Assembly: GCA_004367505.1 (NCBI GenBank) | Contig: SFCB01000218.1 | Coordinates: forward strand, 1 to 32,809 | Direction: 5' to 3' | Source of the DNA: Chloroflexi bacterium OHK40 | GTDB lineage: Bacteria; Chloroflexota; Chloroflexia; Chloroflexales; Chloroflexaceae | Length of the DNA: 32,809 nt | Shown: one piece after another, positions 1 to 32,809 of the stretch | Layout: the number at the start of each line of letters is the position of its first letter | Position numbering within the stretch: position 1 is the stretch's first letter | Notes under the pieces: generated by a model | Told to the model about the DNA's origin: nothing | Database searches by the model: none | Seen by the model: the letters and a program-made list of their open reading frames with translations, nothing else | Program-made: the position numbers and the translations under genes

Positions 1-1
1 C

Positions 2-595
2 CACGGCGGCATGAGCGGGATGGGCAACGGGAACGCACCGGCCCTTGGCGCCGCCCTCGACATCCTCCGCGTGCGCGTGGCGCGCCAGGAGACCGAGACG
101 CTTACACTGCCGACAACCCTCTCGCGGATCGAGCGCTACCGGCTGGAAGACGCCGTTAACCGCGATACACCACGCCCGGTGGCTCTCTCGCTGCGGGGGA
201 TGGAGTGGCGCATCAACGGCAAGACGTTTGTGATGGACGAGGTCGCGCCGGAGGAGATTGTCAAGCTCGACACGCTTGAGGTGTGGGAGATCATTAACGA
301 AACCAACCCCGGCGAGATGATGGACCCGCTGGGCATGGCCCACCCCATCCACATTCACGGCGGGCAGTTCCAGGTGATCGGGCGCGAGGTGCTGCCCGAG
401 CTGCGGGCCGGCTGGGAGGGCGTGAAGGACGGCTATGTGGACGAGGGCTGGAAGGACACGGTGCTGGTGATGCCGGGCGAGCGGGTGAAGCTGCTGATGG
501 CCTTCCGCGACTTCCCAGGCACCTACGTCTATCACTGCCACAACATTGAGCACGAGGACGCCGGGATGATGCGTAACTATCGCGTCGACGCATAG
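2..595 (+). CDS. Multicopper oxidase, C-terminal part (gene starts before the window)
   Basis: This is the last cupredoxin domain of a laccase/CotA/bilirubin-oxidase-like multicopper oxidase. The reading frame is open to the left edge, so the ATG at 11 is only an internal methionine. The copper ligands are visible: HPIHIHG (T2/T3 site) and, near the end, HCHNIEHEDAGMM, which matches the HCHxxxHxxxxM signature that joins the trinuclear site to the type 1 copper. Such enzymes oxidise Cu(I), metals or phenols with O2 outside the cytoplasm. The residues before the domain are Gly/Met-rich. A strong terminator follows, so this may be the last gene of its own unit. The downstream YtkA-like and polyferredoxin genes support a copper role. 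The exact substrate cannot be read from this fragment. Confidence 0.93.
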   Translation, partial: HGGMSGMGNGNAPALGAALDILRVRVARQETETLTLPTTLSRIERYRLEDAVNRDTPRPVALSLRGMEWRINGKTFVMDEVAPEEIVKLDTLEVWEIINETNPGEMMDPLGMAHPIHIHGGQFQVIGREVLPELRAGWEGVKDGYVDEGWKDTVLVMPGERVKLLMAFRDFPGTYVYHCHNIEHEDAGMMRNYRVDA

Positions 596-623
596 ATTCG
601 CACCGCATCGTCGGGTGAGTAAC

Positions 624-656
624 GGGGGCCGGCGCGGGGACGCGCCGGTCCGTTTT
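624..656 (+). terminator. Intrinsic terminator after the multicopper oxidase
   Basis: GGGCCGGCGCG (626-636) pairs with CGCGCCGGTCC (641-651). This gives an 11-bp stem with one G-T pair and a 4-nt loop, followed by GTTTT. It lies 30 bases after the stop codon. Confidence 0.75.
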
Positions 657-707
657 GCGTCCGACGTCCTCGCCGTCCTGCCTAGTTCAGGCCAAACCCC
701 CGCCGTT

Positions 708-764
708 TCTTGACCAGATCTTGACCTCCGCCAACACGACATCTTGATCTTCGCGCAGTATGCT
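708..764 (+). promoter_or_regulatory. Phased TCTTGAYC repeats and a possible promoter upstream of the SHOCT gene
   Basis: TCTTGACC occurs at 708-715 and again at 719-726, and TCTTGATC occurs at 742-749. The offsets are 11 and 23 bases, about one and two helical turns. A possible promoter is ACGACA (736-741), a 17-bp spacer, then TATGCT (759-764). Its weak -35 and the upstream tandem repeats fit an activator of the OmpR/PhoB type. The regulator is not identified in this window. Confidence 0.4.
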
Positions 765-820
765 CGGGCCAGGCGATGAGGGTACCGGCGTCACAACGAC
801 CATCAGGACGGAGGCCCAGC

Positions 821-1099
821 ATGATGAACGGAGCGAGCATGATGGCCGGGATGGGCTGGCCAGGCCTCCTGCTGGTGCTGCTGCTCTGGGGTGGGGCGAT
901 TGTCCTTGCCCTCTGGGGCGTTTCGAGCCTGTTCCCAATTGGGCGCGTACGCGTTGAGGCCGATGCCCTGGAGATCCTGCGCCAACGCTACGCTCGTGGT
1001 GAGATCTCCCGGGAGGAGTATCTCCAGGCGAGCGAGACACTGCGCCAGCCCGAGGCCGAGCCGCTGCGCCACGCCGCCGATCACCCCAGGCGCAGCTAG
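821..1099 (+). CDS. Small membrane protein with a SHOCT domain
   Basis: This 92-residue protein has one hydrophobic segment near the N-terminus (about residues 11-33, Leu-rich) and a C-terminal SHOCT module. The module has the usual pattern of LxxRYARGEISxEEYxxxxxxL. SHOCT modules are short helical oligomerisation or anchoring motifs; no enzymatic role is known for them. The ATG at 821 was chosen because GGACGGAGG lies 7 bases upstream; the longer frame back to 776 has no such site. The gene follows the phased repeats and opens a plus-strand run that continues to the polyferredoxin. Small SHOCT membrane proteins are common beside copper genes, but its task here is unknown. Confidence 0.8.
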   Translation: MMNGASMMAGMGWPGLLLVLLLWGGAIVLALWGVSSLFPIGRVRVEADALEILRQRYARGEISREEYLQASETLRQPEAEPLRHAADHPRRS

Positions 1100-1161
1100 C
1101 TCTGAGCGCCGCGGGAGGCACTGCCGGGCCATTGCTCGGCCAACAGAAATGAGGTATTTGT

Positions 1162-1650
1162 ATGAGTCGTCCCGTTCGTCCGCGCCGCAGCCCCCGTATC
1201 CCCACCCTGGTTCTGGTCGCCGTTCCCCTCTTCCTGATCGCGCTGGCCATCGGCGTCGCCGCATCCCGGCCAAAGGCCAGCGCAACCATGCCGCCGCCGG
1301 AGCAGGCTGCCGTGCCGCACTTTGTCGATGTGAAGGCGCCGGGCGAACCGAGGACGGTGGTGGTCGGTGGGATGACTGACTCGCTACCAGGGACAAGCAA
1401 CGAGGCCGGCTATCTGATGACCAATCTTCGCGCGGGGCAGATTCCCGAGGGGGCGACCACGGCGACCGTGCTGACGGACACGAACTGTGAGCCGGACGCT
1501 GACGGCGTCTCCCACTGCCTGAACGATCTCCAGATTGGCAATGTGGTTGTCACCGTGCAGCATCATCACCAGATGCACAGTGTGCCCTGCCTGTCGCCAG
1601 GCGAGACCGTCACCCTGATGCCGTTCGAGCAGTACGAGGCCCAGCTCTAA
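1162..1650 (+). CDS. Membrane-anchored or exported protein with Cys and a HHHQMH cluster, function unknown
   Basis: The protein has 162 residues. A basic N-terminus (MSRPVRPRRSPR) precedes a single hydrophobic helix at about residues 15-34, so it is an exported protein with an uncleaved anchor or a signal peptide. The outer domain contains three cysteines (in DTNCEPD, SHCLND and VPCLSP) and the cluster QHHHQMHS. His, Met and Cys together suggest metal binding, most likely copper in this setting. GAGG lies 7 bases before the ATG. It sits 46 bases ahead of the YtkA-like gene and is probably co-transcribed with it. I do not recognise the family; the metal role is inferred from residues and neighbours. 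Confidence 0.75.
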   Translation: MSRPVRPRRSPRIPTLVLVAVPLFLIALAIGVAASRPKASATMPPPEQAAVPHFVDVKAPGEPRTVVVGGMTDSLPGTSNEAGYLMTNLRAGQIPEGATTATVLTDTNCEPDADGVSHCLNDLQIGNVVVTVQHHHQMHSVPCLSPGETVTLMPFEQYEAQL

Positions 1651-1696
1651 CCGGTCACACAATCTACTCGCGCCGCTGGCGCCCTGGAGCACCCGT

Positions 1697-2482
1697 ATGC
1701 ACCAACACCTGCGTTCCTTCGCCGCTCTTGCTCTGCTCGCATTGTTGCTCGCCATACCCGGCCTCGCCCTGGCCGACGGCACGGGGGCGCAGCAAACCGT
1801 CGGTGAGTACACGGTCACGCTCGAGCTCCCCGAGAAGGGCTTCTTCACCGGGCGCAATCCTATCGCCGTCTCGCTCGGGGACTGGCGGGGCCAGGCCCCT
1901 GAGGCGACCGTGAGCGTCTTGCTCCTCGCCTTTACGCCGACCGGCGATGGGCACGGCGATACCCACGGCGAGGTAACCTCTGCTGATGACCATAGCGAGG
2001 CAACCGCTACTGAGGACCACGCGGCGACGAACGAGCACGCCGCAACTGACGAGCACGCGGCGACAGACGAGCACGCGGCGACAGACGAGCACGCGGCGAC
2101 AGACGAGCACGCGGCGACGGACGAGCACGAGCACGACGACGCGAGTGCCGTTGAGGGACAAGGTCTTGTCACAGCGCCGGTGGCTCTGGCGGGCAGCGCT
2201 GAGCCTGGCCAGTACCGCGGCGAGCTTACCTTCGAGCAGGCGGGCACCTACACACTGAGTGTCATCTTCACCGTAGACGGCGAGGAACACGGCGCGATCT
2301 TCGATGTTGCTGTCACCCAGGGCCGGCCGCGCGGGCTCGTCCTCGGCGGCTTCGCCCTGGTGAACGGACTTGCCATCGGCGCGGCGGCCTTGCTCAAGTG
2401 GCGTGGACCGGCGAAGCCCGCCCGCAAACCTGCCCGTCCCACCCCTGTCGTCACCCCAAGCGCCGAGGAGCAATCGCAATGA
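1697..2482 (+). CDS. YtkA-like exported protein with a His-rich hexapeptide repeat and C-terminal anchor
   Basis: This 261-residue protein begins with a signal peptide (about 1-26, ending ALA). It then has a beta-rich domain in the style of YtkA/FixH, with GEYTVTLELPEKGFFTGRN at the start and GQYRGELTFEQAGTYTLSV at the end. Between the two halves is a long acidic His-rich insert dominated by AATDEH units. A membrane helix lies near residues 213-233, followed by a Pro/Lys-rich cytoplasmic tail. YtkA-type domains occur with copper and cytochrome oxidase assembly genes. The insert resembles periplasmic metal-buffering loops. GGAG lies 7 bases before the ATG. The stop overlaps the next gene's ATG (ATGA), so the two are translationally coupled. 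Confidence 0.8.
   Translation: MHQHLRSFAALALLALLLAIPGLALADGTGAQQTVGEYTVTLELPEKGFFTGRNPIAVSLGDWRGQAPEATVSVLLLAFTPTGDGHGDTHGEVTSADDHSEATATEDHAATNEHAATDEHAATDEHAATDEHAATDEHAATDEHEHDDASAVEGQGLVTAPVALAGSAEPGQYRGELTFEQAGTYTLSVIFTVDGEEHGAIFDVAVTQGRPRGLVLGGFALVNGLAIGAAALLKWRGPAKPARKPARPTPVVTPSAEEQSQ
2015..2137 (+). repeat. In-frame 18-bp tandem repeat coding for AATDEH
   Basis: Four consecutive 18-bp units starting GACGAGCACGCGGCGAC run from 2048 to 2119. The first three are identical and the fourth differs by one base. A diverged unit (2030-2047) and a shorter one precede them. Each unit adds one His and two acidic residues. Because the unit length is a multiple of three, copy number can change without breaking the frame. 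Confidence 0.9.
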
Positions 2483-3843
2483 GCACCACCACACCCCCCT
2501 CCCGCAACTTGCTGAACAACCGTCTCATCGGCGGGCTCATGCGCAGCGGCTGGTACCCCGGCATCCTTCAGATCCCCACGGCTGCCGTCTTCATCCTGAT
2601 TGTCTGGCAGCTGATGCTTGGTCCCGACTCCGGCCACGACAACCTCGGCACCGCCCTCACCTGGGTGCTCTGGTGGCCGCTGATCCCGGTCATCTTCCTG
2701 TTCTTCGGCCGCTTCTGGTGCGCGATCTGCCCCTTCGCCACGCTGAGCGACGCCGTCCAGAAGCTCGTCGGCCTCAACCGGCAGGTGCCCAAGTTCCTCA
2801 AGAACTACGGCATCTGGATGATCGACGCGATGTTCATCCTGATCACCTGGTCCGATCACGTCTTTGGTGTGGTCGAGTCGCCGTGGGGCTCCGGCATCCT
2901 GCTGCTGCTCCTCACCACCGGGGTCGTTGTCTGCGGCGCCTTCTTCCAGCGCCGCACCTGGTGCCGCTACCTCTGCTTCCTCGGCGGTCTCTCGGGCAAC
3001 TACGCCCGCACCGGCATGATCGCCCTGCGCGCCACACCGGAGGTGTGCGCGACCTGCACGAGCAAGGCGGCCTGCTTTAACGGCAGCGAGCGTGCCCCTG
3101 CCTGCCCCATGTTCGAGTTCCCACGCCAGATGGACAGCAACGCCAACTGCAACCTGTGCGCGAACTGTGTGAAGAGCTGCCCCAACGGCTCGCTCACCCT
3201 GACCGTGCGCAAGCCCACCTCAGAGCTGTGGTTCATCCGTAAGCCGAAGCTTGAGGAGGCCTTCCTGGCCGTGGTGATTATGGGCATCGTGTTCGTGCAG
3301 AACGTGACGATGCTGGAGGTGTGGAAGGGCATGCTCGCCTGGCTGGAGGGTGTGCTTGGCACCGACAACTACGCCGTGACCTTCACGATCACCTTTGTGC
3401 TCGCGATGGCGCTGCCGGTAAGCCTGATGGCCCTGACCGCCTTCGGGGCCAGCAAGCTGAACGGGGCGAGCCTGGCGAAGAACTTCGCCATGTTCGGCTA
3501 CGCGATCATCCCGCTGGACGTGGCGGGCCACGTGGCCCACAACCTGTTCCACCTCTTCGCCGAGGGCAAGGCGGTCTGGTACACCTTGTTGGTGCTGCTG
3601 GGACAGGAGGCACCGAGCGCCTCACCGGCCCTGCTCAGCACGCCGGCCATCCAGCTGATGCAGTACGTGCTGATCGCCCTGGGCGTGCTCGGCTCGCTCT
3701 ACGCCGCCTACCGCATCGCCAAGAGCAACTTCGCTGTCAGCGGGAAGACCTGGGCCACCTTCGCGCCCTACGCCGCGATAGTCGCTGTCCTGGGCATCAT
3801 CAACGTCGTGCTCTTCGTCCTGCCGATGGCGATGCGCATGTAG
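2479..3843 (+). CDS. NapH/CcoG-type membrane polyferredoxin (4Fe-4S)
   Basis: The protein has 454 residues from the ATG at 2479. That start overlaps the upstream stop and has GAGGAG 9 bases before it. Several membrane helices flank conserved cysteines: CAICP after the second helix, CRYLC later, a CATCTSKAAC segment, and a ferredoxin motif CNLCANCVKSCPNG that binds a 4Fe-4S cluster. This layout is that of the NapH/NosR/CcoG family, which passes electrons across the membrane. CcoG is reported to reduce Cu(II) to Cu(I). The C-terminal half has a HVAHNLFH motif that could hold heme or metal. Beside a YtkA-like protein and a multicopper oxidase, a copper-reducing role is plausible but inferred. 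Confidence 0.85.
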   Translation: MSTTTPPSRNLLNNRLIGGLMRSGWYPGILQIPTAAVFILIVWQLMLGPDSGHDNLGTALTWVLWWPLIPVIFLFFGRFWCAICPFATLSDAVQKLVGLNRQVPKFLKNYGIWMIDAMFILITWSDHVFGVVESPWGSGILLLLLTTGVVVCGAFFQRRTWCRYLCFLGGLSGNYARTGMIALRATPEVCATCTSKAACFNGSERAPACPMFEFPRQMDSNANCNLCANCVKSCPNGSLTLTVRKPTSELWFIRKPKLEEAFLAVVIMGIVFVQNVTMLEVWKGMLAWLEGVLGTDNYAVTFTITFVLAMALPVSLMALTAFGASKLNGASLAKNFAMFGYAIIPLDVAGHVAHNLFHLFAEGKAVWYTLLVLLGQEAPSASPALLSTPAIQLMQYVLIALGVLGSLYAAYRIAKSNFAVSGKTWATFAPYAAIVAVLGIINVVLFVLPMAMRM

Positions 3844-3861
3844 CAGGTACAAGGACATAGC

Positions 3862-3896
3862 GGGTGGAGGCAATCACGTGGTGATTGCCTCCACCC
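3862..3896. terminator. Bidirectional hairpin between convergent genes
   Basis: GGGTGGAGGCAATCAC (3862-3877) pairs perfectly with GTGATTGCCTCCACCC (3881-3896) around a 3-nt loop. It lies between the convergent polyferredoxin and PA-domain genes and can serve both strands. No clear T-tract follows. Confidence 0.65.
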
Positions 3897-3900
3897 TGTG

Positions 3901-4968
3901 TCAGGCCAACGCTACCAGTTCGTCGCCTAGGGATCGCGGAGATCCAGAGGCCGCTATCGCGGTCGCTAGCGAAGATGTAGGTCTGGCCGTCGCGGATCTG
4001 CGTCTCGACGCCGCAGAAGTTGTTCCCCTCGGGGTCGAGGTAGCCGCCGACCTCGACGAGCTCACAGGTGCCCGTGTCGTCCGGGTCGGCACCCTGGATC
4101 TGGATCGCCCGCAGGCCGCCCGCGTAATTAGGAGAGGTAAGCCAGGCTCGGGTCGAGCGGATCGACCGCCACCTCGTGAACCGACAGGTCGCCAAAGCCC
4201 TCGGCAAACGTCGGGTCCATCGCGTCGGGGATGGTGAAGGTGTCGAGCTCCTCGAGCGTCTGGGCATCGAAGAGATGCACGTAGCCCCAACCATCGAAGA
4301 CGCTGCCAACATCGGTGATCAGGTCGCCAACCGTTCCCGTGGTGATAGGCGCCAAGGCTGCCGCCCCCTTCCGCACATGCTGCTGCCTGGTCATAGGTGG
4401 TGTCAAAGAGCGCGAAGCCAGTCCCGCGTCCGACGAAGATCACCGGGATATCACCCTCGACGGAGGGGGTGATCACGCTGTCGCAGGCGTCAGCGCCCTC
4501 ACGGTTCATGATGATCACCGCCTCGTAGCCGCCGGCCGCAAGTACGCTGGTCACCTTCTCCGTGAAGAAGCATCCTCCGCGCTCGACGACCGCGATCTCG
4601 TCACCTGCGAGGTCGGGGGCAGCCGGCACCGGGTCGCCACCGGGATAGGCTATGCCAACAAAGACCGGCGTCCCGCTGATCGCCTCGGCCTGCTCCTGCG
4701 TGGTGTTGGTGCCCGCCTTGGCAAGGAAGGTGCCATCTTCGAAGGTTACCGCAAGTCGGTAGGGGTCGAAGTCCTCGTCGGTGCCGATGATGAAGTCGAG
4801 GCTATTTGTGCGAAGCTCCAGTCTTAGCCATCGGGCTGTCAAGACACCGTCCTTCCCCGGGGGCTCGATCTCCATCAGTAAAATGTCGGGCGCAAGCGCG
4901 CGGGCCAGTTCGGAGAAATGGCTGCGTTGGGTCAGCACGGCGGCAAGCAGGGCGAGGAGCACGAGCAT
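3901..4968 (-). pseudogene. PA-domain/LVIVD-like secreted protein, broken by two frameshifts
   Basis: The first frame (4968 to about 4365) carries a hydrophobic start and a protease-associated (PA) domain: TPVFVG, then VERGGCFFTEKV, then YEAVIIMNREGADACD and IPVIFVG. Near the C5 run at 4364-4368 the homologous sequence moves to another frame, which continues with DVGSVFDGWGYVHLFDAQTL and ends at 4128. Near 4130 it moves again to a frame with YAGGLRAIQIQG and FASDRDSGLWIS, typical of LVIVD-like propellers. Together the three frames make one coherent protein of about 350 residues. Sequencing error cannot be excluded, since one break is at a homopolymer. The normal role is unknown and probably extracellular. 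It lies downstream of the intact LVIVD gene. Confidence 0.75.
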
Positions 4969-5310
4969 GCCATGCCGGTGATTGAGTGGGGAGATCCGTT
5001 GAATGCAGTGAACCGCGCCTCGTCACAGAGCGGCCTGTTCTTGTCACTGGTTGATACGGCGGCTGGGGCAGCGACCCAGCCGTCAACTGGGGCTTGAGGG
5101 TAGACGAGAGGGTGAAGCTGTGCATCAAAAACGTGGCCGACGAGAACCACCACATGCAGCACTCCTTGCACAGCAAGCGACGGCCCCTCCGAGGAGTTCG
5201 GAGGGGCCGTCGCTCTTGCAGAGGTTGTTGCTGCGGGTCGCCACTCGTGGCGAGAACGAAGGTGGCAGTGCTAGGGGTACCTCACCCTACAACACTTACG
5301 AGGAGTGTGG
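4969..5310. other. Intergenic stretch with a strong hairpin
   Basis: I see no convincing gene between the PA-domain pseudogene and the LVIVD gene. The main feature is the 17-bp hairpin listed separately. Confidence 0.6.
5176..5214 (-). terminator. 17-bp perfect hairpin downstream of the LVIVD gene
   Basis: The arms 5176-5192 and 5198-5214 are perfect inverted complements (AGCGACGGCCCCTCCGA and its reverse) around the loop GGAGT. It lies about 100 bases past the stop of the minus-strand LVIVD gene. It has no long T-run, so it may be a terminator or an mRNA-end stabiliser. Confidence 0.6.
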
Positions 5311-6909
5311 CTACTCGCTCGCGTAGCCATCGCCGTCGCCAGAGAAGCCCTCATCACTGCCAGTCCCGCCGCTCACGTCGTCAGCAGCGCTTTCACCAAA
5401 GATGGCCATGCCTTGCTGGTCAGCCGCTCTATTCCGGCCAAAAGCTGTGCCCTTGAACGGGAACGAGGTTTCCTGAGTCTGCGGATTGAGGTGGTCGAAG
5501 GTGTACGACCCCGCTGTGATATTGCTGCTCAGATTCCAGATGATGAGCCCGCGCGTAATATCGGACTCGTAGATACGCCCGTTGTACCAGTACGTGGACC
5601 AGTCGCCGCCGGTCTCAATCGCTGCCGGGTTGTTCGGGTTGACCAGCGGCGCCGGGTCGGCGTAAGCTACCTCGTAGGCATTGGCGGGGTTGGTGAACTC
5701 GATGACCGAGATCCCCATCTGGTAGTTGCCGGAGACGAGCACGTAGCGCTTGTCGGTTGGCACGACATTGTAGTTATGCCAGGTGCAGTTCTCAAGACTC
5801 GTTTGCGGCCGCGGCTGGACGAATTGTCCGAGCAAGGCCCCGGTGCGCGCCTCGAAGAAGAAGAGCGTCCGGTCGACGAGGCTGCTCGACGCCTGACAGC
5901 GAGCCTGAGTGCCGCCACCTGGCTCGTGGCCGAAGATCAGAACTTCGCCGTCCCAGGTGAACGCAGCCGAGTGGCCGATTGTCACACCGGTGATACTGCG
6001 GGAGTAGAGCTGCACCGGGTCCTCGATCGAGCCCACGGCGGGAGCGTCAATGCTCGGATCGAAGCTCCAGACCGTGAAACCATTGCCACCAGCGCAGGAG
6101 ATGAGGTTCACCTCACCGAGGATGACCCCCGTATCGTGGCAGCTGCGACCCGCCGGCTCGCGCCGTAGGAAAGCGGCACTCGCCGGGTTCCCCAGAGGAA
6201 TCTTGACGATGTCGATCCCGGGGCAGGCACCGCTAGACCCGCTGTTATAGACGTACACATTGCCACGCGCGACGTCGGGCACCAACGTCGCGGTATGTGA
6301 GCCGCAGCCCGTCGGCACCGTGTCGCTAGCCATGCGAAGGTTCTTGATGAGCACGGGACTCGCCGGGTTGCTGATGTCAAAAATGCTGAGGCCCTCGAAG
6401 CCCTGCCCCACGAGCTGACCGCCGCACGAGGCTGTCGCCGCGCTTCCCGCTGAGACAGGCGAGTTCCACGATCGGATCAGCAGGTTTTGCCACACCAGCA
6501 CGTCGCCCTGGTTCCCGACCGTTGTACCACCAGAGCATCCCGTATAGTTGATAATCTCGAAGGGGTTGGACGGCGACGAGATGTCAATGATCCGAAAGCC
6601 GTCATAGGTACCCTGGAAGGCGAGCCTGCCCCAGAACGCCAGGTCTGAGTTGATGATGCTTTGGCCAGGAACATTGTTATCCAGCGGAACAACTCGGTCG
6701 GAGAACCCCAGCGGATGCAGGTTCGGCGTGTACGAGAACGTACCGACAGCGGCGCCAGCTGAGGCCGCCAGAACCGTTGCTCCGCCGAAGGGCACGGCCA
6801 GAAGGGCAAACAGCACGAGCATTCTGCGTAGGAGACGACGCCATGACTTCCGGGGAGGTACGTACGCGTCCTGGTCGGTCGCGCGGTTGGAGATGACCTG
6901 TAGTTGCAC
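5311..6909 (-). CDS. Secreted LVIVD-repeat beta-propeller protein
   Basis: The protein has 532 residues. The start is GTG at 6909, preceded by AGGAGG at good distance. The N-terminus is basic (SWRRLLRRM), followed by a hydrophobic helix at about 30-50, so it is exported. The body shows repeated blades of LVIVD type, for example AFQGTYDGFRIIDISSPSNP, FEGLSIFDISNPASP and MGISVIEFTNPANAYEVAY. The C-terminus is Asp/Gly/Ser-rich and acidic. LVIVD proteins are choice-of-anchor surface propellers with no assigned reaction. Several Cys residues may form disulfides. An IS701 element sits only 30 bp upstream of the start codon, so its native promoter has been displaced beyond 8512. Confidence 0.85.
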   Translation of the reverse strand: MQLQVISNRATDQDAYVPPRKSWRRLLRRMLVLFALLAVPFGGATVLAASAGAAVGTFSYTPNLHPLGFSDRVVPLDNNVPGQSIINSDLAFWGRLAFQGTYDGFRIIDISSPSNPFEIINYTGCSGGTTVGNQGDVLVWQNLLIRSWNSPVSAGSAATASCGGQLVGQGFEGLSIFDISNPASPVLIKNLRMASDTVPTGCGSHTATLVPDVARGNVYVYNSGSSGACPGIDIVKIPLGNPASAAFLRREPAGRSCHDTGVILGEVNLISCAGGNGFTVWSFDPSIDAPAVGSIEDPVQLYSRSITGVTIGHSAAFTWDGEVLIFGHEPGGGTQARCQASSSLVDRTLFFFEARTGALLGQFVQPRPQTSLENCTWHNYNVVPTDKRYVLVSGNYQMGISVIEFTNPANAYEVAYADPAPLVNPNNPAAIETGGDWSTYWYNGRIYESDITRGLIIWNLSSNITAGSYTFDHLNPQTQETSFPFKGTAFGRNRAADQQGMAIFGESAADDVSGGTGSDEGFSGDGDGYASE

Positions 6910-6938
6910 CTGTTCCTCCTTACTCTACACTGAGTTAG

Positions 6939-6952
6939 TACTACAACGAGGG
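6939..6952 (+). repeat. Left terminal inverted repeat of the IS701 element
   Basis: TACTACAACGAGGG, the perfect inverse of the right end at 8499-8512. It is flanked outside by TTAG. Confidence 0.93.
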
Positions 6953-7001
6953 TTCATTTCGGGTAGAATAACGCTCCAGAACCGCCTGCGGGGAGGAGCA
7001 G

Positions 7002-8258
7002 ATGACGACCATCGAGACGGTGCCAACGCTTGACTTGAGCCCTGACGACCTTGTTGGAGTTGCCGACGAGTTGAGCGCCTACCACGCCATCTTCGCCCCG
7101 CTCTACACCCGTCGCGAACAGCGCGAGTGGGCACTTCTCTACCAGCGTGGCCTCGTGAGCGACCTGCCCCGCAAGTCGGTCGAACCGATTGTGCTCTCGC
7201 TGCGCGGTGCTGATGAGAACGCCATCCGTGCTGTGCAGCAGTTCGTCAACGCCGGTGCTTGGGACGATGCCGCCATCCTCCAACGCCACTGGCAGCAGGT
7301 CGACGAGGAGATTGGCGACGAGGATGGCCTCCTCCTGGTTGACGGCAGCGACTTCCCCAAAAAAGGCACCGAGTCGGTCGGCGTCCAGCGCCAGTACTGC
7401 GGCCAACTCGGCAAGCGCGCCAACTGCCAGGCCGGCGTCTTTCTCGGCTATGCGTCTGCTTACGGCTCGACCCTGCTCGACCGCCGCCTCTACCTGCCCG
7501 AAGCCTGGGTCAGCGACCCCACCTTTGCTGACCGCCGCCGCAAGTGTGGTCTGCCCGACGACATCCACTTTCAGACCAAGCCCGCCCTGGCGCTGGAGAT
7601 GCTGAAAGCCGTCGTCCAAGCTGGGACGCTGCGTGCGCGCTGGCTGGCCTGTGACGAAGGCTTCGGCCGCGACACCGGCTTTCTGGACGCTGTGGCCGAG
7701 TTGGGGCTGTACGCCATCGCCGAGGTTCCCCTCGATACCCGGGTTTGGAAGGAGCGACCCCAGACCGCTGTTCCGGTTTGGCGTGGTCGTGGCCCCAAGC
7801 CGAGTAAAGCGCGTGTGGTCGCTGAGGCACCCGCCCCGCTCACGGTTCGAGCGCTTGCGGACGCCGTCCCTGCTGCACAGTGGCAGGAGGTTGCATTTGC
7901 CGAGGGCGCCAAGGGCATGCAGGTGGCCGACGTCAAGCTGCTGCGGGTGGTGAGTGTGCGCGATGGGCTGCCGGGGCCGGAGGTGTGGCTGCTGCTGCGC
8001 ATCAATCGGGAGACGGGCGAGCTGAAGACGTTTGTGAGCAACGCGCCTGAGGACGTCGAAGCCGAGCGGCTCATTCGCGTGAGCGCGATGCGTTGGCCGA
8101 TCGAGGCCTGCTTCGAAACCGGCAAGCAGTTGCTGGGGATGGGCGACTACGAGATCCGCTCGTGGGTGGGCTGGCACCATCACATGACCCTGGTGATCTT
8201 GGCGCACGGCTTCCTGATGCGCTTGCACCGGCGGCTCAAAAAAAGTCAAGCGAGCTGA
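7002..8258 (+). CDS. IS701-family transposase (zero-frame product)
   Basis: The zero-frame protein has 418 residues. GGGGAGGAG precedes the ATG. The DDE triad can be placed at D114 (LLVDGSDFPKKG), D218 (WLACDEGFGRD) and E368 (RWPIEACFETGKQLLGMGDY), followed by SWVGWHHHMTL, typical of IS701 enzymes. The zero frame stops soon after LKKSQAS, while the expected C-terminal helices continue in the -1 frame (see the next entry). The complete transposase is therefore probably a -1 frameshift or slippage product of about 488 residues, and the 418-residue form is a shorter version. Alternatively an A was lost from the run and the copy is now defective. Confidence 0.92.
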   Translation: MTTIETVPTLDLSPDDLVGVADELSAYHAIFAPLYTRREQREWALLYQRGLVSDLPRKSVEPIVLSLRGADENAIRAVQQFVNAGAWDDAAILQRHWQQVDEEIGDEDGLLLVDGSDFPKKGTESVGVQRQYCGQLGKRANCQAGVFLGYASAYGSTLLDRRLYLPEAWVSDPTFADRRRKCGLPDDIHFQTKPALALEMLKAVVQAGTLRARWLACDEGFGRDTGFLDAVAELGLYAIAEVPLDTRVWKERPQTAVPVWRGRGPKPSKARVVAEAPAPLTVRALADAVPAAQWQEVAFAEGAKGMQVADVKLLRVVSVRDGLPGPEVWLLLRINRETGELKTFVSNAPEDVEAERLIRVSAMRWPIEACFETGKQLLGMGDYEIRSWVGWHHHMTLVILAHGFLMRLHRRLKKSQAS

Positions 8259-8467
8259 CCGTGCCACAAGTGTGCCTGCTGCTCGAAGTACTGCTGCCAC
8301 TTCCGCCGTCAGATCTCAGGCGTGTGTTGGCCCGTATTGCCTACACTCAGCTCCGCAACGCTCGTGCGGCCCGCTCACATCACAAACGCAAGGAGGCCTG
8401 GAGGCAAGACTTCCACCGATGCCCTTCAGAGCGAGCAGGAAAGCCGATCGCTCCGCCCCGTGTCTAG
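8238..8467 (+). CDS. C-terminal extension of the IS701 transposase in the -1 frame, after an A7 slip site
   Basis: Seven A residues at 8238-8244, followed by G, sit at zero-frame codons AAA AAA AGT. Slipping back one base gives LKKKSSELTVPQVCLLLEV and then IAYTQLRNARAARSHHKRK. This matches the usual end of IS701 transposases and stops at 8465-8467. A-runs are used by several IS families for programmed -1 frameshifting or transcriptional slippage. Confidence 0.6.
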
Positions 8468-8498
8468 CCCATCTTGCTGTTCAAGGCGCCTCTTACAT

Positions 8499-8512
8499 CC
8501 CTCGTTGTAGTA
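8499..8512 (-). repeat. Right terminal inverted repeat of the IS701 element
   Basis: CCCTCGTTGTAGTA, the perfect inverse of the left end. It is flanked outside by TTAG at 8513-8516. Confidence 0.93.
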
Positions 8513-8516
8513 TTAG

Positions 8517-9059
8517 GCTACCCTCTTGGAACTAGTTCCCTGTTTATGGCTCCCTTGCCAGCAGTGAGGTAACTATCACCACAAGAAGCGGTGAGGCGCT
8601 GTGGTGCCAACCTTGTCGTCTTCATGGTGACTACCACTCATATGGACCCTGGGCAGAAGGTCACGAAGACCACGCAAAGGGGGCTCCCCTCTGCGATGGG
8701 TCTTTGTTCCACACGAACACCCAAGGGGCGATGACCACGTGTTCATCGTCCCTGGCCGCGAATATGTACCGTTCCGTGTGAGTATCACGAGCATACCACA
8801 CGCGGTCGCAAAAGTACATCCTTTTGCTCAGCAAAGTAGCAGTCACCACCCAGCTTTTCTCGGCCCAGCCAGATCGCCTACCTGCTCTCCGCTGTTCAGC
8901 GCTGTCCTTCTGCTTCGCCACGACATACCCTTCAAGCACCGCGCCTGGCGGCGTCGCTGATGAAGAGGTTCTGTTGGCAGGGCGTGTCGAAGCCGTGGTG
9001 CGGTAGTGACACAGGTGTGGATGCGCGACCGAGGGAGCGTATCCAATGGGGGAGCGACA
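8517..9059. other. Intergenic region holding the displaced LVIVD upstream sequence
   Basis: No convincing gene is seen. A 12-bp perfect palindrome, GGAACTAGTTCC, lies at 8528-8539. Removing the IS brings it to about 40 bp upstream of the LVIVD start codon, so it may be an old operator or promoter element of that gene. A minus-strand frame at about 8661-8960 has plausible composition (RMYFCDRVWYARD) but no credible start and no recognised domain. Confidence 0.4.
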
Positions 9060-9387
9060 ATGAGCAGCGGTATTCGTGTTGTGCTTGCCGCCGACCACGC
9101 AGCGGTTCGCACCGGCCTACGCGAGCTGCTGGAGGCCACCGGACATTGAGGTCGTTGGTGAGGCTGAGGACGGTCAGGTCGCCGTCGAGCTCGCCGAAGC
9201 GCTCCGCCCAGATCTGGTGATGATGGACATCCATATGCCGCGGCTGAGCGGTATCGCCGCAACCCGTCAGATCGCCGCCACCTGACCGGCAGTGCAAGTC
9301 ATCGGCCTTTCCGCCGCGGCCGAGCTGCCCTACGCTCGTGCAATGCGGGAGGCTGGGGCCCTGGTTCTGCTCGACAAGACCAAATAG
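9060..9387 (+). pseudogene. NarL/FixJ-type response regulator receiver, decayed
   Basis: The ATG at 9060 begins MSSGIRVVLAADHAAVRTGL, a receiver domain. A one-base insertion near 9148 moves the match to the next frame, which carries DIEVVGEAEDGQVAVELA and the phosphorylation site VMMDIHMPRLSG. A TGA at 9283-9285 then interrupts that frame. After it comes VQVIGLSAAAELPYARAMRE and the end of the receiver, then a TAG. The DNA-binding LuxR domain is missing. It resembles the intact regulator at 26790-27434 and may be an old paralogue. It is almost certainly non-functional. Confidence 0.85.
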
Positions 9388-9459
9388 AGGGGCGGTCGCA
9401 ATCATTCGTCAGCTCGTCGCCAATCGTCTTTCGTCGATAAACCTGATGGCAGGACAATC

Positions 9460-10461
9460 ATGAAACCGCTCGATCTCCTGATGGTGCTAGCCCTGGCAGT
9501 GATCTGGGGCCTCTCGTTCCTGCTGGTGCGCATCGCGGCGCCGGTGCTCGGCCCACTCGGTCTGGTGGCGGCGCGCATGCTCGTCGCCAGTCTGGCCCTC
9601 CTGCTCTACGGCCGGCTCGCCCACCGACCGCTGCCGAACATCCGCGCGTCCTGGCGAGCCTACCTTGCCCTGGGCGCGCTCAACTCGGTGTTGCCCCTGG
9701 CCCTGGAGGCGTTTGCCGTCGTCCAGCTCAACGCGTCGCTGGTTGCCATCCTGGCTACGACCACGCCGCTCTTCACGGTGCTTGCCGCCGCGCTCTGGCT
9801 CCGCGAACGGCTCACCCTGGCGAATGTGGCCGGCGTGCTGCTCGGGCTTACGGGAGTTGCAGTCCTCGTCGGCGGCGGCAGCCTCCCATCCGGCAGTCAG
9901 GGCGTGGTGGCGGTGGGCGCAGCATTGCTCGCGGCCCTGCTCTACGCACTCGGCGGCATCTACGCCAAGGTCGCCTTCAGGGATACCTCGCCCCTTGCAC
10001 TGGCGATCGGGCAGGAGCTGCTGGCGGGCCTGCTGGTCCTGCCGCTCGTCCTGGCCACCCCACCAGCCGTGGCCCCGACACCCGGAGTCCTGGCGGCAAC
10101 CCTGACGCTGGCGCTGGTGATGACCGCCGGCGGCAACCTGCTCTACTTCGCGCTGATCACGCGGGTCGGACCCACCCGCACTCAGGTCGTCTCGTTCCTC
10201 GTGCCCGTGGTGACGCTGGTGGCGGGCGCACTCCTGCTCGGCGAGCCGGTGAGCAGCGCAAGCATCGCCGGGCTGGCGATCATCTTCGTGGGAGTAGCTC
10301 TTATTGCTCGCCCGCGGCCCGGCACAGTGGTGACGCTCCCGGCCCAGCCCCGCTTTCAGGGGCAGGGGCTGGCAACACCCATCGTCCCCTCGGGGCCGCT
10401 CTTTGACCGGCACAGCCGGCGCCGACTACCGGCGAGGCAGGGAGTGATGGCCAGCGCCTAG
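9460..10461 (+). CDS. EamA/DMT-family transporter
   Basis: The protein has 333 residues and about ten membrane helices arranged as two EamA repeats. The first starts at residue 4 with ALAVIWGLSFLLVRIAAP. The second starts near residue 150 with GVVAVGAALLAALLYALGG. Each has the family hallmark of a conserved helix end (WLRERLT in the first, LLLGEPVS in the second). DMT carriers export or import small metabolites such as amino acids or drugs; the substrate is unknown. A Pro/Arg-rich cytoplasmic tail of about 45 residues is unusual for the family. AGGAC lies about 7 bases before the ATG. Confidence 0.92.
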   Translation: MKPLDLLMVLALAVIWGLSFLLVRIAAPVLGPLGLVAARMLVASLALLLYGRLAHRPLPNIRASWRAYLALGALNSVLPLALEAFAVVQLNASLVAILATTTPLFTVLAAALWLRERLTLANVAGVLLGLTGVAVLVGGGSLPSGSQGVVAVGAALLAALLYALGGIYAKVAFRDTSPLALAIGQELLAGLLVLPLVLATPPAVAPTPGVLAATLTLALVMTAGGNLLYFALITRVGPTRTQVVSFLVPVVTLVAGALLLGEPVSSASIAGLAIIFVGVALIARPRPGTVVTLPAQPRFQGQGLATPIVPSGPLFDRHSRRRLPARQGVMASA

Positions 10462-10581
10462 GCGATTCGGCCTAGCGCACGGGAAGCAATCTGGCCTTGT
10501 GCTACGGCGCGCGACGGCTGCACACTGGATGAAGCACAACTCCTGATGAAACGCAAAGGTATTCCTGCTGGAGGTTTTCCG

Positions 10582-11556
10582 ATGCGCTATACCACCACTC
10601 ATATCGCCGGCGACAATGAGCGGGCGACCCTGGACCGGATATGGGCGGCGTCACAGGAGGCCGACGATCGCGGCTTCCGGCCTCGCGACGGCTGGTGGTC
10701 GCTCAGCGCCTGGGCGGCCAGCGCCACGCTGCTCCTGGCAGATGGTGCGCCGATCGGCGGCCTCGCGGTCAAGCTGGCGCCCGACGGAGCGCTGGAGGCG
10801 CGGCTCGCCCTGCTCCCCGAGCGCCGCACGCCGGAGGCCGCGCGCCGGCTCGTACGCGCGTCGCGGGAAGAGGTGCAGGCATACAGCAGCGCACGCCTCC
10901 GCCTGACCCTCCCCGCCCAGGCTACCTGGGCTCGGGAAGCGGCAGACGCGGCCGGCCTCACCATTGCCCGCTCCACCCTGGTGATGCTGCGACCGGCAAG
11001 CCTCGGCCCGCTGGCCGCGACCGCGGCGCCCGGCGTCGCGATCCGGCCGACTCAGCCGGGCGAGGAGGGGCGGGTGCTCCACGCCCTAAACCACGCATGG
11101 GCCGGAACGTGGAACTTTCGCCCGCTCAGCCGGCGCGCCCTTGAGCGCGACCTTGTCGGGCAGCGCGACGGTTTCCTGGTCGCGGTCAACGCCGAGGGGC
11201 GGCTCGCCGGGACGGTCCACGCCCAGTTCGACCTGACGGGGAAGAATCGAGACGACGGCCCGCTGGCCTGGATCTCCAACTTGACGACCGACCCGGTCTG
11301 GCGTGGCAAAGGCCTTGGTCGTGCGCTGCTCGGCGCCGGCATCGCCGCCCTGCACCATCGCGGCGCTACCTCAGTGATGCTCGGCGTGGACGCTGGGGCA
11401 GTAGCCCCGCTCGCATTGTATCGCTCCGCCGGCTTTGTTGAGGTCGACCGGCTGGAGCTCTGGGAGGCGCAGAGTAAGGCTCACTCAATAGCTGAGGCTC
11501 CACCGCAGCAACGCACCACAGCGGCAGCTAGCCCGATTGCCGCCGTGGTGCCGTAA
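10582..11556 (+). CDS. Tandem GNAT-family N-acetyltransferase
   Basis: The protein has 324 residues from the ATG at 10582, which has TGGAGG 7 bases upstream. The ATG at 10546 lacks such a site. The C-terminal half is a clear GNAT domain: GFLVAVNAEGRLAGTVHA, then LTTDPVWRGKGLGRALL with the acetyl-CoA pyrophosphate loop (RGKGLG), and ALYRSAGFVEVDR at the end. The N-terminal half is a diverged GNAT-like domain without a clear loop. This two-domain form recalls mycothiol synthase and other tandem GNAT enzymes, but the substrate is unknown. It lies about 120 bases after the EamA gene and may be transcribed with it. Confidence 0.88.
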   Translation: MRYTTTHIAGDNERATLDRIWAASQEADDRGFRPRDGWWSLSAWAASATLLLADGAPIGGLAVKLAPDGALEARLALLPERRTPEAARRLVRASREEVQAYSSARLRLTLPAQATWAREAADAAGLTIARSTLVMLRPASLGPLAATAAPGVAIRPTQPGEEGRVLHALNHAWAGTWNFRPLSRRALERDLVGQRDGFLVAVNAEGRLAGTVHAQFDLTGKNRDDGPLAWISNLTTDPVWRGKGLGRALLGAGIAALHHRGATSVMLGVDAGAVAPLALYRSAGFVEVDRLELWEAQSKAHSIAEAPPQQRTTAAASPIAAVVP

Positions 11557-11641
11557 AGGTCATCGCACAAAACTAAGGTCAGCGGGGTGACGAGCGGGTT
11601 TCAACGATCTGTATCCGCAGAAGCGATTATGTGCCCGTCGG

Positions 11642-12874
11642 TCATCCCGGCTCAACGGTCGCTGATTGCTCCAGCCGCTCGCCGCGCAGCGTGATCAGAC
11701 CGATCGCCCCCGAAAGCGTGAGCATCACACCACCGACGTAGTAGACCACCTCTACTCCGGCACGCTCGGCCACCCACCCGCCAACACCGAGCGATAGCAC
11801 CTTCATTACGTTCCACACGACGTCGAGCCAGGTGAACACGCGCCCGCGCATCGCATCTGGCACCCGCCGCTGCACCCAGGTCTGATACACAACCATCCCT
11901 GATGAGGTGTTGAGCCCGTAGATGAACAAGAGCAGCCAGGCAAGCGGGGGCGCAGTGACAACGGCAAGGAGCACATCACCGATGCCGCGAACGACGTAAG
12001 GTCCGAAGAGCCAGCGCGGATGCCCATAGTCCCGCACGAAGAGCCCCAGCAGCACTGGTCCGAGGAGCGCACCGACACCGATCGCGAGGATAAACGAGCC
12101 GAAGCCGCCGGGGGGGAGCGCGTAGTGCTCCTCGGCCAGCACGACCAACAGCGCCGAGGTGGCGCCAACGCTTAACGAGGCGAGGGCTTGCACCGCAACC
12201 AGCCGCGAGACAAAGCGATCCTGCCGTGTGAAGCGCAGCCCATCACGCGCGTCAGCAAGGAACCCGCGCCAGCCACGGGCCTGGATCGGTCGTCCCTGGG
12301 GAACCGGGAGCAGCAGGAGCAGCCCCGCAGAGATCAGGAAGGTGAGTGCATTGAAGACGAATGCCGCCTCTGGCCCAATCTGATTGATCACGCCCAGCGC
12401 GACCGCAGAACCAATGATCTGCACGAACCGCCCCGTAGACCAGGACACCGAGTTGGCAGCGAGCAAATCGTCCGTATCTAACAACGTGGGCAGTGTTGCG
12501 CTCACGGCTGGATTGAAGAAGGCGCCGGTGGCCGTGAACAAAGCGACCACGGCATAGACCTGCCACTGCTCGGTCGTGAACAACAGCGCCAGCACCAGCC
12601 CCGCCCGCACCACGTCGGAAACCACCAGTACCATTTTTCGCGGCAAGCGGTCGATGATAACGCCGGCAACCGGTGCCAGGAGAATGATCGGGACGACCTC
12701 GAAGAAGACCGTGCCCGCTACCGCCAGGCTCGACCCCGTGCGCTGGTATACCCAGACAACCAGGGCGATATAGTGCAGCGTATCGCCGAGATTCGAGATA
12801 AGTTGCCCAAGCCAGAGCGGGAAGTAGCGGCGGTTGCGGATAAGCCGCCCGTAGTTGCTCAGAAGATAGTGCAT
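11642..12874 (-). CDS. MFS transporter, probable exporter
   Basis: The protein has 410 residues from the ATG at 12874 and about twelve membrane helices. It begins MHYLLSNYGRLIRNRRYFPL, followed by WLGQLISNLGDTLHYIALVV. The MFS signature loop appears as GVIIDRLPRKMVLVVSD. It belongs to the drug/siderophore-export type (MefA/MFS_3-like). A longer open frame back to 12976 begins at a TTG inside the -35 box of the gene's promoter and is not used. The gene is read from a MerR-type promoter divergent to the MerR gene, so its expression probably rises when that regulator binds its signal. The substrate is unknown. Confidence 0.9.
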   Translation of the reverse strand: MHYLLSNYGRLIRNRRYFPLWLGQLISNLGDTLHYIALVVWVYQRTGSSLAVAGTVFFEVVPIILLAPVAGVIIDRLPRKMVLVVSDVVRAGLVLALLFTTEQWQVYAVVALFTATGAFFNPAVSATLPTLLDTDDLLAANSVSWSTGRFVQIIGSAVALGVINQIGPEAAFVFNALTFLISAGLLLLLPVPQGRPIQARGWRGFLADARDGLRFTRQDRFVSRLVAVQALASLSVGATSALLVVLAEEHYALPPGGFGSFILAIGVGALLGPVLLGLFVRDYGHPRWLFGPYVVRGIGDVLLAVVTAPPLAWLLLFIYGLNTSSGMVVYQTWVQRRVPDAMRGRVFTWLDVVWNVMKVLSLGVGGWVAERAGVEVVYYVGGVMLTLSGAIGLITLRGERLEQSATVEPG

Positions 12875-12944
12875 ACATTCTCTGTGAGGGCGCACCGCCA
12901 CAACGTCCCCTCGATTCGTTGTGTTGCAAGTGAGCGCCGAAATG

Positions 12945-12976
12945 AGTATAGTCCTTCCCGTTAGCTGGAAGGTCAA
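12945..12976 (-). promoter_or_regulatory. MerR-type promoter and operator for the MFS gene
   Basis: On the minus strand, TTGACC (12976-12971) and TATACT (12950-12945) are separated by exactly 20 bp. Inside the long spacer is the dyad CCTTCC-N8-GGAAGG (12953-12958 and 12967-12972 on the plus strand). A 19-20-bp spacer with such a dyad is the hallmark of promoters that MerR proteins untwist to activate. The MerR gene lies immediately upstream, divergent. Confidence 0.9.
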
Positions 12977-13031
12977 GAGGATTGCCGCCCGCGTGTGGCG
13001 GTGTTAGCGCAGGCCGTAGACCGGGAGGATC

Positions 13032-13499
13032 ATGCAGGGCCAATCTCAAGGAACGAAGCTGCGGATCGGGCAACTGGCCGCTGCTGTAGGCTTGAATCCA
13101 AAGACTATCCGGTTTTATGAGCAGCTTGGCCTGCTCCCCGCGCCACCGCGCACCACTGCGGGGTATCGCCTCTATGATGCAATTGATGTGGAGCGATTGC
13201 AGTTTATCCGTAAAGCAAAGGCGTTGGGATTAAGCTTAACCGAGATTGGTGAAATACTGGCGTTACGACAGTCAGGCACTGCTCCCTGCCGCCTTGTCAT
13301 CAGTATGATCGAACGCAAGCTGGTTGCCATCGCAGCTCAACGCCAGGCGCTCCAGATGTTCGAGCAGGAGTTACAGGTCTTGCGAGATGAGGCTCTGGGC
13401 ACAATGGATCGTGAGGCCCAAACGTGTAGCGTGATAGAGCTCGCAGTAATGCCAGTCCGCACCACCGGTGAATCATTGCCAACTCACAAAGATAGATGA
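13032..13499 (+). CDS. MerR-family transcriptional regulator, heavy-metal type
   Basis: The protein has 155 residues. The winged-helix start is clear: LRIGQLAAAVGLNPKTIRFY, EQLGLLPAPPRTTAGYRLYD, then the second wing and a dimerisation coiled coil (about 83-122). Two cysteines are placed where metal-sensing members have ligands: C86 (GTAPCRLV, before the long helix) and C132 (AQTCSVIEL, in the C-terminal loop). Zn or Pb sensors usually have more Cys here, so the effector could be a monovalent metal, another soft metal or an organic compound. GGGAGG lies just 3 bases before the ATG. It is divergent from the MFS gene and its operator lies between the two. Confidence 0.92.
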   Translation: MQGQSQGTKLRIGQLAAAVGLNPKTIRFYEQLGLLPAPPRTTAGYRLYDAIDVERLQFIRKAKALGLSLTEIGEILALRQSGTAPCRLVISMIERKLVAIAAQRQALQMFEQELQVLRDEALGTMDREAQTCSVIELAVMPVRTTGESLPTHKDR

Positions 13500-13683
13500 T
13501 GGTAGAGTTGGGGAGGACGCATCGGGGTGTGAACCGGTTTTAGCCCCAAGCTTCAGTGAGGCGCACGGCTCGGACCATGTCGTCAGCTGCAGTGTGCGGC
13601 GAAGCCGCATGAGGATCTAGAGTGACAGGACCTCTCAAGGACGAGTCCACGGCCAAGCCCATGCTCGCCGACGCGTTGACCTG

Positions 13684-13797
13684 GTGGGTCACTTGCCACA
13701 CTCATTGCCATTGGTTGTAATGCGTTGCTGCATCAGCGCCCAGCGCTGGACCAGAACGTGGAACTGGTTACGGCTATGTACGTGATAAGTGACCCAC
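13684..13797. repeat. Short 114-bp sequence bounded by an 11-bp inverted repeat
   Basis: GTGGGTCACTT at 13684-13694 and AAGTGACCCAC at 13787-13797 are perfect inverse complements, 92 bp apart. It lies between the MerR gene and the IS5-type remnant, with no coding sequence inside. It may be a small non-autonomous element or part of a decayed IS; no target duplication was recognised. Confidence 0.4.
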
Positions 13798-13859
13798 TAG
13801 TCCCAGAAACTGCAGCCCGCCTCCTTGATGGCCGCGAGGCCCGGGTACCAACACCGGGG

Positions 13860-14170
13860 TGACTGAGCTTGTCGGGGTCTTTTGAGGCGTACCAAGCGGC
13901 AATACTGTCCTGGTCGAACCAGAGGGTCAGGCTGCCGCGTTTGACGAGTGTTTGGTTGTACTCCTTCCAATTGCGCACGCGGTAGGGCGCCTTGGCTGGC
14001 GGGGCGGTTTGAGGACCGGCAGCCGCAACCTCGGCTGAAACCCGCGCCTGATCGAGCTGGGATTGAGCGAGCAGGGCATCAATGTTTTCGTCAGTCTCGC
14101 CGAGAACCTTCAAAAGTGCAATCTGCTCATCGCGGCTCATTCGACGTAGCTTCTGACGCTGCTGGCCCAT
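13860..14170 (-). pseudogene. IS5-type transposase, N-terminal fragment
   Basis: GGAGG precedes the ATG at 14170. The first ~100 residues include an Asp/Glu-rich helical leader and then YRVRNWKEYNQTLVKRGSLT and LWFDQDSIAAWYASKDPDK. This block is typical of the start of IS5-family transposases, which then continue with the DDE core. Here the match ends after SKDPDK near 13870; the rest of the frame (to 13733) is unrelated Arg/Ser-rich sequence. All catalytic residues are missing, so the fragment is inactive. Confidence 0.8.
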
Positions 14171-14360
14171 TCGCTCCTCCTACGACTCTTCCATCACCCT
14201 TTCCACTATACCCACCTGCTACCGGTTATGCAACAACACCGGCGAGAAACGATCATCGTCTATTTCCGCCGCCCTTGGTTTGAAGGGAAGCCCTCTGCCG
14301 GCTACCTCGACTGCCAAAGCTTCAGGAAGCGCTGGAGCCAGCGGGAGCGCCCCTTTTCCC

Positions 14361-14389
14361 TTGACAAAAACAACGGCGACCAATAGGCT
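14361..14389 (+). promoter_or_regulatory. Possible promoter for the AraC gene
   Basis: TTGACA at 14361-14366 is followed after 17 bp by TAGGCT at 14384-14389, about 60 bases ahead of the AraC start. The -35 is perfect and the -10 is weak. The rest of 14171-14450 shows no convincing gene. Confidence 0.4.
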
Positions 14390-14450
14390 GTGGTAGGGGC
14401 GGGTATCTCGCCCGTTGTCGCCTAGCTGGGTGACAAAGCGAATATAAACG

Positions 14451-15257
14451 ATGATGGCGCAGATTGAGCAGTGGCCAGGCCCCGCCCAGCTTTTCCTCTG
14501 GCATGGACAGGCCCTCTATATCGGAAGGAGTCCGTCCTCCACCTTCCACCAGCATCTCGCACTGCAGATCGGGGTGGGCCTCGGACAGCCGATATACATC
14601 CGTACCAAGGAGACAGCACCGTATCAGCCGGCGCAAGGCTTTCTTGTCCATCCGCACACGGCGCATCAAATTGATGCCGCCGACGTACCGGCACTTTTTA
14701 TCTGGACCGAACTTCTTCCGGCAGGGCCCTTGATGAGTATGGAAGATGCGTACGCAGGGATCGTGCATCTTGAGCCCTCACTGGTAGAATTCCTGCTCCG
14801 GCCACTACGCGCCGCTGAGCAACAACCACTGGACTGCGCAACCGCACGCCTTCTGCTTGAGCACGTCGTAGATACGCTGCTGCCGAAACCCAATGAGCGG
14901 CCACTGATCGACGAGCGTATTGCGGCGCTGATGCGGGCAATCGAAGAAGGGTTTTTCGAAGAGCACAGCCGCCCAATTACACTCCTTGCGCGCACCCTCC
15001 ACCTTTCACCAAGCCGTCTGCGCCATCTCTTCCACGCCCAGACTGGCCTGGCGCTCCAACGCTACATCCTCTGGCACCGCCTCCTGCGAGCGCTCCGATA
15101 CAGCGCCAGCGCATCATCGTTGACAACGGCGGCCCACGATGCAGGCTTTGCCGACCTCGCTCACTTGAGTCGCGTATTCCGTGCGACGTTCGGCCTCACC
15201 CCCTCAGAAATCTTCAAAGATAGCCACTCCGTTCAAGTCACGCCCTGTCTCCTCTGA
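14451..15257 (+). CDS. AraC-family transcriptional regulator
   Basis: The protein has 268 residues. Residues 1-110 form a cupin-like sensing domain (FHQHLALQIGVGLGQ, then GFLVHPHTAHQID). The last ~95 residues hold the two helix-turn-helix units: ITLLARTLHLSPSRLRHLF, then LTTAAHDAGFADLAHLSRVF and FGLTPSEIF, the AraC/XylS signature. It probably controls the membrane protein that starts 46 bases downstream and the sulfite-oxidase-like gene. The inducer is unknown. No strong ribosome binding site is visible; ATG at 14451 or 14454 are both possible. Confidence 0.9.
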   Translation: MMAQIEQWPGPAQLFLWHGQALYIGRSPSSTFHQHLALQIGVGLGQPIYIRTKETAPYQPAQGFLVHPHTAHQIDAADVPALFIWTELLPAGPLMSMEDAYAGIVHLEPSLVEFLLRPLRAAEQQPLDCATARLLLEHVVDTLLPKPNERPLIDERIAALMRAIEEGFFEEHSRPITLLARTLHLSPSRLRHLFHAQTGLALQRYILWHRLLRALRYSASASSLTTAAHDAGFADLAHLSRVFRATFGLTPSEIFKDSHSVQVTPCLL

Positions 15258-15302
15258 TAACCTGCAGCATGTGAGATGTTGCAGAGTGAGGAGGCTCGCG
15301 CC

Positions 15303-16757
15303 GTGACTAGTGGAATGCGATTTCCGGTCGTTGGGGTGCTCATCGGCGGGCTGATTGCGCTCTTCGGCACCTACTGGGACGACGCCTGGCATACCGACCT
15401 TGGCCGGGATACCTTCTTCAGCCCACCCCACCTTGCCTTATACGGGGGCGTCGCGCTCGCCGGGGCCACCGTGATGCTGTGGCTCCTGCTCCGCCTGCGC
15501 ACACATTCCCGCTGGCGCGACGCTGTCAGGCATCCCCCGCTGCTCCTGGCGCTGGTAGGCATCCTGGCGACGCTTGCCTCCGCGCCCATCGACGAGATCT
15601 GGCACACGCTCTTCGGGCGCGACGCCGTGATCTGGAGCCCGCCGCACATGCTCGGGGTTGCGGCACTGCTCTGTGTCGCCAGTGGAGCCTTGCTTGAGGT
15701 GGACAGTGTAGCCGGCCGCGCTGGCGTTCTCCTGCGCCCGCTCACCGGCGCCCTACTTCTCGGCGTGTTGCTCGTGCCAGTGCTCGAGTATGAAACCGAC
15801 GTGCCACAGTTCCCGCTACTCTGGTACCTTCCCGTACTAACCCTCGGGGCGGGGGTAGCCTTCCGGCTCATTGAGATGCGGCGTCAAAGCATTTGGGACG
15901 TGACGTTCGCGGCCGGCGCTTACACCCTGCTGCGGATCGGTATTACCGTCATTCTCAGCGGCATGAATCACTCGCTCCCGCTGATCCCGCCTATCATCGT
16001 GCCGGCAATTCTTTTCGACTTGACTGCACGCATGCACCTGCCGAGCGCACCTCGCGCAGTGCTGATGGCAATAACTGTGTATGTGAGCTATGTGTCGTTA
16101 CACCAAGGGCCGCCCGGCTACCTCCGGCTCGACGCCACTGCTATCGTGATAGGACTACCCGTAGCCGCCTTGCTTGCCTGGCTAGCCTTCACCGCCACAC
16201 GACCCCGGTTGCACACCCGCACGATAACCACAGCAACGCTCCTGCTCACCGCACTCATCTATGCTGGTGTTGCTCCGCCTCGGGCGCTGGCGCACGATCC
16301 CGGCCAGGGCGAGGCTATTGGCACTGTTCGCCTCACTGTCGAGCAGAACTACCCCGTAGCAGCGCTGAACGTCGTGCTTGAGGAACATGGGCACCAGGAC
16401 TGCGCAGATGTGCGCCCGCTCGCAGTCGTCGGTCGGCGGGCGGGTGCTGTCCTGCGGGGTCCACTTCAACAAATAGACCGTTGCACGTACACCGGCAGTA
16501 TCACGGTTAGCGCTCCTGGACGCTGGTTTATCTATGTAGAGCTTGAGCACAATGCTCGACCTGCCGAGGCGTGGCTCCCGGTCGTTATGGACGGCAATGG
16601 GCTAGAGAGAACAGAAAAGCTTTCCGAGCTGTATCTCCCGCCAGCGGCCTCCGGTTCCCTGGGCCAGGCGGGTGCCGGGGTGCTGATCTATGGATTGAAC
16701 ATCGCCCTGCTGGCTGCGGCAGTCCTTGTAAGCCGGAGGGAGATCCTTCAAGCATAG
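15303..16757 (+). CDS. Polytopic membrane protein with duplicated DxWHT-GRD-PPH motif and C-terminal outer domain
   Basis: The protein has 484 residues, starting at GTG 15303 with AGGAGG 8 bases upstream. The ATG at 15276 has no such site. About nine membrane helices fill residues 8-345. A motif occurs twice, about 71 residues apart: D26-D-A-W-H-T-D-L-G-R-D36 with S-P-P-H43, and D97-E-I-W-H-T-L-F-G-R-D107 with S-P-P-H115. Paired Asp, His and Arg at helix ends suggest a metal, heme or proton site. After the helices comes an outer domain (about 350-455, beta-rich, two Cys) reminiscent of YtkA/FixH-type domains, then a last helix. I do not recognise a named family. It precedes the sulfite-oxidase-like gene by 106 bases and is probably functionally linked. 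Confidence 0.85.
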   Translation: MTSGMRFPVVGVLIGGLIALFGTYWDDAWHTDLGRDTFFSPPHLALYGGVALAGATVMLWLLLRLRTHSRWRDAVRHPPLLLALVGILATLASAPIDEIWHTLFGRDAVIWSPPHMLGVAALLCVASGALLEVDSVAGRAGVLLRPLTGALLLGVLLVPVLEYETDVPQFPLLWYLPVLTLGAGVAFRLIEMRRQSIWDVTFAAGAYTLLRIGITVILSGMNHSLPLIPPIIVPAILFDLTARMHLPSAPRAVLMAITVYVSYVSLHQGPPGYLRLDATAIVIGLPVAALLAWLAFTATRPRLHTRTITTATLLLTALIYAGVAPPRALAHDPGQGEAIGTVRLTVEQNYPVAALNVVLEEHGHQDCADVRPLAVVGRRAGAVLRGPLQQIDRCTYTGSITVSAPGRWFIYVELEHNARPAEAWLPVVMDGNGLERTEKLSELYLPPAASGSLGQAGAGVLIYGLNIALLAAAVLVSRREILQA

Positions 16758-16863
16758 ACCCCTCGCCTGAAACGGTAGAACGGATACACCGCATGAACCT
16801 GGTTGGCCGGCGAGAGACGCTTGGGCGGCCAACAAAGGCGTCGAGCTTTCGAAGGAGCGACGG

Positions 16864-18492
16864 ATGAAATCCTCGGATCACACCGATGAGGAAGTAGCCA
16901 GGAGTAACATACTTTCTGGTTTGATAGCCGCCACGGTGCAGCTAACAACCTGCGAGCTCGTTGCTGCGCTGCTGCCGGGCGGTCGCTCACCCACAGCGTC
17001 GATGATCCGCGCCGCAACCGACCGCGTGCCTGCCCCCCTTGTTGATGCGGGCGTGGCGCTGCTGCAGATGAAGGCTAAGCCCGCTCTGAATCTCAGCGTC
17101 GTCAGCACGCTGCTCGGTGCCGGCGCGCTCGCCAGCGCGGTTGGGCGTCGATACCAAGTATTAGGAGGGCTTGTGCTCGGCGGGGGCAGCGTAGCCGCCC
17201 TACTGGCCGCCGCGGCCCAGGCAGATAACAGCAAGCTTCGCGTAGGCCTTATCAGTGGCGCCGGGGGCGCAGCCGGGATGCTCGCCCTTCAGCTGCTCTG
17301 GGGAGCCCGGGGAGCTTCGCAGGTATCGAGCAGGGCAGCATTCTGTGTGGCGTACGCCGTAGGAGCGGCCCTGTTTGCCAGGTGGCTGTCACTGCGTGCG
17401 GAGCAGCAGTATGAGGCGCACCGGCAAAAGCTGCGCTTACCCAGGCCCGACCGCTCCCAGCTTGAGCGTGGCTACGCTGGAGACGTGGCGCAGACAGGTA
17501 GCGCGGGTCACTATCCCATTGATGTCAACGCTTCGACGCCGCTGATCGACGTCGTAGACTGGCGCCTGCATGTGCATGGTCTGGTCGAGCGCGAGGTGGT
17601 GCTCACGCTAGATGAGTTGCTAGCGATGCCCCTGGTAGAGATTGATGCAACTCTGGTCTGCATACACAATCTGGTCGGCGGGACGCGGATGGGTACCGCG
17701 CGCTGGCTCGGCGTGCCTGTGGCGCAGGTCCTGCAACAGGCCGGCGTCCGCCCGGCAGGCAGCTGGCTCGTCGCAACAGCTGTTGACGGCTTCTCGATGG
17801 CGCTGCCGCTGTCGCTGCTTAAGGAGGCGGGCGTGGCGCTCATTGCAGTCGGTATGGACGGCGCGCCGCTCCCGCTGCGCCACGGCTTTCCCGCCCGGCT
17901 CCTGGTGCCCGCAACCTACGGGCAGGAGGCGAACCTTAAATGGCTGGCTGAGCTGAGGGTGACCGCCGATGCGGCGGAGGACTACTGGTCGCGACGCGGC
18001 TGGCCCGAGGAGCCAGCGGGTGTGCAGATGCAAGCCCGTATCGACACGCCACGCGATGGTGCGGTTGTTTCGGCAGGCGCGACGGTGCTTTGTGGTAAGG
18101 CCTGGGCCCAGCCAATCGGCGTGGCGCGGGTCGAAGTGCAGATTGATGGTGCTGGTTGGCACGATGCGGAGCTAGGACCAGCGCTATCACCCGTGGCCTG
18201 GCGATCCTGGCGGCTGAGCTGGGAGGCGGAGCCGGGCCTCCATACCGTCGTGGTGCGAGTGACTAACGCCGCTGGCGCCGTGCAGGTGGAAGAGCCAAGA
18301 ACATATGTCCCCAGTGGGACAACAGGCTATCACTGTATTCGCGTCCACGTTGTCGCAGGCACTGCGACCAGGCAGCGAACTATCCGGGCACGCGCGAGTC
18401 TGATCGCCTCGTGGCGCACGCTATGTCAGCGGCTCCACTTTGTCGCACTGAATAGCGTCGCCTGGTATAGACGCCGCGGCCAACGAGGCTGA
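16864..18492 (+). CDS. Membrane-anchored sulfite-oxidase-family molybdopterin enzyme
   Basis: The protein has 542 residues and AAGGAG before the ATG. The N-terminal ~180 residues form four or five membrane helices (for example NLSVVSTLLGAGALASAVG). From about 215 the oxidoreductase molybdopterin-binding fold begins: WRLHVHGLVEREVVLTLDEL, then ATLVCIHNLVGG with the Mo-ligand Cys at residue 266, then GFPARLLVPATYGQEANLKW. Residues about 400-495 form the immunoglobulin-like Mo-co dimerisation domain. Such enzymes oxidise sulfite or related substrates outside the membrane, passing electrons to cytochrome c; a cytochrome c gene lies about 1 kb downstream. The C-terminal ~45 residues are Arg-rich and atypical, perhaps a readthrough into a changed end. 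Confidence 0.87.
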   Translation: MKSSDHTDEEVARSNILSGLIAATVQLTTCELVAALLPGGRSPTASMIRAATDRVPAPLVDAGVALLQMKAKPALNLSVVSTLLGAGALASAVGRRYQVLGGLVLGGGSVAALLAAAAQADNSKLRVGLISGAGGAAGMLALQLLWGARGASQVSSRAAFCVAYAVGAALFARWLSLRAEQQYEAHRQKLRLPRPDRSQLERGYAGDVAQTGSAGHYPIDVNASTPLIDVVDWRLHVHGLVEREVVLTLDELLAMPLVEIDATLVCIHNLVGGTRMGTARWLGVPVAQVLQQAGVRPAGSWLVATAVDGFSMALPLSLLKEAGVALIAVGMDGAPLPLRHGFPARLLVPATYGQEANLKWLAELRVTADAAEDYWSRRGWPEEPAGVQMQARIDTPRDGAVVSAGATVLCGKAWAQPIGVARVEVQIDGAGWHDAELGPALSPVAWRSWRLSWEAEPGLHTVVVRVTNAAGAVQVEEPRTYVPSGTTGYHCIRVHVVAGTATRQRTIRARASLIASWRTLCQRLHFVALNSVAWYRRRGQRG

Positions 18493-18869
18493 GTCGGGGG
18501 TTGGCCCCGATGTGAGCAAATGTCAAGCATGAGAAGCGAGTTTGGTTGGGGGGCTAGTGTGTTGAAAGTGGTGTGTGCGACGCTTCCGCGAACACGCCCG
18601 AGCTCGCCAGCAGCAGAATACCCTGGACCCGCATGTCTTCACCCTGCCGGAAGGCCGGGGCGCGGATCTTCGTTGTCACAAGAACAAGGAGCTGCTGGAC
18701 GCTGCTCCAGCGAGCACTGGTGCCAGACAAGAAGCCCTCACACGGGCGACGGCCGGCTCGGGTAGTCAAGCCATTGCCGCGCTTGGCGATGTACCTGGCG
18801 CAAGAACGTGCCGGGCGAAAGCTTCTCCTCGCCTGGCACTGCTTATTGCGGCGCGCCGCTACGCGTTGC
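18493..18869. other. Intergenic region without a recognisable gene
   Basis: Open frames exist on both strands because of the GC content, but none has a ribosome binding site with a recognisable domain. The sequence between the molybdopterin enzyme and the CBM48 gene probably contains old debris. Confidence 0.4.
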
Positions 18870-19160
18870 TCACGTGCGCACGACCGAGTTCTCCGAGCCG
18901 AACGGGTTGGCAACATAGCCGTCGGCGGCCGGGTCGTTGTGCCAGACGCCGTCGCCGGTGCAGTAGCGGTACTGGTAGACGGCGCCGGGCTCCAACTCCA
19001 GGGTCAGCGACCAGGAGCCGTCGTCGTTGCGCTGCATCGGGTGGGCCGTCGAGTCCCAGCCGTTGAAGTCACCCACCAGGTACAGGGCGTCGCAGCCCTG
19101 TATCGCTGGCATCACGAATGTGAGCTGAGTCACCTCGTTGAGGGCCTGATTGGTAGTCAT
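18870..19160 (-). CDS. Stand-alone CBM48 (isoamylase early-set) domain protein
   Basis: The protein has 96 residues from the ATG at 19160, with AGGAGG 5 bases upstream. The whole chain is one glycogen-binding fold: VTQLTFVMPAIQGCDALYLV, then GDFNGWD, PMQRNDDGSWSLTLELEPG and YQYRYCTGDGVWHNDP. Normally this domain is attached to branching or debranching enzymes or to AMPK beta. Here it stands alone with no enzyme next to it. It may bind glycogen or regulate an enzyme in trans. Two or three Cys residues are present, so a redox or metal influence is possible but speculative. Confidence 0.88.
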   Translation of the reverse strand: MTTNQALNEVTQLTFVMPAIQGCDALYLVGDFNGWDSTAHPMQRNDDGSWSLTLELEPGAVYQYRYCTGDGVWHNDPAADGYVANPFGSENSVVRT

Positions 19161-19521
19161 CAATTCCTCCTTGAATTACTGGTTCTGCTTGCCGTACAGG
19201 GATCTGTGGGCGCTCGCACGGCCTGCTCCAGCCACAGTCTGAGTATGGCCCCACTCGCTGTGGGAGAGCTGAGGATTGGCTGTGCATCCACTGAGGGCGC
19301 CGGCTGGCTGATAACTGTCGGCAGTATGCGTCCGTCTCGGCGACAACACCTCTCGCACTCAGCTATCGTCTTGGACTGCGGCAATTCGCACAGTGCTGCG
19401 CAAACCGACCCAAAATTTAACCTGACTGAGTACCCATATGAGCCATCCTTGTCCATCTTTTGCACCTCGTGTTGACGAGTGCTATGATGCTGCCGCTTAG
19501 AGCAGGATGGAGGGTGCTGCT

Positions 19522-19980
19522 ATGCGCGGGTTTGCCATAGGGTTCGGCGTGTTCATCGTGATTGGCCTTGTTGTTCTGGCGGTACTGCGGAATACAGCGA
19601 CGCCACAACCGCGCGCCGATCCCACCAACGCACAGCTCGTCGCGCAGGGCCGCATTGTCTACAACCAGTACTGTGCCGCGTGTCACGGTGCGAACCTCGA
19701 GGGCCAGCCGAACTGGCAGGATGAGCTGCCCGAGGGCGGGCGGCCGGCGCCGCCCCACGATGCAACGGGCCATACCTGGCACCACGCCGACGCGCTGCTG
19801 TTTGAGATTGTGCAGAAGGGGCCGCAGGCCAACCCGCTCCCTGGCTATCTGTACCGCATGCCTGCCTTCGGCGACGCACTGACCGACGACGAGATCTGGG
19901 CAGTGCTCGCCTATATCAAGGGCACCTGGCCGGCAGACATCCAGGCCGCCCAGGAAGAGGTCAACCGGCAGGCGCGCTAA
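19522..19980 (+). CDS. Membrane-anchored cytochrome c
   Basis: The protein has 152 residues from the ATG at 19522, which has GGAGGG 7 bases upstream. The ATG at 19507 lies inside that ribosome site. An N-terminal helix (about 4-22) anchors it. The heme motif is C51-A-A-C-H55, and the axial Met is probably M113 in YRMPAFG. Between them is a His-rich segment, HDATGHTWHH. Class I cytochromes with this GANLEGQPNW and PAPPHDATGHTWHH pattern are found in aerobic bacteria, often beside copper genes. It may accept electrons from the sulfite-oxidase-like enzyme or a copper enzyme. Heme attachment needs the CcmF system seen at the right end. Confidence 0.93.
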   Translation: MRGFAIGFGVFIVIGLVVLAVLRNTATPQPRADPTNAQLVAQGRIVYNQYCAACHGANLEGQPNWQDELPEGGRPAPPHDATGHTWHHADALLFEIVQKGPQANPLPGYLYRMPAFGDALTDDEIWAVLAYIKGTWPADIQAAQEEVNRQAR

Positions 19981-20008
19981 AGACGGTTTGCGTAACCAGG
20001 AGGTTGAT

Positions 20009-20728
20009 ATGCCGCCTCTAGAGCGTGAGCGGCTCGACGCCTACCTTGGCCTATTAGGGCTCCACCGTGGTGATGGCGTTGCGGCCTATGATGCGGCGGC
20101 GCGAGCCTATGATGGCTTTGCACGCATCTGGGACAACTGCATCGCCGCACCGGCCCTCGCCCACTTCAACGCCCTTGTCACCGAGCATTTGGCGCCTGGG
20201 GCGAACGTGCTGGACGCTGGCGCCGGCACCGGAGAGCGCACCCGCGTTCTGCTGAGCCAAGACACTGTCGGACACGTCGTAGCCCTTGATGGTTCGCAGG
20301 GCATGCTGGCCCTGGCCGAACGCAAGCTGCGCGACCCTCGCGTCGTCTTTGTACGCGGCGATGTGAACCGGCTCCCTTTCCCAGATAACTCCTTCGATCT
20401 CGTCGCCAGCACCTGGGTCGTCGAGACGCTCGACGATCCTCGGTCGGCAGTGCGCGAATTTGTGCGCGTTATCAAGCCAGATGGTGTTGCCATCTATGCC
20501 TTCTGCAGCCTGCCGGAGGGGAGAGGTGGAGCGCTGCTCAAACGGGTTATCGATCTAGCGGCACCTGACAGTGGGCCGCTCTCCGTGCTGTTGCCTGAAC
20601 CGGAGCGGCCCTTTCATCATTGTGAGCGCTCTAGCCTCCACCAATTCTCCGGTGGCCTCACCACGGTAGCGGTTGTAGCGAAGTGCTGCGTTATCGAATC
20701 GACCCATCTGCCCTGCAAGCTACCCTGA
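20009..20728 (+). CDS. Class I SAM-dependent methyltransferase
   Basis: The protein has 239 residues from the ATG at 20009, with AGGAGG 6 bases upstream. The Rossmann fold is clear: motif I VLDAGAGTGERT, the acidic end of strand 2 in VVALDGSQGML, then VFVRGDVNRLPFPDNSFDLV and VIKPDGVAIYAF. This is the methyltransf_11/UbiE type. The C-terminal region (PFHHCERSSLHQF, VAVVAKCC) has several Cys and could hold a metal. It follows the cytochrome c by 28 bases and is probably co-transcribed. The substrate is unknown; arsenite, lipids or quinones are all possible. Confidence 0.88.
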   Translation: MPPLERERLDAYLGLLGLHRGDGVAAYDAAARAYDGFARIWDNCIAAPALAHFNALVTEHLAPGANVLDAGAGTGERTRVLLSQDTVGHVVALDGSQGMLALAERKLRDPRVVFVRGDVNRLPFPDNSFDLVASTWVVETLDDPRSAVREFVRVIKPDGVAIYAFCSLPEGRGGALLKRVIDLAAPDSGPLSVLLPEPERPFHHCERSSLHQFSGGLTTVAVVAKCCVIESTHLPCKLP

Positions 20729-20887
20729 CCTGGGCCCTTCTGCGCTCTGTGCAGCCAGCAAAGGAACCTCTCCGTGACCTCCCGCTCACCTCGCTTATCG
20801 CGGCTAAAACGCTCGCAGCGCGGGCAGGCTGCTCCTAGGGCCTTGATCGGCCCGCAATCTGTGCGAGACAGAGCATCGGCGTGCGAA

Positions 20888-21361
20888 ATGCTCACATCAG
20901 GAGCTGCTACCGCCATCGAGACCGACAGCCTCAGCATCGTGCAGACTGTCGAGACAGGCCAGGGCGCCCATGGGGTGATGATCGACCCCACAGGCCGGCA
21001 TGCCTACGTCACCAACATTTACGGCAACGATCTCGCCGTGCTGGATCTCGGCGAGCGGCGGGTCGTCGCCACCCTGCCGATAGGAACGGCACCAAACGGG
21101 GTAAGCTTCACCCCCCAGGCGCCGGCCCCCGCTCGGGCAGCCGAGAGCCCGGTCGGGCTTCCGAGCCACACGGAGAACGATGCCCACGACGAGGAGAAAG
21201 CCGACGGCAAGGATCAAGGGAGGCGCCTGCCATCCTGCCTACGCCGAGTAGGCTATTTGGCGGGTACACCCAGGAGCAGACCTCGGTACAATGGACTTAC
21301 TTGTCGAACAGACGTTGTGAAGGGAGTTATGCGATGTACACGTTCAAAGTGCAGGATATGA
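20888..21361 (+). pseudogene. YVTN beta-propeller protein, C-terminal fragment
   Basis: One blade and a half remain: SIVQTVETGQGAHGVMIDPT, then GRHAYVTNIYGNDLAVLDLG and VVATLPIGTAPNGVSFTP. This is the YVTN signature seen in surface or periplasmic propellers. Everything upstream of it (signal peptide and several blades) is missing, and the frame runs on through an acidic His/Asp tail into the next gene. No ribosome site was found before 20888. It is most likely a remnant. Confidence 0.7.
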
Positions 21362-21552
21362 CCTGTGGCGGCTGCGCCTCCTCGGTGCGCAAGGCGGTGT
21401 CGCAGGTGAGTGGTGTCAGCAGCGTCACGGCCGACCCGCAGACCAAGGACGTCGTGGTCGAGGCCAGCCCCGAGGTGACCCGCGAGGCCGTGGTCGCCGC
21501 CATCCAGGATGCCGGCTACAACGAGATCACCGTGGTCGAAACGGCCCGCTAA
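21334..21552 (+). CDS. copZ: Copper chaperone, HMA domain
   Basis: The protein has 72 residues, the normal CopZ length. AAGGGAG lies 7 bases before the ATG. The metal-binding loop is MTCGGCASSV (two Cys in the CxxC arrangement), followed by the two helices and the closing AIQDAGYNEITVVE. HMA chaperones carry Cu(I) to CopA and buffer it in the cytosol. The CopA gene follows after a terminator and a 179-base gap, so the two can be expressed at different levels. No stretch of MerR or CsoR operator was found upstream. Confidence 0.93.
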   Translation: MYTFKVQDMTCGGCASSVRKAVSQVSGVSSVTADPQTKDVVVEASPEVTREAVVAAIQDAGYNEITVVETAR

Positions 21553-21574
21553 CGACGCTCACGAGACGACGCTG

Positions 21575-21604
21575 GGGGCGGTGCTGCGGCACCGCCCCTT
21601 TACG
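21575..21604 (+). terminator. Intrinsic terminator after copZ
   Basis: GGGGCGGTGC (21575-21584) pairs perfectly with GCACCGCCCC (21589-21598) around TGCG, followed by TTTACG. It would separate copZ from copA. Confidence 0.75.
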
Positions 21605-21731
21605 TTCTTGTGCTGGCCTAGCTGAAGATGAAAATGCTTAGTAGCGGTAGGTGATCTGGCGGGTGTGCAGGCGAATGTGCTGCGGTACGATAGGTTTGAA
21701 CACCTACGATCTGTTGATGAAGGAGCATGTA

Positions 21732-24284
21732 ATGGCTCAACAGCAGCTAACCCTTCCCGTCACCGGGATGACTTGTGCGAGCTGCTCTACCCGTGTGGAG
21801 CGCGGCCTGAAGAAGACGCCGGGCGTCGAGAGCGCCGAGGTCAATCTCGCCACCGAGCAGGCCACTGTCACCTACGACCCCCAGCAGGTGCAGCCCCAGC
21901 AGCTGGTGGCCGCGGTTGAGGCGGCCGGCTACGGGGTGATCTCGGAGCAGCTGGAGTTGCCGATCACCGGGATGACCTGTGCGAGCTGCTCGACCCGCGT
22001 CGAGAAGGCCCTGCGTAAGGCTCCCGGTGTGCTGGAGGCTAGCGTGAATCTGGCGACCGAGCGGGCCACCGTGACGATCGCGCCCGGCGTTGCCGACCTT
22101 AGCACGCTCACGGCTGCCGTCGAAGCGGCCGGCTACGGCGTGATCGCCCCAGCTGCCGAGGAGGCTGACGAGGAGAGCGAGGACGCCGAGACGCTAGCCC
22201 GCCGCGCCGAGCTGAACGACAAGCGCCGCAAGCTTATCGTCGCGATCGCCTTCGGCCTGCCGCTGTTCCTGCTCTCGATGGCCCGCGACTTCGGGCTGAT
22301 TGCCCCCTGGTTTGTCGGCGCCGCCCGCCAGATGATGGACCAGATGCCTGGTGCGAGCATGACTGAGATGATGCAGCACGTCGCCGCCCACGACGACCTG
22401 CTCAACTGGCTGTTCCTCGCCCTTGCCACGCCGGTGCAGTTCTTCTCGGGGCGCGACTTCTATGTCCACGCCTGGAAGGCGCTAAAGGCCCGCACGGCGA
22501 ATATGGATACCCTGATCGCGCTCGGCTCGTCGGCGGCGTATTTCTATAGCCTGTGGCTGCTACTCGCCGGGCTCGGCGGCCATGTCTATTTCGAGACGGC
22601 GGCGGTGATCATCGCGCTGATCCTGGTGGGCAAGTTTCTTGAGGCCCGTGCCAAGAGCCAGACGAGTGCCGCCATTAAAGCGCTGATGGGCCTGCAGGCG
22701 AAAACCGCTCGCGTGCTGCGCGGCGGTGTGGAGACGGACATCCCGTTGGCTCAGGTGCGGGTGGGCGACATCGTGCTCGTGCGCCCTGGCGAGAAGGTGC
22801 CTGTCGATGGGATGCTCACTCAGGGCAGCTCGACCCTGGACGAGAGCATGCTCACGGGCGAGAGCATGCCGGTGCAGAAGAAGGTTGGCGACGCCGTCAT
22901 TGGCGCGACGCTGAACCGCACCGGCTCCTTCCAGTTCCGCGCCACCCGTGTGGGCAAGGATACCGCACTCGCCCAGATCGTGCGGCTAGTTCAGGAGGCC
23001 CAGGGCTCGAAGGCCCCCGTGCAGCGCCTGGTCGATCAGGTCTCGGCGGTGTTTGTGCCGGTGGTGCTCGGCATCGCCCTGGTGACGTTTTTGGCCTGGT
23101 GGTTCGCTACTGGCGACGTGACCCAGGCCCTGATCTTCGCGGTGGCTGTGCTGGTGATCGCCTGCCCCTGTGCGCTCGGCCTGGCGACCCCGACGGCGAT
23201 CATGGTCGGCACGGGCACAGGCGCGCAGCACGGCATCCTGATCAAGAACGCAGAGGCGCTGGAGCGGGCCGGCAAACTCACCACCGTGGTCTTCGACAAA
23301 ACGGGTACGATCACTCAGGGCCAGCCCGCCGTGACCGATGTGGTGACGAGCGGCGACGAGGCCGAGTTGCTGCGGTTGGCGGGCAGCGTCGAGCGCGGCT
23401 CCGAGCATCCCCTTGGCGAAGCGGTGGTGCGGGCGGCGCAAGACCGTGGACTGACCCTGGCCCACCCGAAGGGGTTCGCTGCCATCGCCGGTCACGGCGT
23501 GCAGGCCACGGTGGACGGACGCACGCTGATGATCGGCTCGCCGCGCCTGATGCTTGAGTCGGGCATTCAACTTGGCGGGCTGGAGGGAGCGGTCGAGCGG
23601 CTGCAAGGCGAGGCGAAGACGGCGGTCGTGGTGGCTGCAGACGGGCAGGCCCTGGGCGTGCTGGGCATCGCCGACCCGGTCAAGTCCACCTCGGCCGAGG
23701 CGATCGCGGCCCTTACCCGTCAGGGCGTGCAGGTGCTGATGCTCACCGGCGATAACCGGCGCACGGCCGAGGCGATCGGGCGCCAGGTGGGCCTTGTCCC
23801 CGCACAGGTGGTGGCCGAGGTGCTGCCCGAGATGAAGGCGGCCGAGGTCAAGCGGGTGCAGGGCGAGGGCCGTGTGGTGGCGATGGTGGGTGACGGTATC
23901 AACGACGCGCCGGCGCTGGCCCAGGCCGACGTGGGCATCGCGATGGGCACGGGCACGGATGTGGCGATGGAGACAGCCGACGTCACCCTGCTGCGGGGCG
24001 ACCTGCGCTCGGTGCCGCAGGCCATCCAGTTGAGCCGCAGAACGATGCGTACCATCCGCTGGAACCTGTTCTGGGCCTTCATCTACAACGTGATTGGCAT
24101 CCCGCTGGCCGCCGGTATCTTCTACCCGCTGCTCGGCTGGCAGCTTTCGCCGATCTACGCCGCCGCCGCTATGGCCTTCTCCTCGGTCTTCGTCGTCAGC
24201 AACTCGTTGCGCCTGCGTGGCTTGAAGCTGGAGCAGCCGGTGCGAACCGCGGCACCCCGGCGCGAGGTCGCCTCAGCGACGTAG
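21732..24284 (+). CDS. copA: Cu(I)-exporting P1B-type ATPase with two N-terminal HMA domains
   Basis: The protein has 850 residues from the ATG at 21732, with AAGGAG 7 bases upstream; the longer frame to 21651 lacks a site. Two HMA domains each carry [12 protein letters not shown]. The core shows LTGES (actuator), the membrane metal site CPC in [21 protein letters not shown] (phosphorylated Asp), [10 protein letters not shown], and [20 protein letters not shown]. The last helix carries [16 protein letters not shown]. An outer loop after the first helix is Met-rich (MMDQMP, then [13 protein letters not shown]), a likely exit site for copper. CopA exports Cu(I) from the cytosol with ATP. Confidence 0.97.
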
Positions 24285-24312
24285 CGGTCGGCACGTTCGA
24301 GGTGGGGAGATG

Positions 24313-24336
24313 GGGCGCGCTGTGGCGAGCGCGCCC
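24313..24336 (+). terminator. Possible terminator hairpin after copA
   Basis: GGGCGCGCT (24313-24321) pairs perfectly with AGCGCGCCC (24328-24336), loop of six, followed by TACGTTT. It lies 28 bases after copA and 24 before the next start; the T-tract is weak. Confidence 0.5.
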
Positions 24337-24360
24337 TACGTTTGGGTAGAGGAGTCAACG

Positions 24361-24879
24361 ATGAGTGAACTTGATACTTTCCGCGCGGCCAAGGACCGCT
24401 TCTTCAAGGAGCACCCTGAGAGCCCGCTAACAGCCGAGCAGCGCGACGGCTTCACGGGACTGCGCTATTTCCCCGAGAACCCTGCCCTGCGCCTCACGCT
24501 GCCAGTTGAGCCCGCTGAGGGCGAGCCAACCCTGGTGATGCAGACCTCGACCGGGGAAAGTTACAGCTACGAACGTGTGGGGCAGCTCCGCTTCACTGTA
24601 GATGGCCAGGAGGCGGCGCTCACCCTCTTCGCCGACGAGGCCGGCGGGCTCTTTCTGCCGTTCGCCGACGCCCTCGCCGGCAGCGAAACCTATGGCGCCG
24701 GGCGCTACCTGGAGCCGCAGCCGCTGGAGGGAGGGCGTGCACTGATCGACTTCAACCTGGCGTACAACCCCTACTGCGCCTACAACGACGACTGGTCCTG
24801 CCCGCTTACGCCCTTCGAGAACCGGCTGCGGGTCGCGATCCGCGCTGGCGAGCGGCTCTATAACGAGCCAGTCGCATGA
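24361..24879 (+). CDS. DUF1684-family protein
   Basis: The protein has 172 residues, with AGAGGAG before the ATG at 24361. It begins with an FRAAKDRFFKEHPESPL motif and continues GLRYFPENPALRL. It ends with the family block FNLAYNPYCAYNDDWSC followed by LTPFENRLRVAIRAGE. There is no signal peptide. DUF1684 proteins are widespread and have no settled biochemical role. They often accompany stress or metal genes, which fits its place behind copA. Confidence 0.88.
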   Translation: MSELDTFRAAKDRFFKEHPESPLTAEQRDGFTGLRYFPENPALRLTLPVEPAEGEPTLVMQTSTGESYSYERVGQLRFTVDGQEAALTLFADEAGGLFLPFADALAGSETYGAGRYLEPQPLEGGRALIDFNLAYNPYCAYNDDWSCPLTPFENRLRVAIRAGERLYNEPVA

Positions 24880-24985
24880 GGAAGGAGCCGAGCTACTCCG
24901 GGCGGCGCACGAGCACGGGCTGTGCGACGGGCTGTACAACCCGCTGTACTCGAACCGGCAGTGCAAGCTGCTAATTGACCCAGAG
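24878..24985 (+). pseudogene. Short coding-like fragment behind DUF1684
   Basis: Overlapping the DUF1684 stop, a +1 frame reads EEGAELLRAAHEHGLCDGLY and then NPLYSNRQCKLLID with native-like codon use. It then degrades. The family is not recognised; it is most likely the end of another gene joined here by a deletion. Confidence 0.35.
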
Positions 24986-25560
24986 CATAGAGACACAGCC
25001 AGGCGATGCCCGCGGCGTAGCCCGCGACGACGTCGATCAGGAAGGGGACACGCAGGTAGAGTCGGCTAAACCCGATCAGGCCGGGCAACAGTACCAGGGC
25101 ATCCTAGAGTGCCCAACGCAGGGAAGCACGGGACAGGTGCTCGGCGATAAGTGAAGCCAGCAGCCCATAAGTAGCAGTGACGATCATGGCGTGACCGCTG
25201 GGAAAGCCGCTGCTATCCTCCAGCATATCGAGTTGACCCACTACAGGTCGCGTGAGCGAGAGGAGATCCTTCAGCAACCGGTTCAGCACAATGACGCCCA
25301 CAACCATGATGAGCCAGAGGAGGAGCTTCGCCGCGCCGGCCAGCGAGGTAGCCGCCTGTCACGCCCGCCACGAACAGGAGCCCGCTGTCCCTGAAGAATG
25401 AGATCCAGCAGAGCCCGCGGCCGAGCAATCCAACGACAGCTTGGTAGAGCGGCTCAAGCAGTTCTTTGACCCGGAGATCGGCGCGGCTAATGGGGATTCC
25501 GTTGACGTAGGACCAGGCAAGCAGCAGAAATGCGGCGCCAGAGGCAACTGCGATGAGCTA
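24958..25560 (-). pseudogene. PAP2-family phosphatase, decayed
   Basis: Reading the minus strand, GIPISRADLRV and SFFRDSGLLFVAGVTGGYLA form the start. A frameshift near 25345 leads to LLWLIMVVGVIVLNRLLKDL, LTRPVV, and DSSGFPSGHAM, the PAP2 phosphatase signature. An in-frame TAG near 25106 is followed by LIGFSRLYLRVPFLIDVVAG, where the usual catalytic His of the third motif is not seen. A PAP2 enzyme would dephosphorylate lipid phosphates at the membrane. One frameshift, one stop and the missing His make this copy inactive. Confidence 0.8.
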
Positions 25561-25804
25561 GTAGCAGCGTGTGCTTGGGCTCGAGCGTAGTGACATTGGT
25601 TGAAGGCAGGGCTTTTAGTGGCTGGAATCGCGGCATCTGCTACAACTGCGCGTCTTCTCAGCCACACAGCGCTCGCTCTGGTGCCACACATTTACACGGA
25701 GAGCACGCGGCGAAGGGGCGTGCAACGCGCGCACGCCACTCCTGTCCGTGGCGATGCTGTTCGTGGGTAATTGCCCCAGAATGCCAGTCTGTTGTGCCGC
25801 CTCG

Positions 25805-26776
25805 CTAGCGTGGCGCAAGATACTGCTGGGGTTGGGCAAGGAAGAGGTCGCGGCAGGCTGGCGAGCAGAAGCGGTAGAGCCGGTCGCCGTGTTCGGCGCC
25901 GAGCGCATCGGGGCCAACACTCATACCACAGACCGGGTCGCGGCCATTTTCACCAGGGTAGGGGATCCAGACCGCGAGCCGTGTCCCACGCTCCGGCGCG
26001 CTCGTCACATCTAGCCGGCCGCCGGTCAGCTCGGCGCGCTCGCGCATGCCGCGCAGTCCCCAATGACCATCAGGCGTGTCATGGGCGTCGGGGGGCGCGA
26101 AGCCCACGCCATCGTCCATGATCAATACCCTGAGGCCGCCCTGCGTATAGCCGAACAGAACCTCGACGTGGTGCGCCTTGGCGTGGCGGCGGATGTTGCT
26201 CCAGGCCTCCTGAATAATACGGAACAGGGCCAGTTCGCTCTGCGGCGCCAACCGCCGCTCGTCGCCCTCTACCAGCAGGGACAGCTCTGGCCCGCCCTCG
26301 CTGCCGCGCTGCAGCAGCAGTTCCACGGCCGGTAGCAGCCCCAGCTCTTCCAGGGCCGGCGGGCGCAGGTCGCCGATCACCGTGCGCAGCTCGCCAACCA
26401 GGCCCGTGATGCCGCCACGGATAGCCTGGAGCCGCTCAACGGCAGCTGCAGACTCATCCCGCTCCAGGAGCCGCTGCACACGATCAACGCCGTGGCCGAG
26501 GGCGATCAACTGCTGCACCACCTCATCGTGCAGCTCGCGGGCGATGCGGCCCCGCTCTGCCTCCTGGGCTGTGCTCAAGGCTGCGATGTAGGCGTGCTGG
26601 TGCTGCAGCCCCTGTTTGGTGTGGGCGCCTAGCACATCGATCGCGCGGCGCAGATCCTCGACCGCTGGCACGTCGCTCAATGACCGCCCGAGGTCTGCGA
26701 GCTCGCCGCGGACCAGCTGCTCGGCACGCTGCTGGAGCGCACGCAACAGTGCCTCGTCAATAACGATCTCGGCCAT
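25805..26776 (-). CDS. Soluble NarL-type sensor histidine kinase with C-terminal YHS metal-binding domain
   Basis: The protein has 323 residues and no membrane helix. Residues 1-65 are helical, then the HisKA_3 phospho-acceptor: EAERGRIARELHDEVVQQLI with His83. The ATPase domain follows, with NIRRHAKAHHVEVL (N-box) and DDGVGFAPP (G1), then GHWGLRGMRERAELTGGRL. The last ~44 residues form a YHS domain: DPVCGMSV, then YRFCSPACRDLFLAQPQQYL, with C283, C304 and C308. YHS domains bind copper or other soft metals and are usually found on CopA or alone. Fused to a kinase it is a likely metal sensor, inferred here. The gene starts 13 bases after the response regulator and forms an operon with it. Confidence 0.93.
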   Translation of the reverse strand: MAEIVIDEALLRALQQRAEQLVRGELADLGRSLSDVPAVEDLRRAIDVLGAHTKQGLQHQHAYIAALSTAQEAERGRIARELHDEVVQQLIALGHGVDRVQRLLERDESAAAVERLQAIRGGITGLVGELRTVIGDLRPPALEELGLLPAVELLLQRGSEGGPELSLLVEGDERRLAPQSELALFRIIQEAWSNIRRHAKAHHVEVLFGYTQGGLRVLIMDDGVGFAPPDAHDTPDGHWGLRGMRERAELTGGRLDVTSAPERGTRLAVWIPYPGENGRDPVCGMSVGPDALGAEHGDRLYRFCSPACRDLFLAQPQQYLAPR

Positions 26777-26789
26777 CGGGTGCTCCCTT

Positions 26790-27434
26790 CTATTTGCTCA
26801 GCGTGATCAGGTTGCGCTCCAGCGCAGCAGTGACCGCCTCGGTGCGTGAGGCAACGCCCAACTTGCCGTAGATGTTCGCCAAATGGTTCTGCACCGTGCG
26901 GTCGCTGATCTGGAGTGCGGCACCAATCTGCTTGTTGGTCTGCCCACGCGCCGCCAGGCGCAACACGTCGAGCTCACGCTCGGTTAGGGCATCGACCGGG
27001 GATGTCGGCCGAGTGAGGCGGGCGATCAGGCGTGGCGCCACGGCCGGGTCGATCACCGCCTGCCCCTCGGCGGTGGCTCGCACCGCGCGCACGATCTCGC
27101 CGCCCTCGGCGGTTTTGAGCAGGTAGCCGGAGGCGCCGGCGTCGAGCAGGCCATAGATGTAGGGGTCGTCCTGGTACGAGGTGAGCACCAGCACGCGCAC
27201 GTCGGGGGCAGCCGCGCGGATCTGGCGCGTGGCCTCCACACCCGAGAGCTCGGGCATGTGGATGTCCATCACCACCACGTCCGGCCGTTCGCGCAGCGCG
27301 AGCTCGACGGCCTCCTGGCCGTTGCGGGCCTCGCTGACGACCAGGATATCCGGCTCATCGCTCAACAGGTCGCGGATGCCGGCGCGCACCACCTTGTGGT
27401 CGTCGGCCACAATCACGCGGATGGTTTGTCCCAT
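26790..27434 (-). CDS. NarL/FixJ-family response regulator
   Basis: The protein has 214 residues from the ATG at 27434 (CTGGAG upstream). The receiver has the acidic pair D11-D12, the phosphorylated D57 in VVVMDIHMPELSG, and K in SGYLLKTAEG. The C-terminal half is a LuxR-type helix-turn-helix: LTERELDVLRLAARGQTNKQ then ISDRTVQNHLANIYGKLGV. It is encoded just before the YHS kinase and is its cognate regulator. Likely targets are copper genes in the neighbourhood. The decayed receiver at 9060-9387 is a close relative. Confidence 0.95.
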   Translation of the reverse strand: MGQTIRVIVADDHKVVRAGIRDLLSDEPDILVVSEARNGQEAVELALRERPDVVVMDIHMPELSGVEATRQIRAAAPDVRVLVLTSYQDDPYIYGLLDAGASGYLLKTAEGGEIVRAVRATAEGQAVIDPAVAPRLIARLTRPTSPVDALTERELDVLRLAARGQTNKQIGAALQISDRTVQNHLANIYGKLGVASRTEAVTAALERNLITLSK

Positions 27435-27467
27435 GGCACTCGCTCCAGCTCTCACAGTTCACCCCTG

Positions 27468-28133
27468 CTATTGTAGGTCGAATGCGGCCTCGGTGCAGGT
27501 GCAGTCTTCACCGCAGAGTCGGGGCGACTGCGTGAGTGTCCGCCGCCGCGCGATGAAGCAGCGCCAGCAGGGGTTGAGCCGCGTGTGGTTCGCGCACGCC
27601 AGGGGCAGGTCGAGCAGATAGGCGCCGGCCAGGGAGCGCTCCGTTTCGTCGCGAGCGGCGAGGGCGGCCCGCCCGTCGGACAGGAACGAGAGTCGCCCGA
27701 CCGGCCGAAATCCAGCACGTTGGATGCCCTGGGCGGACGGACTGTTCTCTGGTGCGTGGGCGATCCAGAAGCGTGATGCTCTCTCTGCGGTCATAATCGC
27801 CTGTAGTAGGCGCGGGTAGAGACCCTGCCCACGCCACTCAGGGAGGGTGGCGAAATCCCACAGGTAACGAGTCCCGGTCGGCAGCGTGAAGGCCAGTTGC
27901 AGCTCGCCGATCTCCGCCTCAGCCTCTGCAACCCAGCCATAAGCCACAGATGAGCTCCCCACGCGAGCGACGTAGCAGCGGTGGCCCTGGTCGAAACGCT
28001 GGTGCACAGTTGCCGCGCTGAGCTGAGCCAGCTGGGCAATTCGTAGCTGATCGCGCTCGGGGAACACGGAAAAGCTGTGTATCGACGGTAACGGCGTCTG
28101 CGGGTCCTCCTCCCACCACGTCCACAGGCCCAT
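27468..28133 (-). CDS. GNAT-family acetyltransferase with a Cys-rich tail
   Basis: The protein has 221 residues from the ATG at 28133, with AGGAGGT 4 bases upstream. The frame is open to 28238 but that start lacks a site. The acetyl-CoA loop appears as LPEWRGQGLYPRLLQAIM, followed by SAQGIQRAGFRPVGRL. A C-terminal extension of about 40 residues carries CWRC and CGEDCTC, five cysteines that could bind a metal such as zinc or copper. It lies 33 bases before the response regulator and probably forms an operon with the YHS kinase. The substrate is unknown. Confidence 0.85.
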   Translation of the reverse strand: MGLWTWWEEDPQTPLPSIHSFSVFPERDQLRIAQLAQLSAATVHQRFDQGHRCYVARVGSSSVAYGWVAEAEAEIGELQLAFTLPTGTRYLWDFATLPEWRGQGLYPRLLQAIMTAERASRFWIAHAPENSPSAQGIQRAGFRPVGRLSFLSDGRAALAARDETERSLAGAYLLDLPLACANHTRLNPCWRCFIARRRTLTQSPRLCGEDCTCTEAAFDLQ

Positions 28134-28234
28134 ACGTACCTCCTCTGGTGTATACAAGCACCGTATGGGAGCAGCAGTGCTGTGTCCAGAGGCGGATCGC
28201 TCATAGGTACATAGGCCAAATGGCGGGTTGAACC

Positions 28235-28369
28235 TCACGTCTCGCCAGCTATGACGAGCTGCCTCAGTCCGGCGACGGCCAGTGCGAGATAGCTGGCGAC
28301 CGCGCCGAACCAGCCGCTCGAGGCAGTGATGTGAAGGGTCAGCGCAAGCTTGCGCAAGGGGAGAGGCAT
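28235..28369 (-). pseudogene. N-terminal stub of a small membrane protein (DUF2269-like start)
   Basis: The ORF codes for 44 residues: MPLPLRKLALTLHITASSGW, then FGAVASYLALAVAGLR and a stop at 28235-28237. The start resembles the N-terminus of DUF2269-type membrane proteins, which are longer (about 150 residues), so this is probably truncated. The ATG is close after the stop of the preceding small ORF. Confidence 0.5.
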
Positions 28370-28374
28370 TATCA

Positions 28375-28581
28375 TTACCAGGGCCTGCTATGGTTAATCA
28401 CCCCGCCAGGGGCGATACCGGCACGGTAGAGTGCGTTAACCACGACCACAAAGACGAGGGCAACCACGCAAAACATCACAACCTAACGCGGTATGCGACT
28501 GTCCACATCGGGCTGATAATCCCCCGTGGTCATGGAGTCAATCTCGCGGTGAGGATCCGGGAAGTATGTCGGATTTGCCAT
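28375..28581 (-). pseudogene. Small membrane protein gene with an in-frame TAG
   Basis: GAGGAG lies 5 bases before the ATG at 28581. The first 32 residues read MANPTYFPDPHREIDSMTTG and so on to SRIPR, then TAG. Beyond the stop the same frame continues with a perfect membrane helix, VVMFCVVALVFVVVVNALY, and ends at TAA 28375-28377. It would be a 68-residue protein if the stop were absent. It is either a recent nonsense mutation or a short functional peptide. Confidence 0.5.
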
Positions 28582-28590
28582 TGATACTCC

Positions 28591-28752
28591 TCATTCGATT
28601 CGCTTAATACTTTCGCATATCACGGTCGGGAGACAGGGGTGAAGCAGTCGCCGCTGCCCATTCAGCTGGCCCACGTGGCAGACCACCTGCGCGATCGTGC
28701 CTGGACCAACGAGCAGGAACACTGCCGCTAGCAGGGCGTTGTACAGGGCCAT
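28591..28752 (-). CDS. 53-residue hydrophobic ORF whose start codon lies in a mobile-element end
   Basis: The ORF reads MALYNALLAAVFLLVGPGTI then AQVVCHVGQLNGQRRLL and ends at TGA 28591-28593, 9 bases before the next ATG. One membrane helix is predicted. The ATG and the next two codons come from the 21-bp terminal repeat of the element at 28744-30789. Before the insertion the same frame followed the TlpA stop codon (TAG CTC AAA CGC TAC) without an ATG. The gene in its present form may therefore be an accident of the insertion, or its natural start is a GTG further in. Confidence 0.4.
   Translation of the reverse strand: MALYNALLAAVFLLVGPGTIAQVVCHVGQLNGQRRLLHPCLPTVICESIKRIE
28734..28743 (+). 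repeat. Target-site duplication, left copy
   Basis: GGGCGTTGTA, identical to 30790-30799, directly outside the left inverted repeat. Confidence 0.88.
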
Positions 28753-28764
28753 CGCATCTAAATC
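28744..28764 (+). repeat. Left 21-bp terminal inverted repeat
   Basis: Starts CAGGGCCATCGC and ends TAAATC; the perfect inverse complement of 30769-30789. GGGCGTTGTA lies directly outside at 28734-28743. Confidence 0.9.
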
Positions 28765-28999
28765 TTATACGGTAATATAGAGTCAACCCGCACGGTTGCG
28801 GGTGGAGGTCAGGTCGCTCCTGGCTCCGTCGCCTATCTGGAGCAGCGCTTTCTAAATCTTTCGGCGCGACCGATGAATGCAGACCGCACGCTCCAGATGG
28901 AGGTCCTGGGCAAACCAACCATTAGAGGGTCGTGCCTTTCTGAGCACTCGGTATAAGAACTTGCTCCCCCCAGGACGTTGCTGTTACGGGAGGTGTGTC
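28765..28999 (+). other. Non-coding left flank of the IS110 gene; possible bridge-RNA locus
   Basis: IS110-group elements carry a structured guide (bridge) RNA in the non-coding end, usually upstream of the transposase. This 235-bp stretch has a small hairpin (ACCCGCA 28786-28792 with TGCGGGT 28797-28803, loop CGGT) and no clear gene. The IS110 boundary inside it could not be found by eye. Confidence 0.35.
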
Positions 29000-30214
29000 A
29001 TGTGGTACGCCGGCATTGATTGGGCCGATGATCATCATGATGCGGTCGTTCTTGACCACGAGGGGCAACTGCTTACCACGCTGCGGGTTGCCCATAGCGT
29101 CACTGGCTTGGCAGAGCTGACCACGGCATTGACACGCATCACCGGGCCTGATGCCAAAGACCAACTGTCTTGCATCGTCGAAACCAACCACGGCTTGTTG
29201 ATTACGGCCTTGTTGGAAGCGGGCTTCGCGGTCTATCCGGTCAACCCCAAGACGGTCAATCGTCGACGCGGTGCGGCAGGTGCGAAAACCGACCAGATTG
29301 ACGCCTATCTCTTGGCGAAACTTGGCCGCAGCGACCTGGCTGACTTACGGCGCTTGGTCCCCGACAGCCCGGTAGTGCAGGAGTTGAAGGCGTTGACGCG
29401 TGATCAGGATGGGCTGATTCAGAGCCAGACCCGGCTGCTCAACCAGCTCACCGCCTGCCTGAAAGCCTACTACCCGGTCGCGCTGCTGCTCTTCAGCAAG
29501 CTCCACCAGCCCTCGGCCCTGGCTTTTTTGCGGGCCTACCCCAAGCCCGAGGCGGCCCGTACCGCCACCCAAGCCGACATCTTGCAGACCCTCCTCGCGG
29601 CGGGCCACACCCGCACCGCTCAGGTCGTGCCCAAGATCTGGCAGCGCCTTCAGCAGCCTGCCCTCAGTGCAGATGCGGTGACGACCCGCACCAAGGCGCG
29701 TTTGATGCTGGCCCTGGTTGCCCAACTCGAGCCGCTTCTGGCGCAGATCGCCGCCTATGACGAGGAGATCACGCGCCTGTTTGTGAGTCACGCCGATCAC
29801 GCTCTGTTTGCGAGTCTGCCACGGGCAGGGCGGCGCCTGGCACCGCGACTGTTGGCGGAAATTGGCGATGACCGTGGTCGGTATGACGATGCTGTGGGGT
29901 TGCAAGCCGTGGCGGGCACTGCGCCAGTGATGTTCCAAAGCGGTGCGTATGCCAAGGCCCATCGGCGCTGGGCCTGTATGAAACCCTTGCGCAATGCCTT
30001 GCAGTTGTTCGCCTGGCAATCGACCCTTGAGGAAGCCTGGGCGCTGCACTACTACCAGCAGAAACGTGCGACCGGGAAGAGCCACGCGATGGCCGTACGG
30101 GCATTGGCCAACGTCTGGGTACGGATCATCTACGCGATGTGGCGCGACAGGAAGCCCTATCAGGCGCAGACCTTTATCGGAGCACAACAGCAGCATCAGC
30201 GACAAGCCGCCTAA
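29000..30214 (+). CDS. IS110-family transposase (DEDD)
   Basis: The protein has 404 residues from the ATG at 29000, with GGGAGG 6 bases upstream. The N-terminal RuvC-like domain shows the four acidic residues D7 (GIDWADDHHD), E61 (CIVETNHG), D98 and D101 (KTDQIDAYLLA). The C-terminal transposase-20 domain has SLPRAGRRLAPRLLAEIGD and AVAGTAPVMFQSGAYAKAHR with the Ser nucleophile. This family recombines by an RNA-guided (bridge RNA) mechanism. The gene looks intact. Other IS110 genes usually sit alone; here it is enclosed by another element's repeats. Confidence 0.95.
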   Translation: MWYAGIDWADDHHDAVVLDHEGQLLTTLRVAHSVTGLAELTTALTRITGPDAKDQLSCIVETNHGLLITALLEAGFAVYPVNPKTVNRRRGAAGAKTDQIDAYLLAKLGRSDLADLRRLVPDSPVVQELKALTRDQDGLIQSQTRLLNQLTACLKAYYPVALLLFSKLHQPSALAFLRAYPKPEAARTATQADILQTLLAAGHTRTAQVVPKIWQRLQQPALSADAVTTRTKARLMLALVAQLEPLLAQIAAYDEEITRLFVSHADHALFASLPRAGRRLAPRLLAEIGDDRGRYDDAVGLQAVAGTAPVMFQSGAYAKAHRRWACMKPLRNALQLFAWQSTLEEAWALHYYQQKRATGKSHAMAVRALANVWVRIIYAMWRDRKPYQAQTFIGAQQQHQRQAA

Positions 30215-30268
30215 GTGCAGTCCTACACGCCTGACGGGGTCGCTCAAGCGGTTCCCTGTACCAAGGCC

Positions 30269-30290
30269 GACCAGCTACCCTGAGCTGGTC
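30269..30290 (+). terminator. 8-bp hairpin downstream of the IS110 gene
   Basis: GACCAGCT (30269-30276) pairs with AGCTGGTC (30283-30290) around ACCCTG. It may end the transposase mRNA or belong to the right end of the IS110 element. No T-run follows. Confidence 0.4.
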
Positions 30291-30768
30291 ACTGAGTCTG
30301 CCTGACGTCCGTCGCGACCCGCGGCCGCGTCCCCTTCCGGCGCGGGCTACGTGCCCAGCCCCACGCCGAGTCAAGGCCGCGCGGGGGCCATAATGAATCG
30401 TTGCGCGCAGCGCCACCGCCAACTGGCCCAGCGCGCGCTTGCCCAGGCCTTGACCGGCGTGGGACACTTGGCGTGCCCGCCCGGGAGGCGTGCCCGGCTG
30501 AGCCGTACTCCGGTAGCAGTGACGTTCAGGGTTCACGCATTCTGCCTCTTGACATAGAGGGTCTGCATCACCGTGCGGAATCCGAGGTGTTTACCTACAA
30601 GACTGGAGGTAGTTTGCTAGGACAGCCCGCCCTTGGACGGCCTTGAGGTGAAGAAGAGGTCGAGCCCGAAGAGGGCGCTGCTCCAGTACTACACGCTACC
30701 AGATAAGCCACGACCCGTTAACCCCATCGGACGCAAGACAAACTACCAGAATTCGTGATGGGAATGCG
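30291..30768. other. Non-coding right part of the nested element
   Basis: No recognisable gene. A plus frame near 30651-30750 reads SPKRALLQYYTLPDKP and then NPIGRKTNYQNS before a stop, which might be the tail of an older protein. I cannot assign it. Confidence 0.4.
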
Positions 30769-30789
30769 GATTTAGATGCGATGGCCCTG
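30769..30789 (-). repeat. Right 21-bp terminal inverted repeat
   Basis: Starts GATTTAGATGCG and ends GGCCCTG; the inverse complement of the left end. GGGCGTTGTA follows directly at 30790-30799. Confidence 0.9.
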
Positions 30790-30799
30790 GGGCGTTGTA
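30790..30799 (+). repeat. Target-site duplication, right copy
   Basis: GGGCGTTGTA, identical to 28734-28743, directly outside the right inverted repeat and 10 bases past the stop of the TlpA-like gene. Confidence 0.88.
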
Positions 30800-30808
30800 G
30801 CGTTTGAG

Positions 30809-31597
30809 CTACGGCTTCTTACCGCGAAGCAAAGCTGCAACCTGCTCACGCAGTTGGGCCGCGTCCACCTCGCCGACCTTGGTAACAACGATCTTGCCGT
30901 CGCGGTCGATCAGGTAGCTGGTCGGTAGCAGGCGCGCGCCGAACGCTGTGCCCACTGCCCCGTCCATGTCCAGCAGCAACGGGTAGCTGACGCTCTGCTC
31001 GACGGCGAATGTCGCGACCGCTTCGCGCTTGTCCTGGTAGGTGGTGTTGATGCCCAGAATAACGAAGCCTTGCGCCTTGTACTCCTCGTACACCTCGACC
31101 AGCCGTGGTGTCTCTCGCACGCAGGGCGGGCACCAGGTGGCCCAGATGTTTACCAGCACAACCTGGCCTTTGTAGTCGCTCAGTGAAACCTGCGTTCCGT
31201 CGCTCGCCTCCAGCGTAAACTCTGGGGCCAGCCGCCCGGTCAGGGCCGCCGCCGCTGCGCCCTCAGCCACCGCCGTGCGCTCGGGCCGCGCCACCTCGCG
31301 CAGCAGCGGCACCAGGGCCGCCAGCAGAGCTAGCGTGAGCAGGGCGATCAGCAGCTCACGGTCGCGCCGACGCTCCTGCTCCGGCTCCAACCGTGGCGGC
31401 ATCGTCAGCGCCGGACGCAGACTGCGGTAGGCCAGCTCCAGCTCTGCCTGCCGTATCGTTGCCAGGGCCGCCAGCTCGGCGTCTACCTCGGCCACCCGTG
31501 CCGGGTCATAGGCGGCACGCCGTTCACGGTACACACGCTCCAGCTCGGCGCGCGTGGCGTCGAGCCCAAGGCCCAGAGTCTCGTAGGCGGTCGCCAT
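30809..31597 (-). CDS. J-domain-like / membrane / TlpA-type thioredoxin fusion
   Basis: The protein has 262 residues from the ATG at 31597, which overlaps the CcmF stop (TGATG) and has GGGGAGG upstream. Residues 4-60 resemble a J-domain without a clear HPD motif: YETLGLGLDATRAELERVYR and then helices rich in Ala and Glu. A membrane helix spans about 78-97. The outer part is a TlpA/ResA redoxin, with APEFTLEASDG, NIWATWCPPCVRETP (C156 and C159) and PTSYLIDRDGKIV. Such redoxins reduce apocytochrome c thiols for heme attachment, which fits the CcmF neighbour. The J-like inner domain is unusual. The nested element inserted 10 bases past its stop. Confidence 0.9.
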   Translation of the reverse strand: MATAYETLGLGLDATRAELERVYRERRAAYDPARVAEVDAELAALATIRQAELELAYRSLRPALTMPPRLEPEQERRRDRELLIALLTLALLAALVPLLREVARPERTAVAEGAAAAALTGRLAPEFTLEASDGTQVSLSDYKGQVVLVNIWATWCPPCVRETPRLVEVYEEYKAQGFVILGINTTYQDKREAVATFAVEQSVSYPLLLDMDGAVGTAFGARLLPTSYLIDRDGKIVVTKVGEVDAAQLREQVAALLRGKKP

Positions 31598-32809
31598 CAA
31601 TGCACCTCCCCTTCCAGCATACTCGCCTGGGCCAGGCCCGGCTGCAACTCGGGCTCAGGGTGCTGCGGCTGCCGTTTCACCGGCACTCCAGGCAGCACGT
31701 CGGCTGGACGGGCCTCACGCCAGCGACGCATGAGCGCCAGCAAGCCGCCGAACAGCCCGATGATAATGCCCGCCCAGACTAAGCGGATGCCCGGCTCGAC
31801 GCTGATCTCCACAAACACCCGCGCCTTGAGATCGTTTGGATCCACCTGGCTCAGGTCCACGCCGCCAAGCTGCAGCTGCACCGCTCGGCTTGCCGGATCG
31901 AGCCCCTGCATCGCCAGAGTGGCACCGCCTGGGATCGATATTGGCTCACCGACCATGGCACCGTCAGGCCCGACCCGGTAGACCGGCCGCACAGTTGTCG
32001 TGGTGCCATCAGGAGCCGTGACATCCACCACAGCGAAGACCTCAGCCGGAGCCTCGCCGCGCATCATTGCCTCGCGGTTCGGGATGTCGAACTGCTTGAA
32101 GGTGAGCGTGTACCCCAGCAGCCCCCGTGGCTGCTCAGGTTCCAGCTGCACCAGGCCGGGGGCGGCTTGCGGCGCGGGCAGATACTGCGAGGGTGCCACG
32201 TAGAGGTCGGCCCACCATCCGGGCTGGATGTCGGGGTGCGTGACGAGCTGACTGGTCTTGTCATAGACGTAGTACGGCGCCTCGGCCACCCAGACGCTGC
32301 CGTCCTCGGGGCGCATCACCTCAATCTGGATGGCGGTGCGCTCCAGCTCATCGCTGGGCGGCTGCACAATGCCGGTGAAGATCAGCTGCCGCCCGAACAC
32401 TGCCTGCGGCTCGCCCTCTATCAGCTGGAGGGCGGCGGTTTGCTTGTAAACCATGGTGCCGATCGCCCCCACGAGGAACAGGCTCACACCAACATGGCTC
32501 AGGTAGCCGCCCAGCTTGAGTGGTCCAGCGCGCCAGATTCGCAGGATCACGCTCAGGTTCGTGCCGATCGCGAACACGGCCGCCGCGATGAATAGCAGCG
32601 CCACCGGGTAGACCACATTGAGCAGCAGGCAGGCGAAAACCACCACGGCCGTCGCGCTCGCCGGCCAGCGCAGGGTGCGCGCCAGCGAGCCATACTTCTG
32701 GCGCTGCCAACCGAGCAGCGGCCCGATCGCCATGCTTGTAAACAGCAGCAGGCCGAAGGGCGCGACGTTCGGCCCGTACCAGCCCAGATCCAGGGAAAAG
32801 CGGTTCTCG
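31597..32809 (-). CDS. ccmF: Cytochrome c heme-lyase component CcmF, C-terminal part (continues beyond the window)
   Basis: The frame is open to the right edge. The visible ~403 residues start with WYGPNVAPFGLLLFTSMAIG and PLLGWQRQ, typical of late CcmF helices (NxxxxPFGLxLL). They continue through LGGYLSHVGVSLFLVGAIG, and then a large outer domain ending in the last helix VWAGIIIGLFGGLLALMRRW. CcmF with CcmH attaches heme to cytochromes c outside the membrane. The large outer domain before the last helix is typical. The stop overlaps the ATG of the TlpA fusion, so the two are one operon. The His ligands of the heme b site lie mostly outside the window. Confidence 0.9.
   Translation of the reverse strand, partial: ENRFSLDLGWYGPNVAPFGLLLFTSMAIGPLLGWQRQKYGSLARTLRWPASATAVVVFACLLLNVVYPVALLFIAAAVFAIGTNLSVILRIWRAGPLKLGGYLSHVGVSLFLVGAIGTMVYKQTAALQLIEGEPQAVFGRQLIFTGIVQPPSDELERTAIQIEVMRPEDGSVWVAEAPYYVYDKTSQLVTHPDIQPGWWADLYVAPSQYLPAPQAAPGLVQLEPEQPRGLLGYTLTFKQFDIPNREAMMRGEAPAEVFAVVDVTAPDGTTTTVRPVYRVGPDGAMVGEPISIPGGATLAMQGLDPASRAVQLQLGGVDLSQVDPNDLKARVFVEISVEPGIRLVWAGIIIGLFGGLLALMRRWREARPADVLPGVPVKRQPQHPEPELQPGLAQASMLEGEVH

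Follow-up and report, generated by a model that had tools for sequence, protein, structure and literature searches.

A soluble histidine kinase with a C-terminal YHS domain as a candidate sensor of cytosolic copper in Chloroflexales

An operon of Chloroflexi bacterium OHK40 encodes a NarL-type response regulator and a soluble sensor histidine kinase that ends in a YHS domain. The pair is probably a cytosolic two-component copper sensor in which the YHS tail senses copper and the regulator activates copZ and copA through a shared promoter box. The operon lies in the window, by which is meant the whole stretch of 32,809 nucleotides that was analysed (contig SFCB01000218.1), and the features of interest are collected in Table 1. 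In the proposed mechanism cytosolic copper would be bound by D280, C283, C304 and C308 of the YHS tail, and this binding would alter the kinase (or phosphatase) activity at His83. The kinase would phosphorylate the NarL-type regulator, and the phosphorylated regulator would in turn bind the box TAGGCYATYTGGCGGRTA, centred near -41 in place of a -35 element, and switch on the genes for the copper chaperone (copZ) and the exporter (copA). In several genomes the regulator would also act at a box upstream of its own operon. Copper is the predicted ligand of the kinase and activation the predicted sign of the copper response, both as read from sequence.

Table 1. Positions in the window of the kinase with its domains, the genes of the two operons and the promoter elements.
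Feature	Position	Strand	Basis
Soluble sensor histidine kinase with C-terminal YHS, 323 aa	25805..26776	-	ORF, Pfam, 12 further full-length homologues aligned
HAMP-like N-terminal segment, residues ~11-60	26597..26746	-	Pfam HAMP, L104 alignment
HisKA_3 dimerisation/phosphoacceptor domain, His83 in RELHDE	26351..26557	-	Pfam, residues 74-142, 56 bits
HATPase_c, N/G1/G2 boxes (N194, DDGVGF, GLRGMRERAELTGG)	25958..26236	-	Pfam, residues 181-273, 44.3 bits
YHS, predicted metal ligands D280, C283, C304, C308	25814..25939	-	Pfam, residues 280-321, conservation, fold
NarL-type response regulator (receiver + GerE/LuxR HTH)	26790..27434, from first good ATG	-	Pfam Response_reg + GerE
GNAT acetyltransferase	27468..28133	-	Pfam
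copZ-like HMA chaperone, 72 aa, CGGC motif	21334..21552	+	Pfam HMA; start from RBS + ATG
CopA, P1B-1 Cu(I) ATPase	21732..24284	+	Pfam, NCBIfam, motifs
DUF1684 protein, downstream of copA	24310..24879	+	Pfam
Box TAGGCTATTTGGCGGGTA upstream of copZ	21249..21266	+	
-10 hexamer TACAAT, copZ promoter, 20 bp after box	21287..21292	+	
Box TAGGTGATCTGGCGGGTG upstream of copA	21648..21665	+	
-10 hexamer TACGAT, copA promoter, 20 bp after box	21686..21691	+	
Box TAGGCCAAATGGCGGGTT upstream of GNAT-regulator-kinase operon	28212..28229	+	

Both its domains and its partner regulator place the protein among the HisKA_3 sensor histidine kinases (HPK7, the DesK/NarX/NreB group). H83 is invariant in an alignment of 13 members, the best PDB matches of the kinase structure are VraS and DesK (Z 17-20), and the HATPase_c region is itself a structural match to DesK/VraS. 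The initial annotation had described HisKA_3 and ATPase domains followed by a YHS domain with three cysteines, no membrane helix and a NarL-type regulator in the same operon, and all of these features were borne out. The domain architecture was recovered by Pfam, by the 13-member family and by the fold match. A hydropathy scan of the kinase found no membrane segment, the highest 19-residue KD mean being 0.95, and the open frame measures only 330 aa from stop to stop, so that no upstream helix has been missed. The cysteines of the 323-residue protein are exactly C283, C304 and C308, with none outside the YHS tail, and Pfam detected no PAS domain. The regulator (Response_reg and GerE) lies upstream, its stop 13 bp from the kinase start, and the same order of regulator and then kinase is repeated in the related loci with sufficient flanking sequence. 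A GNAT gene 33 bp upstream of the regulator is probably the first gene of the operon, in the window genome only; no GNAT homologue was found at the other kinase loci. An IS110-type transposase gene (window 28877-30214) adjoins this operon.

The tail of the kinase is a YHS domain. As a single sequence it scores narrowly above the gathering cut-off of PF04945 (31.6 against 30.3 bits), and all 13 aligned members match the model at E <= 0.001, with a best E of 4.3e-11. The tail carries the pattern DPxCxM...FC...C, and a linker of about 7 residues separates it from the ATP-binding domain. D280, C283, C304 and C308 are invariant in 13 full-length kinases from 12 Chloroflexales genomes, and in 12 of the 13 the equivalents of the three cysteines are the sole cysteines of the protein. 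An AlphaFold model of the isolated tail (pLDDT 83.6) found its best PDB match in the YHS region of TouA, from the toluene/o-xylene monooxygenase hydroxylase (3rng, Z 6.1, rmsd 2.5, 47 residues), the modest Z reflecting the small size of the YHS domain; the ribosomal TRASH protein L24e was found lower among the matches, at about Z 4. From the conserved ligand residues the tail is predicted to bind a transition metal. Metal binding is not universal among YHS domains, that of toluene monooxygenase being empty in the crystal (PMC4626032).

A match to the kinase is present in 13 of the 158 genomes of the same class, spread over three families (f1, f3 and f4), with Chloroflexales and Roseiflexaceae MAGs and Kouleothrix aurantiaca as the named carriers. 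A further contig of the window genome carries a second copy of the kinase, accompanied by a regulator of its own. Full-length Chloroflexales members score E 1e-37 or better with the kinase query, and a search of 843 genomes from three further phyla, those to which a Pseudoduganella, a Frankiales and an Edaphobacter locus belong (398, 296 and 149 genomes), gave no match at E <= 1e-13, the query having been built from this HisKA_3 family such that YHS on other kinase classes would escape it. A plasmid collection gave 249 kinase matches, and the YHS fusion was not seen among the matches listed; three of these, from two lineages, reach the last residue of the query, and the annotated one (H11) overruns the kinase stop. 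Other matches to GRDPVCGM in public genomes place YHS on CopA, XdhC, CusB-like, permease and glycosyltransferase-like proteins, with no kinases among them. One Chloroflexota match covering most of the query (L119) was rejected as a kinase, being an ABC ATPase with YHS; this protein (L119:961-1806, another Chloroflexota genome) is a MacB/LolD type ABC-transporter ATPase with the YHS domain at its C-terminus. The window genome also encodes an XdhC/CoxI-like maturation protein with a C-terminal YHS (L003:679-1632, contig C269), and similar fusions occur in other Chloroflexota and in Vicinamibacteria (L054, L059, L100, L120). Two outcomes named at the outset as contrary to the reading of the initial annotation were looked for, namely a tail other than YHS and a widespread combination unlinked to metals; the tail is YHS, and the fusion was found only in Chloroflexales and is tied to copper.

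The link to copper is visible in the window itself, where a copZ-copA-DUF1684 group is convergent with the GNAT-regulator-kinase operon. CopA has two CASC HMA domains and the CPC, YNx4P and MxxSS motifs, the P1B-1 copper signatures. In two families a DUF1684 gene lies directly 3' of copA (in the window and at L092:748-1290, genome G062), and a copper-linked role of DUF1684 is possible. Among the 11 kinase loci with enough flanking sequence, six have a copper-type P1B ATPase gene within about 6 kb: the window, G001, G029 (on both sides), G050 (divergent from the regulator), G062 and G070. Given the number of copper ATPase genes per genome, at least six such loci would be expected with a probability of about 8e-10 if the loci were independent, a value that overstates the linkage since the loci are related. 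The orientation and order of kinase and copA differ between the linked loci. Co-occurrence with copA, put forward as a check in the initial annotation, was found in 13/13 kinase-bearing genomes as against 10/25 kinase-lacking ones. Elsewhere in the window genome, contig C225 is a large copper island with four copper-type P-ATPase genes and four YHS matches, at least one of its copA genes having two boxes (L171). The CopA beside the G029 kinase (L086:306-3824) is a 1172-aa ORF with a long C-terminal, apparently extracytoplasmic extension.

Comparison of upstream regions found a shared 18-bp imperfect palindrome, the box introduced above, which was first spotted by eye in these same genomes and was scored with a matrix trained leaving out the genome under test, with 60 shuffles per region. 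Of the 32 copA upstream regions from kinase-bearing genomes, 17 contain a box that scores above all 60 shuffles (one of these, L202, is doubtful); of the 10 from kinase-lacking genomes none does, and none exceeds 7.6 bits. Six genomes outside the training also have the box (G053, G054, G055, G059 and G061, with G051 at p 0.03). Counted by genome, a box precedes copZ/copA in 12/13 kinase-bearing genomes and in 0/9 kinase-lacking genomes with copA (P 2e-5), or in 11/13 kinase-bearing genomes by a strict count (P 2e-4). The kinase-lacking controls all come from family f1, and relatedness on the tree is addressed only by the test within the window's own family, in which the box is present in 3/3 kinase-bearing and 0/9 kinase-lacking genomes (P 0.0045). 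The exact pattern TAGGCYATTTSGCS occurs in five of the 25 kinase-lacking genomes, each time inside a coding gene. No box was found at copA in G052, and several copA copies in kinase-bearing genomes also have none. A TANNNT hexamer lies at offset 38/39 from the box start, a spacing of 20-21 bp, in 15 of 21 boxes, where 0.4 would be expected and the maximum in 2000 shuffles was 5. This fixed spacing to the -10 hexamer places the box near -41, a position from which an activator contacts RNA polymerase and at which the box replaces the -35 element; the copZ and copA promoters of the window both conform to it exactly. The box upstream of the window's GNAT-regulator-kinase operon has no -10 hexamer at the usual spacing in the direction of that operon, and weak boxes at window positions 8863(-) and 10459(+), for which the -10 spacing is missing, were set aside. 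In G070 a DUF305 gene (L091:696-1343) lies directly before copZ-copA and has its own box, which points to a role for DUF305 proteins in copper homeostasis there. Strong boxes at L092:10137-10154 and L088:9164-9181 stand before an MFS-transporter-like gene and behind the paralogous kinase, respectively, and may mark extra members of the regulon.

The co-occurrence of box and kinase suggests that this regulator is the protein that binds the box. The DNA-reading HTH helix of the regulator is nearly invariant across all three families, and this fits a single shared box. Alternatively, the box could serve as operator for another copper regulator of equal distribution, with the YHS pair controlling something else or only itself. 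This is the strongest of the alternatives, although we consider it unlikely. It draws on the fact that the box at the regulator-kinase operon is not universal, being present in some genomes only (the window, L086, L087 and L093), and on the f3 kinase loci, most of which are not beside copA and have phytoene synthase (carotenoid), MerR-B12, YGGT and esterase genes as neighbours. However, in those f3 genomes the box is still directly before the copZ-copA operons, the co-occurrence of box and kinase is strict, also within the window's own family, and the regulator operon is itself preceded by the box in the four loci just named. A dyad near -41 moreover suits a NarL-type activator, and phosphorylated NreC, a regulator of this type, binds a GC-rich palindrome (PMC8139620).

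Only a little less probable is that the pair responds to a soft metal other than copper (Zn, Cd, Ag or Hg), or to metals broadly, with copZ/copA as one output of several. In ribosomal L24e the TRASH/YHS fold binds Cd (PMC4626032), the G050 kinase sits between an ABC-3 importer (Zn/Mn type) and two P-type ATPases, and some of the P-ATPases near the kinase are without CASC repeats. Against this, most of the boxed operons encode CopZ and CopA and show CxxC HMA domains and P1B-1 motifs, and a YHS-bearing cyclase is switched on by copper only (PMC4626032). The initial annotation had taken the kinase for a cytosolic metal sensor, probably for copper; the linkage to copA and the shared box argue for that reading, which would still be one drawn from sequence.

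It is improbable that the tail serves as a structural zinc site, or as a thiol-based redox sensor, and that the kinase answers oxidative stress, with copper as one cause among others. Three conserved cysteines and an aspartate could hold Zn, the related soluble kinase NreB answers O2 via an Fe-S cluster (PMC8139620), and NreBC regulates sulfide oxidation in Bacillus licheniformis (PMC9918477). The visible regulon, however, is one of copper export and not of redox defence, and removal of copper by EDTA abolished the activation of the YHS cyclase, which argues against oxidation (PMC4626032).

The N-terminal segment bears on the origin of the kinase. Pfam HAMP matches it in four of the 13 members, and L104, a kinase of the HAMP type that has two TM segments and comes from a different Chloroflexota family, is 38% identical over kinase residues 11-269. 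The kinase thus looks like the cytoplasmic half of a HAMP-type kinase from which the membrane sensor has gone and to which a YHS tail has been added. DegS-like soluble kinases were considered as ancestors and rejected, their scores falling below that of L104. That the tail is a vestige with no sensory role, the signal entering via the HAMP-like N-terminus or a partner protein, is very improbable: YHS domains do occur on many unrelated proteins, but here the ligand set and the linker are unchanged in all three families, in contrast to other positions, which vary.

The preferred reading remains a copper-sensing phosphorelay. With somewhat less confidence than the sensor function itself, it seems likely that this phosphorelay measures cytosolic copper directly via the YHS domain of the kinase and drives copZ/copA from a site at -41 across Chloroflexales, and that it is the first two-component system that reads copper inside the cell instead of in the periplasm. 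To our knowledge all two-component copper sensors described so far respond to the periplasm, while the cytosolic pool is read by one-component proteins such as CueR, CsoR, CopY and archaeal CopR. If the proposal is true, a phosphorelay reading the cytosolic copper pool would be added to known copper sensing, a small metal module placed behind an ATP-binding domain could create a new sensor, and Chloroflexales would have a defined copper regulon. No earlier description of a YHS- or TRASH-bearing histidine kinase or two-component system was found in the open-access literature. The initial annotation had put the design forward as one not known to have been described. This holds for YHS on a histidine kinase, and it is in this combination that the novelty lies; the individual parts, cytosolic kinases with a cofactor (NreB) and copper sensing by YHS/TRASH, were already known.

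Two-component control of copper export is known from CusS/CopS, membrane kinases that sense periplasmic copper. These have HisKA and OmpR-type regulators, whereas the YHS-tailed kinase has HisKA_3 and a NarL-type regulator; a kinase of the CusS/CopS type was rejected, there being no transmembrane helices or periplasmic sensor. Staphylococcal NreB-NreC likewise combines a soluble HisKA_3-class kinase and a cysteine-bound cofactor with a NarL-type regulator that acts on a GC-rich palindrome, but NreB has an N-terminal PAS domain, four cysteines and a [4Fe-4S] cluster that senses O2, serves nitrate respiration and is without YHS (PMC8139620). The identification of the present kinase as NreB was rejected, as it has neither PAS nor any cysteine beyond the YHS tail. 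The Myxococcus CorE sigma factors are also cytosolic and carry a C-terminal cysteine-rich copper-sensing extension on a transcription factor; CorE is an ECF sigma factor, however, with a cysteine-rich domain not known to be YHS and with no phosphorelay (PMC8999054). Archaeal CopR/CopT, for example CopR of Pyrococcus furiosus, is likewise a cytosolic TRASH-type sensor controlling copA, but its C-terminal TRASH domain is on a one-component HTH protein, whereas the protein described here is a kinase that carries the sensor itself and would act via a phosphorelay (PMC7830388). A close parallel in the tail is the class IIIc adenylyl cyclase of Mycobacterium phlei, which is activated by Cu2+ at 1-10 uM and not by other transition metals (Linder 2015, PMC4626032). 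Its Asp and three Cys are the inferred copper ligands and its YHS follows an 8-residue linker, so that it shares with the kinase a C-terminal YHS, a short linker, a soluble signalling enzyme and the identical set of Asp and three Cys; unlike the kinase, the cyclase makes cAMP and has no regulator and no known regulon (PMC4626032).
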